Assembly (NCBI GenBank): GCA_947492955.1
Contig: CANLOV010000007.1
Coordinates: 62,001-126,000 of the forward strand
DNA length: 64,000 nt
DNA from: an uncultured Cellulophaga sp.
GTDB lineage: Bacteria > Bacteroidota > Bacteroidia > Flavobacteriales > Flavobacteriaceae
Direction: 5' to 3'
The number at the start of each line of letters is the position of its first letter. Position 1 is the stretch's first letter. A program made the translations under genes and the position numbers. Shown here one piece after another: positions 1 to 64,000 of this stretch. The notes under the pieces are model-generated. The model saw only the letters and a program-made list of their open reading frames with translations, made no database searches and was not told the DNA's origin.

Positions 1-139
1 CTTTAAACGTTGCCATTTCATATTGTGGAGTATCTGGATATTCTTTTTCTAAAGTCTCTAATAAATCTTGTGAATATATAGATTGACTTATTCCTATACA
101 CACAAAAAATAATAAATTAAATAAAATGTTATTTTTCAT
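1..139 (-). CDS. Partial secreted protein, DUF5777-like N-terminus
   Basis: Only the first 46 codons are inside the window; the gene runs off the left edge. The product starts with a signal peptide (MKNNILFNLLFFVCIGISQS) and continues into a stretch ending YEMATFK. That resembles the start of DUF5777 beta-barrel proteins, which often sit beside YceI genes in Flavobacteriia. The ATG at 137-139 overlaps the stop of the upstream yceI-like gene by 11 nt, so the two are probably translationally coupled. The family call rests on a very short segment. Confidence 0.55.
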   Translation of the reverse strand, partial: MKNNILFNLLFFVCIGISQSIYSQDLLETLEKEYPDTPQYEMATFK

Positions 140-677
140 AAGGCTCATATTCAAATCTAAATTTTATAGCAATAATCTTAGCGATATTTGGCGCTAAAAC
201 AGGTGGTATTTTTATATTAAAATCTTTAACGGTGGCATCAAAATCTCCCGATAATATATACTTTCCATTAAAATTTTCTATACTAGTTCTAATTTCAACT
301 TCTTTAGTAATGCCATGTATTGTTAATTTTCCTTTTATTAACTTAACTTGTTTTTCTATTTCTAATGGCTCTAAATCTATAATATCACCAGTAAATGTTG
401 CTTTTGGGTATTTATCAGACTCTATATAACTTTCATTAAAATGCTCGTGCATTAAAGATTTTTTAAAAACAAAAGCATTCATTAGCATACTAATAGCTAT
501 TTCTTTTTTAGAAAAATCTATAATACTTAAAACCTGGTTATTAGTTGCTTCTATATTTTCTACCGAAGTATGGGAGAAAAAAGAAACATGACCTTGGCGT
601 GCTATTACTTTTTCGATTTCTTGGCTACTGCCAATAAAACTTAGCAAAAGAAATAATAAAACAATTATTTTATTCAT
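129..677 (-). CDS. YceI family periplasmic protein
   Basis: The 182-residue protein has an N-terminal signal peptide (about residues 1-19) and then a YceI-like lipocalin fold. Visible hallmarks are F-S-H-T-S-V-E near the start of the mature part, a central K-Y-P-K-A-T-F-T-G-D strand, and a late L-T-I-H-G-I-T-K segment. YceI proteins bind isoprenoid-type lipids in the periplasm; the ligand here is unknown. The gene overlaps the OB-fold gene upstream by 8 nt and the partial gene downstream by 11 nt, so the three form an operon. Confidence 0.9.
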   Translation of the reverse strand: MNKIIVLLFLLLSFIGSSQEIEKVIARQGHVSFFSHTSVENIEATNNQVLSIIDFSKKEIAISMLMNAFVFKKSLMHEHFNESYIESDKYPKATFTGDIIDLEPLEIEKQVKLIKGKLTIHGITKEVEIRTSIENFNGKYILSGDFDATVKDFNIKIPPVLAPNIAKIIAIKFRFEYEPYEK

Positions 678-1104
678 CGGTTGGTTTATTAATCAACATA
701 CAATTTAATAGGATAGCATCTTTTAAAAAGCCTTTACATATACCTTTTAATTTAACTTGCTCTCCTACAGTAAGCCTTTTTACAGCTTTTAATTGGTCTT
801 GTTGCATATCGCACAATACACTAGATGAGGGAATATTTCCGTGCAATAATACTGTATTTCGATTATTTAAAAAAGTAATCTCTTTTACAATACCATTTAC
901 TTCAATAATTTTACCCTTAAAAGTAGTATTCGCTAATTTTTCATTTGTGTTAAAAGAGGCCACTAATTCATTAGCACTAACCGTTTTTTCTGTTGCTATT
1001 GTTTCTATATCTATTTTATAAGGATTAGATACTTTATAATAGATAAAGGATACTATAGATAAGAAAGCTAAAAGAAGAAGTAATATTTTATTTTTTCTAT
1101 TCAT
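670..1104 (-). CDS. OB-fold (tRNA_anti-like) membrane-anchored protein
   Basis: This is a protein of about 144 residues with one N-terminal membrane segment (LLLLLAFLSIVSFIYY) and a C-terminal OB-fold of the tRNA_anti-like type. The fold is shown by the F-K-G-K-I-I-E-V-N-G-I-V-K strand and the later V-G-E-Q-V-K-L-K-G-I-C-K-G motif. I chose the ATG at 1102-1104 because the next upstream in-frame ATG adds only five residues before the basic start MNRKNK. Such genes commonly precede yceI in Flavobacteriia. The OB-fold probably acts in the envelope; its ligand is unknown. It is the first gene of the minus-strand operon. Confidence 0.75.
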   Translation of the reverse strand: MNRKNKILLLLLAFLSIVSFIYYKVSNPYKIDIETIATEKTVSANELVASFNTNEKLANTTFKGKIIEVNGIVKEITFLNNRNTVLLHGNIPSSSVLCDMQQDQLKAVKRLTVGEQVKLKGICKGFLKDAILLNCMLINKPTDE

Positions 1105-1220
1105 TAATGCTATTAACACATAAAACTTTACTCGTAGTATATTTTAATTCTAAAATTAAGCATTATTTATCTGCTATTCTATAAATAACATTTCAATACC
1201 AAAAAACTACAGTTGAGTAA

Positions 1221-1236
1221 GTCTTATTCGTAAGAC
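1221..1236 (+). promoter_or_regulatory. Hairpin/operator upstream of TonB receptor
   Basis: GTCTTA-TTCG-TAAGAC is a perfect 6 bp inverted repeat with a TTCG tetraloop, 55 bp before the TonB receptor ATG. A degenerate -7-like TACATTTTTG lies just downstream at about 1249-1258. The repeat could be a repressor site or an mRNA hairpin. No further support is visible. Confidence 0.35.
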
Positions 1237-1290
1237 CTTAAGTTTCTCTACATTTTTGTCTCATCAAAACAAAAAGAAACAAACAGACTC

Positions 1291-3450
1291 ATGAAACATT
1301 TACAATACATCATTATTTTTTTAATCTCAATTAGCAGTTTTTGTCAAACTAAGATATCTGGGATTGTTACCGATAAAAAAAATACTCCTTTAGCTGGTGT
1401 TAACATATATTTAGAAGGTACTTATGATGGTGCTTCTACAAATGAAAAGGGAGAGTTTTATTTTGAAACCACAGAAAAAAACACACAAACACTAATTGCA
1501 TCTATGATGTCTTATGAAACACATTATGAAATGGGTGATGTTTCTTATTTAAAAGGCTTAAAAATTATTTTAAGAGAAGCTATTAACGAACTAACAGGTG
1601 TTACGCTAACAGCAGGTACCTTTGAGGCAGGCGGAACATCTAAAGCTTCTGTTCTTAAACCTTTAGATATTGTTACTACTGCTGGCGCCGCAGGTGATTT
1701 TGTTGCGGCATTACAAACTTTACCAGGTACTTCTACTGTGAATGAAAGCGGACGTTTATTTGTTCGTGGTGGTACTGCTGGGGAAACACAAATATTTGTA
1801 GATGGCTTGCGTGTTTTTCAACCATTTTTAGCTACAGGCAACAATATTCCAACAAGAGGTCGTTTATCTCCTTTTTTATTTAAAGGCATATCTTTTAGTA
1901 CAGGTGGTTACTCTGCCGAATACGGACAAGCATTATCAAGTGTACTACAATTAAATACAACAGATTTACCCGATGAGGAAAAAACAGATTTAGGAATTAT
2001 GTCTGTAGGAGGTAATTTAGGACATACCAAAATATGGGGTAACAAATCTTTAAGTGTAAATACTTCTTATCTAAATTTAGCACCCTATGAATCTTTAATT
2101 CCATCAAATCAGGGAGTAAGTTGGAATAAACCCTACGAATCTATTTCTGGTGAAGCAGTATATAGAAGTAATTACGATAAAGGAATATTTAAATTATATA
2201 CTGGTTTTAGTAAATCTGATTTAGATATTGATCAGGAAGATATTAATTATGAGGATTTTATAAACTTTAAAAACAAAAACAGTAATCTTTACTTTAATGC
2301 ATCGTACAAACATTTTTATGATAAAGAATGGACTTTATATACAGGGGCAAGTGTTTCTGTAGATAAAAATGACATTGGAATTATTACCAATACTATAGAA
2401 AACAAAGAAACAGCATCGCACACTAAAATTAAATTGAAAAAAAGTTTTACGAATAGATTTTCTTTAAATTTTGGTGCAGAACATTTTATAAGTGATTTTA
2501 GCGAAACATTTAAAGATGCTAGCAATTTTTCTTTTGATACAGGTTATACCGATAATTTAACTGCCACATTTGCAGAAACCGATATCTTTTTTAGTAACAA
2601 ATTTGCTTTAAAACTTGGGGCTAGAGCAGAATATTCATCATTATTAAACAATGTTACACTATCTCCAAGAGTTACCGTTGCTCATAAAAACAACGAACAT
2701 TCACAATTTTCTTTTGCTTATGGAGATTTTTACCAAAATCCATCGAGAGATTACTTAAAATTTGATGCAGGTTTAAAACCTCAAAAAACATCACATTACA
2801 TTTTAAATTATCAATCTATAAAAAACAAAAAAACATTTAGAATTGAAGCGTATTACAAAGACTATAAAAGTTTAGTAAAGTACAATACCGAACTACCTGT
2901 TTTTGATGCTGAATATACAAACTTTGGTAAGGGCTATGCCACAGGTTTAGATATTTTTTGGCGAGATAATAAAAGTATAAAAAACCTAGATTACTGGGCT
3001 TCTTACTCTTATTTAGATACAAAACGTAATGATAGAAATTTTAGAGAAAGTGCTACGCCTAATTTTGCAGCAAAACATAATTTATCTTTAGTAACTAAAT
3101 ATTTTATAGAAGATTTACGCTCGCAAGTTGGAGTGTCTTATAATTATGCAAGCGGAAGACCTTATGATAATCCAAATACCCCAGAATTTTTTGCAGAAAA
3201 AACAAAATCTTATAACAATTTAAGTTTTAATTGGGCTTATTTAATAACGCAACAAAAGATTTTATTCCTTTCTATAAATAATATCGCAAGTATTAACAAT
3301 ATAAATGGGTACCAGTATGCAAATACTCCTGATGCTACAGGGAACTTTAACCGTAGAACTATACGACCAACTGCCGATAGCTTCTTTTTTGTAGGCTTCT
3401 TTTGGACTATTAGTAAAAATAAAACAACTAATCAATTAGATAATTTATAA
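1291..3450 (+). CDS. TonB-dependent outer-membrane receptor with carboxypeptidase-like domain
   Basis: The 719-residue protein starts with a signal peptide (about residues 1-19, ending SSFCQ). A carboxypeptidase-regulatory-like domain follows (residues 20-95, with V-T-D-K-K-N-T-P-L-A-G-V-N-I-Y-L-E-G-T), then a TonB plug (about 105-225, with V-R-G-G-T-A-G-E-T-Q-I-F-V-D-G) and a beta-barrel to the C-terminus. No SusD partner is adjacent, so a glycan-importing SusC/D pair is unlikely. The DUF2141 and TPR genes downstream suggest one exported module. The substrate cannot be told from sequence. Confidence 0.93.
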   Translation: MKHLQYIIIFLISISSFCQTKISGIVTDKKNTPLAGVNIYLEGTYDGASTNEKGEFYFETTEKNTQTLIASMMSYETHYEMGDVSYLKGLKIILREAINELTGVTLTAGTFEAGGTSKASVLKPLDIVTTAGAAGDFVAALQTLPGTSTVNESGRLFVRGGTAGETQIFVDGLRVFQPFLATGNNIPTRGRLSPFLFKGISFSTGGYSAEYGQALSSVLQLNTTDLPDEEKTDLGIMSVGGNLGHTKIWGNKSLSVNTSYLNLAPYESLIPSNQGVSWNKPYESISGEAVYRSNYDKGIFKLYTGFSKSDLDIDQEDINYEDFINFKNKNSNLYFNASYKHFYDKEWTLYTGASVSVDKNDIGIITNTIENKETASHTKIKLKKSFTNRFSLNFGAEHFISDFSETFKDASNFSFDTGYTDNLTATFAETDIFFSNKFALKLGARAEYSSLLNNVTLSPRVTVAHKNNEHSQFSFAYGDFYQNPSRDYLKFDAGLKPQKTSHYILNYQSIKNKKTFRIEAYYKDYKSLVKYNTELPVFDAEYTNFGKGYATGLDIFWRDNKSIKNLDYWASYSYLDTKRNDRNFRESATPNFAAKHNLSLVTKYFIEDLRSQVGVSYNYASGRPYDNPNTPEFFAEKTKSYNNLSFNWAYLITQQKILFLSINNIASINNINGYQYANTPDATGNFNRRTIRPTADSFFFVGFFWTISKNKTTNQLDNL

Positions 3451-3566
3451 CCATCTGAACGCTACAAATACAGTTCGGTTACAAATACTAACAATTCGGT
3501 TTCCTTTTTTTATGTATCAAGTAACAACCATCTAATTTTACATCATAATTAATAATCACAATAGTA

Positions 3567-3995
3567 ATGAAAACACTTAAAATATTAGTAACAGCAGCAT
3601 TCTTTTTTAGTATATGCATTGGATTTGCACAAGAAAAAAGTGCAGGCACAGTTAATGTAGAAATTTCTAACATTAGTAATGAAAAAGGTATTATAATGGT
3701 AGGCCTTTATAATTCTGAAAGCACTTGGTTAAACAAAATATATACAGGAACAACAAGTGAGATAAAAAACGGAAAAGCAACAGCAAGCTTTACTAATATT
3801 CCGAATGGAACTTACGCCGTTGGTATATACCATGATGAGGATGTAAATGGAAAACTAAATATGTTTTTAGGCATGTTTCCTACTGAGGATAGTGGAGCCT
3901 CTAACAATGCTCCTGCAAAATTTGGTCCTCCAAAATGGAAAGATGCCAAATTTGAAATTAATGGAAATACAATTAATCAACACATAAAACTATAA
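3567..3995 (+). CDS. DUF2141 domain-containing secreted protein
   Basis: This 142-residue protein has a signal peptide (about residues 1-21, ending CIGFAQ) and one DUF2141 domain. Typical blocks are G-I-I-M-V-G-L-Y-N-S-E, I-P-N-G-T-Y-A-V-G-I-Y-H-D-E-D-V-N-G-K-L and the C-terminal K-F-G-P-P-K-W-K-D-A-K-F. DUF2141 proteins are beta-sandwich envelope proteins of unknown role, frequently encoded beside TonB receptors. Only 10 nt separate it from the following TPR gene, so the two are co-transcribed. Confidence 0.9.
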   Translation: MKTLKILVTAAFFFSICIGFAQEKSAGTVNVEISNISNEKGIIMVGLYNSESTWLNKIYTGTTSEIKNGKATASFTNIPNGTYAVGIYHDEDVNGKLNMFLGMFPTEDSGASNNAPAKFGPPKWKDAKFEINGNTINQHIKL

Positions 3996-4005
3996 AACAA
4001 AAATC

Positions 4006-4629
4006 ATGAAAAAAGTAACTTTAATCTTAGCGTTCTTAATTGCAAATATAACTTTAGCACAAGATCAATATACCAAAGGAATGCAAAAAGCATTTGAGCT
4101 TTGGGGTAACGGAAATACTAGTGAAGCAGCAAATTTATTTGAACGTATTGCAACAGCAGAACCAGATAATTGGCTCCCTTATTATTACGTAGCACAAATA
4201 AATACTATTATATCTTTTGGAGAAAAAGACCAAGAAAAACTAACAAAACAACTAGGAAAAGCGCAAGAGTATACAGATTTAGCAAAGGCAATTTCTAAAG
4301 ACAATCCAGAAATTTTAATACAACAAGCATTAGTACATACTGCTTGGGTTGCATTTGATGGTGCTACTTATGGAATGACACTGTCTGCAAAAGTAAACGC
4401 TTTGTATAAAAAAGCTATAGAAATTGCACCAGATAACCCTAGAGCAATTTTTTCTAAAGCCGAATGGGATATGGGTACGGCTCAATTTTTTGGACAAGAT
4501 GTAACTCCATATTGTAAAGATGTAGAACGTTCTATACCATTATTTGACACTTATACATCGGACATCCCTTTTTATCCAAAATGGGGAAAAGAAAGAGCGC
4601 AAATGATTGCTGAAAATTGTAAAGAATAA
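4006..4629 (+). CDS. Secreted TPR-like protein
   Basis: The 207-residue protein has a signal peptide (residues 1-18, ending ITLAQ) and helical repeats of TPR type. These include a block near residues 25-55 (A-F-E-L-W-G-N-G-N-T-S-E-A-A-N-L-F-E-R-I) and another near 130-150 (L-Y-K-K-A-I-E-I-A-P-D-N-P-R-A-I). It probably acts as a periplasmic scaffold in the TonB-DUF2141 module, which is inference from position. No catalytic motif is visible. Confidence 0.8.
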   Translation: MKKVTLILAFLIANITLAQDQYTKGMQKAFELWGNGNTSEAANLFERIATAEPDNWLPYYYVAQINTIISFGEKDQEKLTKQLGKAQEYTDLAKAISKDNPEILIQQALVHTAWVAFDGATYGMTLSAKVNALYKKAIEIAPDNPRAIFSKAEWDMGTAQFFGQDVTPYCKDVERSIPLFDTYTSDIPFYPKWGKERAQMIAENCKE

Positions 4630-4738
4630 AAAGACACATAATAGACTATTAGTTTTGTAATATTGAGTAATCTTTAATTGTTCTAATTTCTGTAATTTTA
4701 TAAGTTGATAAATACAATCGGCCACAGAGGTTAAAACT

Positions 4739-7039
4739 ATGAGTACTATTAAAAAGAGAAAAGTATCTTCAGAGGGTTCAAAAGAATTTACTGGCATTAA
4801 ATTAAAAGCTCCGGCAACCTATGCAGCAGGTTTAAAAGCTGTAAAAGTTGCTTTAGATCATGCTTTTAAAGAAATGGGAGTTACTAAATCTTTTAAAGGA
4901 TTAGCTCAAATGAATCAAAAAGAAGGTTTTGATTGTCCTGGTTGTGCATGGCCAGATCCAGAAAAACCTTCTAAAGTAGCAGAGTACTGTGAAAATGGAG
5001 CCAAAGCATTAGCAGAAGAAGCTACAAATGAAAAGGTAGACCGAGATTTTTTTGCTAAATATTCTGTAGAAGAAATTTCTCAATGGACAGATTATAAGAT
5101 AGGTAAAAGCGGCCGTATTACTGAACCTATGATTTTACGTCCTGGAAAAATACACTATGAACCTATTAATTGGAATGAGGCCTACCAAGAAATTGCAAAA
5201 CATTTAAAAGCATTAGATCACCCCGATGAAGCTATTTTTTACACCTCAGGGCGATCTAGTAACGAAGCTGCTTTCTTATATGGAGTATTTATACGTGCTT
5301 TTGGTACGCACAATATGCCCGATTGCTCTAATATGTGTCATGAATCTTCAGGAGTAGCCTTATCGGAAACCTTAGGAATAGGTAAAGGCTCTGTTAAATT
5401 AGAAGATTTTGATAAGGCAGAAGTAGTAATGGTTATGGGGCAAAATCCAGGTACCAATCACCCTCGTATGCTTTCGGCTCTACAAAAATGTAAAGAAAAT
5501 GGCGGTTCTGTAATTAGTATAAACCCTTTGGCAGAAGCTGGTCTTATACGATTTAAAAACCCTCAAGAAATAAAAGGAGTTTTACAAGGAGGAGAAGCAA
5601 TAACAGATATACATCTTCAAGTAAAAATTAATCAAGATATTGCTGTAATGAAAGTTATTCTAAAGCGTTTGTTAGCTTTAGATAAATTAAAAAAGAATGT
5701 TTTTGATCATGATTTTATTGCAAAATATACAGATGGTTATGATGCTTTTGTAGAGCATATAGAACAATTTAATGAAGATTCACTTATAGCCCAATCTGGA
5801 GTAAGTTCCGATGATATACAGAAAGTAGTAAACTTATTAGAAAAAAAAGATAAAATTATTATCTGCTGGGCAATGGGATTAACACAACATAAAAATGGTG
5901 TTGAAAACATTAAAGAATGTGTTAACCTATTATTATTAAAAGGAAGTTTAGGAAAAGAAGGAGCGGGTACTTGTCCTGTACGTGGTCATAGTAACGTACA
6001 AGGAGATCGTAGTGTAGGAATTGTACATCATGCAAATCCTGTTTTTAATGAAGCCTTAAAAAAAGAATTTGGTTTTGAAGCACCTACTAAAGGAGGTTAT
6101 GATGTTGTAGAGTGTATTGAAGCAATGCACAAAGAAAAAGCTAAAATATTTATGGCTTTAGGAGGAAATTTTGTTTCTGCTGCGTCTGATACTACTTATA
6201 CTGCAGAGGCGCTTCAAAAATGCGATTTAACTATTAATGTTTCTACCAAATTAAATAGAAACCATACTGTTGCAGGAAAAACTTCTATTATTTTACCCAC
6301 TTTAGGACGCTCAGAATTTGATGAAAGAGATGGGAAACAACGTTTCTTTACTGTAGAGAATAGTATGGGAGTTGTACACCGCTCTAAAGGTTTATTAAAA
6401 CCAGCTTCAGGAAATTTAAAAAGCGAACCCGAAATTATAGGTGGCATAGCAGATGCTTATTTTAAAGGTAAACATCCAGTAAATTGGAAAGCTTACGGAG
6501 AAAATTATGAAATGATTCGTACTAGTTTAGCTAATGTTTTAACAGACTATAAAGGACTAGAAGAAAAATCTAAAGGTTCAGGGTTTTATTTACGTAATAA
6601 TGTACGCAATTTAGATTTTAGTAAGTTACCTAATGGAAAAGCTCAATTTTCTAATAATAGTTTACCCAATCATAATTTAAATAAAGACGAATTTTTATTA
6701 ATGACCATTCGTTCTCACGACCAATTTAACACAACTATTTATGGTTTAGACGATCGTTATAGAGGCATATATAATGAGCGTAGAATTGTTTTAATTAATA
6801 AAAAAGATATGGAACGTTTAAATCTAAAAAAATTAGATGTGGTACATATTATTAGTAATTATGACCACAAAGAACGTAAAGCACTTAACTTTTTAATAAT
6901 TCCTTATAATATTCCACAAGGAAATTTAGCCTCTTATTTTCCAGAAACCAACGTATTAATACCTTATAACCAGTTTGCAGATAAAAGTAATACGCCTATA
7001 AGTAAATCTGTTAAAGTAACACTAGAAAAAGTAAACTAA
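4739..7039 (+). CDS. FdhF/YdeP family molybdopterin oxidoreductase
   Basis: The 766-residue cytoplasmic protein lacks a Tat signal. It belongs to the FdhF/YdeP branch of molybdopterin oxidoreductases. The N-terminus has the branch-specific C-P-G-C-A-W-P-D-P motif (about residue 66-74). Molybdopterin-binding blocks follow (Y-T-S-G-R-S-S-N-E-A; V-M-G-Q-N-P-G-T-N-H-P), and the C-terminal molydop-binding domain has R-S-H-D-Q-F-N-T-T-I-Y-G. Cys200 in S-N-M-C-H-E-S-S-G sits where formate dehydrogenases carry their Mo-ligating Sec or Cys. The classical N-terminal 4Fe-4S CxxCxxxC set is absent. The substrate of YdeP-type enzymes is not established. The gene stands alone, 109 bp after the TPR gene. 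Confidence 0.9.
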   Translation: MSTIKKRKVSSEGSKEFTGIKLKAPATYAAGLKAVKVALDHAFKEMGVTKSFKGLAQMNQKEGFDCPGCAWPDPEKPSKVAEYCENGAKALAEEATNEKVDRDFFAKYSVEEISQWTDYKIGKSGRITEPMILRPGKIHYEPINWNEAYQEIAKHLKALDHPDEAIFYTSGRSSNEAAFLYGVFIRAFGTHNMPDCSNMCHESSGVALSETLGIGKGSVKLEDFDKAEVVMVMGQNPGTNHPRMLSALQKCKENGGSVISINPLAEAGLIRFKNPQEIKGVLQGGEAITDIHLQVKINQDIAVMKVILKRLLALDKLKKNVFDHDFIAKYTDGYDAFVEHIEQFNEDSLIAQSGVSSDDIQKVVNLLEKKDKIIICWAMGLTQHKNGVENIKECVNLLLLKGSLGKEGAGTCPVRGHSNVQGDRSVGIVHHANPVFNEALKKEFGFEAPTKGGYDVVECIEAMHKEKAKIFMALGGNFVSAASDTTYTAEALQKCDLTINVSTKLNRNHTVAGKTSIILPTLGRSEFDERDGKQRFFTVENSMGVVHRSKGLLKPASGNLKSEPEIIGGIADAYFKGKHPVNWKAYGENYEMIRTSLANVLTDYKGLEEKSKGSGFYLRNNVRNLDFSKLPNGKAQFSNNSLPNHNLNKDEFLLMTIRSHDQFNTTIYGLDDRYRGIYNERRIVLINKKDMERLNLKKLDVVHIISNYDHKERKALNFLIIPYNIPQGNLASYFPETNVLIPYNQFADKSNTPISKSVKVTLEKVN

Positions 7040-7067
7040 ACATAAAAAGTATTTCCAATTTGTTTTC

Positions 7068-7075
7068 TATTTTTG
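7068..7075 (+). promoter_or_regulatory. Bacteroidetes -7 box of ppnP
   Basis: TATTTTTG matches the Bacteroidetes sigma-ABfr -7 consensus TAnnTTTG exactly, 25 bp before the ppnP ATG. No clear -33 TTG is visible at the expected distance. Confidence 0.55.
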
Positions 7076-7100
7076 CTCGTTACTAATTTAATATTATAAA

Positions 7101-7382
7101 ATGTTTAAAACCAATACTTATTTTGACGACAAGGTAATGTCAATGGCATACGAAAATGAAGAAGGAAAAGCTACCGTAGGTCTTATGGCGCCTGGAGAAT
7201 ATACTTTTGGAACTACTTCTGTAGAATATATGACTGTAATTTCTGGAGAAATGCAAGTACAATTACCAGGAACTACTGAATGGAAAACATACAAAGCTTA
7301 CGAAACATTTGTAGTAGAAGCTAATACTTCTTTTAACGTTAAAATGACTTCTGAAACGGCTTATAAATGTGTTTATAAGTAA
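7101..7382 (+). CDS. ppnP: Pyrimidine/purine nucleoside phosphorylase PpnP
   Basis: The 93-residue cupin-fold protein (formerly DUF1255/YaiE) has the family's usual length. Recognisable blocks are N-T-Y-F-D-D-K-V-M-S-M, K-A-T-V-G-L-M-A-P-G-E-Y-T-F-G-T, E-Y-M-T-V-I-S-G-E-M-Q-V and F-N-V-K-M near the end. PpnP phosphorolyses several nucleosides to free base and ribose-1-phosphate. The gene has its own promoter and a strong terminator 30 nt downstream, so it is monocistronic. Confidence 0.93.
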   Translation: MFKTNTYFDDKVMSMAYENEEGKATVGLMAPGEYTFGTTSVEYMTVISGEMQVQLPGTTEWKTYKAYETFVVEANTSFNVKMTSETAYKCVYK

Positions 7383-7411
7383 AAATTACGAATACATTAG
7401 TTACTATATAT

Positions 7412-7445
7412 AAAGCGATCTTGCTAAGCAAGGTCGCTTTTTAAT
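7412..7445 (+). terminator. Intrinsic terminator of ppnP
   Basis: The stem AAAGCGATCTTGC / GCAAGGTCGCTTT has a TAA loop and one G-T pair, and a T-run follows. It lies 30 nt after the ppnP stop. Confidence 0.85.
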
Positions 7446-7571
7446 TTTAAAAACATTAGAGGCATCAAGATTTTTAAAGTTTAAATATCAATTTACAAGA
7501 ACATTACAACACCTTTCTCTTAGCTCACAACAATAATTTATTTAAAAACTATAACCTACTTATATTTATAA

Positions 7572-7660
7572 TGTAATTAAAAAGATAGTTAGTTAAAATT
7601 TTCATTTTCATATAGTGTTCTCAATAAAGAGTTTTGTTTTAGTTAGGCAAAACTCTTTTT
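7572..7660 (+). ncRNA. Putative small RNA, stand-alone copy of the six-member family
   Basis: The copy matches the array at 11.7-12.8 kb. Upstream is TCACAACAATAA, then a TATATTTA box (7561-7568). An unstructured leader follows with the invariant 23 nt block beginning TTTTCATTTTCATATAGTG, then a terminator hairpin AAAGAGTTTTG / CAAAACTCTTT with a T-run. The TSS is guessed from the -7 box. It sits about 60 bp before the YHYH lipoprotein gene, so it could also be read as that gene's attenuated leader. The rest of the 341 bp gap (7383-7723) holds only the ppnP terminator and AT-rich sequence. Confidence 0.5.
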
Positions 7661-7723
7661 AGTTTATAGAATTAAACCTTTTTCTCAAAAAAAAGTCATA
7701 ATTAATAGTTAACCCCAAATATT

Positions 7724-8479
7724 ATGAAAAAATTAAAATACATTTCATTTTTAGTTATACTTATCTTAACTGTTTCTTGTTCTAATGATGAGGTAAAAAC
7801 AGACGACCCAGAGATCATAAATAAAACTACTTATGATATATCTCCTATTTTAACAAAATTTGTAGGTACTGGTTTATCCTATGAAGTAAATGGAAACAAT
7901 GTAACATTTACCACACAAGATTTACCAGATCATACAAGTCCTTATTGGCCAACGGACAATACCTTATATGAAGAGTATAATGGAACCAATGCAGATTGGA
8001 GACAAAACCCAGGTAGTATTGGTGCACAAAATATTGTACTAACAATGACATTAAACCCTGCCGAAGCTACCAATCATCAAGCTACCGGCTTAGGACCTAT
8101 CGGAATTGCAAGAAACGGAGTAGTTTTCTTTAATCAATATGCGGCAGGTAACGAGCCTTTAACTGGTGAAATAAATTCATTTGATCAATGGTTAGGGCAC
8201 CCCGCTATGACCACCTATCATTACCATATAGAACCAACATGGTTAACAAAAACATATGGCAATGATGCCTTTTTAGGCTTACTATCCGATGGTTTTCCTG
8301 TTTATGGGCCAGTAGAAGATGGAAAAACAATTACAAATAGTGATTTAGATAGCTACCATGGACATGTAGGTGCTACTACTGATTTCCCAAATGGAATTTA
8401 TCATTACCATATTACAGGAGAAGACCCTTATTTAAACGGAAACGGTTATTATGGTACACCAGGAAACATAACACGTTAA
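7724..8479 (+). CDS. YHYH domain lipoprotein
   Basis: This 251-residue lipoprotein has a lipobox cysteine in T-V-S-C-S-N-D-E (about residue 19). The YHYH domain follows, with the name-giving T-Y-H-Y-H-I-E motif (about 166-172) and a second I-Y-H-Y-H-I-T-G-E-D-P-Y near the C-terminus. YHYH proteins are predicted envelope proteins of unknown activity; the histidines suggest metal binding. It heads a tight operon with YwqK-like, SCO1-like and sulfatase-like genes, all lipoproteins. The nearby SCO1 copper protein makes a metal-linked role attractive, but that is inference. Confidence 0.88.
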   Translation: MKKLKYISFLVILILTVSCSNDEVKTDDPEIINKTTYDISPILTKFVGTGLSYEVNGNNVTFTTQDLPDHTSPYWPTDNTLYEEYNGTNADWRQNPGSIGAQNIVLTMTLNPAEATNHQATGLGPIGIARNGVVFFNQYAAGNEPLTGEINSFDQWLGHPAMTTYHYHIEPTWLTKTYGNDAFLGLLSDGFPVYGPVEDGKTITNSDLDSYHGHVGATTDFPNGIYHYHITGEDPYLNGNGYYGTPGNITR

Positions 8480-9049
8480 TTGAAATTTTTAGGCTTACAT
8501 ACCATATGTATACTTTTATTTATTTCGGCTTGTACTAAAACTGAAAAAAATATAACAGTAGCCAACACCAATCCAAATTTACAGTTGGATAATGGAGTGC
8601 TACTATACAATCAAAAACCATATAGCGGAAACATTGTAAGCTACTATAAAAACAACAATTTAAAATCTGATGTTAAATATAAAAGTGGTAGAAAGCATGG
8701 TACTGAAAAACAATGGTATTCTAACTCTAATTTAGCTATTGAACGCTATTATACAAAAGGAATAAAAACAGGTATACATAGAGCATGGTGGGATAATGGA
8801 ACTCAAAAATTTGAATATCATTTTAATACAAAAGGAATGTATCATGGTATACATAAAGAATGGTATGCATCCGGACAAATCTATAGAGATTTTAATTATA
8901 TAAACGGACAAGAAGTTGGCAAACAACGTTTATATAAAAGTAATGGAACAATAAAAGCTAATTACGAAGTAGTAAATGGTGAACGTTTTGGCTTAATTGG
9001 CTTAAAAAAATGTAAAACTGTTACTATAAATAGTACCAACCTTAAATAA
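8480..9049 (+). CDS. MORN-variant (YwqK family) lipoprotein, TTG start
   Basis: The 189-residue lipoprotein (lipobox I-S-A-C-T-K, Cys about 18) carries at least five YwqK/MORN-variant repeats. Typical elements are Y-S-G-N-I-V-S-Y-Y, G-R-K-H-G-T-E-K-Q-W-Y and G-M-Y-H-G-I-H-K-E-W-Y-A-S-G. The only start that keeps the signal peptide is a TTG at 8480-8482, directly abutting the TAA of the YHYH gene (TAATTG), which implies coupled translation. The family is often mislabelled an antitoxin. Here it is more likely a surface-anchored repeat protein of the YHYH-SCO1-sulfatase operon. Confidence 0.8.
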   Translation: MKFLGLHTICILLFISACTKTEKNITVANTNPNLQLDNGVLLYNQKPYSGNIVSYYKNNNLKSDVKYKSGRKHGTEKQWYSNSNLAIERYYTKGIKTGIHRAWWDNGTQKFEYHFNTKGMYHGIHKEWYASGQIYRDFNYINGQEVGKQRLYKSNGTIKANYEVVNGERFGLIGLKKCKTVTINSTNLK

Positions 9050-9057
9050 TAAAAAGA

Positions 9058-9705
9058 ATGAAAAATATAGGGTTGTTTATTCTTATAACTTGCTTGTACT
9101 TTTCGTGTAAGCCAAAAGATTCTACTGTTGCTACAACCAATAAGAAGGAAGTAGCCCAACTCCCCTATTTTAATGCTGCAGATTTTACTCCCGAATGGGA
9201 AAAAGGAAACCATAAAATTCCTGATTTTTCTTTTATAAACCAAAATGGAGATACTATTAATAATAATACCTATAAAGGTAAAATATACGTCGCTAATTTT
9301 TTCTTTACTGTTTGCCCTAGTATTTGTCCTAAACTCACAAAAAACATGCATGGTTTACAAGAAACTTATGCTAAAGATTCAGAAATAATGTTATTATCAC
9401 ACTCCGTAATGCCGTGGCAAGATTCTGTACAAGTATTAGCCCAATATGCTGCCAATAATAATGTTGTAAGCTCTAAATGGAATCTAGTAACAGGAAATAA
9501 AGATAGTATTTACCATATTGCACGTACTGGTTATTTTGCCGATGAAGATTTTTATAAAACACAAAGCAAAAGTGATTTTATACATACCGAAAACTTTATT
9601 TTAGTTGATAAAGAAGGACATATACGAGGTGTTTACAACGGAACTATAGACATTGATATACAACGTTTAGAAAGACATATTAAAATATTAAAAACAGAGG
9701 TTTAA
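9058..9705 (+). CDS. SCO1/SenC family copper-binding lipoprotein
   Basis: The 215-residue lipoprotein (S-C-K-P-K-D, Cys about 17) has a thioredoxin-like SCO1/SenC domain. The copper-binding T-V-C-P-S-I-C-P (CxxxC) lies near residues 84-91, and the conserved histidine is in D-F-I-H-T-E-N-F near 180. SCO proteins deliver copper to the CuA site of cytochrome oxidase or act as thiol reductases. The gene is 8 nt after the YwqK-like gene and 17 nt before the sulfatase gene. Confidence 0.9.
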   Translation: MKNIGLFILITCLYFSCKPKDSTVATTNKKEVAQLPYFNAADFTPEWEKGNHKIPDFSFINQNGDTINNNTYKGKIYVANFFFTVCPSICPKLTKNMHGLQETYAKDSEIMLLSHSVMPWQDSVQVLAQYAANNNVVSSKWNLVTGNKDSIYHIARTGYFADEDFYKTQSKSDFIHTENFILVDKEGHIRGVYNGTIDIDIQRLERHIKILKTEV

Positions 9706-9722
9706 CCCAAATTCTTATTGTT

Positions 9723-11042
9723 ATGAAACATTTATATACCTACATTTTTTGTTGCTTACTACTTTTAGCATGTAGTACCGATAAAGATAACAGCATAATT
9801 AATGAAGAAGAAGCTACTGAAACAAGTTCACCAAATATAATGCTTATTATAGCAGATGATATGGGTTTAGATGCTACTCCAAGATATACTATTGGTGATA
9901 CAAAACCTAATATGCCTAATCTGCAAAATTTAATAAATACAGGCATACGTTTTAATAATGTTTGGGCTTATCCTACATGTACACCTACGCGTGCAAGTAT
10001 ACTTACAGGAAAATATGGATATAGAACAGGAGTAACTTCAGTTGGCGATAATCTTTCTACTACTGAAACTTCTATTCAGCAATTTTTAGATACTAATACA
10101 TCAGAAGCATACAACCATGCCGTTATAGGTAAATGGCATCTTTCTAATAGTAGCACTCATCCAATAGACATGGGCATTAATTATTATTCAGGAAGTATCT
10201 CTGGTACCGTACAATCTTATTGGGATTGGAATTTGGTAGAAGATAACATATCAAATACATCTACAACATATACTACTACCAAATTTACAGATTTAGCTAT
10301 TGACTGGGTAGGAAAACAAACGAAGCCATGGTTTTTGTGGTTAGCCTATAATGCACCACATACTCCTTTTCATTTACCAGATACTAATTTACACTCACAA
10401 GGAGCACTCCCAAATGACCAAGCAAGTATAGATGCAAACCCACTACCCTATTATATGGCAATGCTAGAAGCAATGGATACTGAATTTGGAAGGTTACTGA
10501 GTAGTATGAGTGATGAGGAGAAAGACAATACAATTTTCATATTTTTAGGAGACAATGGGTCTCCCAACCAAGTAGCGCAAGGTTATAATAGCCGTAGAGT
10601 AAAAGGAAGTATTTACCAAGGTGGTATTAATGTGCCTATGATTATAGCAGGTAAAGGAGTTTCTAGAATTAATGAAACAGAAAATGCATTAATTAATTCT
10701 ACCGATTTATTTGCTACTATTGCAGATATTGCAAATACTGGTACTACTGAAATTAATGATAGTAAAAGTTTTAAAGGCTTACTTACAGATAGTAATGCCA
10801 ACAAAAGATCTTATGTATATGCCGAAATAAACAATATAGATACAGGTGAAGCCGATTATGCTATTAGAAACGAAACTCATAAATACATTAAATTTAAAGA
10901 CGGATCTGAAGCTTTATTTAATTTAACAGAGAACTCATTAGAAAATCCAAACCTACTAAATGCAAATCAATTGCCATTGAGTAATACCAATAGTGCTATA
11001 AAAGATGAGCTAGTTACTCAACTTTCTAAAATTACTCCGTAA
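9723..11042 (+). CDS. Sulfatase-family lipoprotein
   Basis: The 439-residue lipoprotein (L-L-A-C-S-T-D, Cys about 17) has a type I sulfatase fold. It starts with N-I-M-L-I-I-A-D-D-M-G (metal aspartates) and has the C-T-P-T-R-A-S-I-L-T-G-K signature near residue 94. The cysteine there would be converted to formylglycine, which requires a maturase not encoded in this window. H-T-P-F-H, F-L-G-D-N-G-S and K-G-S-I-Y-Q-G-G-I-N-V-P complete the active-site blocks. The substrate is unknown; the isolated location argues against a dedicated polysaccharide locus. It is the last gene of the operon and converges on the DEAD-box gene. Confidence 0.9.
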   Translation: MKHLYTYIFCCLLLLACSTDKDNSIINEEEATETSSPNIMLIIADDMGLDATPRYTIGDTKPNMPNLQNLINTGIRFNNVWAYPTCTPTRASILTGKYGYRTGVTSVGDNLSTTETSIQQFLDTNTSEAYNHAVIGKWHLSNSSTHPIDMGINYYSGSISGTVQSYWDWNLVEDNISNTSTTYTTTKFTDLAIDWVGKQTKPWFLWLAYNAPHTPFHLPDTNLHSQGALPNDQASIDANPLPYYMAMLEAMDTEFGRLLSSMSDEEKDNTIFIFLGDNGSPNQVAQGYNSRRVKGSIYQGGINVPMIIAGKGVSRINETENALINSTDLFATIADIANTGTTEINDSKSFKGLLTDSNANKRSYVYAEINNIDTGEADYAIRNETHKYIKFKDGSEALFNLTENSLENPNLLNANQLPLSNTNSAIKDELVTQLSKITP

Positions 11043-11047
11043 AATGC

Positions 11048-11665
11048 TTATTTAGATATTTTTACGGTCTGCGCATTATACATAAAAGTGTCTTTTAAAC
11101 GCTCTAATCTTTGATGCAATTCTGAAGCAAAAATTACATACTGACATTTATTAATACTTTCTGGTAGTCTAACAACACTAGAATAATCGCTACTGTTAGC
11201 TAAAAATTCAGCATCTTCTATAATAAACAATTTTACTTCGCCTAAGTTAATTCCGTTAAGATGAAATAATTTACCTAATCTTTTTGGCGTAGCTATAACA
11301 ATATCTACTCCTGCATATATTTCGTCTTTTTGGATATCTATATTATGTTCTTCATATGCACTGTATACTCGTAAATCCATACGGTAAACAAAATCTTTTA
11401 TTAAATGCTCTAATTCTAAAGCGGCTTGCTTATCTTTTACTATAATAATAGCTCTTGGAGCATCCTCGAAAGCAGCACTATTTAATTTCTGAATTACACT
11501 TATAATCATAGAAATAGTTTTACCACTACCCTTTGGTGCTATTCCATACACATTAGCTCCTCCTTTTATTTTAGAAATTATTTCTTTTTGAAAAGGGAAT
11601 GGGTTTTCTAAGCCTACTCTGTCTATTGCTTCCAATAATGGTTCGTTTAATTTTTTAAAAGGCAT
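11048..11665 (-). CDS. Single-domain DEAD/DEAH-box-like protein
   Basis: The 205-residue protein matches only the first RecA domain of DEAD-box helicases. It has P-F-P-F-Q-K-E-I-I (Q motif), A-P-K-G-S-G-K-T (motif I) and T-P-K-R-L (Ib). The DEAD box is replaced by I-I-E-D-A-E-F, and the SAT motif appears degraded to F-A-S-E-L. The second RecA domain is missing and the gene ends cleanly in a terminal stop, with no remnant downstream. Short proteins of this type recur in Flavobacteriia, so it is probably a functional single-domain relative rather than a fresh truncation. Helicase activity is doubtful. Confidence 0.75.
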   Translation of the reverse strand: MPFKKLNEPLLEAIDRVGLENPFPFQKEIISKIKGGANVYGIAPKGSGKTISMIISVIQKLNSAAFEDAPRAIIIVKDKQAALELEHLIKDFVYRMDLRVYSAYEEHNIDIQKDEIYAGVDIVIATPKRLGKLFHLNGINLGEVKLFIIEDAEFLANSSDYSSVVRLPESINKCQYVIFASELHQRLERLKDTFMYNAQTVKISK

Positions 11666-11809
11666 ATTCTATCTTATGTTATGGGGCTAATATAGAGAGT
11701 TTAATTAAATAAAATAAATCCTATATCAAAATACATGTATCTCACAACAACTATTTCTTAACTCACAACAATAGTTTAATTTAAAGCTATAAGTCGCATA
11801 TATTTACAG

Positions 11810-11899
11810 TGTAATTAAAAAGATAGTTAGTTAAAAATTTTTCATTTTCATATAGTGTTCTCAAAAAGAGTTTTGTTTTAGTTAGGCAAAGCTCTTTTT
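11810..11899 (+). ncRNA. Putative small RNA, array copy 1
   Basis: The TATATTTA box is at 11799-11806. The leader contains GATAGTTAGTTA, then the invariant block starting TTTTCATTTTC, then the hairpin AAAGAGTTTTG / CAAAGCTCTTT (one G-T pair) and a T-run ending about 11899. An extra CTCACAACAA lies at 11741-11750, outside the unit. The start is inferred from the -7 box. Confidence 0.5.
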
Positions 11900-12036
11900 A
11901 TTTTATTAATACTCCAAATAAAAGAACAATTCAGCCTTCAAAAATTCAAATATCAAGTTTCAATCGTTTTACAACAACAACTCGTTAACTCACAACAATA
12001 GTTTAATTTAAACCCATAAGTCGTATATATTTACAG

Positions 12037-12124
12037 TGTAATTAAAAAAGATAGTTAGTTAATTTTCATTTTCATATAGTGTTCTCAAAAAGAGTTTTGT
12101 TTTAGTTAGGCAAAGCTCTTTTTT
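12037..12124 (+). ncRNA. Putative small RNA, array copy 2
   Basis: The TATATTTA box is at 12026-12033. The architecture matches copy 1, with the leader shortened by a few nucleotides between GATAGTTAGTTA and the invariant block. The terminator hairpin ends about 12124. Confidence 0.5.
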
Positions 12125-12262
12125 ATTGTATAAACACTCCAAATAAGAGAACAATTCAGTCTTCACAAAATTCAAATATCAAGTTTCAATCGTTTTACAA
12201 CAACAACTCGTTAACTCACAACAATAGTTTAATTTAAAGCTATAAGTCGTATATATTTACAG

Positions 12263-12349
12263 TGTAATTAAAAAGATAGTTAGTTAATTTTCATTTTCAT
12301 ATAGTGTTCTTAAAAAGAGTTTTGTTTTAGTTAGGCAAAGCTCTTTTTT
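12263..12349 (+). ncRNA. Putative small RNA, array copy 3
   Basis: The TATATTTA box is at 12252-12259. The block before the hairpin reads TTCTTAAAA rather than TTCTCAAAA, a change outside the stem. The T-run ends about 12349. Confidence 0.5.
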
Positions 12350-12487
12350 ATTTTATAAATACTCCAAATAAGAGAACCATTCTGTCTTCAAAAAATTCAA
12401 ATATCAAGTTTCAATCGTTTTACAACAACAACTCTTCAACTCACAACAATAGTTTAATTTAAAGCTATAAGTCGTATATATTTACAC

Positions 12488-12576
12488 TATAATTAAAAAA
12501 GATAGTTAGTTAATTTTCATTTTCATATAGTGTTCTTAAAAAGAGTTTTGTTTTAGTTAGGCAAAGCTCTTTTTTT
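12488..12576 (+). ncRNA. Putative small RNA, array copy 4
   Basis: The TATATTTA box is at 12477-12484. The predicted 5' end reads CACTATAATT where other copies read CAGTGTAATT. The hairpin is the same as in copy 3, and the T-run ends about 12576. Confidence 0.5.
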
Positions 12577-12716
12577 ATTTTATAAATACTTGTTCAAATA
12601 TGTATTTAAAAGCTTAAGAAAATATTCAAATAACAAAAATCGTATGTTACACCACAATGAATCATTAGTTCACAACAATAATTTATTCAAAAGCCAAAAC
12701 ACGCTTATATTTACAG

Positions 12717-12798
12717 TGTAATTAAAACGAAATAAAAATTTTCATTTTCATATAGTGTTCTCAGGAAAGAGTCTTATCATTTATGGTGAGACTCTTTT
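12717..12798 (+). ncRNA. Putative small RNA, divergent array copy 5
   Basis: The TATATTTA box is at 12706-12713. This copy lacks GATAGTTAGTTA in the leader and the matching TAGTTAG of the hairpin loop, yet keeps the 23 nt block unchanged. Its stem is AAAGAGTCT / AGACTCTTT against AAAGAGTTT / AAACTCTTT in the 7.6 kb copy. The T-to-C and A-to-G changes compensate each other and support a real stem. Confidence 0.5.
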
Positions 12799-12945
12799 CA
12801 ATTTCCCCCTTACCTAACCTGTACTCTTCTTTCGGAATTTAGAATCCATATAAATAGAAGGCATTCTGTTATTTATATCTCAAAATTGATGTTGAACATC
12901 GTAATTTAGAACACTACTTATATGTTAAAAGTCCCTTATATTTTT

Positions 12946-13001
12946 TAAATTTGCGAGCCTTTAGAAGTTTGGTATTATAAAAAATGCCATAATCGTCTTC
13001 T
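12946..13001 (+). promoter_or_regulatory. leuC promoter and leader hairpin
   Basis: TAAATTTG at 12946-12953 is an exact TAnnTTTG -7 box, about 84 bp before the leuC ATG. The leader then carries a nested hairpin: AGAAG (12963-12967) pairs with CTTCT (12997-13001), and GGTATT with AATGCC (12971-12976 / 12983-12988). No leucine-rich leader peptide was found, so classical attenuation is not supported. Confidence 0.45.
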
Positions 13002-13036
13002 TAATTAGGATTATTATAAAAGTTTATCATAAAAAA

Positions 13037-14446
13037 ATGAGTAAGACATTATTTGACAAAGTATGGGATTCACATGTGGTAAAACATGTTGAAGATGGAC
13101 CAGACGTATTGTTCATAGACCGCCATATGGTACATGAAGTAACAAGCCCTGTTGCCTTTTTAGGAATAGAGAATAGAGGTATAGACGTTTTATATCCTTC
13201 AAAAACATTTGCTACTGCAGATCACAACACACCAACTATTAACCAACATTTACCTGTTGCAGACCCACTTTCTGCTAATCAGTTAAAAGCATTAGAAGAA
13301 AATGCAGCAAAACATGGAATTAGCCATTGGGGACTAGGTCATGAAAAAAATGGTATTGTACACGTTGTAGGACCAGAGTATGGTATTACACAACCAGGTG
13401 CAACTATCGTTTGTGGAGATTCTCATACATCTACTCACGGTGCTTTTGGGGCTATTGCCTTTGGTATTGGAACCTCAGAAGTAGAGATGGTATTGGCTAC
13501 ACAATGTATTATGCAGCCAAAACCTAAAAAAATGCGTATTAATGTAAAAGGTGAATTAAGCTTTGGGGTTACGCCTAAAGATGTTGCCTTATATATAATT
13601 TCAAAATTAACAACATCGGGAGCTACAGGATACTTTGTAGAATATGCTGGTGATGTTTTTGAAAATATGACTATGGAAGGTCGTATGACTGTTTGTAACC
13701 TTAGTATTGAAATGGGTGCCCGTGGAGGAATGATTGCTCCAGACGAAAAAACATTTGAATATGTTAAAGGTAGAGAGTTTACACCAACAGGAGCTGCTTG
13801 GGATAAAGCAATGGCTTACTGGAAAACATTAAAAACAGATGATGATGCTGTTTTTGATAAAGAGTTAACTTTTGATGCTGCTGATATAGAGCCAATGATT
13901 ACTTACGGAACCAATCCTGGAATGGGAATGGGAATTTCTAAAAGTATTCCTAATGCCGAAGATTTAGAAGGTGGTGTAGCTACTTATAAAAAGTCTTTAG
14001 GGTATATGGACTTTAGCGAAGGAGATGATATGATTGGTAAACCAATTGATTTTGTTTTTATTGGAAGTTGTACTAATGGTCGTATAGAAGACTTTAGAGC
14101 TTTTGCCTCTATTATTAAAGGTCGTAAAAAAGCAGACCATGTAACGGCATGGTTAGTACCTGGTTCTCATAAAGTAGAAGCAGCTATTAAAGAAGAAGGT
14201 ATTTTAGATATTATACACGAAGCTGGTTTTGAGTTACGTGAGCCTGGATGTTCTGCTTGTTTAGCTATGAATGATGATAAAGTACCAGCTGGTAAATTAG
14301 CTGTAAGTACAAGTAACCGTAACTTCGAAGGCCGTCAGGGTCCTGGATCTAGAACATTATTAGCTTCTCCGTTAGTTGCAGCAGCAGCAGCAGTAACAGG
14401 AAAAGTAACAGATCCACGTGAGTTAATGGAAAACGCTAATGCATAA
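13037..14446 (+). CDS. leuC: 3-isopropylmalate dehydratase large subunit
   Basis: The 469-residue aconitase-family protein catalyses the isomerisation of 2- to 3-isopropylmalate in leucine synthesis, together with LeuD. It has the 4Fe-4S cysteines in F-I-G-S-C-T-N-G-R (about 347) and [11 protein letters not shown] (407, 410). Substrate-domain blocks include [14 protein letters not shown]. The length is standard for bacterial LeuC. It is the first gene of leuC-leuD-leuA-like-leuB, directly downstream of the repeat array. Confidence 0.97.
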
Positions 14447-14491
14447 TTTAGAATTCTAAAAGCAGAATTTTTTATTTAAAATTGAAGACAA

Positions 14492-15088
14492 ATGGCATAC
14501 GATAAATTTGAAATATTAAAAAGTACAGCTGTACCACTTCCAATAGAGAATGTAGATACAGACCAAATAATCCCTGCTCGTTTCTTAAAAGCAACAGAGC
14601 GTAAAGGTTTCGGAGATAATTTATTCCGCGACTGGAGATATAATAATGATGATACACCTAAAGCTGATTTTGTATTAAATGATGCTACCTATTCAGGAAA
14701 AATTCTTGTTGGTGGTAAAAACTTTGGTTCAGGATCATCTAGAGAGCACGCAGCATGGGCTGTATACGATTATGGTTTCCGTTGTGTAATTTCTAGTTTC
14801 TTTGCTGATATTTTTAAAGGTAACTGTTTAAACATTGGTGTTTTACCAGTACAGGTAAGCCCAGAATTTGCTGCTAAAGTATTTGCTGCAATTGAGGCGA
14901 ATCCAAATACTGAGATCGAAGTTAACTTACCAGAGCAAAAAGTAACTTTATTAGCTACTGGCGAAAGTGAGTCTTTTGATATCAATGGGTATAAGAAAGA
15001 AAATATGTTAAATGGTTTCGATGATATCGATTACCTTCAAAACATAAAAGGAGATATTACAGCTTTTGCTGAAGATTTACCATTATAA
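14492..15088 (+). CDS. leuD: 3-isopropylmalate dehydratase small subunit
   Basis: The 198-residue swivel-domain subunit pairs with LeuC. Signature blocks are N-V-D-T-D-Q-I-I-P-A-R-F-L, G-K-N-F-G-S-G-S-S-R-E-H-A-A-W-A and the later S-S-F-F-A-D-I-F-K-G-N-C. It begins 45 nt after leuC and is followed by a hairpin that may attenuate read-through into the next gene. Confidence 0.97.
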   Translation: MAYDKFEILKSTAVPLPIENVDTDQIIPARFLKATERKGFGDNLFRDWRYNNDDTPKADFVLNDATYSGKILVGGKNFGSGSSREHAAWAVYDYGFRCVISSFFADIFKGNCLNIGVLPVQVSPEFAAKVFAAIEANPNTEIEVNLPEQKVTLLATGESESFDINGYKKENMLNGFDDIDYLQNIKGDITAFAEDLPL

Positions 15089-15105
15089 TAACCAAAACTA
15101 TATAA

Positions 15106-15147
15106 CTACCAATAACTGCTTTAATTAGTTTGTTATTGGTAGCTTTT
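15106..15147 (+). terminator. Intra-operon hairpin after leuD
   Basis: CTACCAATAAC (15106-15116) pairs perfectly with GTTATTGGTAG (15132-15142) across a 15 nt loop, and CTTTTATAT follows. It looks like a partial terminator or a processing site between leuD and the synthase gene. Confidence 0.6.
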
Positions 15148-15175
15148 ATATATAAATAATACGTTAGTCACTAAA

Positions 15176-16693
15176 ATGAAAAAAAGAAAACTTGAAATAA
15201 TGGACACCACATTACGTGATGGTGAACAAACATCGGGAGTTTCATTTTCAGTATCAGAAAAACTAACATTAGCTAAACTATTATTAGAAGAATTAAAAGT
15301 AGACCGTATAGAAGTTGCCTCTGCAAGAGTTTCTGATGGTGAGCTAGAAGCGGTTAAACGCATTACTGAGTGGGCAAATGAAGAAGGCTTAATCAACAAA
15401 GTAGAAGTTCTTTCTTTTGTAGATAACGGCGTTTCTATTAAATGGATGCAAGAAGCAGGAGCAAAAGTGCAAAACTTACTTACTAAAGGCTCTTTAAACC
15501 ATTTAACACATCAACTTAAAAAAACACCAGAACAACATTTTGCAGATATTACAGCAATTGTTGCCTTAGCAGAAGAAAAAGGTATTACTACAAATGTTTA
15601 TTTAGAAGATTGGAGTAATGGTATGCGTAATTCACCAGAATATGTGTATCAATACCTAGATTTTATTGCTACACAACCCATTCAAAAAATATTATTACCT
15701 GACACATTAGGAGTTTTAACACATACCGAAACTTTTGAATATATTACTGCTATTGTAAAAAGATACCCTACCCTACATTTTGATTTTCATGGTCATAACG
15801 ATTATGATTTAAGTGTAGCCAATGTAATGGAATCTATAAAAGCAGGTTGCCATGGATTACATTTAACCGTAAATGGTATGGGAGAAAGAGCAGGTAATGC
15901 TCCTATGGCTAGTGTAGTTGCTGTAATTAACGATTTTTTACCTGAAATAGATATTGCTGTAAAAGAACAATCTCTTTACAAAGTAAGTAAATTAGTTTCT
16001 GCCTTTACTGGTTTTGGAATACCGGCAAACAAACCTATTGTAGGAGACAATGTTTTTACCCAAACTGCTGGTATACATGCAGATGGAGACAGTAAAAAAA
16101 ATCTTTACTTTAATGATTTATTGCCAGAACGTTTCGGTAGAAAGCGTCAGTATGCACTAGGTAAAACTTCTGGAAAAGCTAATATTCAGAAAAATTTACA
16201 GGAATTAGGACTTACCTTAAATGACGATGAATTAAGAAAGGTAACCCAACGTATTATTGAATTAGGTGATAAAAAAGAAAAAGTTACTAAAGAAGATTTA
16301 CCATATATAATTTCTGATGTATTAGATAGTAGCTCTTACCAACAAAAGGTAATAGTAAAATCATACGTGCTTACACATTCTAAAGGCTTAAACCCATCAG
16401 CAACTATTTTAATAGAAATTGATGGAGAAACAGTTGAAGAAAATGCACAAGGTGATGGGCAGTTTGATGCTTTTATGAATGCAATTCGTAAAGTATACAA
16501 ATCAAAAAAAATTGCTTTACCAGATTTGGTAGATTATGTGGTTAGAATACCCCCTGGGAGTCATTCTGATGCACTTTGTGAAACATTTATAACATGGAAT
16601 AATAAGGAAAAGGACTTTACCACTAGAGGTTTAGATTCTGATCAAACCGTTGCTGCCATAAAAGCAACAGAGAAAATGCTTAATATCATATAA
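15176..16693 (+). CDS. 2-isopropylmalate/citramalate synthase-family protein
   Basis: The 505-residue HMGL-like acyl-CoA condensing enzyme has a C-terminal LeuA allosteric dimer domain (about 370-500). Catalytic blocks are M-D-T-T-L-R-D-G-E-Q-T-S-G-V-S-F near the start, the metal motif F-D-F-H-G-H-N-D-Y-D near 200-210, and H-L-T-V-N-G-M-G-E-R-A-G-N-A. Its position between leuD and leuB points to leucine synthesis. The sequence type also covers (R)-citramalate synthase, which makes isoleucine precursors from pyruvate and acetyl-CoA. I cannot decide the acceptor keto acid by eye. Confidence 0.85.
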   Translation: MKKRKLEIMDTTLRDGEQTSGVSFSVSEKLTLAKLLLEELKVDRIEVASARVSDGELEAVKRITEWANEEGLINKVEVLSFVDNGVSIKWMQEAGAKVQNLLTKGSLNHLTHQLKKTPEQHFADITAIVALAEEKGITTNVYLEDWSNGMRNSPEYVYQYLDFIATQPIQKILLPDTLGVLTHTETFEYITAIVKRYPTLHFDFHGHNDYDLSVANVMESIKAGCHGLHLTVNGMGERAGNAPMASVVAVINDFLPEIDIAVKEQSLYKVSKLVSAFTGFGIPANKPIVGDNVFTQTAGIHADGDSKKNLYFNDLLPERFGRKRQYALGKTSGKANIQKNLQELGLTLNDDELRKVTQRIIELGDKKEKVTKEDLPYIISDVLDSSSYQQKVIVKSYVLTHSKGLNPSATILIEIDGETVEENAQGDGQFDAFMNAIRKVYKSKKIALPDLVDYVVRIPPGSHSDALCETFITWNNKEKDFTTRGLDSDQTVAAIKATEKMLNII

Positions 16694-16866
16694 TGTTTAG
16701 ATGAATAATTTTAATTTATAGCATCTTAAAAACAAATATATTTTTAGAAAAAATTAAAGAAGAAAATCCTTTTTTGAGTATTAAATAAAAGAAGTCAGAA
16801 TTAAACTTAATACCCATTACTAAATAATAGAAATACTAATAGCGTACAGCGCAAAGTAAAAAACAA

Positions 16867-17922
16867 ATGAAATTAAATATTGCCCTTTTAGCCGGAGATG
16901 GTATTGGACCAGAAGTAATAGACCAAGCCGTAAAAGTATCTAACGCCATTGCAACAAAATTTAACCATGAAATTAACTGGACACCAGCTTTAACTGGTGC
17001 CGCAGCAATTGATGCTGTAGGAGAACCATATCCAGATGAAACACATGATATTTGTGTAGCTGCTGATGCTGTATTATTTGGAGCTATTGGTCACCCAAGG
17101 TTTGATAATGACCCATCTGCAAAAGTAAGACCAGAACAAGGTTTACTTAAAATGCGTCAGAAATTAGGTTTATTTGCTAATGTTAGACCTACATTTACAT
17201 TTCCTTCTTTAATAGATAAATCTCCATTAAAAAGAGAGCGTATAGAAGGTACAAACTTAGTTTTCTTAAGAGAACTTACTAGTGGTGTTTACTTTGGAGA
17301 AAGAGGTAGAAAAGATGGTGGTAACACTGCTTTTGATACTATGACCTATACTCGCGAAGAAATTCAAAGACTTGCTAAAAAAGGATTTGAATTAGCTATG
17401 ACACGTACAAAAAGATTATGCTGTGTAGATAAAGCTAATGTATTAGAATCTTCTAGATTATGGAGAGAAACAGTACAAGCAATGGAAAAAGATTATCCAG
17501 AAGTTAAAGTTTCTTACGAATTTGTAGATGCTGTTGCTATGCGTTTAGTACAATGGCCAAGTGATTATGATGTTTTAATTACAGAAAATCTTTTTGGAGA
17601 TATTTTAACAGATGAAGCTTCTGTTATCTCTGGATCAATGGGACTTATGCCATCTGCATCTGTAGGAAAAGATAATAAATTGTATGAGCCAATTCATGGT
17701 TCTTACCCACAAGCTGCTGGTAAAGATATTGCTAATCCATTAGCAACTGTATTATCTGCTGCTATGTTATTCGAAGATTTTGGATTAACAGCTGAGGCAG
17801 AAGCTATAAGAAATGTGGTAAACAAATCTTTAGCAGATGGTGTTGTAACCGAAGATTTAGCAGATGGAGCTAAAGCTTATAAAACGAGTGAAGTTGGAGA
17901 TTGGTTAGCAAAAAACATCTAA
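16867..17922 (+). CDS. leuB: 3-isopropylmalate dehydrogenase
   Basis: The 351-residue NAD-dependent decarboxylating dehydrogenase performs the third leucine step. It shows L-L-A-G-D-G-I-G-P-E-V at the N-terminus, the substrate arginines around P-E-Q-G-L-L-K-M-R, the signature T-E-N-L-F-G-D-I-L-T-D-E-A-S, and the nucleotide-site P-I-H-G-S-Y-P-Q-A-A-G. It is the last leu gene, with a perfect terminator 23 nt downstream. The final 26 bp are duplicated at 19712-19737. Confidence 0.97.
   Translation: MKLNIALLAGDGIGPEVIDQAVKVSNAIATKFNHEINWTPALTGAAAIDAVGEPYPDETHDICVAADAVLFGAIGHPRFDNDPSAKVRPEQGLLKMRQKLGLFANVRPTFTFPSLIDKSPLKRERIEGTNLVFLRELTSGVYFGERGRKDGGNTAFDTMTYTREEIQRLAKKGFELAMTRTKRLCCVDKANVLESSRLWRETVQAMEKDYPEVKVSYEFVDAVAMRLVQWPSDYDVLITENLFGDILTDEASVISGSMGLMPSASVGKDNKLYEPIHGSYPQAAGKDIANPLATVLSAAMLFEDFGLTAEAEAIRNVVNKSLADGVVTEDLADGAKAYKTSEVGDWLAKNI
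17897..17922 (+). repeat. Direct repeat, leuB 3' end copy 1
   Basis: These are the last 26 bp of leuB, including its stop codon. They recur identically at 19712-19737 in the same orientation. Confidence 0.9.
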
Positions 17923-17945
17923 CAGTAATCTTTATTAAAATAAAG

Positions 17946-17980
17946 AAAGCCTCAACTAGTAAACTAGTTGAGGCTTTTAA
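17946..17980 (+). terminator. leuB terminator
   Basis: AAAGCCTCAACTAGT (17946-17960) and ACTAGTTGAGGCTTT (17963-17977) form a perfect 15 bp stem with a 2 nt spacer, and a short T-run follows. Confidence 0.9.
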
Positions 17981-18089
17981 ATTAAAAAACTAATCAAACA
18001 AGAATTTTCTTTAACTTATACATTAATTTGTAATAAATAAACTACATATTCGTTTCTAAAATATCCAAATAAAAATACCGAAACATATT

Positions 18090-19622
18090 ATGATTTATAA
18101 TCCAAACTTTAGTGTAACACTTTTAAAGACAATTTGTCTTATTTCATCCTTATTTTTTCTTAATTCTTGTAGTAAAGATGAACCTGTTAATCAAAAAAAT
18201 ATTACGCCAGATAATAATTTAAAGCAGTGGTTTGTTGATGCTGATGGAGATGGTTATGGAAATCCTGATATAAATCTTGGAAAGGAATCGTTTAATAAAC
18301 CTTTAGGATTTGTTCAGAATGATGGTGATTGTAACGATGATGATAAAAATGTTAACCCAGATGCTGAAGAAGATGAGTATGATGGAATTGATAGTGATTG
18401 TGACAATAAGAAAGAGGATATATATTCTACGATTTCAAAAACACTAGAAAATGAAGGGGAAGAGTATTTGGATTATCTAACCGCAACTATAAAAAAATTT
18501 CTATTTCCAACTCCCGATGGTGGTTATATTTCTATAGGGACTTCTAATGGCTTATCGGAAAATAGTTTTGCAAATGTGCAAGGCCTTTGGATTATTAAAT
18601 TTAATTCAGAATTGGTTAAAGAATGGGAAAAAATCTATAATGGAAATGAAAATTTAGTAAGACTAAATAGCGCTAAACAAACATCTGATGGAGGGTATAT
18701 TCTTTTTGGCAGTAAATATGACCCTAGTTTATCAATAGGTCGCCGAGATGATTGGTGGATATTAAAAATCGACGCTAATGGTGAAACCGAATGGACTAAA
18801 ACTATGGGTGGGACTTCAGACGATTATGGATCTGATATTATTGAAACCAATGATGGAGGATATTTAACTGTTGGTCGCTCCCACGGTAATAATGGGGATT
18901 TTCCTACACAAAATGGTACTAGCCAGGATTCTTGGTTTGTAAAATTAGATATCCATGGAAATATAGAATGGAAAACCAAAACAAATGGAATAAATGCTAA
19001 TAATATTATTCAGCTTGAGGATAACACTTATTTTTCCGTTAGTGGGAGCAATACGGGGTTAAAAAATGAAATACAGTTACTCAAATTGAACACGTCTGGT
19101 GAAATAATATGGTCAAATAGTTTTAAGACTGAGAAAGATATTAATTATCATATTTTAAATAAAATTCTTCTAGGTCCTAATAAAAACGTTTTAATAAGTG
19201 GTTATATAAGTGGTTCTAATGGTAGTATTCGGGATTTAGATGGCGTTTTAATAAATATAACATTGGAGGGTGAGCTTAATTGGATAGATTACCTTGGCCA
19301 TAGAACTTGGGACAAAGTAAATTCAATAATTACTTCGAATGACAATCAATTTTACTTTGCCATTGGTAGTATTAGTGCTCCTGAAAAAAGCAATACAGAC
19401 ATTTGGATTGCTAAATACACTTTAACTGGAGAACGTGTTTGGGAGAATTATATAGGGTCTGATTTAAATGATTTTGCTGGTGATTTAATTCAAATAGAAG
19501 ATTCTGGATTTATAGTAACTGGAAGTACATCTGGTTATGATGAAGATATTATTGATAGAGACGAAAATACAGAAGGAATAGCTTTTTGGGTTACTAAATT
19601 AAAACCCAATGGTAAATTATAA
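18090..19622 (+). CDS. Lipoprotein with MopE-type calcium-binding motif and beta-propeller-like repeats
   Basis: The 510-residue lipoprotein (L-N-S-C-S-K-D, Cys about 27) has a putative metal-binding (MopE-type) segment at about residues 48-95. It reads D-A-D-G-D-G-Y-G and later D-C-N-D-D-D, with Asp-rich Ca-like loops ending in D-S-D-C-D. The remainder contains repeated G-G-Y-x-x-x-G and W-I-x-K-F/L/Y strands (for example D-G-G-Y-I-L-F-G-S-K, D-G-G-Y-L-T-V-G-R-S), typical of propeller-like secreted proteins. The role is unknown. The gene sits between two copies of the leuB 3' end, so it entered this site as a unit. Confidence 0.85.
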   Translation: MIYNPNFSVTLLKTICLISSLFFLNSCSKDEPVNQKNITPDNNLKQWFVDADGDGYGNPDINLGKESFNKPLGFVQNDGDCNDDDKNVNPDAEEDEYDGIDSDCDNKKEDIYSTISKTLENEGEEYLDYLTATIKKFLFPTPDGGYISIGTSNGLSENSFANVQGLWIIKFNSELVKEWEKIYNGNENLVRLNSAKQTSDGGYILFGSKYDPSLSIGRRDDWWILKIDANGETEWTKTMGGTSDDYGSDIIETNDGGYLTVGRSHGNNGDFPTQNGTSQDSWFVKLDIHGNIEWKTKTNGINANNIIQLEDNTYFSVSGSNTGLKNEIQLLKLNTSGEIIWSNSFKTEKDINYHILNKILLGPNKNVLISGYISGSNGSIRDLDGVLINITLEGELNWIDYLGHRTWDKVNSIITSNDNQFYFAIGSISAPEKSNTDIWIAKYTLTGERVWENYIGSDLNDFAGDLIQIEDSGFIVTGSTSGYDEDIIDRDENTEGIAFWVTKLKPNGKL

Positions 19623-19711
19623 ATATTATTATATATTAATTTGATATAAAATATAGTTAAAAATTTAAAAGAGAAGTAGCGTGTATCTTTTACAAAAAAA
19701 AATTGATGTTA

Positions 19712-19737
19712 GAGATTGGTTAGCAAAAAACATCTAA
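19712..19737 (+). repeat. Direct repeat, leuB 3' end copy 2
   Basis: This repeats the last 26 bp of leuB exactly; similarity continues a few bases upstream with single mismatches. It is out of context, with no leuB body in front of it. A terminator follows 24 nt later, probably the original leuB terminator. Confidence 0.85.
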
Positions 19738-19760
19738 TTTTTCAACCCTTAAGGATATAA

Positions 19761-19790
19761 AAAAGACGACTTAAATAAGTCGTCTTTTTT
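19761..19790. terminator. Bidirectional terminator
   Basis: AAAGACGACTTA and TAAGTCGTCTTT pair perfectly around a 2 nt loop, with A- and T-runs on both sides. It would end plus-strand transcripts from the 18.1 kb gene and minus-strand transcripts of the TauE-nitroreductase-DegT operon. Confidence 0.85.
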
Positions 19791-19813
19791 GTTTTTATAA
19801 TTAACTGTATAAA

Positions 19814-20986
19814 TTAAGCCAATACTTCTTTTACAATGGCTACCATTTTTTCTGCTCGTAATTTCATTTCTTCTTCGGTCCAACCAAGTTTTATAAGGCA
19901 AGAAATGTTTCTAGACACATAAGTATCAGACAAAGAAAAATCTGAGAAAGAATACGCTGGTAAATCTCCCGATTCTTGTAACGCTTTTAAATGGTTCCAT
20001 TTTCTGTAATAATGCCAATTATTATCAAACCAATAAAAACAAACATCTATACCTCCATCTTTTAAAGCCTTATTTACCTTTTTTGCTAATTCCTCGGAAG
20101 GCAAATAAAAACTTAAAAACGAATAGTTCTCCACGCCAGTATCAGGAACTCTTCTAAAAGTAATTTCAGGAATGGTGGCTAAAGCGTTTTGTAAAATAGT
20201 ATATCGTTTTTGCTGTATTGCTATAAAATCGTCTAACTTACGTAATTGAGCTATACCAACTGCTGCGTGCAATTCTGATATTCTAAAATTATATCCTAAT
20301 AAGGTATGCTGCTCTGCTCCCCTATCCTTTCCAATATGATCGTGTCCATGATCAGAATAGTTATCTGCATTTATAGCATAATTTTCATTATTAGTAATTA
20401 CAGCCCCACCTTCTCCGCTTGTAATTGTTTTTACAAAATCAAAAGAAAAGCAACCTAAATCGCCATAACTACCTAAAGGTTTTCCTTCATAAGTACCTCC
20501 TATGGCTTGGCAAGCATCTTCTAACAATAGTAACTTATGAGTATTACAAATTGCTTTTAAACTTTTTAAATCTGCCATAGAACCACACATATGTACAGGC
20601 ATTACTGCTTTTGTTTTATTTGTGATTGCTTTTTCTACTGCTGCTGGCGATAATGTTAATGTATCATCTACATCTACTAAAACAGGAATAGCTCCTAATG
20701 CTAAAATAGCTTCAAAACTAGCTACAAAAGTAAACGTAGGCATAATAACTTCATCTCCCTTTCCTATTCTGGCACTTGCCAATGCAACCGTTAATGCTGC
20801 AGTACCACTACTCACTAATTGTGCATGTTTAACATTCATGCGTTTTATAAGTGCTACTTCTAATTCTTTTGCTTTCCACTGGTTATTGCGCATACCATCG
20901 AAACCATAACGCATTAAAACACCGGTATCTAAAACTTCTAAAACTTCTTTCTTTTCTTGTTCTCCAAACAACTCAAATCCTGGCAT
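19814..20986 (-). CDS. DegT/DnrJ/EryC1/StrS family PLP aminotransferase
   Basis: The 390-residue fold-type I enzyme has the PLP-binding lysine at about 186 in F-V-K-T-I-T-S-G-E-G-G. Other blocks are S-S-G-T-A-A-L (phosphate loop), E-D-A-C-Q-A-I-G-G (Asp to PLP nitrogen) and N-Y-R-I-type N-F-R-I-S-E-L-H-A-A-V-G. The family transaminates keto-sugar nucleotides for surface polysaccharides or antibiotics. No sugar-nucleotide genes are adjacent, so the substrate is open. It is the third gene of the minus-strand operon, 9 nt after the nitroreductase gene. Confidence 0.92.
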   Translation of the reverse strand: MPGFELFGEQEKKEVLEVLDTGVLMRYGFDGMRNNQWKAKELEVALIKRMNVKHAQLVSSGTAALTVALASARIGKGDEVIMPTFTFVASFEAILALGAIPVLVDVDDTLTLSPAAVEKAITNKTKAVMPVHMCGSMADLKSLKAICNTHKLLLLEDACQAIGGTYEGKPLGSYGDLGCFSFDFVKTITSGEGGAVITNNENYAINADNYSDHGHDHIGKDRGAEQHTLLGYNFRISELHAAVGIAQLRKLDDFIAIQQKRYTILQNALATIPEITFRRVPDTGVENYSFLSFYLPSEELAKKVNKALKDGGIDVCFYWFDNNWHYYRKWNHLKALQESGDLPAYSFSDFSLSDTYVSRNISCLIKLGWTEEEMKLRAEKMVAIVKEVLA

Positions 20987-20995
20987 AAATTGTAT

Positions 20996-21631
20996 TTATT
21001 TTATCTCTATAATACTATCAGAGAAATCTTTTCTAACTTTTTTTAAGGACGAAAACATATCATCTTCTGCCCTATACCCTACTGGCAATACTAAAACTGA
21101 AGAAATTTTGTAATCTTCTAAACCTAAAACTTCATCATATTTTTCTGGAACAAAACCTTCCATAGGACATGCATCTATTTTTTCTATAGCACAAACCGTT
21201 AATAAATTCCCTAAAGCTAAATAAGCTTGTTTGGTTGCCCAATTCTTTATATCTTCTATGGTTTTAGTTCTAAATGTTTTTAATAGCCCATCTTTAAAAG
21301 GAGTTAAAATAGCATCACTAGTATCTCTAATTTTTTTTACTTGATTAAAGTAATTTATAATGTAAGCATCATCTATTTTATTTTCTACACACAAAACTAA
21401 AACATGTGAAGCTTGTGCCACCTGTTCTTGTCCGTAAGAATACTGTACTAGTTTTTCTTGTAGTTCCTTATTCTCTACTACTACCATTTTTATAGGCTGT
21501 AAACCATAAGAGGTTGCTGTAAGGTTAAAAGCTTCTTTTAAATCTTCAATCTTTTTATCCGAGAGTTTCTTTTCAGAATCGAACTTTTTTACGGCATAAC
21601 GCCATTTTAAATCCTCAATACTATTTGTCAT
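20996..21631 (-). CDS. Nitroreductase family NAD(P)H-dependent oxidoreductase
   Basis: The 211-residue flavoprotein is of NfsB type. It has R-Y-A-V-K-K-F near the N-terminus (FMN phosphate), S-Y-G-L-Q-P-I-K in the middle and A-L-G-N-L-L-T-V-C-A near 150. The length fits the family. It reduces nitro compounds or quinones in the cytoplasm. The gene lies 7 nt after the TauE-type gene and 9 nt before the DegT-type gene. Confidence 0.9.
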   Translation of the reverse strand: MTNSIEDLKWRYAVKKFDSEKKLSDKKIEDLKEAFNLTATSYGLQPIKMVVVENKELQEKLVQYSYGQEQVAQASHVLVLCVENKIDDAYIINYFNQVKKIRDTSDAILTPFKDGLLKTFRTKTIEDIKNWATKQAYLALGNLLTVCAIEKIDACPMEGFVPEKYDEVLGLEDYKISSVLVLPVGYRAEDDMFSSLKKVRKDFSDSIIEIK

Positions 21632-21638
21632 TCTATCA

Positions 21639-22394
21639 CTAGTTAAAAAACCACAATTTAATAGCCATTGCAGTTACCATAATAATTAAAAATATTTTTA
21701 CAAAGCCATCTCCTTTTGTTGCTGCTATTCTGCTCGAAAACCAAGCTCCAGAACCATTGCCTATGGCTAAAATAAGCCCAATTTTCCAATTTACTTTATC
21801 ATTAAAGGCAAAAACAGCCAAAGCAGATAACATATAAAAAAATACAACAGCTACTTTAGTTGCATTTGCTCTTACCAAAGTCATATGGTTTACATAATGC
21901 AAAAACAATATCATTATAAAGCCAAGACCTGCATTAATAAAACCTCCATAAATACCAAAAATAAAAAAAGCAACAAGTCCAATCCATAAGTATTTACCCG
22001 TTAACCTTTCTGTTACATTTTCTAAACTTATCTTAGGTCTAAATAAAATAATTAGTACTACTGCAAACATTATTATAGATAATATTCTATTAAATGTTTC
22101 TCCTTTTATATCAACAGCAATATAAGCCCCTATTATAGCTCCTAACAATGCAGCTATACCTAAATAAGCGTTAAAAGGAAATGTAGAAACTCCTTTACTT
22201 TTAAAACCTCTAGTAGCAATAGCTGTTTGTATAACAATGGCTACCCTATTGGTTCCATTAGCAACATTTGGTGGTAATCCTAAAAAAATTAAAATTGGTA
22301 ATGATAATAATGACCCGCCGCCGGCAACAGTATTAATAAAACCTACTGCAAAACCTACAGCTATAAGTAAAATATAATGATACCATTGTTCCAT
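21639..22394 (-). CDS. TauE/SafE family membrane transporter
   Basis: This is a 251-residue polytopic membrane protein with about eight hydrophobic segments. It has the TauE/SafE hallmarks G-F-I-N-T-V-A-G-G-G-S near the N-terminus and G-F-I-N-A-G-L-G-F in the second half. Members export sulfite, sulfoacetate or similar anions. I start it at the ATG 22392-22394 (MEQWYHYILL). A longer reading frame would extend across the divergent tRNA gene and its promoter and is not credible. It is the first gene of the operon. Confidence 0.88.
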   Translation of the reverse strand: MEQWYHYILLIAVGFAVGFINTVAGGGSLLSLPILIFLGLPPNVANGTNRVAIVIQTAIATRGFKSKGVSTFPFNAYLGIAALLGAIIGAYIAVDIKGETFNRILSIIMFAVVLIILFRPKISLENVTERLTGKYLWIGLVAFFIFGIYGGFINAGLGFIMILFLHYVNHMTLVRANATKVAVVFFYMLSALAVFAFNDKVNWKIGLILAIGNGSGAWFSSRIAATKGDGFVKIFLIIMVTAMAIKLWFFN

Positions 22395-22484
22395 TAAACA
22401 AAAGTAACTGTAATGCTTGAACAATTGTAAAAATATTTTTAAAATAAAAAATGCAAAAAGATTTTTAGAATAAAAAAAGGTTAC

Positions 22485-22492
22485 TATATTTG
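22485..22492 (+). promoter_or_regulatory. tRNA-Ser promoter -7 box
   Basis: TATATTTG is an exact TAnnTTTG box, 35 bp before the tRNA 5' end, consistent with a short 5' leader. Confidence 0.6.
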
Positions 22493-22526
22493 CACCCGCA
22501 TTCAGGGAATACCTGATGAGACACTT

Positions 22527-22611
22527 GGAGAAATGGCAGAGTGGTCGAATGCGGCAGTCTTGAAAACTGTTGAGGGTCACACCTCCGGGGGTTCGAATCC
22601 CTCTTTCTCCG
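22527..22611 (+). tRNA. tRNA-Ser(UGA)
   Basis: This 85 nt tRNA folds with acceptor arms GGAGAAA / TTTCTCC, discriminator G, a TGA anticodon in the loop CTTGAAA, a long class II variable arm (GAGGGTCACACCTCC), and a GGTTCGAATCC T-arm. The 3' CCA is not encoded. Its last 12 nt are part of the attachment core of the conjugative element, which leaves the tRNA intact. Confidence 0.95.
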
Positions 22612-22613
22612 CT
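22600..22613 (+). repeat. attL core
   Basis: CCTCTTTCTCCGCT spans the tRNA-Ser 3' end. Just inside is a 6 bp inverted repeat, GAGAAT-CACA-ATTCTC (22616-22631), a possible integrase core-site neighbour. Confidence 0.88.
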
Positions 22614-22637
22614 TAGAGAATCACAATTCTCATCAAA

Positions 22638-22669
22638 AGCCCGTAAACATTATGTTTATGGGCTTTTTT
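22638..22669 (+). terminator. Element-borne terminator of tRNA-Ser
   Basis: AGCCCGTAAAC and GTTTATGGGCT pair (one G-T) and a run of five T follows. It lies inside the element, 27 nt after the tRNA, and replaces the chromosomal terminator displaced to 63535-63571. Confidence 0.85.
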
Positions 22670-22709
22670 AATTTTATCAATTGCTAAATAACAGCAAAAA
22701 TTGCCAAAG

Positions 22710-22734
22710 AAAAAGGGGCTAATTCGGGGTCACT
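22710..22734 (+). repeat. 25 bp direct repeat, left copy
   Basis: The left copy of a 25 bp sequence containing GGGGCTAATTCGGGGTCACT, identical to 63428-63452. It lies about 97 bp inside attL. Such subterminal repeats are candidates for integrase arm sites. Confidence 0.85.
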
Positions 22735-22761
22735 TACACTCCTCTTCAACTGACCCCGAAT
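22722..22761. promoter_or_regulatory. Inverted repeat overlapping the left subterminal repeat
   Basis: ATTCGGGGTCA (22722-22732) and TGACCCCGAAT (22751-22761) form a perfect 11 bp inverted repeat with an 18 bp spacer. It is about 90 bp before the integrase ATG, so it may serve both recombination and control of int. Confidence 0.6.
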
Positions 22762-22851
22762 AAACTCAAAAAGCCTATAAATAAAGGCTTTACAGCAATT
22801 AATTTTTATTTTATTTTTTGTAATTTGAAAGAGAAATTCACAAAAAATACT

Positions 22852-24075
22852 ATGAACAATTCATTTTCATTACTTTTTTATATTAAAAAGTGTAAAGCCG
22901 ACAAATCTGGAAGGGCAAACATTTACTTAAGAATTACGATGGATGGCCAACGAGCCGAATTAAGCATTAGGCGTAAAGTATTAGTTGACAAATGGAACTC
23001 TGATATGAATATGGCTCGTGGTAGTTCTGATGAATCTCTGGGTATTAATAGATATATCAGTACCATCAAAAACAAGATATATACTATTGAACAACGATGT
23101 GTATCTGAAGGAAAACCTGTTACTGCAATCTCACTTAGAGATTCTTATTTAGGTAAAGATTCCGATAAGCGAATGTTATTGGAAATTTTTGAAGAACATA
23201 ATAAGAAAGTTGATAAACTTGTTGGTAGTGATTTTGCCGCAGGAACAGCAGAACGATATAAAACAGCAAAAAAGCATGTATCAGAGTATATTCAAAAAGA
23301 GTATCGAGTTAAAGATGTTTTAGTTAAAAGTGTTGACCATAAATTTATAAGTGGATTTGAATACTATTTAAAAACTGAAAAGAACTGTGGACATAATACA
23401 GCCATTAAATACATTACTAATTTTAAAAAGATAATTCGAATTGCTTTTGCAAATGATTGGATTGATAAAGACCCTTTTCTTCATTGGAAAGCGAAGTTAA
23501 AAACTGTAGATAGAGAATTTTTAACTGAGGAAGAAATTCAAAAAATGGTAGAAAAGGAATTGCACACTGAGCGCTTAGACCAGGTAAAAGATATTTTTAT
23601 CTTTTGTTGCTTTACTGGTTTGGCTTATGCTGATGTCAAAAAATTATCCAAAGATGATATAGTGATTGGTATTGATGGTGATAAGTGGATTAAAATTAAA
23701 AGAACTAAAACAGACACCAGAAGTAATATACCAATATTACCTACAGCTGAAGCGGTAATCGAAAAATATGATGATTACTCCCATTCATCATCTGAGGATA
23801 GGTTATTGCCAGTTTTGAGCAATCAAAAAATGAATGCTTATTTAAAGGAAATAGCAGATTTATGCGGAATCAATAAGAATCTAACCTTTCATTTAGCACG
23901 TCATACTTTTGCTACTACAGTTACACTTACTAATGGTGTATCTATTGAGTCAGTTAGTAAAATGCTTGGTCATAAATCTATAAAGACAACACAGCATTAT
24001 GCGAAAATACTGGATAGAAAGGTTAGTTATGATATGAAAATATTACGCGATAAATTTAATCTAGAAAAAACATAG
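22852..24075 (+). CDS. Tyrosine recombinase / integrase
   Basis: The 407-residue enzyme has an N-terminal arm-binding domain (F-Y-I-K-K-C-K-A-D-K-S-G-R-A-N-I-Y-L-R-I), a SAM-like core-binding domain (about 100-195) and a C-terminal catalytic domain. Catalytic elements visible are a beta-strand lysine (K-R-T-K-T-D), H-L-A-R-H, the later His in M-L-G-H-K-S-I-K-T-T, and the Tyr nucleophile in H-Y-A-K-I. The first catalytic Arg position reads T-G-L-A-Y-A-D-V, so that Arg is absent, as reported for IntDOT of CTnDOT. I prefer ATG 22852 over an upstream TTG at 22825. The gene faces inward from the tRNA end. Confidence 0.93.
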   Translation: MNNSFSLLFYIKKCKADKSGRANIYLRITMDGQRAELSIRRKVLVDKWNSDMNMARGSSDESLGINRYISTIKNKIYTIEQRCVSEGKPVTAISLRDSYLGKDSDKRMLLEIFEEHNKKVDKLVGSDFAAGTAERYKTAKKHVSEYIQKEYRVKDVLVKSVDHKFISGFEYYLKTEKNCGHNTAIKYITNFKKIIRIAFANDWIDKDPFLHWKAKLKTVDREFLTEEEIQKMVEKELHTERLDQVKDIFIFCCFTGLAYADVKKLSKDDIVIGIDGDKWIKIKRTKTDTRSNIPILPTAEAVIEKYDDYSHSSSEDRLLPVLSNQKMNAYLKEIADLCGINKNLTFHLARHTFATTVTLTNGVSIESVSKMLGHKSIKTTQHYAKILDRKVSYDMKILRDKFNLEKT

Positions 24076-24086
24076 TTTAAATTATA

Positions 24087-27077
24087 TTAAGATACCGAAT
24101 TGATATTTTCATCATGAGTTTTTAAATAAGTTGCTAATTTCCCTGAAGGAGTATTAGCTGTTGGATTGAATATTTTTTCATCTCCAAACACCAAAAAACT
24201 TTCTTTGGCTCTAGAAACCGCAACATTTAGCATATTAGGCTTGTTATCCCTATCAAAAAACATCGTACCTACATCACCGTCGCCATACACAGATGAAAAG
24301 ATAATAATAGAGCGTTCTGCTCCTTGTAATGCATGCACTGTGCCTATTTTCATTTCGCCAACTCTGAAACCACTAGTTCTCATTGCTTTGATAATTTCTT
24401 TTTTTTGACCTACGAAAGGGGTAATAATACCAACTTCTTCCTCTACACTTTTTCCATTTATTACTTCAATTTTTGATTTATTATCCATAAGAAATGCTGC
24501 AATAGCAATGGCCTCATCAATATTAAATCTATCCTTATTTCGAACAACCGAATTTCCTTCAACATGCATTAAACCTATAGCTGGAAACTCCTTGTTGTTT
24601 ATTTTTTTTCCTTTCATGGGAATTAATTGACCATTATAAGCTAGTTGGTTACAATAATCAATTATTTCATCATAGCATCTTCTATGTTCACGGAGTAAAA
24701 GCCCATTCTCTAAAGTATCCTCCTCTTTATACTCAGTAGCATTTTGTGCCATTTTCATAATACTTCCATTGGATGCGAGATTACCTATTTCTCTGAGTTT
24801 CCTGTAGGATTCTTGTTTTTCAGAAAGCAAGAGTTTATTTTTATCCAAATTACAGATATCAATCTTTGAAGGTATACTCCATATAGGCTCAATTTGATTT
24901 ACATCACCTACAACAATAGCTTTATTTGCAAGTCCGAATATTGCTGTACCAACTTCAGGTGTAGTTTGACCTGCTTCATCAACCATTAACAAATCTACCA
25001 AACCAGTTATTGGTGGATTTGCCCAACTTTCATTTTCTTCATCAAAGCTCCAATAAGAAATAAATTTTGGAGCCATATAAAAGGTGCTTACATAACAAGG
25101 TGTTAACATAGACCTCAGTTTAAATCTATCAACGGTAGTTCGATATCCTTTTTTATCTCTTCTAGGATTTTTTAAATAGATTTTGACAGACATTAACCAA
25201 CGAGCTTCCCAATAATGTACAGCCAATTGAAATGCCTTGTGTCTATGTAATACATCTAGTTCATCATAAAAATAATTCGGAGTATTATCTCCCATTTCTT
25301 TTTTGTGCCATTCATATTTCCATAATTCACTCTCTTTCTGGGGTGGATTAGCATTTACCTTGTTTTGTTTTTTAACCTTATGCCAAAGCTCAATTTCTCC
25401 TTTTATAGCAGTAAGAATCCTTATTTGCTCATTAATGAACAATAGTGAATTTAATTTTGAGTTAATTTGTGTTTGCGAAAACCCTACAGGGCTTTCTCTC
25501 TGAATTCTTTCTATCTCAAAAAATCGAAGACCTAAACTTTTTTTTACACCAAAAAAACATCCAACTTTTCTAAAAAATGACTCGTTTTTAAAATAATCTA
25601 AAGTTCTAGTTTCTGCTTGTATGAACCAACTCAAGTCAGATTTTATCTTTTGTTGGCTATTGGTGTTACCTTCAATCAAATACTCATCAATCGACAGTAA
25701 ACTTTTATATTCTGACTTAAATTTAGTACAAGCCTCAACATATGCTTTCCACTTTAAAGAAAGTGTTTCTAACTCAATCTTAATTGCCTTTATATCTTCC
25801 TGCAACACATTTGCTGCCTGCTTAACATTAGTGAAATTTTGACTTTTATATTTCGATAATTTTCGAAGAAAATATTTTTCTGCATTACGAATATATTTTT
25901 CATTTTCTAAAAGTTGAAAAGTACCGCTACCATCCAATTTAAAATAATTAATTCCATGTAAATCGTCTACATTTTTATTTTTTGCAGGTAAATAAGACGC
26001 AAAGCCATCAAAATCGGGTAACCAACGTCCATTAAGGTTTCCAAGGGTACTTTCTGCCTTTGAAAAACTTTCATTAATATTCGTTACTGCTTGGTTGTTT
26101 GATGAACATGCTAATATTATAGGAGCATCTTTTCCTTTTATTGCTGCCGTGACTATTTCATTTGCCACGATACTTTGTAATAAAGTAGTTTTCCCTGTTC
26201 CTGGGGGTCCATTTACAGCAAAAACAGAGTTTTTTTTAGATGTCAAAAAAGTATTAAATGTCTTTCGCTGTGAAATTGAAAGAGGAAAACTATCACTCAT
26301 TTGACCTAAATGAAGAGAGAGTTTATCTACATATTTATTTACCTCTAGTGGCTTTATAATATCTTTATTTTCTATACTAATTACATTTTTGAGTAGCAAG
26401 GGTAACTTCTTAGCTTCTATAAAATGTTGGTATAAATTAATAATACTTGATGCTGCTCCGTTTTCGTTATTAGGCGAAAAAATAATGACTTCATTGTTTT
26501 TTCTATACCCTTCAATTTGATATTCTTCTAATTTTTGTTTCGTAATTTCATCAAATACTTTTTCGAGGTAATTCCAATAATCATTCCAATGCTCTGTATC
26601 TTCTGAACTAATTGCTGATGCAAGATCTAATTTATCCACATCACTAAAAATAAAATCATATGATTCCCCTGCTGATGGAGAAAGGTATGGTCTTGGAATG
26701 ACTGGAAAACGTTTTTCAGATGGTGTTAATTCTCCATCCCTTGTTAGAGTAACTGAAATCCAAAAAGGATGAGAAGGCTTATTGTGATAATTATTTTCAA
26801 AGTGCTCTGGAATTCTTACTATCGTAAATAGACTTATTAGAACATTTAAGTTTTCTAGCTTCATCCAATTTGGATCAGCTGAATTCGTTATTTTTTTCTT
26901 TTTATTGAATACTTTTTCTTCAGATATAAAGAGTTCGTTTGTTATATCCAATGGAATAAAACCACTATCTATTGAGAAATTTTTAAGCATTTTATAGTTT
27001 TCCTTTTCAAAGTCAATTAACATCCTTTGTGAATCAGACAAGCTATTTTCCCAATATTTAAGCCAATTTTTATGCAT
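24087..27077 (-). CDS. Large Upf1-like SF1 helicase, possible defence cargo
   Basis: The 996-residue cytoplasmic protein has a superfamily 1B helicase core interrupted by a long insertion. Motif I is G-P-P-G-T-G-K-T-T (290-298), motif II is V-D-E-A-G-Q (699-704), motif III is near G-D-V-N-Q-I-E-P (724-731), motif V is G-T-V-H-A-L-Q-G-A-E (912-921) and motif VI is V-A-V-S-R-A-K-E (952-959). Residues 1-280 carry no domain I recognise, and 350-690 form a predicted helical insertion. Such helicases in accessory islands are often anti-phage proteins; that role is inference. The stop is 11 nt from the integrase stop (convergent). Confidence 0.85.
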   Translation of the reverse strand: MHKNWLKYWENSLSDSQRMLIDFEKENYKMLKNFSIDSGFIPLDITNELFISEEKVFNKKKKITNSADPNWMKLENLNVLISLFTIVRIPEHFENNYHNKPSHPFWISVTLTRDGELTPSEKRFPVIPRPYLSPSAGESYDFIFSDVDKLDLASAISSEDTEHWNDYWNYLEKVFDEITKQKLEEYQIEGYRKNNEVIIFSPNNENGAASSIINLYQHFIEAKKLPLLLKNVISIENKDIIKPLEVNKYVDKLSLHLGQMSDSFPLSISQRKTFNTFLTSKKNSVFAVNGPPGTGKTTLLQSIVANEIVTAAIKGKDAPIILACSSNNQAVTNINESFSKAESTLGNLNGRWLPDFDGFASYLPAKNKNVDDLHGINYFKLDGSGTFQLLENEKYIRNAEKYFLRKLSKYKSQNFTNVKQAANVLQEDIKAIKIELETLSLKWKAYVEACTKFKSEYKSLLSIDEYLIEGNTNSQQKIKSDLSWFIQAETRTLDYFKNESFFRKVGCFFGVKKSLGLRFFEIERIQRESPVGFSQTQINSKLNSLLFINEQIRILTAIKGEIELWHKVKKQNKVNANPPQKESELWKYEWHKKEMGDNTPNYFYDELDVLHRHKAFQLAVHYWEARWLMSVKIYLKNPRRDKKGYRTTVDRFKLRSMLTPCYVSTFYMAPKFISYWSFDEENESWANPPITGLVDLLMVDEAGQTTPEVGTAIFGLANKAIVVGDVNQIEPIWSIPSKIDICNLDKNKLLLSEKQESYRKLREIGNLASNGSIMKMAQNATEYKEEDTLENGLLLREHRRCYDEIIDYCNQLAYNGQLIPMKGKKINNKEFPAIGLMHVEGNSVVRNKDRFNIDEAIAIAAFLMDNKSKIEVINGKSVEEEVGIITPFVGQKKEIIKAMRTSGFRVGEMKIGTVHALQGAERSIIIFSSVYGDGDVGTMFFDRDNKPNMLNVAVSRAKESFLVFGDEKIFNPTANTPSGKLATYLKTHDENINSVS

Positions 27078-27139
27078 AGGCTAATTTAGATAAAACAGCC
27101 TAAAATCCTATAAAAAATATGAATTGAATTATTAACTAT

Positions 27140-27174
27140 GTAAGTATTGACTTAAATTTATTATTAATACTTAC
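27140..27174. promoter_or_regulatory. Inverted repeat before the large helicase gene
   Basis: GTAAGTATT (27140-27148) and AATACTTAC (27166-27174) form a perfect 9 bp inverted repeat with a 17 bp spacer, 63-97 bp before the helicase ATG. It looks like an operator or a traN-distal hairpin. Confidence 0.45.
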
Positions 27175-27213
27175 TTAAAGTTCTGAATTAGAGAAAACTA
27201 CAACTTCTTATTT

Positions 27214-28038
27214 TCAATTGGGGTTATTAATATATCTATTGGAAATATTTAATTTTAAATTACGCTCACCACATTTTTCATTCAACTCTAATATTATTGA
27301 ACGCTCATTACTTATTGAAAATTTAGGAAGAACATATACTAGTTGCTTAGATTCATTTTTTGCAACTTTAAGAGGTGTCTGGTATTCAAAAACAGGTTCT
27401 TGATATAGTTTCTGTATCGATTTATTTTTTCCTTTTTTTCTGGTTTTCACAGACATATTCAAAAAATTAACATCATAATCAAGGGAAGAATTATTTTCAA
27501 TTTGAATTACGAAATACAATTCTTCTCTATCAAAAACAATATTCTTAATACTTAAAGCAATTTTTTCGTTTTGCCTTTTGAGTCTCTTAATAGGTTGTTT
27601 TCCTTTTAATAGATAAGAACAAAATTGATGATAGTAATAGCTTTTATCTTTATTATCTACACTTAGATTTTTTTTATCAAACAGAGGTGATCCTCCAGGC
27701 TTCTCTTTTCCAATACTTTCTTTTGCAGTAATAAAGTAATTCAATTTTGGTAGCTGCTCTTTAAATTTCAAAATATAGGAATAGACTTGTCCATTTTTAG
27801 TCACTGTCAATAAATTACTTTCCGTTCCTGGAGTGGCTTGCAACAATCCAAAGTATTGCTCTTTTTCTCGGTTATATGTGAATACAAAATTGGATGTTCC
27901 TGTAATTCCTTGACGAATGGGTTCTGGAAAAAACAGCGCTACATTCTTTTTATCATTGGCATATATGGTATCCAACTTTTGCTGAGCAACTACAAGGTTT
28001 GTAAATAGCGTTATTGCAATTATGATTATAGTTTTAAT
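27214..28038 (-). CDS. traN: Conjugative transfer protein TraN, apparent ATT start
   Basis: The protein belongs to the Bacteroidetes TraN (DUF4138) family, an outer-membrane-associated T4SS component. Typical blocks are K-K-N-V-A-L-F-F-P-E-P-I-R-Q-G-I-T-G-T and, later, F-D-R-E-E-L-Y-F-V-I-Q-I-E-N-N-S-S-L-D-Y-D-V. The in-frame sequence before the first usual start (TTG 27973-27975) encodes a good signal peptide (K-T-I-I-I-I-A-I-T-L-F-T-N-L-V-V-A-Q). That extension begins with ATT (28036-28038) where an ATG would be expected, and no ATG, GTG or TTG lies between it and the upstream stop. I give the extended form (274 residues); it overlaps traM by 13 nt. Confidence 0.8.
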   Translation of the reverse strand: MKTIIIIAITLFTNLVVAQQKLDTIYANDKKNVALFFPEPIRQGITGTSNFVFTYNREKEQYFGLLQATPGTESNLLTVTKNGQVYSYILKFKEQLPKLNYFITAKESIGKEKPGGSPLFDKKNLSVDNKDKSYYYHQFCSYLLKGKQPIKRLKRQNEKIALSIKNIVFDREELYFVIQIENNSSLDYDVNFLNMSVKTRKKGKNKSIQKLYQEPVFEYQTPLKVAKNESKQLVYVLPKFSISNERSIILELNEKCGERNLKLNISNRYINNPN

Positions 28039-28964
28039 AGTATGGGTTTTAAAATGAGTTGGTAATTATCGGTTACCGTGACTTTTACAGTGCGGTTATT
28101 ACGTTGGAATATCCTTTTAATACCACTTACCTGTGGCATTCCCACGATATTGATGTCATCCACAATATCGCCAACTACTTCTTGTCGAGCTTCAGCTCTA
28201 AAGCTATTTTCAATGTAAATACCTTCACTTCCGTCCTGAAGGTCAAAAGCATTTAACTTTACTGGTTTGTGATTGATATTTTCAATTTCTATAATAGTTC
28301 TGTTGGGCTTAAAACTTACAAAACCATAAATGGGCGTATTTCTTCGGACAGTATTACCATTGATTAGCGCATCTTTGGTCAAACGCATTTGCAAACGATA
28401 ATTGTTTCGAACCGTTTGTGTACCATCTACTCGCACATATATAAAAGCATCCGTATTCTGAGTTATGAGATTTTCATTTTCCAATGGATTTGAAGCAAAA
28501 AATAGTTGATGTTCTAGTCCTAATTCTTTAGAAGTGATGTTTTCTTCTTTCATAGCTATTTTGGAAATAGAATCTTTATGAAGTGGCTTTGGTTCAATTT
28601 TAACCTTGGGTTTTCTAAAACTTCTATCCGAATAACTGATACGTCCTTCATTGTAAATACTATCCACAATTCGCATCTTTTCTTTATCCAACAAATCAGG
28701 GTCATACACTCCTGTGGAATCCAAGAGACGTTCATCATAAATACTGGGTGCATTGGTCTGCCTAACTTCTTTCAGGTCGTCTAGAGCTTCTAATTTGGAA
28801 TCATATTCCTTTTGCTCGTTACTCAATTCTGGAACTGGAATCTGATTATTTTCAATTGTTGGTTCTTCTTCATCTCCCAATACAATTACAGCGTAGGAAC
28901 CAATGAATAGTACTACACATAAAATAATGGCAGCAAATACTATTTTATTCTTTTCAATTTTCAT
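28026..28964 (-). CDS. traM: Conjugative transfer protein TraM
   Basis: The 312-residue protein has one N-terminal membrane segment (about 9-31) and a Pro/Glu-rich linker. The C-terminal domain is of Bacteroidetes TraM (VirB10-like) type, with Y-V-R-V-D-G-T-Q-T-V-R-N-N-Y-R-L-Q-M-R-L and N-T-P-I-Y-G-F-V-S-F. It would span the periplasm in the mating channel. The start overlaps the traK stop by 11 nt. Confidence 0.88.
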   Translation of the reverse strand: MKIEKNKIVFAAIILCVVLFIGSYAVIVLGDEEEPTIENNQIPVPELSNEQKEYDSKLEALDDLKEVRQTNAPSIYDERLLDSTGVYDPDLLDKEKMRIVDSIYNEGRISYSDRSFRKPKVKIEPKPLHKDSISKIAMKEENITSKELGLEHQLFFASNPLENENLITQNTDAFIYVRVDGTQTVRNNYRLQMRLTKDALINGNTVRRNTPIYGFVSFKPNRTIIEIENINHKPVKLNAFDLQDGSEGIYIENSFRAEARQEVVGDIVDDINIVGMPQVSGIKRIFQRNNRTVKVTVTDNYQLILKPILLKL

Positions 28965-29571
28965 AATCTTCTAGCTTTTTCAGTTTGTTTTCAAAAAAAT
29001 TGGTTATCAATAACCCGTGGGTATTGTTAGGGAAGTTTCTATCCACATGGATAATGTTTCCTGACGTTACCAATTCATAAATGTCGATTGTCGACCCACG
29101 ATTGATTTCAAAAATGACAATGGTCTCAAATCGATACGGTTCTTGTTGAATGTCGATTTTCGATTCAATTTTCAATACCTTTTGCACTAAGGAGTATTGT
29201 AATAATCGATTGTAAACGCCATCAGCTTTTTTCTGTCTATACAATGCATCCACAGAACTATTCCCCAGCCATAAAGCTTTCTCCAGGTTCTTTTCATAGT
29301 TGCTGGCATCGATATGATAGAAATAGGTATGAAACAGTTCTAAATGCGATAATACTTCCACTTTTAAATTTTCATTTTGCTGAACCATTTTAAGGGGAAT
29401 GACACTTCCATCCGAATTGACCACAAAAGCATTGTTAACGGATTCATTGTGAAGTTTTATGACCATGAGTACTGAAACAATACAGGTTAAAACTCCTCCT
29501 ATTATGACTGCTAAAACAATGAATCGGTTCAATCGGAGTACGTTGTAAATATTTTGATATGGTGCTTTCAT
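28954..29571 (-). CDS. traK: Conjugative transfer protein TraK
   Basis: The 205-residue protein has an N-terminal membrane segment (about 15-38, F-I-V-L-A-V-I-I-G-G-V-L-T) and a periplasmic VirB8-like domain, as in Bacteroidetes TraK. Conserved blocks include L-F-H-T-Y-F-Y-H-I-D-A-S-N-Y-E and R-F-E-T-I-V-I-F-E-I-N-R-G-S. It is an inner-membrane scaffold of the transfer apparatus. It lies 2 nt after traJ and overlaps traM. Confidence 0.88.
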   Translation of the reverse strand: MKAPYQNIYNVLRLNRFIVLAVIIGGVLTCIVSVLMVIKLHNESVNNAFVVNSDGSVIPLKMVQQNENLKVEVLSHLELFHTYFYHIDASNYEKNLEKALWLGNSSVDALYRQKKADGVYNRLLQYSLVQKVLKIESKIDIQQEPYRFETIVIFEINRGSTIDIYELVTSGNIIHVDRNFPNNTHGLLITNFFENKLKKLEDYEN

Positions 29572-29573
29572 AA

Positions 29574-30413
29574 TTAGGCGGTGAAAAGTTTAAAGACAAA
29601 TGATGTTGCCCTACGATAAAGTTTGAATTTGAGCAGAACGATAAACCCGATAGAGCCAAATTGAAGCAATGGCGCAAAAAATGTACTCCCCCAATCCGTT
29701 CCAAAAAGGTTATTCCAAAAGTTGGTATTGATTTCCGTATACAGGTTGTTTACAAATACGTTGACCAAGAAAAAAGCAGGCACTAGCATATAAACTCCTG
29801 CATAGAGTTTAAAGAAGTTGTATGCCAATGAACGGAACTTTTCAAAAACGGCAAGGCTAATTACCAAAGGAAAAAAAGCCTGCATAATCCCCAATAAAAA
29901 GTAACGCTCTGCTAGAAATAAGGGATAGATGAACAAATCCAACAACCAAAGAAATATCCCAATGATGAAGGCCAACATCTTTAAGCCGTATAGCGGTGTT
30001 ACCAGAGCTTCATACAACATTGCCATGGCTTTTTTGGCGGCTTCCAATGCGCCCACATCCTGTTCCAAATCGATGTCTTGCATCTGTAACGGGAGGAGCG
30101 CAGGAGCCGTGTCGCGGTATTGGGTCTCAATAGCTACAAGAATAGTATCAAAAACATCCAACACCTGTGTTGAGAAAATAACCAGGATAACCACCGCAAA
30201 ATTCTTTGCCAGTTCTGCAGGGGTTAGCCCCCAGGTATACCCCTCGTTGTTGGCAACGCCTTCATTGTACTTTTTGAGAATATTGATAAGAAAGAACAGA
30301 ATGGCCAGTGTCTTCATTCCAGTAATGGTATACTGGGAAAAGTCACTGTTCTTGATAGTGGTAAATACCGCATCAACATATTCCAATTCTATGCCCAAAA
30401 AGAAACCTGCCAT
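29574..30413 (-). CDS. traJ: Conjugative transfer protein TraJ (VirB6-like)
   Basis: The 279-residue polytopic inner-membrane protein has at least six hydrophobic segments. It carries the TraJ hallmark W-G-L-T-P-A-E-L-A-K-N and G-I-M-Q-A-F-F-P-L-V-I-S-L-A-V-F in the second half. It is somewhat shorter than many TraJ proteins. Its start shares one base with the traI stop. This stretch is visibly richer in G and C than the flanking cargo. Confidence 0.87.
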   Translation of the reverse strand: MAGFFLGIELEYVDAVFTTIKNSDFSQYTITGMKTLAILFFLINILKKYNEGVANNEGYTWGLTPAELAKNFAVVILVIFSTQVLDVFDTILVAIETQYRDTAPALLPLQMQDIDLEQDVGALEAAKKAMAMLYEALVTPLYGLKMLAFIIGIFLWLLDLFIYPLFLAERYFLLGIMQAFFPLVISLAVFEKFRSLAYNFFKLYAGVYMLVPAFFLVNVFVNNLYTEINTNFWNNLFGTDWGSTFFAPLLQFGSIGFIVLLKFKLYRRATSFVFKLFTA

Positions 30414-30994
30414 TAGTAATTCGTTTCCCTGTTATTGATTTTATCCTGCATTTCACGAAAGGCAATAATCTCACGATAGCGTTTAGTTTTGGCTTCAATC
30501 TCAGCTACCATTTCTTTGGATTTCAGTTCCATGTTCTTTAGGACTTCGGCACGTTCTGCATCGGTCATTTTAAGGGTGTTGCTGGACAATATCTGGTCGA
30601 TATATTCCAATCCATATAGAGAGTTTTCAATAATGGAATTGAAGGATTCTGAAACCCGATTCACTTCATCAGGTTTGATATACGGCGAATTGAGAACCTC
30701 CCTTAAATCGTCCTGTACAATGTTGAACAGGCGTTGGTTGTTTCTCGCCATTTCCCGAACTGCCTTCAACTGTCTAATGACATTGTTGACCTTCTCAATG
30801 TTTTCTTTTTGAGTTTTTAGAAACTGTACTGTTTTTAGCAACTGTGAAGTCTGTTTTGCAGATTCAATCAATGATTTGGCAAAACTGATAAAGTTCGTGT
30901 TATCATACACTGGCATTCCTTGGCAGGCAGCGCCTGCTGGCATTAAAAGGGCAAAAGTTAGGGCTATTCCTAAGAGTTTGATTTTTAATTTCAT
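30413..30994 (-). CDS. traI: Conjugative transfer protein TraI-like (DUF4141)
   Basis: The 193-residue secreted protein has a signal peptide (about 1-24, ending A-A-C-Q-G) and a long coiled-coil-rich body. The body includes T-V-Q-F-L-K-T-Q-K-E-N-I-E-K-V-N-N-V-I-R and an E-I-E-A-K-T-K-R-Y-R-E tail. It matches the VirB5/TrbJ-like TraI (DUF4141) class of Bacteroidetes elements. It lies 18 nt after traG. Confidence 0.82.
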   Translation of the reverse strand: MKLKIKLLGIALTFALLMPAGAACQGMPVYDNTNFISFAKSLIESAKQTSQLLKTVQFLKTQKENIEKVNNVIRQLKAVREMARNNQRLFNIVQDDLREVLNSPYIKPDEVNRVSESFNSIIENSLYGLEYIDQILSSNTLKMTDAERAEVLKNMELKSKEMVAEIEAKTKRYREIIAFREMQDKINNRETNY

Positions 30995-31012
30995 GATTTT
31001 CGCTTTTTAGAT

Positions 31013-33415
31013 TTAAAATTGTTTAATGAATGTATTTATGGCTTCTTCCATGTTATTTGTTTTCTCATAAATCCGCATTATGCGGTCGCTTTCTTTACCG
31101 TCTGTGAGGTAAGCGGCATACACTTCTTTAGGCACTTCAAGACGGAAAATGTTGCTTTCTTTCCCAATCTTGATGAACATTTCGGTGTACCTTCTATCTC
31201 CAGTAAGATTGTTGCGAATAGATTTCAACTGGTTTAAATCATGGCTAGACAGGTTAAGCCTGTTTTTTAGTTCTTCATAACCTTTCTCATTTCTAAGGCT
31301 ATAGATGACCTGTGTATTCTCCAGAATACTGGCCGATGTAGAATTGTTAGGCAATTGATTGATAGATTGTAGAATAATACCAATAGCTCCATTTTGTTTT
31401 CGGATAGCCTGATAGTAGAATTCCACACTTTCTAAAACATTGTCAAACTTTAGTTGTTTGGCAAACTCATCAAACAGGATAATCCCCCTTTCGGAACGGT
31501 TACGCCAAATAGTTCTTTGGATAGCAGACTTGATGAGTTTCAGCATTACGGAAAGGATTTCTTTGTTGTCCTTCACTTCATCCAGTTCAAAGACAATCAT
31601 ACGCTTGTCTTCAATTTTATAGGTCTGGTCTTCACTCACATTGAAGAGGAAACTGTACAACCCATCATCCACATATTCCGAAAGGATATGCAGGAAGTTG
31701 TATACACTAAAATGCTCTTCCCGTATTTTGAGTTCTTCAATGAGCGTATCCTTTTTATCGTCTATAAATTGATACAAAGAAGCCAGTGAATGATTTAATC
31801 GGATATGCTTGTAGTAATACAGTAGTACCTTTTTAATGGCAACTTCTTTAGCTTTTGAAACCTGGTTGCCTTCAGCCAATAGTTCCAATAGAAAAATGGC
31901 TAGGTCTTCTAATCGTTCAGGTGTTAAATCCGCTTCATTGGAAATGTAAAATGGGTTAATACCTAAGTTCTTTCCTTGCTCATATCGTAAGATGATATGG
32001 TCATCAGGATAGAGCTTGGCGAATTTGGAATACGAACCTCCCAAATCGATAATGACCAGCCGAACGTCGGCTTCGAAGTATTGCCGAAGTATATTATTCG
32101 CTAAAAAGGATTTGCCTTCTCCCGTTGGGGCGAAAATGGCAAAGTTTCTAGCCTTAATACGTTTTTTGCGTTCATCCCAAACATCCTTTAAAACAGGAAT
32201 ATTGTATTGCCTGTCATTGAAAATGATACCCTGCTCATCAGACTTATAATTGCTGTTATTGATATACAGGCACAGGGCATGTTTTAAATCGGTGACGTAT
32301 AAATCCTCATTGGAAAAATTGGAGCTAAAGCAACAATAAGAATTAAGGAAATAATGCTTTCGTTCTTCTCCTTTTGGATAATACGGTACAATGTCCAGCT
32401 CCTTGAATTCGGTCTTAATCTTGGAAGCAATATTTTTTAGTCGTCCGGCTTCCGGACACCAGAAAATAATGTTGAGATGCCCACGTATAATTCTTGAACT
32501 GTCGTCTTCATTAATTTTAGCAACAATAGCCTCAATTTTCTTTTGAATGACTTTGTTCTGTGTTCCGAAGTTGGAACTTTTGCTAAGTTCTTCAATTTTC
32601 TTGTCCAGTAGTTTTCTCCATTTGTGTTTGTCATCTAGGTAAATGATTTGGTTGACGATATGGTTATCATTGAGGTTCAATCCCAATCCATCAATAAAGC
32701 CCTGATGGAAAACAAAATCATCCGAAGTAAATTTGTCATTGGTCTTACTGCTTTGTACTACATCACCAAAACAGAGTTCGCTATTTACTGCCAGTACATC
32801 AAAATGGTTTTCCCCAATTTCAATTGCTGATTTTTTCAATTGAATATCGGTATCAAAACCTTCATTAAAACCGTTGAAGTAGGCATCGCATACATTTAGT
32901 ATTTCATTCTCGTTTAATGGTTTCAGTAATACTTTACGGCTGTTGTTGATAAAAGAAACGGCATCGTTTACAGAAGCGATAAACTCTTGAACATTATGGT
33001 CCAATTGTTTGTGAATACCTTTTTCCACTTTACGAAACGGATTGGTAAACTTGGAAGCGTTCAAAGCCTTATCCAATGGCAGCGTGAAATACAAATACGA
33101 TTGATGCGTTAGACACTCTCGACCTTTAAAATGATTATAAGTTGCTTTCTCCAAAAAACTATCATTTGATATATAACTGGCATCAAAATCGGTTTTCCTG
33201 TAAATATCCTGTTTGTGGATTACGGTGCTTGTTGGTAACGACTTGAAAGCCTGAAACCAAGAGCCATGTATATCTTCAAAATCCTTGCCCGATAGGGAAT
33301 AGATTTCAGGTAATTCTGCTTTATAGCACAAAATTACATTGCCATTACTGGCAAAAACAATGTGTTTTTCTATGCTCAGGATAGGATGATATGCGGATAG
33401 GTTAATTTTCTTCAT
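31013..33415 (-). CDS. traG: Conjugation ATPase TraG (VirB4-like)
   Basis: The 800-residue protein is the VirB4-type energising ATPase of the transfer channel. It has Walker A in I-F-A-P-T-G-E-G-K-S-F-L-A-N (about 430-443), Walker B in R-G-I-I-L-F-D-E-F-A-K-Q-L (about 640-652), and a downstream Q-S-I-N-Q-L-P block. The N-terminal part resembles the TraG_N/DUF3875 region seen in Bacteroidetes TraG. It overlaps traF by 14 nt. The full length and intact motifs argue for a working T4SS core. Confidence 0.93.
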   Translation of the reverse strand: MKKINLSAYHPILSIEKHIVFASNGNVILCYKAELPEIYSLSGKDFEDIHGSWFQAFKSLPTSTVIHKQDIYRKTDFDASYISNDSFLEKATYNHFKGRECLTHQSYLYFTLPLDKALNASKFTNPFRKVEKGIHKQLDHNVQEFIASVNDAVSFINNSRKVLLKPLNENEILNVCDAYFNGFNEGFDTDIQLKKSAIEIGENHFDVLAVNSELCFGDVVQSSKTNDKFTSDDFVFHQGFIDGLGLNLNDNHIVNQIIYLDDKHKWRKLLDKKIEELSKSSNFGTQNKVIQKKIEAIVAKINEDDSSRIIRGHLNIIFWCPEAGRLKNIASKIKTEFKELDIVPYYPKGEERKHYFLNSYCCFSSNFSNEDLYVTDLKHALCLYINNSNYKSDEQGIIFNDRQYNIPVLKDVWDERKKRIKARNFAIFAPTGEGKSFLANNILRQYFEADVRLVIIDLGGSYSKFAKLYPDDHIILRYEQGKNLGINPFYISNEADLTPERLEDLAIFLLELLAEGNQVSKAKEVAIKKVLLYYYKHIRLNHSLASLYQFIDDKKDTLIEELKIREEHFSVYNFLHILSEYVDDGLYSFLFNVSEDQTYKIEDKRMIVFELDEVKDNKEILSVMLKLIKSAIQRTIWRNRSERGIILFDEFAKQLKFDNVLESVEFYYQAIRKQNGAIGIILQSINQLPNNSTSASILENTQVIYSLRNEKGYEELKNRLNLSSHDLNQLKSIRNNLTGDRRYTEMFIKIGKESNIFRLEVPKEVYAAYLTDGKESDRIMRIYEKTNNMEEAINTFIKQF

Positions 33416-33686
33416 ACTGTAGTTGACTTTCTCGTTTGTTACTAATGGTGGTTGGGAATACTTTTTTAAAATGCAATACCGCTGGATGTTTGGTCAGCTG
33501 TGTCAATACCACATAAAGAACTCCGTTAAAAAGGAACACCGATATGATGACCAAAAAGCTGAAGGAAAAGATGATAAACAGCAATGACCCGATAACGGAT
33601 ATCATCATTAAAGCGAACAGTGAAATGGGCAATCCCATAATCACTGCTCGTTTTCGTATATCCTTATAGATTTCATATTTTTTCAT
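33402..33686 (-). CDS. traF: Conjugative transfer protein TraF (DUF4133)
   Basis: The 94-residue protein has two adjacent membrane helices (about 18-60) and the DUF4133/VirB3-like opening Y-E-I-Y-K-D-I-R-K-R-A-V-I-M-G-L-P. In Bacteroidetes elements it sits between TraE and TraG, as here, and probably anchors the VirB4-type ATPase. Confidence 0.87.
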   Translation of the reverse strand: MKKYEIYKDIRKRAVIMGLPISLFALMMISVIGSLLFIIFSFSFLVIISVFLFNGVLYVVLTQLTKHPAVLHFKKVFPTTISNKRESQLQYEEN

Positions 33687-33717
33687 AAGTCATTAATGCC
33701 AAATGTCGCTTAGCGAC

Positions 33718-34005
33718 TTACACTACGATGCCTATGAGATAGGTAAAGATGCCCACCACTGCACCTGCAATAAGTACAAATACCAATACACGGGTAATTC
33801 CTTTTTTGAGGTCTGCATTCTCACCAAAAAAGTGTCCTGCATTGAACAGGAAACCTATTAGGAAGATGACTCCTAATATGATTGGAAAAATGGTTCTGAT
33901 AGTATCGGAAACATCATTTACAGAATCTTCAATACCTCCAATCTGTGCAAAAATGCTATTGGAAACAAAGAGTAAAAAAGCGGTCAGAAATAGTGATTTT
34001 TTCAT
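33718..34005 (-). CDS. traE: Conjugative transfer protein TraE (DUF4134)
   Basis: The 95-residue protein has an N-terminal signal-like helix (S-L-F-L-T-A-F-L-L-F-V-S-N-S-I-F-A) and two further hydrophobic segments. It matches DUF4134/TraE, the VirB2-like candidate pilin of Bacteroidetes elements. It is the first gene of the tra operon, whose promoter must lie in 34006-34170. Confidence 0.87.
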   Translation of the reverse strand: MKKSLFLTAFLLFVSNSIFAQIGGIEDSVNDVSDTIRTIFPIILGVIFLIGFLFNAGHFFGENADLKKGITRVLVFVLIAGAVVGIFTYLIGIVV

Positions 34006-34067
34006 GTTGAAATCGATTTAAAATTTACTTGATTTTGTTATTTGAAAAATACACTATATTGAATATC

Positions 34068-34090
34068 AAAATACTAACAATCAGTATTTT
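34068..34090. promoter_or_regulatory. Inverted repeat in the tra/amidase divergent promoter region
   Basis: AAAATACT-AACAATC-AGTATTTT is a perfect 8 bp inverted repeat, 63 bp before the traE ATG and about 80 bp before the divergent amidase. It is a good position for a repressor of transfer genes. The half-site AATACT also occurs at the integrase start and in the 27.1 kb repeat. Confidence 0.5.
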
Positions 34091-34170
34091 GTGAATAAAA
34101 TATTATTTATACCTGATTGATTTTCAATACTATGAATTGACATCAAATCGTATTAAAAATTGAAGCTACT

Positions 34171-34818
34171 ATGTTGATAACTCCAAAACTTTTGAATGGC
34201 TCGATGCTCAAAAACGTCAGTTTTGTGATTTTACTCCTGAAAATGTGTTTGGTTTTTGGTCAGAAAAAAATCGTGGTCATCGACCCAGGACATGGAGGAA
34301 TTGATTCGGGTGCCATCGGTGTAAATGGCATTTGTGAAAAGGATGTGGTTTTGAAAGTTGCCAATGAGATTTTAAATCTGAACGAATCCCTTTTTGATAA
34401 CGAATTGGATATCTATCTGACCCGATATAATAATACACTTATTTCTCTATCCGATAGAAGCCGATTGGCTAAAAGTTTAAAAGCGGATGTATTTGTATCG
34501 TTACATTGTAATGCTTCTCGAAACAGTTCTAGAGGTATGGAGGTTTATGTACATAATTCAGAAAGTCCAAACAGTAAAGCTGCTATAGCCCTTGGTGTTT
34601 CTATTCTGAATGAAAGTGCCCAAAAACTTGGTTTTAAAAAACGAGGTGTGAAGTTTGCCAATTTTCAGGTTCTACGGGAGACCATTTCATATTGTCCCTC
34701 CATACTTGTGGAAATGGGATTTATGACTAATAATGATGAAGCTGATTATTTTTTGAAGTCTCAAAATATTAAGGCTTTAGCGTTGGCTGTTTTTATGGGG
34801 ATTATCAACTATTATTAG
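34171..34818 (+). CDS. N-acetylmuramoyl-L-alanine amidase
   Basis: The 215-residue protein has an N-terminal signal helix (V-S-F-V-I-L-L-L-K-M-C-L-V-F-G) and an Amidase_3 domain. Zinc and catalytic residues are in V-I-D-P-G-H-G-G, C-E-K-D-V-V-L, S-L-H-C-N-A and L-V-E-M-G-F-M-T-N. It would open peptidoglycan for assembly of the transfer channel. A second ATG 33 nt downstream would give a tighter signal peptide. It is divergent from traE and its stop overlaps the HNH gene stop by 3 nt. Confidence 0.9.
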   Translation: MLITPKLLNGSMLKNVSFVILLLKMCLVFGQKKIVVIDPGHGGIDSGAIGVNGICEKDVVLKVANEILNLNESLFDNELDIYLTRYNNTLISLSDRSRLAKSLKADVFVSLHCNASRNSSRGMEVYVHNSESPNSKAAIALGVSILNESAQKLGFKKRGVKFANFQVLRETISYCPSILVEMGFMTNNDEADYFLKSQNIKALALAVFMGIINYY

Positions 34819-35720
34819 GCTTTAATACTCACATCAAAAATCCAATCCCTACGCTCATTTAAATTGTTTTCTAAATCAATTTTTTCAACATTATATATCT
34901 TTCTTGTTCCGATAATTTCCATAAAACGTGGCAAATGAATAACTATTTTCTTTTTGATTTTACTTAAAGGAAGTATTATCTGTATCATTGATTTCCCAAA
35001 ACAAGCCAGTAAAATGAATTTAGGATGGTTAGATAGCCCCCCTTTGTAACGCAAAAGTTCAAAATAAGGCTCTTTTATAATCTTAGTATCCATATAAATT
35101 AAATACAAAATTGGAAATATTTTATCATCAATGTTTTCATTAAAAAGATAATCAATCATCCATTTTTCTTTCTCCAAAACCTCTTCTTGCATTAAAGATA
35201 ATGCCACTTTTAAAAAAGCCTTGTAAACGTGATATGGATTATGACTTCCTACTCTAAATTTTAGCTTCCCTTTGTCTTTGTCAAAATCGTTAAGAGTAGC
35301 TAATTTAACTTTTAAAACACCTCTTTCATCATAGTATATAATAGTAGATTCATTAAATCCATCCAAACGAGATTTAAACTTAGGTATTTTACCTTTCTTA
35401 TTTTTTACTTTACCAATTATTCTCAAGGGAAGAGTAAATGTTCCTAATGATGTCTCCCATTTACTTGAAAGCTTATTACAGCTATTGCATTCATATTCGT
35501 TATGTGTTTTGTTTTTGCCAAAGAGTTCAGGAATTAAATGGGCATAATTTACTTTCTCGTTCTTTATTAAGTTTCCACAGTAAATACAATTTAAAGTACT
35601 TCTTTGAACCTTTTTCTTTGAATTTCCTATGGATTCATAAGACTCCTCCAAATTTAACCTTGGAAAAACTGTATAACCTTTATACTCATAAAAGTTACCT
35701 TCAAAAAATGAATTTTTCAT
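34815..35720 (-). CDS. HNH-type endonuclease-like protein, fourth gene of the defence-like operon
   Basis: The 301-residue protein carries an HNH-like zinc cluster. N-C-I-Y-C-G-N (CxxC) lies near residues 44-50, followed by Y-A-H-L-I-P-E-L-F-G-K-N and Y-E-C-N-S-C-N-K-L-S-S-K-W-E. The pattern CxxC-His-Asn-CxxC is typical of HNH nucleases. The C-terminal 200 residues are not recognised. It starts 8 nt after the PD-(D/E)xK gene and is co-transcribed with it. It is a likely effector nuclease by analogy with HNH partners of ATPases such as PtuB of Septu. Direct homology to PtuB is not claimed. Confidence 0.72.
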   Translation of the reverse strand: MKNSFFEGNFYEYKGYTVFPRLNLEESYESIGNSKKKVQRSTLNCIYCGNLIKNEKVNYAHLIPELFGKNKTHNEYECNSCNKLSSKWETSLGTFTLPLRIIGKVKNKKGKIPKFKSRLDGFNESTIIYYDERGVLKVKLATLNDFDKDKGKLKFRVGSHNPYHVYKAFLKVALSLMQEEVLEKEKWMIDYLFNENIDDKIFPILYLIYMDTKIIKEPYFELLRYKGGLSNHPKFILLACFGKSMIQIILPLSKIKKKIVIHLPRFMEIIGTRKIYNVEKIDLENNLNERRDWIFDVSIKA

Positions 35721-35728
35721 ATTGTAAA

Positions 35729-37432
35729 TTAAACTTCTTCAATCTTAAATTTCAACTTCTTTTCAAAATATAATTCGTCAAAATACCTCTGTAATAGTGG
35801 GTCAGTGAAAACTATATCATCACTTTCGCAAAGCTCTCTAAAGCTATTATCATTTTTCAAATACATAGCACATACATCTAGCTCGTCTCGGGTTATTAAT
35901 CTTTCATTTAGTAATTCTCTATATTCTAAAAATTCAGAGAACCGCCTAACTGGGTTATTAAACTTTATATTGAGTGCAATAAAAAAAGTTTCTAAATCAT
36001 CAACATTAGCTGACCAGGGATAAATATCTTCTTTATTCTTTTTTAGAAGCAAACCTAAATCTGACTGCAAAGAAGCAAACCTTTCAGAAGTTATAATAAT
36101 TGAGTAGACTTCGTTTATTTCAGAAGTAGGTAACTCTATCTTACTATTTTCAAAACTGATTATTATTTTGTCACTATTAAGAATTTCTTTTTCAACTTGA
36201 TAGCATTGCTCATATCCTTTTTGAATACAATCTTTATAATCAGATTTTATTCTTTGAAATGCCTGTTTGGTATTTCTTCTTGGCTCTCTATTCCTAGATG
36301 CTTTACACTCTATAATATAAGCGACTCTATTTTCTATTATTAAAATATCTTTCTCTTCAATATTATCATTTACATAATAATTTTTGAAAATTTTTAAATG
36401 CTTAGATTTTTTAAAAAACTTTTTGAAAATGTCTAAAACATGACTTTCTAATACAACCTTACCTCTTCTGTGATTTAATTGTTCTTTCTCCTTTTCTGTT
36501 TGCGAAAGAGTCTTATAAAGTAATTTGTATAATGCTGTAGGTAACTGTTTTTGATAGATATTAAGATATTCATTATCACTGATCTTAATTATTGGTTTAT
36601 CATCCAATGGATTTGCTTGAGAATAAAACAAATTATTATGAACATCCGTTATATCAATCGAAAATAAATCACAATAGTAATCAACGTCTTTTTTTTCAAA
36701 AGAGTCGTGATAATCTTCTTTAGTGAAGATTAAACAGTCATGTGGCTTCTCGAAAAAGTTTAAAAAGCTGTCTTGAGTTTGCTCTGATAGTTTTATTAGA
36801 TTTTTGCTAAATTCATCAGCTGTCAATTCTCCATTCGCTGATATCCTTGCTAGTTTATTAAATTCTTCATCCAAAATAAAAGACTTTGCATTTGTTGATT
36901 TTTTTCTATAAAACAATTCTGAATAATCGCATAAATCAATTAAAGTTTTTAAATCTATATTTAACCTTTCCTTGATTTTATCTTGATAAGGCTTAAATAA
37001 TCGAATGACTTTGTTTACTTCTTGTTCTCTATAATTTAAAACGCCATTTTGAAAATAGTCTTTAAAAGCCATTTCATGAATTAGAAGTTTTTGTCTTACG
37101 TCCTTTATCTCAAAATAATCATCTACATAATTTTCAGATAAATAAAGACTTACAATTTCTAAAAGTATGTCAGCAACCTTCTGTAAAATTTCATCATTTT
37201 CATTTGAATAGGTTAAGGTTTCATGACCTTTTTCATTTGACGATAACCTTAACATAATGAGATATAGAGAGTCTTTTAATTTTGATTTAAACTTTTGAGA
37301 AAAACCAATATTTCCTCTTTCAGGGTGATGTCTTATAAAGTCGGCAAAAAAACAAACAAAGCTTTCTTTTGTATATCTTGAAATTAAACTTTGAATTTCA
37401 CGCGATTTTTCTTCTACATTTATCTTTTTCAT
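35729..37432 (-). CDS. PD-(D/E)xK nuclease-like protein, third gene of the defence-like operon
   Basis: The 567-residue protein is novel to me except for a restriction-endonuclease-like core near residues 350-410. There, E-E-K-D-I-L-I-I-E-N-R-V-A-Y-I-I-E-C-K-A-S gives the Asp and the E-x-K of a PD-(D/E)xK site, and R-N-T-K-Q-A-F-Q-R-I follows. The N-terminal 340 residues are helical with no recognised domain. The ATG shares its A with the TAA of the helicase gene (TAATG), strong evidence of coupled translation and joint function. Confidence 0.7.
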   Translation of the reverse strand: MKKINVEEKSREIQSLISRYTKESFVCFFADFIRHHPERGNIGFSQKFKSKLKDSLYLIMLRLSSNEKGHETLTYSNENDEILQKVADILLEIVSLYLSENYVDDYFEIKDVRQKLLIHEMAFKDYFQNGVLNYREQEVNKVIRLFKPYQDKIKERLNIDLKTLIDLCDYSELFYRKKSTNAKSFILDEEFNKLARISANGELTADEFSKNLIKLSEQTQDSFLNFFEKPHDCLIFTKEDYHDSFEKKDVDYYCDLFSIDITDVHNNLFYSQANPLDDKPIIKISDNEYLNIYQKQLPTALYKLLYKTLSQTEKEKEQLNHRRGKVVLESHVLDIFKKFFKKSKHLKIFKNYYVNDNIEEKDILIIENRVAYIIECKASRNREPRRNTKQAFQRIKSDYKDCIQKGYEQCYQVEKEILNSDKIIISFENSKIELPTSEINEVYSIIITSERFASLQSDLGLLLKKNKEDIYPWSANVDDLETFFIALNIKFNNPVRRFSEFLEYRELLNERLITRDELDVCAMYLKNDNSFRELCESDDIVFTDPLLQRYFDELYFEKKLKFKIEEV

Positions 37433-39441
37433 TAACCTATATCAATAACACATTTCTCTCCAAACCATTCTTTTGCCTTTGATATAATCTTTCCTGAGGG
37501 TTCTCCTTCATAGAATACAACTAAATTCTCTTTAGCTCTGCTACAAGAAACATAGAATAAATTTAAAGTTCTATTATAGTATTTATCTTCTTCAGATTTG
37601 TCTTCAAAAAGATATTCATAACATATTGAGAGCTGTGATATTTTATCATTACCAATAACGACCAGTACATTGTCAAATTCATCACCTTTTACTCCGTGTT
37701 GAGTCGAATAAGGGTTCAATCCTTCTGTATAATTATAAAGATTAGTAATTTCTGAAAAATCAATCCTATTAATTCTTTCAATTAAATAACTATGAGTATT
37801 AATAAATTCAGTAAGTTTTGAGTCAATCTGTAATAAGCCAGAATTATCAGCGTATTCGATGACATCTTTAATTTTTAATTTAGTTAAAGAGCATAACTCA
37901 TCCATTTTACTTTTTAAAATTGATTTATGCTTCCCTATTTGTATTTTGAAATTTACCTTTTTTAAAAGACTATTAATATTTTCATTCTCATAGAGAGATA
38001 TGATTTCTTGAATGCTGAAAAGATGGTTTATTAAAATATCTTTTTCATCATTTCTATTATTTGAGTCTGAATTTTTACTTTTTTTATTTCCAATAAGTTT
38101 CTCTTTATCGATATATATATTAGACAAATCTTTAAACTGCATCGTAAGTACTATTTCAAATAAGTCTTCATTTTCAAAGATATAATCACACATAGTTCGT
38201 GCAGGTAAAACTTTTTCAATTCCAATATATTCTTTTTTTAAAGCATTTATTGCTTTTTGTGTAGTCTCTGCTTTTTTTATTTCAGCTTTAAGCAACTCTA
38301 TTGTTTTTTTGAAATTTAACGCTTTATCAGTTTTGCTTATTAGTATATCTAAAAGTTCTAGAAACGTACAAGATTCAATGTCATACTCAACTTCTGTTAT
38401 TTTCAAAAAGTCTTTTATTCTTTTTATATATCCACCAGATTTACCAACTATTTTATCCTTTGTATAAACCTCGAAGAGTGTCTCGAATTTTGATTGATTA
38501 GCTATTGTACTATTTTTTGTCAATAATATTTTAGATAAAGGTTTTCCTTTTTCATCATAATTTTCAAAATCCCATGAAGAACAATGTTGGCTTCCTTCAA
38601 CATCTTCAACGCTCTTACTCGCAGATGAAGAATATAGGAACTTTATAGAGCCAATTTTTACTGTTCCATCTTTATTAATATTAGGTGCAGAAACGTTTTT
38701 TAAAGGTTCTTGAACTAATTTATCATTTCTTAGTTTGTTAGCTAAATCAATTACTGTTTGAGGATTTCTTCTATTGAGTTTCTTTTTTATTTCTTTAATC
38801 CCCCTTTGATATTCCTTATTTATTAATTCGTTAGTTTTAATTTTTCCGATTCCATCATAAATTGATTGCATGCTATCACCAAAAAAACCAATTCTTAAAT
38901 CAAAATCTTTTCTATTTAGGTTTTTAAATAGAATATCTATAACTTCATTTGAAGTATCTTGATACTCATCAACAAATATATAATCAAACTTGTCGGTAAT
39001 TATTTTTGATAAAAGAGAATGTTTTTCAAAAAGGTATTCTGCTAATAGAAGTACATCATTATGTGAAATAATTCCTTTTTTTAGGCTTTTGAACTCTCTG
39101 TATTGAATTTCAACATTATTTGGCAAATCATCTTCTACTATACTTTCATTTAATTCAATAATGCCATTTCTTAAATTTGTTTGGTATCCTTTGATATTGT
39201 CCCATAAAAAATCATGAATAGTACTTGCTTTTAAAGAAAAAGAGTCTGCTCTTTCAGTAATTTCATCAGCAGCAACATTAGTATATGTTATACATGCAAT
39301 TTTTGATTTAGGGTTTTCCTCGTTAATCCTTTGAATAAGTTCAATTAATGTATGGGTTTTTCCACTTCCTGCTCCTCCACTTAATAAAAAGTGGTTTCCC
39401 ATAGACATAACCTTTATAATTTCATCTACTTCTGAATCCAT
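37432..39441 (-). CDS. UvrD/Rep-like SF1A helicase, second gene of the defence-like operon
   Basis: The 669-residue helicase has motif I in S-G-G-A-G-S-G-K-T-H-T-L (about 17-28), motif II in D-Y-I-F-V-D-E-Y-Q-D-T-S (about 148-159), motif III in F-G-D-S-M-Q-S-I-Y-D, motif V in H-G-V-K-G-D-E-F-D-N-V, and motif VI in F-Y-V-S-C-S-R-A-K-E-N-L. It is longer than typical GajB of Gabija (about 500 residues), with extra sequence between motifs IV and V. It overlaps the ATPase gene by 16 nt. Confidence 0.85.
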   Translation of the reverse strand: MDSEVDEIIKVMSMGNHFLLSGGAGSGKTHTLIELIQRINEENPKSKIACITYTNVAADEITERADSFSLKASTIHDFLWDNIKGYQTNLRNGIIELNESIVEDDLPNNVEIQYREFKSLKKGIISHNDVLLLAEYLFEKHSLLSKIITDKFDYIFVDEYQDTSNEVIDILFKNLNRKDFDLRIGFFGDSMQSIYDGIGKIKTNELINKEYQRGIKEIKKKLNRRNPQTVIDLANKLRNDKLVQEPLKNVSAPNINKDGTVKIGSIKFLYSSSASKSVEDVEGSQHCSSWDFENYDEKGKPLSKILLTKNSTIANQSKFETLFEVYTKDKIVGKSGGYIKRIKDFLKITEVEYDIESCTFLELLDILISKTDKALNFKKTIELLKAEIKKAETTQKAINALKKEYIGIEKVLPARTMCDYIFENEDLFEIVLTMQFKDLSNIYIDKEKLIGNKKSKNSDSNNRNDEKDILINHLFSIQEIISLYENENINSLLKKVNFKIQIGKHKSILKSKMDELCSLTKLKIKDVIEYADNSGLLQIDSKLTEFINTHSYLIERINRIDFSEITNLYNYTEGLNPYSTQHGVKGDEFDNVLVVIGNDKISQLSICYEYLFEDKSEEDKYYNRTLNLFYVSCSRAKENLVVFYEGEPSGKIISKAKEWFGEKCVIDIG

Positions 39442-41501
39442 AATAATCCGTCTTTAATATATGCAGGAATTTCCCAGTTTGTGTAATTCTTATTACTATG
39501 GTAAATTATATCTAAAGCAAAATGTGTTTTCTTTTGAATACAATCTTCTGCAAGGACATATGCATCCTTTTTTTCATCACCTTCTAAATCAAAATACTTT
39601 TTTAGTTTTAACCCTTTAAAACTTTTCTTGTTTTTTTTGATAAAAGATTCGTTAATATGAATGAAAGCATCCTCAAAACTTCTTGCATGATATCCTTTTT
39701 CTTTATGCTGAAATGCTACACATAAACTACCTTCTTTTATAGAAATATTTTGTGATAATTTGATTAGTTCCTTAATATCTTTTTTAATAAAATGCTTTAA
39801 TGATTGATTACTAGTTCCATGAACATTGGGGTCAATAACGGGGCATGATTTTGTTGTCATTATATCATCATCATCTTTATTTTTCTCACCTGTTTTAATT
39901 TGCTTGTTTGTATCAATATCAGTAATTAGAAGATATTTAATATTTATAAAATCAATAAATTTTTCGAAGATATGTGAATAAGCTCCAACTTCTACAATCG
40001 AAATATTCTGAGATAACAATGGTAAATCATATTTCTTTTCTAAATCCAATTTACTCATCATTGCAGGCAATAAAATTCTTTCTGTATCTCCTTCAATCAA
40101 AATAGCTTTATCTGCAAAAAAAAGTTCAGCTCTATTTAGAGTTAGATATTGTTTTAAAAATTGGTACTGATTTGTATCTTCCTTATACTCCTTTTGTAAA
40201 TCTTTTAAGTTTCTAGAATTAACATCATTCTTTTTATTTTTTTTATAAAAATATTTGATATCATCAAAATTGCTCTCCGCTACAATATGTGACGAGTGAG
40301 TAGTAATAATACTTTGCAAATTGAACTTAGACTTTTTACTATCACGTTTTCCATCTACATCAAGTCCATTTTGTTCTTTTTCTAGTATTTCAGTGATTTT
40401 TTTTATAAAGATGTGCTGCATTTGTGGATGCGTATGAGCTTCTGGCTCCTCAATAAAAAGAATATTTATATCAGCAGGTATCTGGTCTTCTTTAAGCTCT
40501 CGTTCTTTACGAAACTCTCTAAATCTAATCTCTAAATCAAAAATTATTGAAAACAGATTTAGATACCCTAGGCCATTATAATCTTCTGGAAGTAACGTTT
40601 TGGCATATTCATATACAACAGATGTATTCTCCTTTAAGATATTTTTTCCTTGTAACGTTGAAATTACTTTTATTAGCGATTCTCCTTCTTTTACACCTCC
40701 AAAAAGACTAACCTTATCTATGACCTCTTTAAAAACAATTGGATAAACCTTATCAAGTTCCTTATCTGTATCCTCTAATTTCTTCTTTAATTTTTTAATT
40801 GTAAGTTCTTCTTCTAGGGTATTATCCAAGCTTTCATAATAATCAGATGATAATTTTGACAGTGTTTTATCAGTTTTATTTGAATCTGAATTATTAACTT
40901 CTCTTTTAGCTTTAATACTTTGAATATTGATGATTTTTGAGATTAATTTTTTGTCAGAAACCTCAATTGATTTCCCTAAATTATTTTCACCTATATATTC
41001 ATAAGCTCTAACCTCCATTTTAAAATATTTTGAGCTTATTGCTAAACATAAAAAATCAATAATATTTTTTGTTTTGTTTTCATTTTTATAGACCTCAAAA
41101 TCTGTTTTTAGATATTTAAACTGTAAAGGATTTAAATAATACTCAAAACCTAAGACTACAATATCTTCTGACTCAAGATTAAGAATTAATGAAGATAAAT
41201 TATTCAAACTATCTGTGTCCTCATACTTTATTTCAAATAGGAGCTGAATACTAAACTCAAAATCATCAGGGATTTTAATTGATTTTTTGGTCTCTAACTT
41301 CTTTAATTCCTTTTGTTTATCTAGGTTGAAATCATTAATTGAAAAACTACTTTTCTCAGTTAAGAATTTTTCAATTAATGAAAGTAATGAAGTTTTACCA
41401 GTATTATTTTTACCAATCACTAATGAAAGTTTATCCTCTAAATCGATTTTAAAATTCTTTAGTAGTCTGTAATTAAAGGCTTTTATATTTTTAATTTTCA
41501 T
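39426..41501 (-). CDS. OLD-family ATPase with TOPRIM nuclease domain (GajA-like)
   Basis: The 691-residue protein has an AAA/SMC-like head: Walker A in I-G-K-N-N-T-G-K-T-S-L-L (29-40), Walker B in I-L-F-I-E-E-P-E-A-H-T-H-P (about 350), and the H-loop T-T-H-S-S-H-I-V. A TOPRIM domain follows, with the Glu in A-I-L-I-E-G-D-T-E-R (about 470) and D-x-D in L-L-I-T-D-I-D-T-N. With the adjacent UvrD-like gene this is the class 2 OLD arrangement used by Gabija. It is longer than GajA (about 580), with an insert at 180-250. It is the first gene of a four-gene operon. Confidence 0.85.
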   Translation of the reverse strand: MKIKNIKAFNYRLLKNFKIDLEDKLSLVIGKNNTGKTSLLSLIEKFLTEKSSFSINDFNLDKQKELKKLETKKSIKIPDDFEFSIQLLFEIKYEDTDSLNNLSSLILNLESEDIVVLGFEYYLNPLQFKYLKTDFEVYKNENKTKNIIDFLCLAISSKYFKMEVRAYEYIGENNLGKSIEVSDKKLISKIINIQSIKAKREVNNSDSNKTDKTLSKLSSDYYESLDNTLEEELTIKKLKKKLEDTDKELDKVYPIVFKEVIDKVSLFGGVKEGESLIKVISTLQGKNILKENTSVVYEYAKTLLPEDYNGLGYLNLFSIIFDLEIRFREFRKERELKEDQIPADINILFIEEPEAHTHPQMQHIFIKKITEILEKEQNGLDVDGKRDSKKSKFNLQSIITTHSSHIVAESNFDDIKYFYKKNKKNDVNSRNLKDLQKEYKEDTNQYQFLKQYLTLNRAELFFADKAILIEGDTERILLPAMMSKLDLEKKYDLPLLSQNISIVEVGAYSHIFEKFIDFINIKYLLITDIDTNKQIKTGEKNKDDDDIMTTKSCPVIDPNVHGTSNQSLKHFIKKDIKELIKLSQNISIKEGSLCVAFQHKEKGYHARSFEDAFIHINESFIKKNKKSFKGLKLKKYFDLEGDEKKDAYVLAEDCIQKKTHFALDIIYHSNKNYTNWEIPAYIKDGLLWIQK

Positions 41502-41529
41502 ATTAATTCAAACTTTCGTAATTCTAAAC

Positions 41530-41597
41530 AAAAAAGCCAATGAAAATCCATTAGCTTTTATAAAAATCTATATTTGGCGTTACCGCCTGTAAATATA
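41530..41597 (-). promoter_or_regulatory. Promoter-like box and leader hairpins of the defence-like operon
   Basis: On the minus strand TATATTTA (41590-41597) resembles the -7 box. A GGCG-TTAC-CGCC hairpin lies at 41577-41588. Then AGCTAATG / CATTGGCT (41549-41556 / 41535-41542) with about five T makes an intrinsic-terminator shape, 28 bp before the ATPase ATG. It may end transcripts of the 42 kb operon or attenuate the defence operon. Confidence 0.45.
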
Positions 41598-41655
41598 TTA
41601 AATTTTAAACATAATTTCTTACGCATTTACGTAATCAATTACTTTGTTTATAATA

Positions 41656-42318
41656 TTATACTCTCTTATCTTTACTCGCTCTATCAAAAGCAACCAAATT
41701 AAAAAGCTGTCGCATTCGACTACGAACACGTATGCCGTAAAGTTCTTCCAGTTCTGCAGCATTTAAGTTGGTAGTAGCATGGGTTTTAATTTTCTTGTTT
41801 AGAAATAGGTCATGGCGAGATAGCAGAATTTCCCCCATTACATTACAGTCTTTACCGTAGTGTCTGCCCATAGGCTCGACTCCTAAATCATCAAAACAGA
41901 AAAGTTGGGTATTACCATAGTCCTCAATGGTTTTAAAACCAATGTGATTAAAACCAAAAACAATATTTCTGGTTGGAATCACAGAATATGGTTTGCGGTA
42001 TGGCACAAGATGTTTTAATAAGCGAATCAAAGAAGTTTTACCACAACCTACAGGACCAGAAAGCAAAATGCCTTTATCAATATCAATCCCGAATTCTTTG
42101 CAGGTAATTCTATCCTGGATAAAATACAGGCATAGTTTGTAAAGAATGTCCCTGTCTTCTTTGTAGATTTTAAATTTCTGCCCGAAAAGTAACTTTCCTT
42201 TAGCATCCAGATACACCAACATTTTATCAAAGTCATACAAAATTTGATGTCCTCGCATTGTACCCAACGAGTACTGCACAGCTCCTTCAATGATAATATG
42301 TGGTTTTGAATTAGTCAT
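41656..42318 (-). CDS. DnaC/IstB-like AAA+ ATPase
   Basis: The 220-residue ATPase has Walker A in L-L-S-G-P-V-G-C-G-K-T-S-L (about 67-79) and Walker B in L-F-C-F-D-D-L-G-V-E-P (about 133-143), then an arginine-rich sensor region R-V-R-S-R-M-R-Q-L-F-N. It resembles helicase loaders of the DnaC class. With the winged-helix protein just upstream it likely supports replication of the excised element. This pair is common in Flavobacteriia elements. Confidence 0.8.
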   Translation of the reverse strand: MTNSKPHIIIEGAVQYSLGTMRGHQILYDFDKMLVYLDAKGKLLFGQKFKIYKEDRDILYKLCLYFIQDRITCKEFGIDIDKGILLSGPVGCGKTSLIRLLKHLVPYRKPYSVIPTRNIVFGFNHIGFKTIEDYGNTQLFCFDDLGVEPMGRHYGKDCNVMGEILLSRHDLFLNKKIKTHATTNLNAAELEELYGIRVRSRMRQLFNLVAFDRASKDKRV

Positions 42319-42348
42319 AGTTTAACCTCCAGGTTATTAACCCGACGT

Positions 42349-42885
42349 TCATAAAGGTTCATCATAGTTTTTATCCGAACTGGTCTTTAAGTTGTCCTGA
42401 TATGGAACAGTTGCATACTGTTTCTCATTAGTTTCAGAATTTTTAGCATTTGAATTTTTTAAATTTTCGCGTTTGTTTATGTTTTTATTGTTTTCTATAG
42501 TTTGTATATGTTTGTTTATAGGTACCAATGCTTGTCCAGTACTTGTCCCAATTTTGGTACGGTTTGAGTACAGAGCTTGTTCGGTACTTGTCTCGAAATT
42601 GAACATCTTGATTCGGCTTCCCTTAAATGGATTGTGTGATGGTGTGTAAAGCAAATAATTCCAATGGCTCAATTCTTTAATACACCTGTGATACGTGGAC
42701 TTTGAGCCAATCTTTGAGAAGTCCATGACTTCTTCTCGGTTGATGTAGAATTCCTGTTTAAAGAAATTATTGTTCCAAATTTGAAACAATGCTATATACA
42801 AACTGATATGCGTTGGATTTAAGCGCGTGTCCTTAGAGAATTGCTCAAAGACATTATTCAAGTGTTTTATATAATTTACATCCAT
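42349..42885 (-). CDS. Winged-helix replication-initiation-like protein
   Basis: The 178-residue protein has an N-terminal helix-rich DNA-binding region (about 15-100). A segment typical of replication initiator winged helices reads I-N-R-E-E-V-M-D-F-S-K-I-G-S-K-S-T-Y-H-R and continues C-I-K-E-L. A low-complexity Asn/Lys-rich tail follows. It lies 30 nt before the DnaC-like gene. I do not recognise a named family with certainty. Confidence 0.6.
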   Translation of the reverse strand: MDVNYIKHLNNVFEQFSKDTRLNPTHISLYIALFQIWNNNFFKQEFYINREEVMDFSKIGSKSTYHRCIKELSHWNYLLYTPSHNPFKGSRIKMFNFETSTEQALYSNRTKIGTSTGQALVPINKHIQTIENNKNINKRENLKNSNAKNSETNEKQYATVPYQDNLKTSSDKNYDEPL

Positions 42886-42932
42886 AATCTATTGGAAATA
42901 TGATGCCAACGCGCCAGCTGGCTCCTTCGTTA

Positions 42933-42953
42933 AAACAGTCCACAGGACTGTTT
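42933..42953. promoter_or_regulatory. Perfect hairpin between HTH and winged-helix genes
   Basis: AAACAGTCC-ACA-GGACTGTTT is a perfect 9 bp stem in the 108 bp gap. There is only a weak T-run on the minus strand, so it is more likely an mRNA stability or attenuation element than a full terminator. GCCAGCTGGC at 42913-42922 is a second small palindrome. Confidence 0.45.
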
Positions 42954-42993
42954 CTTTACACTCGACCCTATAATTTATGTCTTCCAAAACAGA

Positions 42994-43272
42994 TTAAAAC
43001 TTATTATGAATCCTGTTCTTTTCCAATACTTGCATAATTTCCTGATAATCGTAGTATAACACACCACCTACTTTAGTATAGGGCAATGTGCCATTAATGC
43101 GTAAGTTTTGTAATGTCCCTGGAGAGATTCCCAAAAGCTCCCTGACCTCTGGTGATTTAAGCCATTTTTTAGAAGAATGACCTGATTGATTGGTGAGTAA
43201 TTGTTTAATGTCATCGAGTAATTCCATTTTAAACTCTCGAAGATCGTCTGTTGTAATAATATTTGTTAGCAT
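42994..43272 (-). CDS. Excisionase-like helix-turn-helix protein
   Basis: The 92-residue protein has a MerR/HTH_17-type DNA-binding domain: K-W-L-K-S-P-E-V-R-E-L-L-G-I-S-P-G-T-L and then G-T-L-P-Y-T-K-V-G-G-V-L-Y-Y-D. This matches the small excisionase or control proteins of Bacteroidetes conjugative elements. It lies directly downstream of rteC, beyond a region with palindromes that could be RteC sites. It probably starts the excision/replication operon. Confidence 0.82.
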   Translation of the reverse strand: MLTNIITTDDLREFKMELLDDIKQLLTNQSGHSSKKWLKSPEVRELLGISPGTLQNLRINGTLPYTKVGGVLYYDYQEIMQVLEKNRIHNKF

Positions 43273-43394
43273 AGTAAAACGTTTTTAATAGAAAGGAGCT
43301 ATCTGGTTATGTATTTTTAAGTGATAGCCCCTAACTTGATTTGACTTTCGTTTTACAAATTTGAAGGATATTGATAGCTATTTAGCAGAGTCTA

Positions 43395-43536
43395 AACCGA
43401 GTTCGGTTAAAATTTAACAGTTATAAAATTTACGGATATTTGTACTATTTTAATAGCCTAAACTGATGAATTAGAAGATTTTTAAGCGTATAAAATATTA
43501 ACTGTAGAGAAAACCGAGTTTGAACCGAGTACGGTT
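43395..43536. promoter_or_regulatory. AACCGA palindromes between rteC and the excisionase-like gene
   Basis: AACCGA-GT-TCGGTT (43395-43408) and AACCG-AGTA-CGGTT (43523-43536) are palindromes of one family. A third half-site AACCGA (43512-43517) lies 11 bp from the second palindrome. RteC of CTnDOT binds inverted half-sites before the excision operon, so these are candidate RteC boxes. Confidence 0.5.
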
Positions 43537-43546
43537 GTATCTTTTG

Positions 43547-44395
43547 TTAGATACCGTCTTCTTTATTCATCTTCTCAAGGAGTTTTTGACCTGTTTCCTC
43601 ATAGAATTTGATGCGCGACTGTTTTCTGTTTTTGATTTCATTATAGGTTCTAGAAGAATTCCCTATAGGAACATTTAGTAAGCTCCCTAACTCTTGAATA
43701 ATGGTATTAATTTCTATATTTCCATTATTAAAATAGTCCATAGCATCGCAACCATATATCATTTCAATAAAAGCAGCATAACTTCCTGTCCATTTCAAAT
43801 TCATTTTGCCATTAGACAATAAAGGATTTTCTGTGTTATTTTCTCTTTTATTAGACAATCTCTTTTGAAGATAAATTGTTAAGGAACCATAGGCTTTAAA
43901 TTTCCCCAATAACATTCCTCTTGCGGTAGAAAATTCTGGGTCTTGTAAATAGAATTTTGAAGAGGTAATAGGAAAAGCATCAAAATATTTTCGAGTGAAA
44001 TAGTACTCATCTAAATTTGTTTGTCCAGATACTATATACTGACCAAAATCCATATTATATAAAAAGAATCGGTTTAACTTATTGAGTTTCTTTTTAATGA
44101 ATTTTCTTTGAGCAGAAATATTCGCTTTCGGGAATTGCATTTCAAAAGAACGAAGCTCTGAATAATAAATAAGCTTAATTAAAGGAACTTGTTTGGTCTT
44201 TTTAAAAAATTCTACTTCCTCTTTAATGGAACCAAAACCTTTACGAATAATCTCTTTTTTAAATTCTAATAATATTTTTCTGCACAAGGCTATAGACAAA
44301 TTAGCCTTTCTGATGATATTAGTATTCGAAAGCTCAATTTGTTCTAACTCTTCTATAAAATTCTCTGAATGTAGCGTTAGTTCCATTAGCTGCAT
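43547..44395 (-). CDS. rteC: RteC family regulator of excision
   Basis: The 282-residue protein matches RteC along its length. Blocks include Y-S-E-L-R-S-F-E-M-Q-F-P-K, F-L-Y-N-M-D-F-G-Q-Y-I-V-S-G, D-E-Y-Y-F-T-R-K-Y-F, K-W-T-G-S-Y-A-A-F-I-E-M-I-Y-G and a C-terminal winged-helix-like R-T-Y-N-E-I-K-N-R-K. RteC activates excision genes in CTnDOT-type elements, there downstream of the RteA/RteB two-component pair. No rteA/rteB genes are present here, so its upstream signal must differ. Confidence 0.88.
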   Translation of the reverse strand: MQLMELTLHSENFIEELEQIELSNTNIIRKANLSIALCRKILLEFKKEIIRKGFGSIKEEVEFFKKTKQVPLIKLIYYSELRSFEMQFPKANISAQRKFIKKKLNKLNRFFLYNMDFGQYIVSGQTNLDEYYFTRKYFDAFPITSSKFYLQDPEFSTARGMLLGKFKAYGSLTIYLQKRLSNKRENNTENPLLSNGKMNLKWTGSYAAFIEMIYGCDAMDYFNNGNIEINTIIQELGSLLNVPIGNSSRTYNEIKNRKQSRIKFYEETGQKLLEKMNKEDGI

Positions 44396-44483
44396 TTTTA
44401 GATATTCTTAGCAGATTGTTTATTTTACACATTACTAATTCACAACAAGTAAACACAAATATCACTAATAATCAAATAGTTAC

Positions 44484-44501
44484 ACTCTATATTCATAAAT
44501 T
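44484..44501. promoter_or_regulatory. Degraded copy of the lan operator before rteC
   Basis: ACTCTATATTCAT here is identical to the left half of the 24 bp palindrome at 54944-54967; the right half is degraded (AAATTTGG). It lies about 100 bp before the rteC ATG, about the same spacing as the operator before lanB. Confidence 0.35.
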
Positions 44502-44538
44502 TGGATAAAGTTGTAATTGGAGTACAGATATTAAAAAT

Positions 44539-45834
44539 TTAAGACCTTTTGAACACATTTCTAAACTGATAAAATAAGCGTTCTAAAAGACGAAGATCTT
44601 CAGTTATTATATCTGCATTTCCTTTCATTTCTTGCTTAAACTCTAGTTGTTTACCATAAGAAGTGATTAAGTCTCCAGAAATAGAAACATCCACTATATA
44701 TAATCCCTCTTTATCTGAAGTTGTGGAGATTTTAGTAACCCTCCCCTTAAGTACTCCAAATTCATATTCGGGGTAATCAAATAATGATATGTTTACGTTT
44801 TGTCCTATCCTTATTTTCCCTGCATTAGCACTTGGTGTTTTTAGTTTAACTACATAGGGAGATTTAGTACTAGGCAGTATAGAAAAAACCAAATCTCCTG
44901 TAGTTACAGTTTGGTTTTTATTCCAAAAATTAAAAAAAGAAACATGGCCATCTATTCTAGATTTTAAGACATATTTTAACTCCCATTCTTTAATGGCATT
45001 TTTTAGTTGGTTATAGGATTGAAGTGTACTTTTAAGCAACCTTACTTCTTCCCTATTCTTATTATAATTAGTTCCCTTTGAAGCATTATTAGCATTACTT
45101 ATAGCTTCTCGTAATTGAGATATAGTAATACTCATACTTTGATAATTCTTTTGAGCGGTAAGAAATTCTAACTGTTTGTTTTCATATTCTTGGGTAGAGA
45201 TGATACCTTTTTCAAAAAGTATCGTATTTCGTTCCAAATTCTTCTTTTTAAACTCCAGCTCGTTCTCACTAATTTTATATTGCGTATTTAGGTTTTGCAA
45301 TCTTCTACGAAGTTCTTTTAATGATATTTTGTTTGCCAAGGCTTCATTAGAAAATGGCTGCAACTCATTATTTAATTTGTATTGAAAATAGTTGTTTTCG
45401 AACTGAGAAAAATTAGACTCTACATCGCCTAAAAAAAGAATAGGTAGTTTATCAAAAGGAAAAAATACATTTTCTCGATTCATTTTAAGTGTATCCATTA
45501 CCGATTTCAAACGATACATATCTTTATAATTAGCCGTGTTTTCCAAAATAGCTAATACTTTATTTTTAGTTACTTGTTCTTTGTCTTTAACATACAGTGT
45601 ATCAATCTTTCCTGTAATTCTAGCATATTCCTTTTGTGGTGGAATCTTAGTGGTTAAAACAGCTTCTGTGGCTATTGTATCTGGGTATTTAATAAACCAA
45701 CTTAAAACCAATACCAGAATAAGTAACGAAAAAAATAATAAGCTCCCCCATCTAATTATCCAATGCGGAACTTTAGAAAGTATATCTTTTACTTCCTCAC
45801 TTCGTAATTCTATGTCGTTCAACTTTTCCCCCAT
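44539..45834 (-). CDS. HlyD family membrane-fusion protein for peptide export
   Basis: The 431-residue adaptor has one N-terminal membrane helix (about 31-50, L-L-F-F-S-L-L-I-L-V-L-V-L-S-W-F), a lipoyl/barrel half-motif (I-T-G-K-I-D-T-L-Y-V-K-D-K-E-Q-V), a long coiled-coil hairpin (about 150-270), and a returning beta-barrel (S-R-I-D-G-H-V-S-F-F-N). It should bridge the C39-ABC exporter to an outer-membrane channel, which is not encoded here. It is the last gene of the lanthipeptide export operon. Confidence 0.9.
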   Translation of the reverse strand: MGEKLNDIELRSEEVKDILSKVPHWIIRWGSLLFFSLLILVLVLSWFIKYPDTIATEAVLTTKIPPQKEYARITGKIDTLYVKDKEQVTKNKVLAILENTANYKDMYRLKSVMDTLKMNRENVFFPFDKLPILFLGDVESNFSQFENNYFQYKLNNELQPFSNEALANKISLKELRRRLQNLNTQYKISENELEFKKKNLERNTILFEKGIISTQEYENKQLEFLTAQKNYQSMSITISQLREAISNANNASKGTNYNKNREEVRLLKSTLQSYNQLKNAIKEWELKYVLKSRIDGHVSFFNFWNKNQTVTTGDLVFSILPSTKSPYVVKLKTPSANAGKIRIGQNVNISLFDYPEYEFGVLKGRVTKISTTSDKEGLYIVDVSISGDLITSYGKQLEFKQEMKGNADIITEDLRLLERLFYQFRNVFKRS

Positions 45835-45873
45835 TGTCTTACAAACATTTCCCCAAAGGGGAACGTATCTAAT

Positions 45874-48063
45874 TTATTTACCTAATTCCAATTGATTCTT
45901 TACCAGATTATAATAGCTTCCTTTTAGTGCTGTTAATTCTTTATGATTTCCTACTTCTGTAATTTCTCCTTTATCCAAAACAATAATTTGATCTGCATTT
46001 TTTACCGTACTTAATCGGTGTGCAATAATAATGACCGTTTTATTATTAAAAAAGGTTTGCAGTTTTTCCATTATCACTTTTTCATTATTAGCATCTAAAG
46101 CAGAAGTAGCTTCATCAAAAAATAAACAGTTAGGATTTTTATAGACCGCTCTTGCTATTAAAATACGTTGTTTTTGACCCGTACTTAAACCAACTCCCTC
46201 TGCTCCTATTTTTGTATTATAAGAAAGCGGTAAATCTTCTATAAATTCTTGTATATTGGCAACCTCTACTGCATACGCTAATCTGTCTTTATCAATAATA
46301 GTAGCTCCTACCGCAATATTTTTAGCGATGGTATTACTAAAAATATACCCTTCTTGCATTACTACACCACAATGGTCTCGCCAGTGTTTATGTGATAATT
46401 TCTTTACATCTAGATTTCCTGTTTTAACAATTCCTTCTTGCGGCTCATAAAACTTTAGTAGTAGTTTTAATAAAGTTGTTTTGCCACTACCACTTGGACC
46501 TACAATAGCTATTACCTTATTACTTGGTATATTTAGGCTTATATTCTTAAGAACAGGCTCCTCACTTCCTAAATACCTAAAGGAAACCTTTTCAAGATTA
46601 AAATTTATAGGGTTAGGAATGTCAGTAATAGACGCTCCCAGCGTTTCTTCGTCCTCTTTATTATGAATTTCAGATAAGCGTTCCAATGAAATTTTAGCAT
46701 CTTGTGCATCTCGAATAAAGAATACCAATTCTGAGATAGGAGAATTTAATTGACCTACGATATAAGAAATGGCTAATAACATCCCTAAGGTTATTTCTCC
46801 GTCTATAACCAGTTTGGCAGAAATTACTGTAATTAGAATATTCTTAAATTCATTAATGAAATCTGCTCCTACGTTTTGGTATTGGCGTAGCGATAGCTTT
46901 TTCATATACACTTTAAACAACTTAGCTTGGATATGTTCCCATTCCCATCTAAATTGTTTCTCTGCATTGTGCAGTTTTATTTCCTGCATTCCGCTAATCA
47001 GCTCAATTACTTTGCTTTGCTCGTGACTAACCTGAGAAAACTCTTTATAATCGAGTACTTTTCTTTTCTTTAGAAATATAAATACCCATCCAAAATAAAG
47101 GAGGCTACCGATTAAGAATATTAGAAAAACCCAAACATTATAATACAAAAGAACCAGTCCAAAAACAACCAGGTTCACCATTGAAAAGAGAACGTTTAAA
47201 GAGGAAGATGTTAATAATTTCTCTACGCGCTCATGGTCATTAATACGTTGCAGAATATCTCCTGTTAAGCGCGTATCAAAAAATGCAATGGGAAGGTTCA
47301 TTAACTTAATAAAGAAATCTGAAATCAAAGAAATATTAATTCGGGTACTTAGATGTAATAATATCCAACTCCGAATTACTTCTACTGCTGTTTTTCCTAG
47401 AAATAAAAACAATTGTGCAGCCAAAATTAAATACACAAAATGAATATCTTGATTCTTGATTCCAACATCTACAATACTCTGAGTAAGGAAAGGAAAAATT
47501 AATTGTAATAAACTACCAGCTAAAAGCCCAAAAAGTAATTGAATTAAAAATTTCTTATACCTAAAAAGGTACTTAGATAGAAAAGAGATGTTTAAACCTT
47601 CTTTTGTTTCTTCAAATTCACTTTCATAAAATTTAGGAGTAGGTTCTAACAATAAGGCTATACCTTCTTCAGTAGTATCACTAATATTATCTCCAATCCA
47701 ATGTTTAAGAAATTCTTCCTTTTGATAGGTAATTAAACCATGTGCAGGGTCAGACACATAACAAGTATCTCCTTTTAATTTATAAAGTACTACAAAATGG
47801 TTATTATTCCAATGTAAAATACAAGGAAGTGGAATTTCTTTTAAATGTGAAAAACTAATTTTAGAAGGTAAGGTACGTATTCCAATATGCTCAGAAGCAT
47901 CTGTTAAACCTTGTAAAGAGCTTCCTGTTCTTGTGGTCTCACATAATTCTCGTATTTCCTCTATAGAAATAGACTTTCCGTAATGTTTAGCAATTATTTT
48001 AAGACAAGTAGGCCCACAATCTTTAGCGTCTAGTTGCCTGTAGAATGGGAAGTTTCCCCTCAT
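45874..48063 (-). CDS. Peptidase-containing ABC exporter (C39 family)
   Basis: The 729-residue exporter has an N-terminal C39 peptidase with catalytic Cys16 in K-D-C-G-P-T-C, His89 in N-N-N-H-F-V-V-L-Y and Asp105 in S-D-P-A-H-G. Six membrane helices follow (about 165-440). The nucleotide-binding domain has Walker A G-P-S-G-S-G-K-T-T and a signature L-S-T-G-Q-K-Q-R (T in place of the usual second-position G), then L-F-F-D-E-A-T-S-A-L-D-A. It should cleave the leader of the precursor after its Gly-Gly and export the core. It lies 2 nt after the S8 protease gene. Confidence 0.93.
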   Translation of the reverse strand: MRGNFPFYRQLDAKDCGPTCLKIIAKHYGKSISIEEIRELCETTRTGSSLQGLTDASEHIGIRTLPSKISFSHLKEIPLPCILHWNNNHFVVLYKLKGDTCYVSDPAHGLITYQKEEFLKHWIGDNISDTTEEGIALLLEPTPKFYESEFEETKEGLNISFLSKYLFRYKKFLIQLLFGLLAGSLLQLIFPFLTQSIVDVGIKNQDIHFVYLILAAQLFLFLGKTAVEVIRSWILLHLSTRINISLISDFFIKLMNLPIAFFDTRLTGDILQRINDHERVEKLLTSSSLNVLFSMVNLVVFGLVLLYYNVWVFLIFLIGSLLYFGWVFIFLKKRKVLDYKEFSQVSHEQSKVIELISGMQEIKLHNAEKQFRWEWEHIQAKLFKVYMKKLSLRQYQNVGADFINEFKNILITVISAKLVIDGEITLGMLLAISYIVGQLNSPISELVFFIRDAQDAKISLERLSEIHNKEDEETLGASITDIPNPINFNLEKVSFRYLGSEEPVLKNISLNIPSNKVIAIVGPSGSGKTTLLKLLLKFYEPQEGIVKTGNLDVKKLSHKHWRDHCGVVMQEGYIFSNTIAKNIAVGATIIDKDRLAYAVEVANIQEFIEDLPLSYNTKIGAEGVGLSTGQKQRILIARAVYKNPNCLFFDEATSALDANNEKVIMEKLQTFFNNKTVIIIAHRLSTVKNADQIIVLDKGEITEVGNHKELTALKGSYYNLVKNQLELGK

Positions 48064-48065
48064 AA

Positions 48066-49727
48066 TTATTTAGATCTCTTTTTAGAAATCTCTTCTGCCA
48101 TTAATAACGCATTATAGGCATTTACTATTTTTCCTGATTTTGATAGTGAAGAAAAGGGAACTAACGAATCTTTTTTCCTATTTCTAGAAATATTAACCAT
48201 AACATCATAGGGCGTTCCAGAATCCATTAATATTTTCTTTACTTCGTATGCTTTTAAATTTGGATAATATGATTTGATGAGAGCGGCTATACCTGTAACT
48301 ATAGGTGCAGCTATGGATGTCCCCCTTATAAACTCATATCCATTTAAAACAGTAGTGGTATATACACTATCAGCTGGTGCAAAAATATCTACATTATCTT
48401 TCCCATAATTTGAGAATGATGACTTAAGATTTTTATTTAAATTTTTAGAGCTACCACCTACCATCATAAAATTATTTGAAATTTCATTACTATAATAATC
48501 ATTATCATTAGGGTAAAAATTTCTAGAAATATCTATATTTTCATTATCATTCCCAGCACCATTTACTATAAGCACATCATTTTTTTCAGCATATTTAATA
48601 GCATCAAAAATCCATTCTTTATGCACCGAAAACTTTTTTATAATACTTATGTTTATTATTTGCGCTCCATTATCTACAGCATAACGAATTGCTAATGCTA
48701 ATTCTTTATCATGAGCCTGTCCATACCCTGCAGCCACTATAGGCATTATTTTAACATTATTAATTATTCCTTTAATTCCAAAATTATTTTTTCTACATGC
48801 AGCAAGAATACCCACCATAGCTGTACCATGTGAAATTGTATCAGTATTATTATCTACTAAAGAATTACCATAATTGTTATCATTTAAATTATCAGAGTCA
48901 TCTCCCATAATTTTTCGCTCATCATAATCTATATTATAATAAATATCTCGATATCTACGATGAGTATCTACATCATCATTTGCATTTTTAACACTATAAT
49001 TATATTTCACTGCCCACTTTAAAGTTTCTATATCTTTTTGTAAATCATTTCTTAATTCACCAATACTATCCAAATTTTCAATAGTCATTTCACTACGAGG
49101 TATAATGGATGCAAATTTTTTAATAGCTTTTTTTAAACTCACCATATAGGTACTATCACTTTCAAAATATTCATGTCTTTCAGCAACTTTCTCTTCTAAC
49201 ATCTTCTTCGCCGCTAAATACTCTTTATACTTCCTTTTTAGTTCATTTGACTTAATGCCAGCTATAGATTTATTTCTAAAAATCTTTTTATAATAGCGAA
49301 CCATTCTCACAAATTCATGATTCTCATAATTATTATTTTCTCCTTTTATATTACCCATAAAATTCCAACCATAATAATCATCTATATAGCCATTACCATC
49401 GTCATCTATATTATTATTGGGTATTTCATCAAAGTTGTTCCAAAAAACACCATCAAAATCTTCATGATCTAAATCTACTGCCATATCAATAAAAGCTATA
49501 ACTACATTTTGTCCTTTCTTCTTTTTTATTAAGTTAAAATAAGCTTTTTTTATAGCTACACCTGGAACACTATCTTCTGAAAAACTTTTAAGATGCCAAG
49601 ACTTCATCTCCAATTTTTTAGTTTCTTGAACTGTAGAATCATTCTTAATCTTTTCAATGATATCCTTTTGGCTCGTTTTACATGAAAATAATATACATGT
49701 ACATAATATAATAATTTTTTTTTTCAT
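48066..49727 (-). CDS. S8 subtilisin-like protease lipoprotein (LanP-like)
   Basis: The 553-residue lipoprotein (L-F-S-C-K-T-S, Cys16) has a subtilisin domain. The catalytic triad is Asp81 in A-F-I-D-M-A-V-D, His in I-S-H-G-T-A-M-V-G (about 298), and Ser in R-G-T-S-I-A-A-P-I-V-T-G (about 467). The oxyanion Asn is in V-N-G-A-G-N-D. The Asp motif is D-M-A rather than the usual D-T/S-G. A helical insert (about 125-280) follows the first strand. Its place between precursor and exporter suggests leader trimming in the periplasm, or maturation of another exported peptide. Confidence 0.88.
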   Translation of the reverse strand: MKKKIIILCTCILFSCKTSQKDIIEKIKNDSTVQETKKLEMKSWHLKSFSEDSVPGVAIKKAYFNLIKKKKGQNVVIAFIDMAVDLDHEDFDGVFWNNFDEIPNNNIDDDGNGYIDDYYGWNFMGNIKGENNNYENHEFVRMVRYYKKIFRNKSIAGIKSNELKRKYKEYLAAKKMLEEKVAERHEYFESDSTYMVSLKKAIKKFASIIPRSEMTIENLDSIGELRNDLQKDIETLKWAVKYNYSVKNANDDVDTHRRYRDIYYNIDYDERKIMGDDSDNLNDNNYGNSLVDNNTDTISHGTAMVGILAACRKNNFGIKGIINNVKIMPIVAAGYGQAHDKELALAIRYAVDNGAQIINISIIKKFSVHKEWIFDAIKYAEKNDVLIVNGAGNDNENIDISRNFYPNDNDYYSNEISNNFMMVGGSSKNLNKNLKSSFSNYGKDNVDIFAPADSVYTTTVLNGYEFIRGTSIAAPIVTGIAALIKSYYPNLKAYEVKKILMDSGTPYDVMVNISRNRKKDSLVPFSSLSKSGKIVNAYNALLMAEEISKKRSK

Positions 49728-49782
49728 TATTTTTTAATAATTATAAATATTATTTTAATATAAATTACAGAAAAGAATAGTT

Positions 49783-49828
49783 AAAAAATTAATAGCTTTT
49801 ATGAATTCATAAAAGCTATTAATTTTTT
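49783..49828. terminator. 46 bp perfect palindrome after lanA
   Basis: Two 23 bp arms, centred on GAATTC at 49803-49808, pair without a mismatch and end in A6/T6 tracts. It lies 4 nt after the lanA stop and 55 nt before the S8 gene. It is AT-rich but shaped like a bidirectional intrinsic terminator, so it may raise lanA mRNA relative to the export genes. Confidence 0.65.
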
Positions 49829-49832
49829 GTCT

Positions 49833-49985
49833 TTAACTTTCCATACATTTTCTTGTGCTACCTCCTGATACCGAAATTGTGCCATCATCATCTCCAGGTC
49901 CTCCTCCTTTTATTATATTTAATGTAGTTAGTTTGCTTATTCCAAGCTTATCCAATTCTAATTTAATTTTTTTTACTTTTTCCAT
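49833..49985 (-). CDS. lanA: Class I lanthipeptide precursor (50 residues, GG leader)
   Basis: The leader MEKVKKIKLELDKLGISKLT is followed by T-L-N-I-I-K-G-G-G and the core P-G-D-D-D-G-T-I-S-V-S-G-G-S-T-R-K-C-M-E-S. The leader has the basic K-K-I-K-L-x-L-D-K motif typical of Bacteroidetes class I leaders and ends in a double-glycine site suited to the C39 exporter. The core has three Ser and two Thr before a single Cys47, plus a C-terminal Ser50, so at most one lanthionine ring can form. The Asp-rich DDD is unusual. It lies between the regulator and protease genes of the cluster. Confidence 0.82.
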   Translation of the reverse strand: MEKVKKIKLELDKLGISKLTTLNIIKGGGPGDDDGTISVSGGSTRKCMES

Positions 49986-50057
49986 TTTCTAATAATTTAT
50001 GGTTTATAACTCACGAAAGCTACTAAATAATTCATGTTATATTATATCTAATATTAT

Positions 50058-50075
50058 CTAAATTCATGAATCTAG
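50058..50075. promoter_or_regulatory. lan operator before lanA
   Basis: CTAAATTCATGAATCTAG matches the CTAnATTCATGAATnTAG palindrome seen before lanB. Its centre is 81 bp upstream of the lanA ATG on the minus strand. Confidence 0.6.
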
Positions 50076-50081
50076 CCAATT

Positions 50082-51767
50082 TTAACTTTCCTTTTTTAGT
50101 TTTCTTATATAATAAGAAGGATAAATTCCTGTATGCTTTTGAAAAGCTTTTGTAAAAGATTCTGAATTTTTAAAGCCTATTTCAAATGCAACTGCTTTAA
50201 CTGTATAGTTTCTCAATTTTTTACTTGTTTTTAATTCATTAACCACATATTCTATACGCAAATCATTGATATAATTACTGAAGTTTTTCTTTTTATATAC
50301 ATTAATTATTTTGGATAAATAATTACTATTTGTATTCATTTTTTTTGCCATATTTCCTAATGTAATATCTTTGCTCAAAAATTTTTTGTCCTCTTCAAAT
50401 TTTAATATTAATTGTAGTATACTTTCTATTACTTCTTTTGATAATTCTATTTTTTTAGTTTGTTCTTCTTTCGTTTCTATAGTTATATTTTCCTGAATTT
50501 TATTATTCTTTATAAGCTTTTCATATCTCTTTTTATAAATTTTCTTTTTCTTATAATAAAAAAAACATAAGACAGTAATCACTATAAACAAAAAAGAAAG
50601 TATATATAATATTTTTGAAGATATATTATTATCAGCTTCAAGCCTTAATATCAAATTTTCTTTCTCGGAAATAAGCTTAGGTATATCATACTCTCTATTC
50701 ATTTTATCTTGCAATGAATTGTATTTAAACTTAACCACTTTATTATAATTAATCAATTTTTCTAGATATACTAACTGATTATTATGATCTCCCTTCTTTT
50801 TATGTATATCATATAATAATTCATATGCATCCGAAAATTGAGATAAGTAACTCCTTTTTTTAAAAATCATCGTATCCGCCTTTTTTAAAGCTATTAATGC
50901 ATTTACAGTATCTTTTTGCATTAATAAGGCTTTCCCTTTGTAAATATAAGCTAACACTGTATTGAGAGTGTCTTTGTTTTTTGATAGTAATGGTAGTGCT
51001 TTTGTAATACTATCTATAGAAGCCAAGTATTTTTGCTTATTTAACAAATTTTTCCCTTCTGATAAAATAAATAATGAGTAATAATCATCTCTATTATAAA
51101 ATAAAGATTTTTTAATCCCTAATAAATTATAGACCGTTGAAGAGTCAGGTTTATTAATCTCAGAATACAAATGACCTATCGAAAACATATTCCCTAAATA
51201 ATTATCTATATATTCTTCCTCTAACCTTTCTTTTACAATATGATTATAAGATTTTAAATGAATATTTAGAGCTTCATCATGTTGATTCAAAAACCCCTTT
51301 ATTATTCCTATATTATTCATTATTATAAAATATGAATTGGGTTGTTCAATTTTATTAATTTTTTTTTCTGCTTCTAAATAATTTTTTAATGCTTTCTCAT
51401 AATCTCCTTTTGAATAAAATAAATTTCCTTTTCTTAAATATGTAATACCTACATGTTTATAGTTTTTAATTTTTTCAGATACTAATAATGTACTATCACA
51501 ATATTTTAAAGAAGTAATAAAATCGTTTATTATAGAAAAAAAATAATACCCATCAATGATTTTATCTTCATTATTTTCATATACAGCTTTATTTAAAAAT
51601 AATTGAGCATAAAAATTTGAAGCAATAGTATCTTTAGGGTTTTTAAAAATTAAATCTTCTATATAATTATATTCTTTGTTTATTAATGTATCTCTTCTCT
51701 CCTGTGTATAGCAAAATGAAAATTGAAACAATGCGAGAAGTAATAATAAAAAATGTTTAATCCTCAT
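50082..51767 (-). CDS. Membrane AraC-type regulator with periplasmic TPR sensor
   Basis: The 561-residue protein has a signal-like helix (1-20), a TPR-rich region (about 55-350, for example Y-L-R-K-G-N-L-F-Y-S-K-G-D-Y-E-K-A), a membrane segment (about 377-400) and a C-terminal AraC domain (about 460-558). The AraC part includes N-M-A-K-K-M-N-T-N-S-N-Y-L-S-K-I and A-F-E-I-G-F-K-N-S-E-S-F-T-K-A-F-Q-K. The layout puts the sensor in the periplasm and the DNA-binding part in the cytoplasm. It overlaps the LanB C-domain gene by 11 nt and is the best candidate regulator of the operators before lanA and lanB. Confidence 0.88.
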   Translation of the reverse strand: MRIKHFLLLLLALFQFSFCYTQERRDTLINKEYNYIEDLIFKNPKDTIASNFYAQLFLNKAVYENNEDKIIDGYYFFSIINDFITSLKYCDSTLLVSEKIKNYKHVGITYLRKGNLFYSKGDYEKALKNYLEAEKKINKIEQPNSYFIIMNNIGIIKGFLNQHDEALNIHLKSYNHIVKERLEEEYIDNYLGNMFSIGHLYSEINKPDSSTVYNLLGIKKSLFYNRDDYYSLFILSEGKNLLNKQKYLASIDSITKALPLLSKNKDTLNTVLAYIYKGKALLMQKDTVNALIALKKADTMIFKKRSYLSQFSDAYELLYDIHKKKGDHNNQLVYLEKLINYNKVVKFKYNSLQDKMNREYDIPKLISEKENLILRLEADNNISSKILYILSFLFIVITVLCFFYYKKKKIYKKRYEKLIKNNKIQENITIETKEEQTKKIELSKEVIESILQLILKFEEDKKFLSKDITLGNMAKKMNTNSNYLSKIINVYKKKNFSNYINDLRIEYVVNELKTSKKLRNYTVKAVAFEIGFKNSESFTKAFQKHTGIYPSYYIRKLKKES

Positions 51768-52611
51768 TTTTTTTGATATTAGATAATTGATATCTTCCTA
51801 GAAAATCATATGCAATCATTTCATGAAATCTTTGTTTATTTCTAAAAGCTCTATTCACAAACATATGTATATAATTCATTAATAAATTTGGAATAGAAAC
51901 TTTCAAATTTTCTAGTTTTCTCTCAGTCAATATCTTACTCACTAAAGGGCTTATTCGAAGATTCCTTTCTTCTAAAATATTAACTAGAGGTATAAAATTA
52001 TCAATACTCATAATATTATTTAACTCAGTCTTTATATTTCTATACTTTTTGTCGAGACTTAATTTCGTAACCTTCTTAATTTTAAACTCACTTTTAAACT
52101 CTAAAAAATTTTTATTGTAAAAATTAAGTTTTTCTAATTCATTCAAGTTAAACTGATTCAAAAATGAATCTATACTTTTTAATATAAATAAGAAATAAGT
52201 TTGTTCGTCCTTTATAATTGACATAGCTTTCACAACTAGCTCACTATCATAAAAAAATATTTGTTCAGAAAGCTCCATTGTTGAGATTCCATAACGCTCT
52301 AACTCTCGATTGTATGTATCAATCTGTATATTATAAATTAAGTTATCTTTAACATATGGTAAGAACATTTCTTTACACTTAAATATAACTTTATTGAGAA
52401 ACTCTATTTTATTTAATTTAAAGCGTATACGTAAATGAAAATCTGGGTCACTATACCTAATAAAAAACCATTGAGTAATAATTTTATCTTTTAATAATTT
52501 ATTTGCTAATGGTATAATAGTTTCTTTTAAAACAATATCTGCTACATGTGTTCCACAATAGATTTTATAATACAACCATTCATCTCCTAAAATAAATTTT
52601 CGCTTAATCAT
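51757..52611 (-). CDS. Lantibiotic dehydratase C-domain (thiopeptide-type bacteriocin biosynthesis protein)
   Basis: The 284-residue protein matches the SpaB_C/Lant_dehydr_C elimination domain as a separate polypeptide. It has E-W-L-Y-Y-K-I-Y-C-G at the start, W-F-F-I-R-Y-S-D-P-D-F-H-L-R-I-R-F, Y-N-R-E-L-E-R-Y-G, and M-F-V-N-R-A-F near the end. In class I lanthipeptides this domain removes glutamate from glutamylated Ser/Thr to give dehydro residues. The split from the N-domain recalls the pinensin pathway. It lies 3 nt after lanB. Confidence 0.9.
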   Translation of the reverse strand: MIKRKFILGDEWLYYKIYCGTHVADIVLKETIIPLANKLLKDKIITQWFFIRYSDPDFHLRIRFKLNKIEFLNKVIFKCKEMFLPYVKDNLIYNIQIDTYNRELERYGISTMELSEQIFFYDSELVVKAMSIIKDEQTYFLFILKSIDSFLNQFNLNELEKLNFYNKNFLEFKSEFKIKKVTKLSLDKKYRNIKTELNNIMSIDNFIPLVNILEERNLRISPLVSKILTERKLENLKVSIPNLLMNYIHMFVNRAFRNKQRFHEMIAYDFLGRYQLSNIKKNED

Positions 52612-52614
52612 TTA

Positions 52615-54855
52615 TTATTGTTCTAATTTAGAATGATTATACAACGAGAATATACATTGATTGGAATATAATTCATTTTCATTTTTTACAGGACTTTCAT
52701 ATAAAGTCATTGACTCTTCTAATATAAATTTATCTCTTGCTTTAATAGTTTCTAAAAACATACATATACTACTGTAATTTTTTAAATTTATTACTAGTGT
52801 ATTTTCTCCTTCTATTAATTGTATTATCTCTGGTAAATTATTTTTTTTCCGCCATTTAAAAATAGAAAACAATAATTTATTTTTATCATTTATACACTTT
52901 AAAAATGATTTTATATCTTCTTTATTAAAATTCCATCTTGCTTTACTTAAAATACAATCTTTATATTCTATTCGAGGTAAAAAAGAATATAAGTTGAATT
53001 CTTTTGCCCATTGAAAACCAAAACCTAATTCATTTTGTAATTGCAAATCGCATAAAAAATGATATACAGGTAAGGAATTAAAACTATAATCATGAGCATT
53101 AGAAAGTTTTGGTTTAATTCTCTTTTTAAATTTTTCTGAATAAAGAATAATGGTATTGTCTTCTACAGAAACAAGTATATCTTCTAATGCAATTTGATGC
53201 TCTAACGATAAATTTGACTTTCCGAGATATTGAATTTCATAATCACTAAGTTTTGGTCTTCTTAATATGTTCCCTATACGAGATTCTGGTAAATGAATAA
53301 TTTCTGCTATTATATATTCAGAATTCATTTCCTCTTCTTTTTTTACAACATTTGATAATAGTTTATCTATCTCTACACTTCCATGTCCAAATCTACCAAG
53401 AAGTTTAGTAGCATGTGGGCTACAATAATCCATAAATACTTTTTCTTTTCCATTATCTAATATTATTTCAGTGAGTATAGATAATGTATCTGGCGCATGA
53501 GTCCAGTCTGAATTTAAATTTGGAAAATCAGCATCTTTTAATGTAATAGTATTTAAATTTTTTTTTAGGCATTCTTCTATTTTTTTCTGTAATATTCTTT
53601 TAAATGCTATATCTTCAATATTGTTCTTAAAACCTTCATTTGACTCATTAGGAAATATTACATCATCTAAAAAAGGTGTATCTTCCAAAGAATTAGAATT
53701 TTGTATATATCCAATTCCTGATTCTACATCTAGTAATTGTAATAATGATACCCTTTCTCTTTCGTAGCGTTTTACAAAAGCTAATTTAAATTGTTCTAAG
53801 TTTTGATTTTTTTCTTGTTTTCCTATTTTATTTAAAAAAATAGACCCTTGCTTTATTTTTTCTATAATATTCTTATCAATAGTATTTTTGTTAAATGAGC
53901 TAAATGTATCTGTTTGCAAAAGATATTTTTCTTCATAAAAATCTCCTATTATTGAAATGAATTCTTTTATTGGCTGGTATTCCAACAAAGTATTTCCTAT
54001 TTTTAAATCTACTTTTTTTAAGAAAGATTGTAATTCATTTATAATTTCTAATTCTTTATCAACATTTAAAATAGAAGATAGTTTTAATTTAATATTTTCT
54101 AAAAAATCTCTCCCTGATACCGTTGGCTCAATATCACTAACTAAAATTTGATTTTCTATTAATTCGCTTATAAAACTATTAGCATCATCTCTTTCTATAT
54201 TTTCATTTTCTAATATATTAATAAAACCATCTATAGTATTTCCTTTCTTCGCATTAATGATAATTTTCTCAAGATATTTGGAATGAGTGACTGATTCTAA
54301 TGTATACACTCGTTTTTTATTTTCTAAATAATATTCGACATAGCGATAACGATTTCCAATTCTATATAACGAAGAATTGGAATAAAATAAAAGTTGTTTT
54401 TTAATGTGCGGTTTATTTTTAAGATAATTGGAAAAATTCACTAAAAAATGCATGTCATAATGCGTTTTTTTTTGAAACTCATCTTTGGTAAATAGTTCAA
54501 TTTTTGTATCATTATCTATAAACCCACTACCTATTGTTGAAAATAAACCAAAAGGTGTACAACGAGTTGACATTCTTGTAATATACTTAAGTAATGATAA
54601 CTTTATTCGTTTTTCTTTCTTTACATCATTAAACTCACCTTTTTTCCATTTTATTAATTGAATATACAATTCAGGTGAAGCTAAAAATATAGCTTCAGAA
54701 ATAAGAGGGTTATTTAATTGTTTTTTAAATTCAAAATCTAATATTTCACTAGTAGCAGTAAACGTTTTATAAAAGTCTAATGATAATATTGGAGTTCTTA
54801 TACAATAAGTATCAAAAAAAGTATAGGGAAATTTAATTCCCTCATAAATATTCAT
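52615..54855 (-). CDS. lanB: Lantibiotic dehydratase N-domain (LanB, split type)
   Basis: The 746-residue protein covers the Lant_dehydr_N glutamylation domain only. Blocks include K-Y-I-T-R-M-S-T-R-C-T-P-F-G-L-F-S near residue 92-108, H-Y-D-M-H-F-L near 150, and P-R-I-E-Y-K-D-C-I-L-S-K-A-R-W near 640. It uses glutamyl-tRNA to glutamylate Ser/Thr of the precursor. It is the first gene of the minus-strand biosynthesis operon, and its composition is extremely AT-rich. No LanC cyclase gene follows or precedes it anywhere in the element. Confidence 0.92.
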   Translation of the reverse strand: MNIYEGIKFPYTFFDTYCIRTPILSLDFYKTFTATSEILDFEFKKQLNNPLISEAIFLASPELYIQLIKWKKGEFNDVKKEKRIKLSLLKYITRMSTRCTPFGLFSTIGSGFIDNDTKIELFTKDEFQKKTHYDMHFLVNFSNYLKNKPHIKKQLLFYSNSSLYRIGNRYRYVEYYLENKKRVYTLESVTHSKYLEKIIINAKKGNTIDGFINILENENIERDDANSFISELIENQILVSDIEPTVSGRDFLENIKLKLSSILNVDKELEIINELQSFLKKVDLKIGNTLLEYQPIKEFISIIGDFYEEKYLLQTDTFSSFNKNTIDKNIIEKIKQGSIFLNKIGKQEKNQNLEQFKLAFVKRYERERVSLLQLLDVESGIGYIQNSNSLEDTPFLDDVIFPNESNEGFKNNIEDIAFKRILQKKIEECLKKNLNTITLKDADFPNLNSDWTHAPDTLSILTEIILDNGKEKVFMDYCSPHATKLLGRFGHGSVEIDKLLSNVVKKEEEMNSEYIIAEIIHLPESRIGNILRRPKLSDYEIQYLGKSNLSLEHQIALEDILVSVEDNTIILYSEKFKKRIKPKLSNAHDYSFNSLPVYHFLCDLQLQNELGFGFQWAKEFNLYSFLPRIEYKDCILSKARWNFNKEDIKSFLKCINDKNKLLFSIFKWRKKNNLPEIIQLIEGENTLVINLKNYSSICMFLETIKARDKFILEESMTLYESPVKNENELYSNQCIFSLYNHSKLEQ

Positions 54856-54881
54856 ACAACTTGGTTACTATTGGTTAGTAT

Positions 54882-54889
54882 CAAATATA
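54882..54889 (-). promoter_or_regulatory. lanB promoter -7 box
   Basis: Minus-strand TATATTTG is an exact TAnnTTTG match, 27 bp before the lanB ATG. No -33 TTG is visible, which suggests dependence on an activator bound at the upstream palindromes. Confidence 0.55.
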
Positions 54890-54943
54890 ATATTTAATAT
54901 ATATATCACTATACATGTAAGATAAGAAAACAGTTGTTTTAGG

Positions 54944-54986
54944 ACTCTATATTCATGAATATAGAGTATTAAATTCATGAATATAG
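54944..54986. promoter_or_regulatory. Tandem palindromic operators before lanB
   Basis: Site 1 (54944-54967) is a perfect 24 bp palindrome with CTATATTCATGAATATAG at its heart. Site 2 (54969-54986) repeats ATTCATGAAT with TAG on one side. The centres are 22 bp apart, about two helical turns, and 100 and 122 bp before the lanB ATG. The rest of 54987-55283 holds AT-rich sequence with two weak inverted repeats (AAAACCAG/CTGGTTTT near 55066-55101; GAGGGGA/TCCCC near 55112-55146) and no reading frame. Confidence 0.65.
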
Positions 54987-55283
54987 ATATATAGCTCTTG
55001 AAATAAAAGAATTACCTCTCCATATTTACACTAATCAAAATATATCAAATTATTTTAATTAGTCACAAAACCAGGGAAATTAAATTTTACTGGTTTTAGT
55101 TAAAATATCAATGAGGGGAACTCTTTTAGTTTGAAAGAAAATCCCCTGAAATTAGAAAAACAAAATCTCTAAATATTGTTAAACCATTTAATCCATTGCC
55201 TATGTAAAATACACAAATAACGAGTAACAGGGGATAATATATGATATCCAAAAAATCTTAATTATTAACACAAATTTATTAAA

Positions 55284-55901
55284 ATGAAACTTAAATTTAA
55301 ATCATACCTATTTTATTTAGTAGGTATAATAATTTTATTCCAATCTTGTTCAACTGATTTTCCCATACCTCCTAAAATTGAAAAATGTGATTATACTTTA
55401 AAAAAAAATATCACAGTAAATAATATTGAGTTAAAAGCCCCATCATCAATGAGTAGCTTTTATTATGGGCAACTACCTAGTGATCGTATTTTTAGAGATT
55501 TACTGCACCCTTTATGGCAAGGTGATTTTGGTGGTACAAACAAAGCACAAATAGATGGTACACTTAAATCTAGTGGAAAAAATTGCACTGGAGATAACAC
55601 ATACAAATATTTTGCAGGAAATAGCCGAATAGGTCAATATTTTTTGAATCTAGACCTTCCTAAAGATGTTCCGTTTATGGGAACTGCTACAATGACTATT
55701 AGGTCAGATGACTACAAAAGCTCTAATGACCCCCTTTTAGCAGAGTATGTTATATGGACAGGATCAGGAAATGACCCTGAAACTTTAGGTATTTCTGGTA
55801 CTATAACTGGGGTAAAAAAAATGTACAGACCTAATACAAACAAACTTGTATCTGCTAGCAAACAGCTAATAATAGGTGGAAAACTAATTAATTTACCTTA
55901 A
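55284..55901 (+). CDS. Unknown lipoprotein of the lan-adjacent operon (1)
   Basis: The 205-residue lipoprotein has a lipobox in L-F-Q-S-C-S-T-D (Cys22). The mature part is rich in Gly, Asn and Ser with predicted beta structure, for example Y-F-A-G-N-S-R-I-G-Q-Y-F-L-N-L-D-L-P. I recognise no family. It opens a plus-strand series of envelope-protein genes divergent from lanB. It could serve self-protection or surface display, which is position-based inference only. Confidence 0.75.
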   Translation: MKLKFKSYLFYLVGIIILFQSCSTDFPIPPKIEKCDYTLKKNITVNNIELKAPSSMSSFYYGQLPSDRIFRDLLHPLWQGDFGGTNKAQIDGTLKSSGKNCTGDNTYKYFAGNSRIGQYFLNLDLPKDVPFMGTATMTIRSDDYKSSNDPLLAEYVIWTGSGNDPETLGISGTITGVKKMYRPNTNKLVSASKQLIIGGKLINLP

Positions 55902-55923
55902 ATAATAATTAAACAAAAATAAA

Positions 55924-56769
55924 ATGAGAAAAAATATTTTTCTTCTGATAATGTCTATAACTATAGTCATATCAGTTTCTTCATGTAATAGTGATAAAGA
56001 TGAACAACAATTAGAAATTTCACAATCAGAAATTCCAAATAAAAAAGAATCATCCTATAGTTTGTTAGATTATACGCCAAATATATACTATAACTTTTTA
56101 AAAAAAACAGATAACACGGTTGGTTTTAGTTCTCTAAAACCAGGTCCTTTACAAAGTTTTAGTGTTGTTCAAAATTCAAATATTTCTGACAATATAAACA
56201 AAGGAAATTTGGTTATAAATTCACTAAGTTTAACAAACAAGAATGGGACATCTAAAATAAATAAGAATAATGCGGATAACATATTTGGTAAAACAATGAA
56301 AATAACTGTTAACAGTAAAAAAGGAACAACTTTTAAAGATGGTAGTACAAATAAAGAAGTGGAAATGTACGTTCCTGAACAACTTGAGATTTCTAGTCCA
56401 AAAATTTCAACAGAAGAGGAATTAATGCCAATTTGTTTTTATGAAGATTTTGTCCTGGAATGGAATGCTGATCCAAAAAATAAAGAAGGCTTAGTTGTGA
56501 TTGCAGAATATAATGGACTAAGTGCTGTACCTTCTGAAAATAAAAACATCCATATTGTTAATACTGATGTTATAAAAAATGACAATGGTAGAACTATTTT
56601 GAACAATAATATTTGGGATGGAATACCTAACTCAGGAATAGTAAATATTACTTTGTTAAGAGGCAATGTTAAAATTGAGAATATAGATGAAGAAAATTAT
56701 AAATTTTTCGCCGAAGCACATGTTGTACTTCCTATAATTTTAATAAAAGATCTTGCTATTGTGGAATAA
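55924..56769 (+). CDS. Unknown lipoprotein of the lan-adjacent operon (2)
   Basis: The 281-residue lipoprotein has a lipobox in V-S-S-C-N-S-D (Cys21). It starts 22 nt after the previous gene. The body is beta-rich with no recognised domain; notable stretches are F-V-L-E-W-N-A-D-P-K-N-K-E-G and A-E-A-H-V-V-L-P-I-I-L. It resembles no catalytic family and may be an adhesin-like or immunity component. A 28 bp palindrome follows. Confidence 0.75.
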   Translation: MRKNIFLLIMSITIVISVSSCNSDKDEQQLEISQSEIPNKKESSYSLLDYTPNIYYNFLKKTDNTVGFSSLKPGPLQSFSVVQNSNISDNINKGNLVINSLSLTNKNGTSKINKNNADNIFGKTMKITVNSKKGTTFKDGSTNKEVEMYVPEQLEISSPKISTEEELMPICFYEDFVLEWNADPKNKEGLVVIAEYNGLSAVPSENKNIHIVNTDVIKNDNGRTILNNNIWDGIPNSGIVNITLLRGNVKIENIDEENYKFFAEAHVVLPIILIKDLAIVE

Positions 56770-56787
56770 TTATTGATTAAATTAAAA

Positions 56788-56815
56788 AAGGGAGGTAAAA
56801 TATTTTACCTCCCTT
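56788..56815. terminator. Palindromic terminator between lipoprotein and HExxH genes
   Basis: AAGGGAGGTAAAAT and ATTTTACCTCCCTT form a perfect 28 bp palindrome preceded by A6. It probably ends the two-lipoprotein transcript, with partial read-through to the gene 12 nt downstream. Confidence 0.7.
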
Positions 56816-56827
56816 AAACATAAACAT

Positions 56828-57667
56828 ATGAAATATCTTTTTTTAGTAATTACTTTACCTTTTTTTTTATATACTAATGCACAGCATAATGATAGTCAAG
56901 CGGCTGTATATAATGTTTTATCTAGCAGTATTATTGGAGGAATTGGAGCTATCATTAATAAATCTTCTGACCAAAAAATAGGTAAAGTCTTTATAAAAGG
57001 AGTTTATCAAGGTGCTATAGGGGGTTACGTAGTTTTTGAAAGTAAGCGAGTCTTAAGAGAGTTTACAAAGACTAATAACTATGGATATATATGGCCTTCA
57101 AAAGTATTAAATTCTATTGGAAATTCCATGGTTTACAACGCAGCTTCAAATCGTAATTTATGGGAACGATGGCATATTAATATTGGTTTTAACCATCTAG
57201 AATATGACTTTAAAAGAGACAAAAAATTAAGGTATAGAATTTTACCGTTATCGTTTAGTCGTACAATTCAAGGATTTACTAAAGGAACATTAGATGTTCA
57301 AAGAAGTTTTGCTTCTGGGCATTTTATTTTCAAAGAAAAATATAGTAATCAAGATTATTACGGGCGTGCAATGGCTAATTCAGTTTTATATGTGGACCTT
57401 CTAAGAGGTAATAGTTTAACAAGTATATTAACTCATGAATTAATACATTCTTATCAGTATGAGCAAAGTTTTGTACTTAATTGTTATTTAGACAAACCTA
57501 TTTCTAAATTAGAAAAAAGAAGTAGTTTCGTAAAAAACTACAACAAAATATTTTACACCGATTTTAATCATATTCTAAATAGTGGAATATATGGCATTCA
57601 TGATATATTTGATATTGAAAGAAAAAACCAATATTATGAAAATGAAGCGGATTATTTTATGAGATGA
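56828..57667 (+). CDS. Secreted HExxH putative metalloprotease-like protein
   Basis: The 279-residue protein has a signal peptide (about 1-18, ending L-Y-T-N-A-Q) and Gly-rich segments (S-S-I-I-G-G-I-G-A-I-I; G-A-I-G-G-Y-V-V-F). A zinc-protease-like motif L-T-H-E-L-I-H-S-Y-Q-Y-E (HExxH) lies near residue 206-217. A possible third ligand is E-N-E-A-D-Y-F near the C-terminus, an E-x-x-x-D pattern seen in gluzincins. No family is recognised, and hydrolysis is not proven. It could process or degrade exported peptide, or be a membrane-associated structural protein. Confidence 0.7.
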   Translation: MKYLFLVITLPFFLYTNAQHNDSQAAVYNVLSSSIIGGIGAIINKSSDQKIGKVFIKGVYQGAIGGYVVFESKRVLREFTKTNNYGYIWPSKVLNSIGNSMVYNAASNRNLWERWHINIGFNHLEYDFKRDKKLRYRILPLSFSRTIQGFTKGTLDVQRSFASGHFIFKEKYSNQDYYGRAMANSVLYVDLLRGNSLTSILTHELIHSYQYEQSFVLNCYLDKPISKLEKRSSFVKNYNKIFYTDFNHILNSGIYGIHDIFDIERKNQYYENEADYFMR

Positions 57668-57718
57668 AATTTTTATACAACAAACATAACTGTAATAAAA
57701 ATCAATAAACATAACAGC

Positions 57719-58201
57719 ATGAAAAAATTAATATTTATTATAATTATTACAGCTTTACTTGGTTATGGTTGTACTATAGAAGATGACCCAATATCAGATG
57801 AAAACTTAATTTTAGGTAAATGGTCTGGTAATTGGGAATATACTGTTTATGAAGATGGAAGAGAAGAATTTATTAATTCTGAGATATGTAAAATAAATCA
57901 TATTTATGAATTTAAGGAAGATGGTAGTTTTTATTTACTAGACTTTGTTCAAAATGGTGTAGATAGCTGTACTGAAAACACTATAACTGAACCTATTGGT
58001 TCTTGGGAACGCATTTCTAATGGAAAATATAAATTAACATTAATTTCCAGCGAAGATGGTTCTGATATAATTATAGCTCCTTATTTAATTGAATTCCCTG
58101 GACCAAACTCAATGCATATACGGTTTAATGAAAAGGAAGAAAATTTACCTGAAGGAAGTTTATATACTTATATGAGTTTTATAAAATCTGAATTAGAATA
58201 A
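57719..58201 (+). CDS. Lipocalin-like lipoprotein
   Basis: The 160-residue lipoprotein has a lipobox in L-G-Y-G-C-T-I-E (Cys18) and a lipocalin-like opening I-L-G-K-W-S-G-N-W-E-Y, then F-K-E-D-G-S-F-Y-L-L and G-S-W-E-R-I-S-N-G-K-Y-K-L. Such small lipoproteins bind hydrophobic ligands or shield the envelope. Near a lanthipeptide cluster an immunity role is plausible but not shown. Confidence 0.7.
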   Translation: MKKLIFIIIITALLGYGCTIEDDPISDENLILGKWSGNWEYTVYEDGREEFINSEICKINHIYEFKEDGSFYLLDFVQNGVDSCTENTITEPIGSWERISNGKYKLTLISSEDGSDIIIAPYLIEFPGPNSMHIRFNEKEENLPEGSLYTYMSFIKSELE

Positions 58202-58217
58202 TTTTTTAATACATGAA

Positions 58218-58412
58218 ATGATAAATATTTTAAAGTTATTTATCGTTTTATATTTTTCTATACTTTTAATAAGTATAGTGGCTGCTAGTTTTTTATTTTC
58301 TAATATAACTTTTACAGAATCTATTATACTACATAAAAATCTTTTTTGGATATATACACCTATTGCTTTTATAGCTGCAATCGTTATTAAATATTTATTG
58401 AATAAAATCTAA
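58218..58412 (+). CDS. Small two-helix membrane protein
   Basis: The 64-residue protein consists almost entirely of two hydrophobic helices (L-F-I-V-L-Y-F-S-I-L-L-I-S-I-V-A-A and I-Y-T-P-I-A-F-I-A-A-I-V-I-K-Y). It lies 16 nt after the lipocalin-like gene, and its ATG is preceded by AT-rich sequence. Small membrane proteins of this size serve as bacteriocin immunity proteins in other systems; here that is inference from position. It converges on the coupling-protein gene. Confidence 0.6.
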   Translation: MINILKLFIVLYFSILLISIVAASFLFSNITFTESIILHKNLFWIYTPIAFIAAIVIKYLLNKI

Positions 58413-58428
58413 TTTTAATAAATGATTA

Positions 58429-59871
58429 TCACAAACTAAATATAGATTTAACCTCTTTATAAATACGCTCAAAATTAGCTTCCAAATCATCATTTGTATA
58501 TACTCTTGTTTGCTTTGGAAGTTTCTTTTCTATTTTCTGTAATTTAAATTGTACTTTTTTATCCTTGCCATCTGCAAACGTAATAAACTCACCTTGTTTT
58601 AATCTAAAGAAAACATCTGCTCTTTGTTTAGAAACCTCTTTTTCTCCTTTAGTTACTCTAGTATCAAAATTGAGATTAAAACCTTTATTAACACTTATGG
58701 TTTTCTTTTTTACAATTTCAAAGAAACGTTCATAATATTTTGCAGTATCGGGGTCATTCACCTTTCCAAAAAACTGATAAGATAAATTGCTTAGAATAGC
58801 TTTGCTAGCCTTATCTCCATACATCATATCATTCTGAATTTTGTCTTGCATCACATAAACCGTTGCAATATTATAACTCCGTAAAGTGGCAGGAATACGG
58901 TGCATATTCAATAGACGAATAGTTGGCGCTTCTTCCATTAGTAAAAAAGAGGAATTAGAATTACGTACACTCATTTGTTTGGTAATGGTATGAATTATAG
59001 TTGCTATAATGGGTGCATATGCAGTTTCATACTTTGGATTGTTTACAACAGAGATGATACTTGGTTTTTTTTGACTATTAATAGCTAAGGGCACTTCATC
59101 TGCAGATAACACCATAAAAATACTTTGGGTACTTATTTTCTTGAATGCATTTGCCAATGTGCTTTTAACACCAGCCGTTTGCCTATCGGAATCCTTGCCG
59201 CTTATAAATGCATCAGCCATTGCTCTAGACGTAGCATTTGTCTTTAGAAATGCAATGAGGCTATCGGTGTCTAAAAGTTGATAAATAGCTATCAAATGTG
59301 GTAAAGTACAGAACTGAGGATACGAAGTTTTTAATTTCCATATCAATCCTCCTATTAATCCTTCGGCAGCATCATTAAAAAATTTGGTAGTCCCTGTGCT
59401 TCCTGATTCTTTTTGTTCCAATAAATTTTCAATAAGTACACGAGATACTTCATTTACAATTTCCTCATTCTCCATATAACGAGGAGCAATAGGGTTTACC
59501 CGATTATAAATTGTATCAAAAGAAATAATAAAGAACGGAATATCATTAGCTTGAAATAATGGATATGCTATTTCTGTAATTTCAAAATTCTTATAGTCGT
59601 GTAGCACACCCGAAAAAGAGTGTTTACTAAAATGCTGCAATAAATTAAATACCACACTTTCTGTTTTTCCACTACCCGCAGATCCTATAATCGATACTCC
59701 ACGTTTAATATTATTAATTTGAAATTTCCCTTTATCAACTTTAAAATGAACTTGATACTTTTTATCAGAGATATCCATCTGTTCTTTATGGAAGAATACA
59801 TACACTATTATACCTACTATGAACAATGGAATTATAATAAATAGAATACTATGTGGTATAGACCAATTCAT
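58429..59871 (-). CDS. mobC: Conjugation coupling ATPase (TraG/VirD4-like, MobC)
   Basis: The 480-residue protein has an N-terminal membrane helix (about 8-28). Walker A is in G-S-A-G-S-G-K-T-E-S-V (about 62-72) and Walker B in F-L-L-M-E-E-A-P-T-I-R-L (about 304-315). It also has Q-E/Q-F-F-G-K-V-N-D-P-D-T-A-K-type TraM-binding blocks near 365. It delivers the relaxase-DNA complex to the transfer channel. It overlaps the relaxase gene by 4 nt. Confidence 0.9.
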   Translation of the reverse strand: MNWSIPHSILFIIIPLFIVGIIVYVFFHKEQMDISDKKYQVHFKVDKGKFQINNIKRGVSIIGSAGSGKTESVVFNLLQHFSKHSFSGVLHDYKNFEITEIAYPLFQANDIPFFIISFDTIYNRVNPIAPRYMENEEIVNEVSRVLIENLLEQKESGSTGTTKFFNDAAEGLIGGLIWKLKTSYPQFCTLPHLIAIYQLLDTDSLIAFLKTNATSRAMADAFISGKDSDRQTAGVKSTLANAFKKISTQSIFMVLSADEVPLAINSQKKPSIISVVNNPKYETAYAPIIATIIHTITKQMSVRNSNSSFLLMEEAPTIRLLNMHRIPATLRSYNIATVYVMQDKIQNDMMYGDKASKAILSNLSYQFFGKVNDPDTAKYYERFFEIVKKKTISVNKGFNLNFDTRVTKGEKEVSKQRADVFFRLKQGEFITFADGKDKKVQFKLQKIEKKLPKQTRVYTNDDLEANFERIYKEVKSIFSL

Positions 59872-60896
59872 ATTCCTATAGAACTTGATTTTATAGCTAC
59901 ATCTACTCCCCTTTTTAATCGCTTTATAGTTTTTATAACCAATTGTACTTTACTTGTTGGAATGTTCATCATAGGCACTCCCGATTTACCTAACATTTTA
60001 AAAGCAACAGCTTTTTCATTTGTTGGCAAACCCATTAAAACCGAAAAATACAGTTTTGGATTTTTGATAAAGTCTTTCTTAGCTTGGTAGGTTTCCGCAT
60101 AGTTCCGTTTATAGCCGAATTGTTTATCAAAGGTTTTTTCTGCTTTTTCAAAAAATCTATCTCTATCGAAACCACGCTTTACTTTTTTACCATTCATCAC
60201 AACTTCCGAAGCTTTGTATTTACTTCCTGGGGATAAACTCACAGAATTGGACGCATCTTTACGGCTCACAATGATATGTATATGACTTTGATTCCCTTCC
60301 TTCTCCATGCCTTGAACTATTAGTTTGCCGTTTTGTTGGTGTGGAGCTTCTTTTTCTAGTTGATTGATTTTCTGTTTTAACTTTGAAATATTTCCCTCTA
60401 GATTACCACTCTCAATTTTTCGGACATCCTGTTTTAGTTGGAGTATTTTTGTGGCATAGGGTTGATTCTCCTTTACTTGTATATCGGTTCCCTTGAACTT
60501 ACGTTGATGCTCAATTTTTGCATAGTATTTTATATCATGCATGGTTATTGGTTTTCCGTTGATTTCCCTATTGAATGAAGCAACATAGTCTTTCATCACT
60601 TCACGGGTGTAGGCTTTTAGGTCTTTACTATTATCTTGTAATCGTTTTAACTCATATTTGCTCGGACTTACAGTAATGGAATAAAATTTAGGTTCGGTCT
60701 TTTTTAGTTTTGCACCGTTTCCATCAATTTCTTTTACCACTTCTTTAGCAGGTATTTCATCACCATATTGATTGAAAAAGTGTTCCATATCCTGTTGCTC
60801 CAAACCCTGGTTTTCCTTCTCCAGATAATCCACATAATCAGATACACTTTGTGAGTAAGAGCCTCCTAATTTTTGTGGTGTGATGGTTACGTACAT
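59868..60896 (-). CDS. mobB: Relaxase MobB (DUF5712 type)
   Basis: The protein of about 342 residues starts best at ATG 60894-60896 (M-Y-V-T-I-T-P-Q-K-L-G-G-S-Y-S-Q-S-V), the usual start of this family; a longer frame would overlap the upstream gene. It has the HUH-like metal motif Q-S-H-I-H-I-I-V-S-R-K near residue 218-228 and conserved blocks F-Y-S-I-T-V-S-P-S-K-Y-E-L and Y-A-K-I-E-H-Q-R. It should nick oriT, probably in the gap 61306-61747, and pilot the strand. Confidence 0.88.
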   Translation of the reverse strand: MYVTITPQKLGGSYSQSVSDYVDYLEKENQGLEQQDMEHFFNQYGDEIPAKEVVKEIDGNGAKLKKTEPKFYSITVSPSKYELKRLQDNSKDLKAYTREVMKDYVASFNREINGKPITMHDIKYYAKIEHQRKFKGTDIQVKENQPYATKILQLKQDVRKIESGNLEGNISKLKQKINQLEKEAPHQQNGKLIVQGMEKEGNQSHIHIIVSRKDASNSVSLSPGSKYKASEVVMNGKKVKRGFDRDRFFEKAEKTFDKQFGYKRNYAETYQAKKDFIKNPKLYFSVLMGLPTNEKAVAFKMLGKSGVPMMNIPTSKVQLVIKTIKRLKRGVDVAIKSSSIGI

Positions 60897-60906
60897 GCGT
60901 TCAATT

Positions 60907-61305
60907 CTATAATTTATTATGATTGTTCTCCTTTTCACGAAAACAAACCTTTCCTTCTTCCTTTAAATTTTTCTTCTCCACCAATAGTGGTTTGTTTTTT
61001 GGTTCTACTTCTTGAAAAAGTGATTGCATCATAGCTACCGTTGGTTTGGTCTGGCTCTTTTCCATATCTCTTAAAATGGCTATAACGGCACTCACTCGTT
61101 TTTTAATTAAGTTTTCAAGAGTGTGCACAGTTGGACCAATGGACTCTTTTGGGGAAAGGTTATTGGTTTCAAAAAAGTCTAGCATCATCAGCAAAGTCAT
61201 GGAATTAGATGCTACCATTTTCTTGCTAAACTTTCTAAATTTTTGAGCAACCGAGTATTTAAAACTAATCGTCGTAAACTGCTCTTTTTTGTATCCGTTA
61301 TCCAT
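60907..61305 (-). CDS. Mobilisation accessory protein (BfmA/BtgA-like, MobA)
   Basis: The 132-residue basic protein has an N-terminal ribbon-helix-helix-like region (T-T-I-S-F-K-Y-S-V-A-Q-K-F-R-K-F-S) and a helical centre (L-E-N-L-I-K-K-R-V-S-A-V-I-A-I-L-R). It matches BfmA/BtgA-type accessory proteins that bind oriT next to the relaxase. It is the first mob gene, 10 nt before the relaxase start. Confidence 0.78.
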   Translation of the reverse strand: MDNGYKKEQFTTISFKYSVAQKFRKFSKKMVASNSMTLLMMLDFFETNNLSPKESIGPTVHTLENLIKKRVSAVIAILRDMEKSQTKPTVAMMQSLFQEVEPKNKPLLVEKKNLKEEGKVCFREKENNHNKL

Positions 61306-61361
61306 TTTTACTCTAAAAATTCCTTGATTTTATTGGGCTGATTTCGTTTTTACTCTAAAAA
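61305..61361. repeat. Direct repeats in the mob promoter region
   Basis: TTTTTACTCTAAAAA occurs at 61305-61319 and 61347-61361, 42 bp apart (about four helical turns). Each copy is itself an inverted repeat (TTTTTA-CTC-TAAAAA). The first overlaps the start of the MobA-like gene, so it may be an autoregulatory site. Confidence 0.6.
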
Positions 61362-61396
61362 CCAATCTAAATTCTTATTAATTCTGTGATTATATT

Positions 61397-61536
61397 TTTT
61401 TAAATAGCTCAAAAACAGCTATTTAAAAACAAGAATATCATTCAAACATCGAAACGCGTGTTACCCTCTTGCTTTTCGATTTCGTTCGCCCCAAGCGAAC
61501 AAAATTTTCAAACAACCTGACTAAAAAGTCGGTTGC
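61397..61536. other. Candidate oriT with three hairpins
   Basis: The 442 bp gap 61306-61747 contains an inverted repeat TTTTTAAATAGCT / AGCTATTTAAAAA (61397-61409 / 61417-61429), GTTCGC-CCCAA-GCGAAC (61485-61501), and CAACC(T)GACT / AGTCGGTTG (61514-61536) followed by a T-run. It lies just upstream of the mob genes, the usual oriT place. The nick site is not identified. Confidence 0.5.
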
Positions 61537-61698
61537 TTTTTTCCTCAAAATCGAGTCTTATAAATCTATCTATTTGAAGGGAGATATTGAAACGTAGAAT
61601 GGTGTCAAATGCTCCGTTTTTATAGCATTTTATATGGATTTAGAAATATGGTCAAAACGAAACGTTAGATTTGAAAATACCCATCTTCATTCTACCCA

Positions 61699-61724
61699 TA
61701 AAAAAGCCCTTGAATTTTCAAGGG
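61699..61724 (-). terminator. Terminator of the RadC-like operon
   Basis: On the minus strand CCCTTGAA-AA-TTCAAGGG is followed by CTTTTTT. It lies 24 nt after the stop of the 65-residue gene. Confidence 0.85.
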
Positions 61725-61747
61725 TGTAAAGGCAATTATTTTAAAGG

Positions 61748-61945
61748 TTAGATATTGAAAGCATATTTGTAGTTATATAAATTTTTTATTGCTTCTTCAT
61801 ACAAAATGGTTTCATATTCTATATGGTGTGCTTTTGCATATGCCCTTAAACTTTCACCATTTTTACTTTCAATCTCTTCTTTGGAAATAGATAATAAACG
61901 CTGTTGGGTTTCATCATCGAGGTTAGTATAATTCAAATAGACCAT
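61748..61945 (-). CDS. Small hypothetical protein
   Basis: The 65-residue acidic protein has no recognised domain. It has a helical character (Q-Q-R-L-L-S-I-S-K-E-E-I-E-S-K-N) and ends Y-N-Y-K-Y-A-F-N-I. It starts 3 nt after the RadC-like gene and shares its terminator, which supports it as a real gene. Confidence 0.6.
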   Translation of the reverse strand: MVYLNYTNLDDETQQRLLSISKEEIESKNGESLRAYAKAHHIEYETILYEEAIKNLYNYKYAFNI

Positions 61946-61948
61946 AAC

Positions 61949-62398
61949 TTAAAGTATTGAGTTATCTGCAAAACTATAATACTCCCCATTAGGAGCAATA
62001 ATCAAATGGTCTAGTACATTAATATCAAAAAGAGCAGCTGCTTTTTTAATTTTTTCTGTGATTTTTTTATCCGCTTCACTAGGAAGTAATTTTCCCGATG
62101 GATGATTATGAGTAAGAATTATTCCAACCGATAATGTTTTTAATACAACCGCAAATAATATCCGTAGATCAATCATAGTTCCCGTAATTCCACCTTGGGA
62201 AAGTTGATAAATACCTTTTACCTTGTTACTATTGTTTAAAAGAACAACCTTAAATGATTCTTGTAGTTCAATAGTATTTTTGTTCCAATGTTGGTATAAT
62301 AATTCACCTGCATCCTGCGATGAACTTATCTTTTTCCAAAAAGGGGATGTTACACGTTCTTTGTAACTAATCTGTATTTCGTTAACTTTATCTTTCAT
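61949..62398 (-). CDS. RadC-like JAB-domain protein
   Basis: The 149-residue protein keeps only the JAMM/JAB domain of RadC. The metal motif is I-L-T-H-N-H-P-S-G-K-L-L-P-S-E-A-D (His, His, Ser, Asp) near residues 95-111, and an upstream Glu lies in K-I-S-S-S-Q-D-A-G-E-L-L. The N-terminal helix-hairpin-helix half of chromosomal RadC is absent, as is usual for mobile-element versions. Its function in the element (DNA repair or anti-defence) is unknown. Confidence 0.88.
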   Translation of the reverse strand: MKDKVNEIQISYKERVTSPFWKKISSSQDAGELLYQHWNKNTIELQESFKVVLLNNSNKVKGIYQLSQGGITGTMIDLRILFAVVLKTLSVGIILTHNHPSGKLLPSEADKKITEKIKKAAALFDINVLDHLIIAPNGEYYSFADNSIL

Positions 62399-62425
62399 TG
62401 TTTTTTCTTTATAGGATTGATAATG

Positions 62426-62461
62426 AAAAAGAGGGCAGAACTTTCGACAGAGATGCCCTCT
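62426..62461. terminator. Terminator of ssb
   Basis: GAGGGCA (62431-62437) pairs with TGCCCTC (62454-62460), with A/T-runs on both sides. It ends ssb transcription on the minus strand. Confidence 0.75.
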
Positions 62462-62474
62462 TTATTTTTTTGGT

Positions 62475-62810
62475 TTACTTACTACCAAAAAGCAATATTT
62501 CACTTGCTTCAACTTCGGTAACATAGCGTTGATTCCCATCATCGGTGGTGTAAGTCTTTGTTTTTAATTTTCCCACTACTCCAATTTCTTTGCCTTTGGT
62601 AACATACTTTTCAATAATATCGGCTGTCTTGCCCCAAGCTACCACTGTGTGCCAATTAGTATCTGTTTGTTTTTCTCCATTTGCATCCTTGTAATTCTCG
62701 TTCGTGGCTAATGAAAAACGAGCAACTTTTTTACCGCTTTCAAGATTTGTAATCGTTGGTTTTTGTCCAACGTTTCCAATTAACTGTACATAATTCTTAA
62801 TTGTACTCAT
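62475..62810 (-). CDS. ssb: Single-stranded DNA-binding protein
   Basis: The 111-residue OB-fold SSB has N-Y-V-Q-L-I-G-N-V-G, F-S-L-A-T-N-E-N-Y, T-N-W-H-T-V-V-A-W-G-K and G-K-E-I-G-V-V-G-K-L. It ends at E-I-L-L-F-G-S-K and lacks the acidic DxxIPF-like tail by which chromosomal SSB recruits partners. It would protect the transferred strand without that recruitment. The gene is monocistronic with its own terminator. Confidence 0.9.
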   Translation of the reverse strand: MSTIKNYVQLIGNVGQKPTITNLESGKKVARFSLATNENYKDANGEKQTDTNWHTVVAWGKTADIIEKYVTKGKEIGVVGKLKTKTYTTDDGNQRYVTEVEASEILLFGSK

Positions 62811-62861
62811 AACTATAGATTTAAAGATTAATATTCATTTGATTTAAAAGTGATTTACTTA

Positions 62862-63044
62862 TTATATCTGAAGTGTTTTCCTTTTTGATTTTTTAGTTCC
62901 ACTTCCTTTTTGGATATTTTGAGATGATTTCATAGTTCGATATTTTGATTTACTTCCCATAGAGCCTTCGTTGTTACCTTTTTTTGATGCCCCATGTGAT
63001 TCAATATTCAGATTTGATAAGACGTATAAAAAAGAGTGAGGCAC
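62862..63044 (-). CDS. Doubtful small Lys/Ser-rich ORF
   Basis: A 60-codon frame with GTG start encodes a Lys/Ser-rich peptide (K-S-S-Q-N-I-Q-K-G-S-G-T-K-K-S-K-R). Its N-terminal part runs through one arm of an imperfect inverted repeat (62962-63118). It lies 51 nt before ssb on the same strand. It may be a shorter peptide from the internal ATG, or a remnant. Confidence 0.25.
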   Translation of the reverse strand: MPHSFLYVLSNLNIESHGASKKGNNEGSMGSKSKYRTMKSSQNIQKGSGTKKSKRKTLQI

Positions 63045-63118
63045 GAACCTGGTTTATGCCGTAGTTCAAAACTGAATGTTGTTGTTTTGCTGACAAAAAA
63101 AGGTAATGATGGAGGCTC
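62962..63118. repeat. Imperfect inverted repeat near the right end
   Basis: TCAAATCTGAATATTG (minus, 63002-63017) and TCAAAACTGAATGTTG (plus, 63066-63081) correspond. So do CAAAAAAAGGTAA...AGGCTC blocks on each strand (62962-62986; 63094-63118). Both arms also read KKGN-x-x-GS in the matching frame. A 53-codon plus-strand frame (63036-63197) runs out of the second arm. The remaining 63198-63427 contains no gene, only an 8 bp inverted repeat TTAGTCTA-AAC-TAGACTAA (63371-63389). Confidence 0.5.
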
Positions 63119-63427
63119 GGTAAGTGAATTAAATGACTATGTGAAGTTTAAAATGGAAGGGATTGGGCTAAATATTAATAAAACTCCTATTTATTAGACT
63201 TAATTCACGATTTTGATTTAGGGATGAAGTGTTCCTTTCTAGCATAGTCAGAGAGGGTTAACGAAATGGAAAGATGAAATTTAGGATTATGTCTAAGGCC
63301 TAAGTAAGGAATTACTTTGCCTATAATGAAGAGTAACGAAAGGAAATGTGCTGATTGGGTTATATACTAATTAGTCTAAACTAGACTAAACAGTACCTAA
63401 TTTCAGAGTTTTAGTTAAGCTATTGTT

Positions 63428-63452
63428 AAAAAGGGGCTAATTCGGGGTCACT
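63428..63452 (+). repeat. 25 bp direct repeat, right copy
   Basis: Identical to 22710-22734 and in the same orientation, about 61 bp inside attR. The 11 bp inverted partner present at the left end is absent here. Confidence 0.85.
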
Positions 63453-63512
63453 AAATTTTTAGACCTCTTAGAAGCCCTTTAAAAGCTAATAAAATAGAGA
63501 TTTTGGATAGTT

Positions 63513-63526
63513 CCTCTTTCTCCGCT
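63513..63526 (+). repeat. attR core
   Basis: CCTCTTTCTCCGCT repeats the tRNA-Ser 3' end; the base before it differs from attL. Chromosomal sequence resumes with GATAAAAACC. Confidence 0.88.
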
Positions 63527-63534
63527 GATAAAAA

Positions 63535-63571
63535 CCTTAACTATCTATTATAGATATTGTTAAGGTTTTTT
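63535..63571 (+). terminator. Original tRNA-Ser terminator, displaced
   Basis: CCTTAAC (63535-63541) pairs with GTTAAGG (63559-63565), flanked by A- and T-runs, 9 nt after attR. In an uninterrupted chromosome it would directly follow the tRNA. Confidence 0.75.
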
Positions 63572-63664
63572 GTTTTAAATTACTTCTCTTGTTCTTTATA
63601 TATACTAAAACTTTAAAATAGCTTTTTAATAAATTACTAGATATAAGGATATTTTGTGTACTAT

Positions 63665-63707
63665 GTATACCTTAAAAGAAAATTATTAATTTGCGTATAC
63701 TTTAAAA
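63665..63707 (+). promoter_or_regulatory. Direct repeats before the last gene
   Basis: GTATACCTTAAAA (63665-63677) and GTATACTTTAAAA (63695-63707) are 30 bp apart, the second ending 9 bp before the ATG. They could be a regulator-binding pair. Confidence 0.35.
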
Positions 63708-63716
63708 TCATTTTTA

Positions 63717-64000
63717 ATGGTAAGGCTAATAGTATTCTTTTCATCCTTCTTATTCTTTTTTACTCCGGTTAATTCTCAAGAGAAAGAAAATGATATTGAC
63801 AATTCTGCTAAAAAAAGAATAGAACAGCTTATTACATTACAAGAGAAATATTTCACCCTTGGAGTTTTTAAAACATTTAAAGCTTATACAGATTCCATAA
63901 TAACTCTATCAAAAAAACATAACTTAAAAGAAGCCGAGATAGATGCTATTATTAAGTTAGGAGTATACTACAAAAAAACAAATACTTACGAACAATCTTT
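63717..64000 (+). CDS. Partial secreted TPR-like protein
   Basis: The first 94 codons are present; the gene continues beyond the right edge. A signal peptide (about 1-20, ending P-V-N-S-Q) is followed by helical sequence with TPR character (K-K-R-I-E-Q-L-I-T-L-Q-E-K-Y-F-T-L-G; A-E-I-D-A-I-I-K-L-G-V-Y-Y-K-K-T). The start resembles Flavobacteriia TPR-sensor regulators that end in a kinase or HTH domain, but the C-terminus is not visible. Confidence 0.75.
   Translation, partial: MVRLIVFFSSFLFFFTPVNSQEKENDIDNSAKKRIEQLITLQEKYFTLGVFKTFKAYTDSIITLSKKHNLKEAEIDAIIKLGVYYKKTNTYEQS

Follow-up and report, generated by a model that had tools for sequence, protein, structure and literature searches.

At this locus, short units stand head to tail in front of leuC. 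The window, i.e. the whole analysed stretch of 64,000 nucleotides (64 kb), holds six copies, five of them joined head to tail at 11744-12799 and a lone one (copy 0, 7506-7661) 4.2 kb upstream. The sequence-only reading had proposed five tandem sRNA genes with a period of 225-229 bp and a sixth copy at 7.57 kb, and both the array and the lone copy were recovered: TRF places the array at 11743-12772 with a period of 225, and the repeat search of the window returned start-to-start spacings of 4238, 227, 226, 225 and 229 for the six copies. All units share one anatomy, consisting of a direct repeat with a 21-bp period, a TATATTTA -7 box, an invariant 23-nt block and a terminator (Table 1), such that the box, block and hairpin described earlier hold for every copy. 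Both CACAACAATA and TATATTTA occur in 6/6 units, with the box always beginning 55 bp after the first base of the direct repeat, and an exact block match was found six times in the window and never in 100 shuffles. The promoter element had been described in part: its ACAACAATA half is indeed present in the units, but the second half of the repeat, 21 bp upstream, had been overlooked. Identity is 98% among copies 2-4 (85 nt compared) and 96% between two adjacent repeats (225 nt), which suggests that the array was amplified locally and recently. In the own genome outside the window, the 23-nt block is absent at up to 2 mismatches, and a whole-unit search with E below 0.001 detected just one promoter-like partial match (C4:144146).

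Table 1. Predicted features of the six unit copies (positions in the window).
Feature	Position	Strand	Remarks
Copy 0 promoter	7506..7568	+	direct repeat 7506-7535, -7 box TATATTTA 7561-7568
Copy 0 predicted sRNA	7573..7661	+	start inferred from -7 box
Copy 0 invariant 23-nt block (putative antisense seed)	7599..7621	+	exact match
Copy 0 terminator hairpin	7626..7661	+	fold, covariation
Copy 1 promoter	11744..11806	+	direct repeat 11744-11773, box 11799-11806
Copy 1 predicted sRNA	11811..11898	+	start inferred from -7 box
Copy 1 block	11839..11861	+	exact match
Copy 1 terminator hairpin	11864..11898	+	fold, covariation
Copy 2 promoter	11971..12033	+	direct repeat 11971-12000, box 12026-12033
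Copy 2 predicted sRNA	12038..12124	+	start inferred from -7 box
Copy 2 block	12063..12085	+	exact match
Copy 2 terminator hairpin	12087..12124	+	fold, covariation
Copy 3 promoter	12197..12259	+	direct repeat 12197-12226, box 12252-12259
Copy 3 predicted sRNA	12264..12349	+	start inferred from -7 box
Copy 3 block	12288..12310	+	exact match
Copy 3 terminator hairpin	12312..12349	+	fold, covariation
Copy 4 promoter	12422..12484	+	direct repeat 12422-12451, box 12477-12484
Copy 4 predicted sRNA	12489..12575	+	start inferred from -7 box
Copy 4 block	12514..12536	+	exact match
Copy 4 terminator hairpin	12538..12575	+	fold, covariation
Copy 5 promoter	12651..12713	+	direct repeat 12651-12680, box 12706-12713
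Copy 5 predicted sRNA, divergent stem	12718..12799	+	start inferred from -7 box
Copy 5 block	12739..12761	+	exact match
Copy 5 terminator hairpin	12764..12799	+	fold, covariation

In Flavobacterium psychrophilum the -7 box (TAnnTTTG) is located at -12 to -5 (PMC9723704, in excerpt), and the RNA starts in Table 1 were predicted from this position, which gives putative transcripts of 82-89 nt. The predicted RNA consists of a short A/T-rich leader, the block UUUUCAUUUUCAUAUAGUGUUCU and an intrinsic terminator; CG usually follows UUUUCAUUUUCAUAUAGUGUUCU directly, but not in the window copies. Folding returned a terminator hairpin followed by T in all six. The compensating change noticed in the stem, C-G to U-A on comparing the last array copy with the one at 7.6 kb, was confirmed, and further compensatory changes appeared when 46 of 68 copies were aligned: pairing in the stem is kept at 94.6%, both sides have changed in 10 of 13 stem pairs, and 84 double-change cells were observed versus 27.7 in shuffles, while slid structures score far lower. 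The number of stem pairs with double changes is by itself unexceptional, being reached by 107 of 500 shuffles. An RNA model scored the six copies with 63-97 bits and the next match, just behind a tRNA, with 28 bits. The interpretation as tandem sRNA genes is thus supported by covariation as well as by relatives in many genera. An identity with Flavo-1 had been considered possible; however, the covariance-model search of the units gave no Flavo-1 match, and other Rfam RNAs were likewise rejected, as Rfam found nothing but a tRNA in the 64-kb window at the gathering score and no family match in the region 7450-12900 at E up to 1. The block sequence as text was not found in the literature searched. 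Judged from its sequence, each unit is a copy of a previously uncatalogued small regulatory RNA, which would be transcribed from its own promoter.

By sequence, this RNA, whose core of 23 letters hardly varies, is spread over one large group of marine flavobacteria. With up to 2 mismatches the block was found in 72 of 397 Flavobacteriaceae genomes belonging to 43 of 237 genera, usually in 2-7 copies compared with the six near-identical ones here, whereas the reversed block gave one match in the same 397 genomes. Among the 150 block sites listed, 134 are exact, eight have one and eight two mismatches. This search is the fairer measure of invariance, because the copies used below for gene neighbourhoods and repeat spacing were mostly found through the exact block, and the invariance in these sets reflects selection of the copies. 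Carriers among the matches listed include Maribacter, Allomuricauda, Flagellimonas, Robiginitalea, Arenibacter, Zobellia, Eudoraea and Cellulophaga. In a whole-unit search, 39 of 80 genomes matched at E <= 0.01, many of the weak matches being due to chance (those in G031 and G036 lacked the block on inspection), and all 17 genomes of the same genus had at least four matches. In several other Cellulophaga, a gene from the same helicase family (c8) is flanked by copies on one side or on both. Moreover, a molybdopterin oxidoreductase gene lies near copy 0 (window 4739-7039), and its family, with 16 members, recurs near copies in other genera.

What the RNA might act on was approached by searching for complements of the block. 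A long complementary target was rejected, since none rose above control levels: in the own genome the 16-nt complement gave no site outside the copies at 1-2 mismatches, and its 57 sites at up to 3 mismatches compare with 69 in the control; searching 12 Cellulophaga genomes with 18 nt yielded 230 sites versus 164, and no fewer than 51 of the 230 are the copies themselves. Among 24 of the 57 sites that were read, three span a first ATG, namely those of an outer-membrane beta-barrel protein gene (PF13568; G000:C1:347684; -18.1 kcal/mol with the block), a long exported TPR protein gene (-18.8 kcal/mol) and a symporter-like protein gene (-14.8 kcal/mol), listed as L316, L325 and L327, respectively. 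A search for AGAACAYTATG in four genomes (33 sites, 30 of them read) showed the TPR gene alone in all four, and the other start-codon matches were set aside for this reason. The latter, each seen in a single genome, belong to what we take, mostly from the sequence, to be genes for an exported protein (own genome), an Hsp20-like protein and a lipoprotein (G014), an aldolase-like protein (G397), and a beta-lactamase and a sulfatase (G018). No clear gene start was seen on reading L387 and L388. The neighbouring genes of the copies were also rejected as targets: for 430 of them the median family mean was -9.5 in another scoring, and only the small family c35 (three genes, mean -15.2, each with at most 1 of 40 shuffles as good) came close.

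The TPR gene was then compared in 30 genomes, 24 with the sRNA and six without it, the latter including G361 with its lone 2-mismatch match. A site complementary to the block is present at the start codon in 24/24 sRNA-positive versus 0/6 sRNA-negative genomes; 23 rather than 24 genomes count as a test, because the target was first picked by complementarity in the own genome, and these 23 are related to each other. The site reads AGARCRYTATG in 22 of the 24, whereas G002 and G007 have ATATGAAAATGAAAA, which is complementary to the other half of the block, although the ATGAAAATGAAA used in this pairing could be ordinary coding sequence; neither form exists in the six negative genomes. The mean pairing energy is -17.3 kcal/mol with and -6.8 kcal/mol without the sRNA, and at most 5 of 500 shuffled blocks were as good in 17/24 versus 0/6 genomes. 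Pairing is weaker in the remaining 7/24 genomes, with 34 of 500 shuffles as good in G043. Furthermore, the information content at the TPR start is 1.19 bits at -11 to -1 and 0.31 at -40 to -12, a ratio of 3.8 compared with 0.7-1.7 in nine control families with roughly assigned start codons. The protein has YbgF-like TPR repeats (TIGR02795, 171 bits), and the gene behind it encodes an exported protein of 583 aa with no family match in NCBIfam or PDB sequences. This conserved complementarity suggests that the sRNA probably blocks the start codon of an envelope-protein gene.

It might also be that the RNA is real and LytTR-controlled but serves mainly as a decoy whose block binds a protein, the match at the TPR start being secondary. 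CsrB and RsmY RNAs, which titrate CsrA, are the model for such a function. A nearly invariant block in several copies per genome would suit a decoy, as would the lack of any outstanding long complement elsewhere; however, each RNA has only one block, and the complementary start site is kept in all 24 sRNA-positive genomes and in none of the six negative ones. In addition, two protein families that could be bound were searched for in four genomes, and neither Hfq (its control was detected in 5/14) nor RRM_1, the family of RbpB (its Bacteroides control was detected), had a match in any of them. We therefore regard the decoy as unlikely. The same result argues against an Hfq-dependent sRNA in these four genomes, and any helper protein would have to be another one.

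For antisense pairing at the TPR start, as preferred here, the next question is how the copies would be switched on. The second half-site ACMACAA stands upstream of ACAACAAT with a period of 21 bp. In a sample of 165 copies less than 75% alike, drawn from 236 distinct ones, it lies (6 of 7 positions or better) exactly 21 bp upstream in 133, while other offsets between 12 and 32 gave 0-19. The pattern AC[N][A/T]CA-N15-ACA[A/T]CA occurs six times in the window, once per copy, versus a mean of 0.17 in 30 base shuffles. A stricter form, ACANCA-N15-ACAACAAT, has eight sites in the own genome compared with one in the control. Five of these belong to the copies (all but copy 5), and the others lie in the gap between a regulator and a kinase gene, at an ECF sigma gene and at an exported-protein gene. 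In four other Cellulophaga genomes the stricter form has 1-3 sites each (control 0-2). Typical LytTR binding sites consist of 9-bp direct repeats separated by 10-13 bp (PMC11347149, in excerpt), a spacing that the 21-bp period matches when the period rather than the half-site length is considered.

A LytTR response regulator is in fact a close companion of the block. In the own genome its gene lies outside the window (G000:C3:65070-65834), and the copy between it and the kinase gene lacks the block. Around the 227 copies with analysed neighbourhoods, the order UbiA gene, LytTR regulator, sRNA, TPR/HisKA_2 kinase recurs; the regulator is the nearest upstream gene in 40 of them, usually with a histidine kinase gene behind, and its cluster is present in 39 loci. 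An orthologue with 275 bits or more exists in 71 of 72 block genomes and 11 of 325 others, i.e. among the 397 genomes 71 have both, one has the block only (G361), 11 a diverged regulator only and 314 neither (Fisher 2e-65 with kinship ignored, the co-occurrence lying mainly in one clade). The block is contained in each of the 70 genomes whose regulator has an identity of 82% or more. Downstream of the regulator, the repeat was found in 50 of 59 loci, 38 of which have at least two repeats distributed over >60 nt; the block is present in 42 of these 59, many of which were retrieved by means of it. Six of the eleven regulator-only genomes have the strict repeat behind the regulator, and two more a similar repeat-plus-terminator layout by eye. 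The common operator and its co-occurring response regulator make it probable that a single two-component sensor system turns on the sRNA copies; from the spacing and the linkage, its regulator would be expected to bind the direct repeat and activate all copies.

An activator of AraC or another type with a 21-bp direct-repeat site, instead of the LytTR protein, appears quite unlikely to us. AraC-type sites may have a similar spacing to LytTR sites, and a gene named AraC-type from its sequence lies near copies of a promoter subtype (L050 and L059). Against this stand the close genomic companionship of the block with one LytTR regulator, the location of the repeat inside the locus of this very regulator, and a spacing as known for LytTR sites. 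The subtype, with ACACATCAAT, was seen at L050, L051, L052, L053 and L059, and at L050-L053 the copies adjoin HisKA kinase genes encoding 302 aa.

Similar elements also occur elsewhere. In four Cellulophaga genomes, the gene for an ECF sigma factor is preceded by a repeat plus -7 box without the block (L054 at G000:C4:144127, L056, L057 and L058), in the strict pattern in G000 and G007 and by eye in the other two, the assignment resting on Pfam for the G000 protein. In G000, G002, G007 and G013 (L246, L237, L239, L236), the repeat likewise precedes genes whose exported products have ~450 aa or more, and three of these four proteins look alike. At L055 (G009:C1:1688919) a similar promoter is followed by a terminator but no block.

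The regulator locus itself contains more than one kind of unit. A second RNA class, CCCAAATnTTAT, occupies the regulator-kinase gap in 12 of 59 loci (L220, L221, L222, L283, L291, L292, L296, L301 and four others), and a block-negative genome has four tandem repeat-terminator units between regulator and kinase (L284). In the regulator-locus copies of G014 and G105, a CAAATCTT(A/T)TCATTTTC stretch is joined to the later part of the block, hence a copy in that locus might be the origin of the dispersed class. As a joint reading, which we put forward tentatively and consider possible rather than probable, the LytTR system would act largely via RNA, its locus being a nursery of tandem sRNA genes with UUUUCAUUUUCAUAUAGUGUUCU and CCCAAATnTTAT seeds, from which one class spread widely with a seed frozen across dozens of genera and controls the start codon of the TPR operon without Hfq or RRM_1.

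A mobile repeat or recombination site lacking RNA function might likewise be multicopy, tandem and found in varied contexts; it is very improbable given the conserved promoter spacing, the terminator covariation beyond slid and shuffled controls, the recurring position between regulator and kinase, and the viral contigs searched, which contain no exact match. A cis-acting leader or attenuator array for leuC is hardly credible: the array ends ~240 nt before leuC on the same strand, but every unit has its own promoter and terminator, and among the neighbours of the 227 copies (flanks mostly 1.5-8 kb) the leuC cluster (c84) has one member, that of the window. The tandem arrangement before leuC had been called unusual; other genomes have 2-4 copies side by side, and leuC is no conserved neighbour.

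Collectively, we consider it likely that the units encode a trans-acting sRNA which is present in multiple copies, is activated by a LytTR regulator and masks the start codon of an envelope operon. Each unit would be a free-standing gene for an RNA of ~82-89 nt. A signal would act on the kinase and the kinase on the LytTR regulator, every step being our inference; the regulator would bind the direct repeat just upstream of the Bacteroidota-type -7 box and turn on all copies together, the tandem ones raising the sRNA dose. The single-stranded antisense block could then pair with the start of the exported TPR mRNA (AGAACAYUAUG type) and hide its start codon, such that less of the envelope TPR protein, and probably also less of the exported protein encoded just behind, would be made. 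Repression rather than activation is assumed from the start-codon geometry. Little is known about regulatory RNAs in flavobacteria, and sRNA action without Hfq is an open question; here a family defined by sequence offers a likely switch, a conserved start-codon target site and many genomes for testing. The combination of a LytTR switch, residence in the regulator-kinase locus and a frozen start-codon seed was not found in the literature searched, which covered few subscription papers and others in excerpt.

Several known systems resemble this RNA in part. Rfp18 of F. psychrophilum, predicted to pair via its third stem-loop and affecting metalloprotease mRNAs (PMC9723704, in excerpt), is also a conserved flavobacterial sRNA, but an identity was rejected due to its different architecture, as the RNA here has one conserved stem. 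The regulator AgrA, which is of the LytTR type, binds to direct repeats that precede the promoters P2 and P3 within the agr locus itself (PMC4227749, in excerpt). A LytTR-type regulator with direct repeats in its own locus is what both systems share. The agr promoter P3 drives RNAIII, a single, long and partly coding RNA, in contrast to the dispersed family of ~85-nt RNAs described here. The Bacteroides FopS/GibS RNAs are paralogous sRNAs with a conserved seed against the start regions of outer-membrane transporter mRNAs; FopS has 14 members that bind RbpB (RRM_1) and carry the seed at the 5' end (PMC11697453, in excerpt). They are thus similar as paralogous Bacteroidota sRNAs with a conserved seed for start regions, but differ in their target and in RRM_1, absent from the four genomes here. 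In streptococci, five similar csRNAs are under one response regulator, that of CiaRH (PMC4507080, PMC3091779, in excerpt). Several similar sRNAs under one response regulator, a kind to which LhrC, csRNA and Qrr belong, are likewise proposed here, the sequences having been compared via the Rfam search alone. CiaR is an OmpR-type regulator and the csRNAs are dispersed, which differs from the present case. Listeria LhrC1-5 are multicopy RNAs of 111-114 nt, LhrC1-4 being clustered and LhrC5 apart; they are controlled by the LisRK two-component system and bind mRNA translation starts, for example that of an adhesin (PMC12101431, in excerpt). Multiple copies, two-component control and targeting of translation starts, here predicted, are in common, whereas the phylum, the sequence and the regulator type differ, and LhrC uses CU-rich motifs against ribosome-binding sites instead of the predicted anti-start-codon block. 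To our knowledge, the LhrC genes also do not reside inside a two-component locus, unlike some copies of the RNA here. On the best reading of its sequence features, its mode of action would resemble that of LhrC/LisRK, csRNA/CiaRH or FopS, although the RNA falls into none of these groups, and it would represent a Bacteroidota case of a recurring design in which a two-component system acts through several redundant sRNAs.
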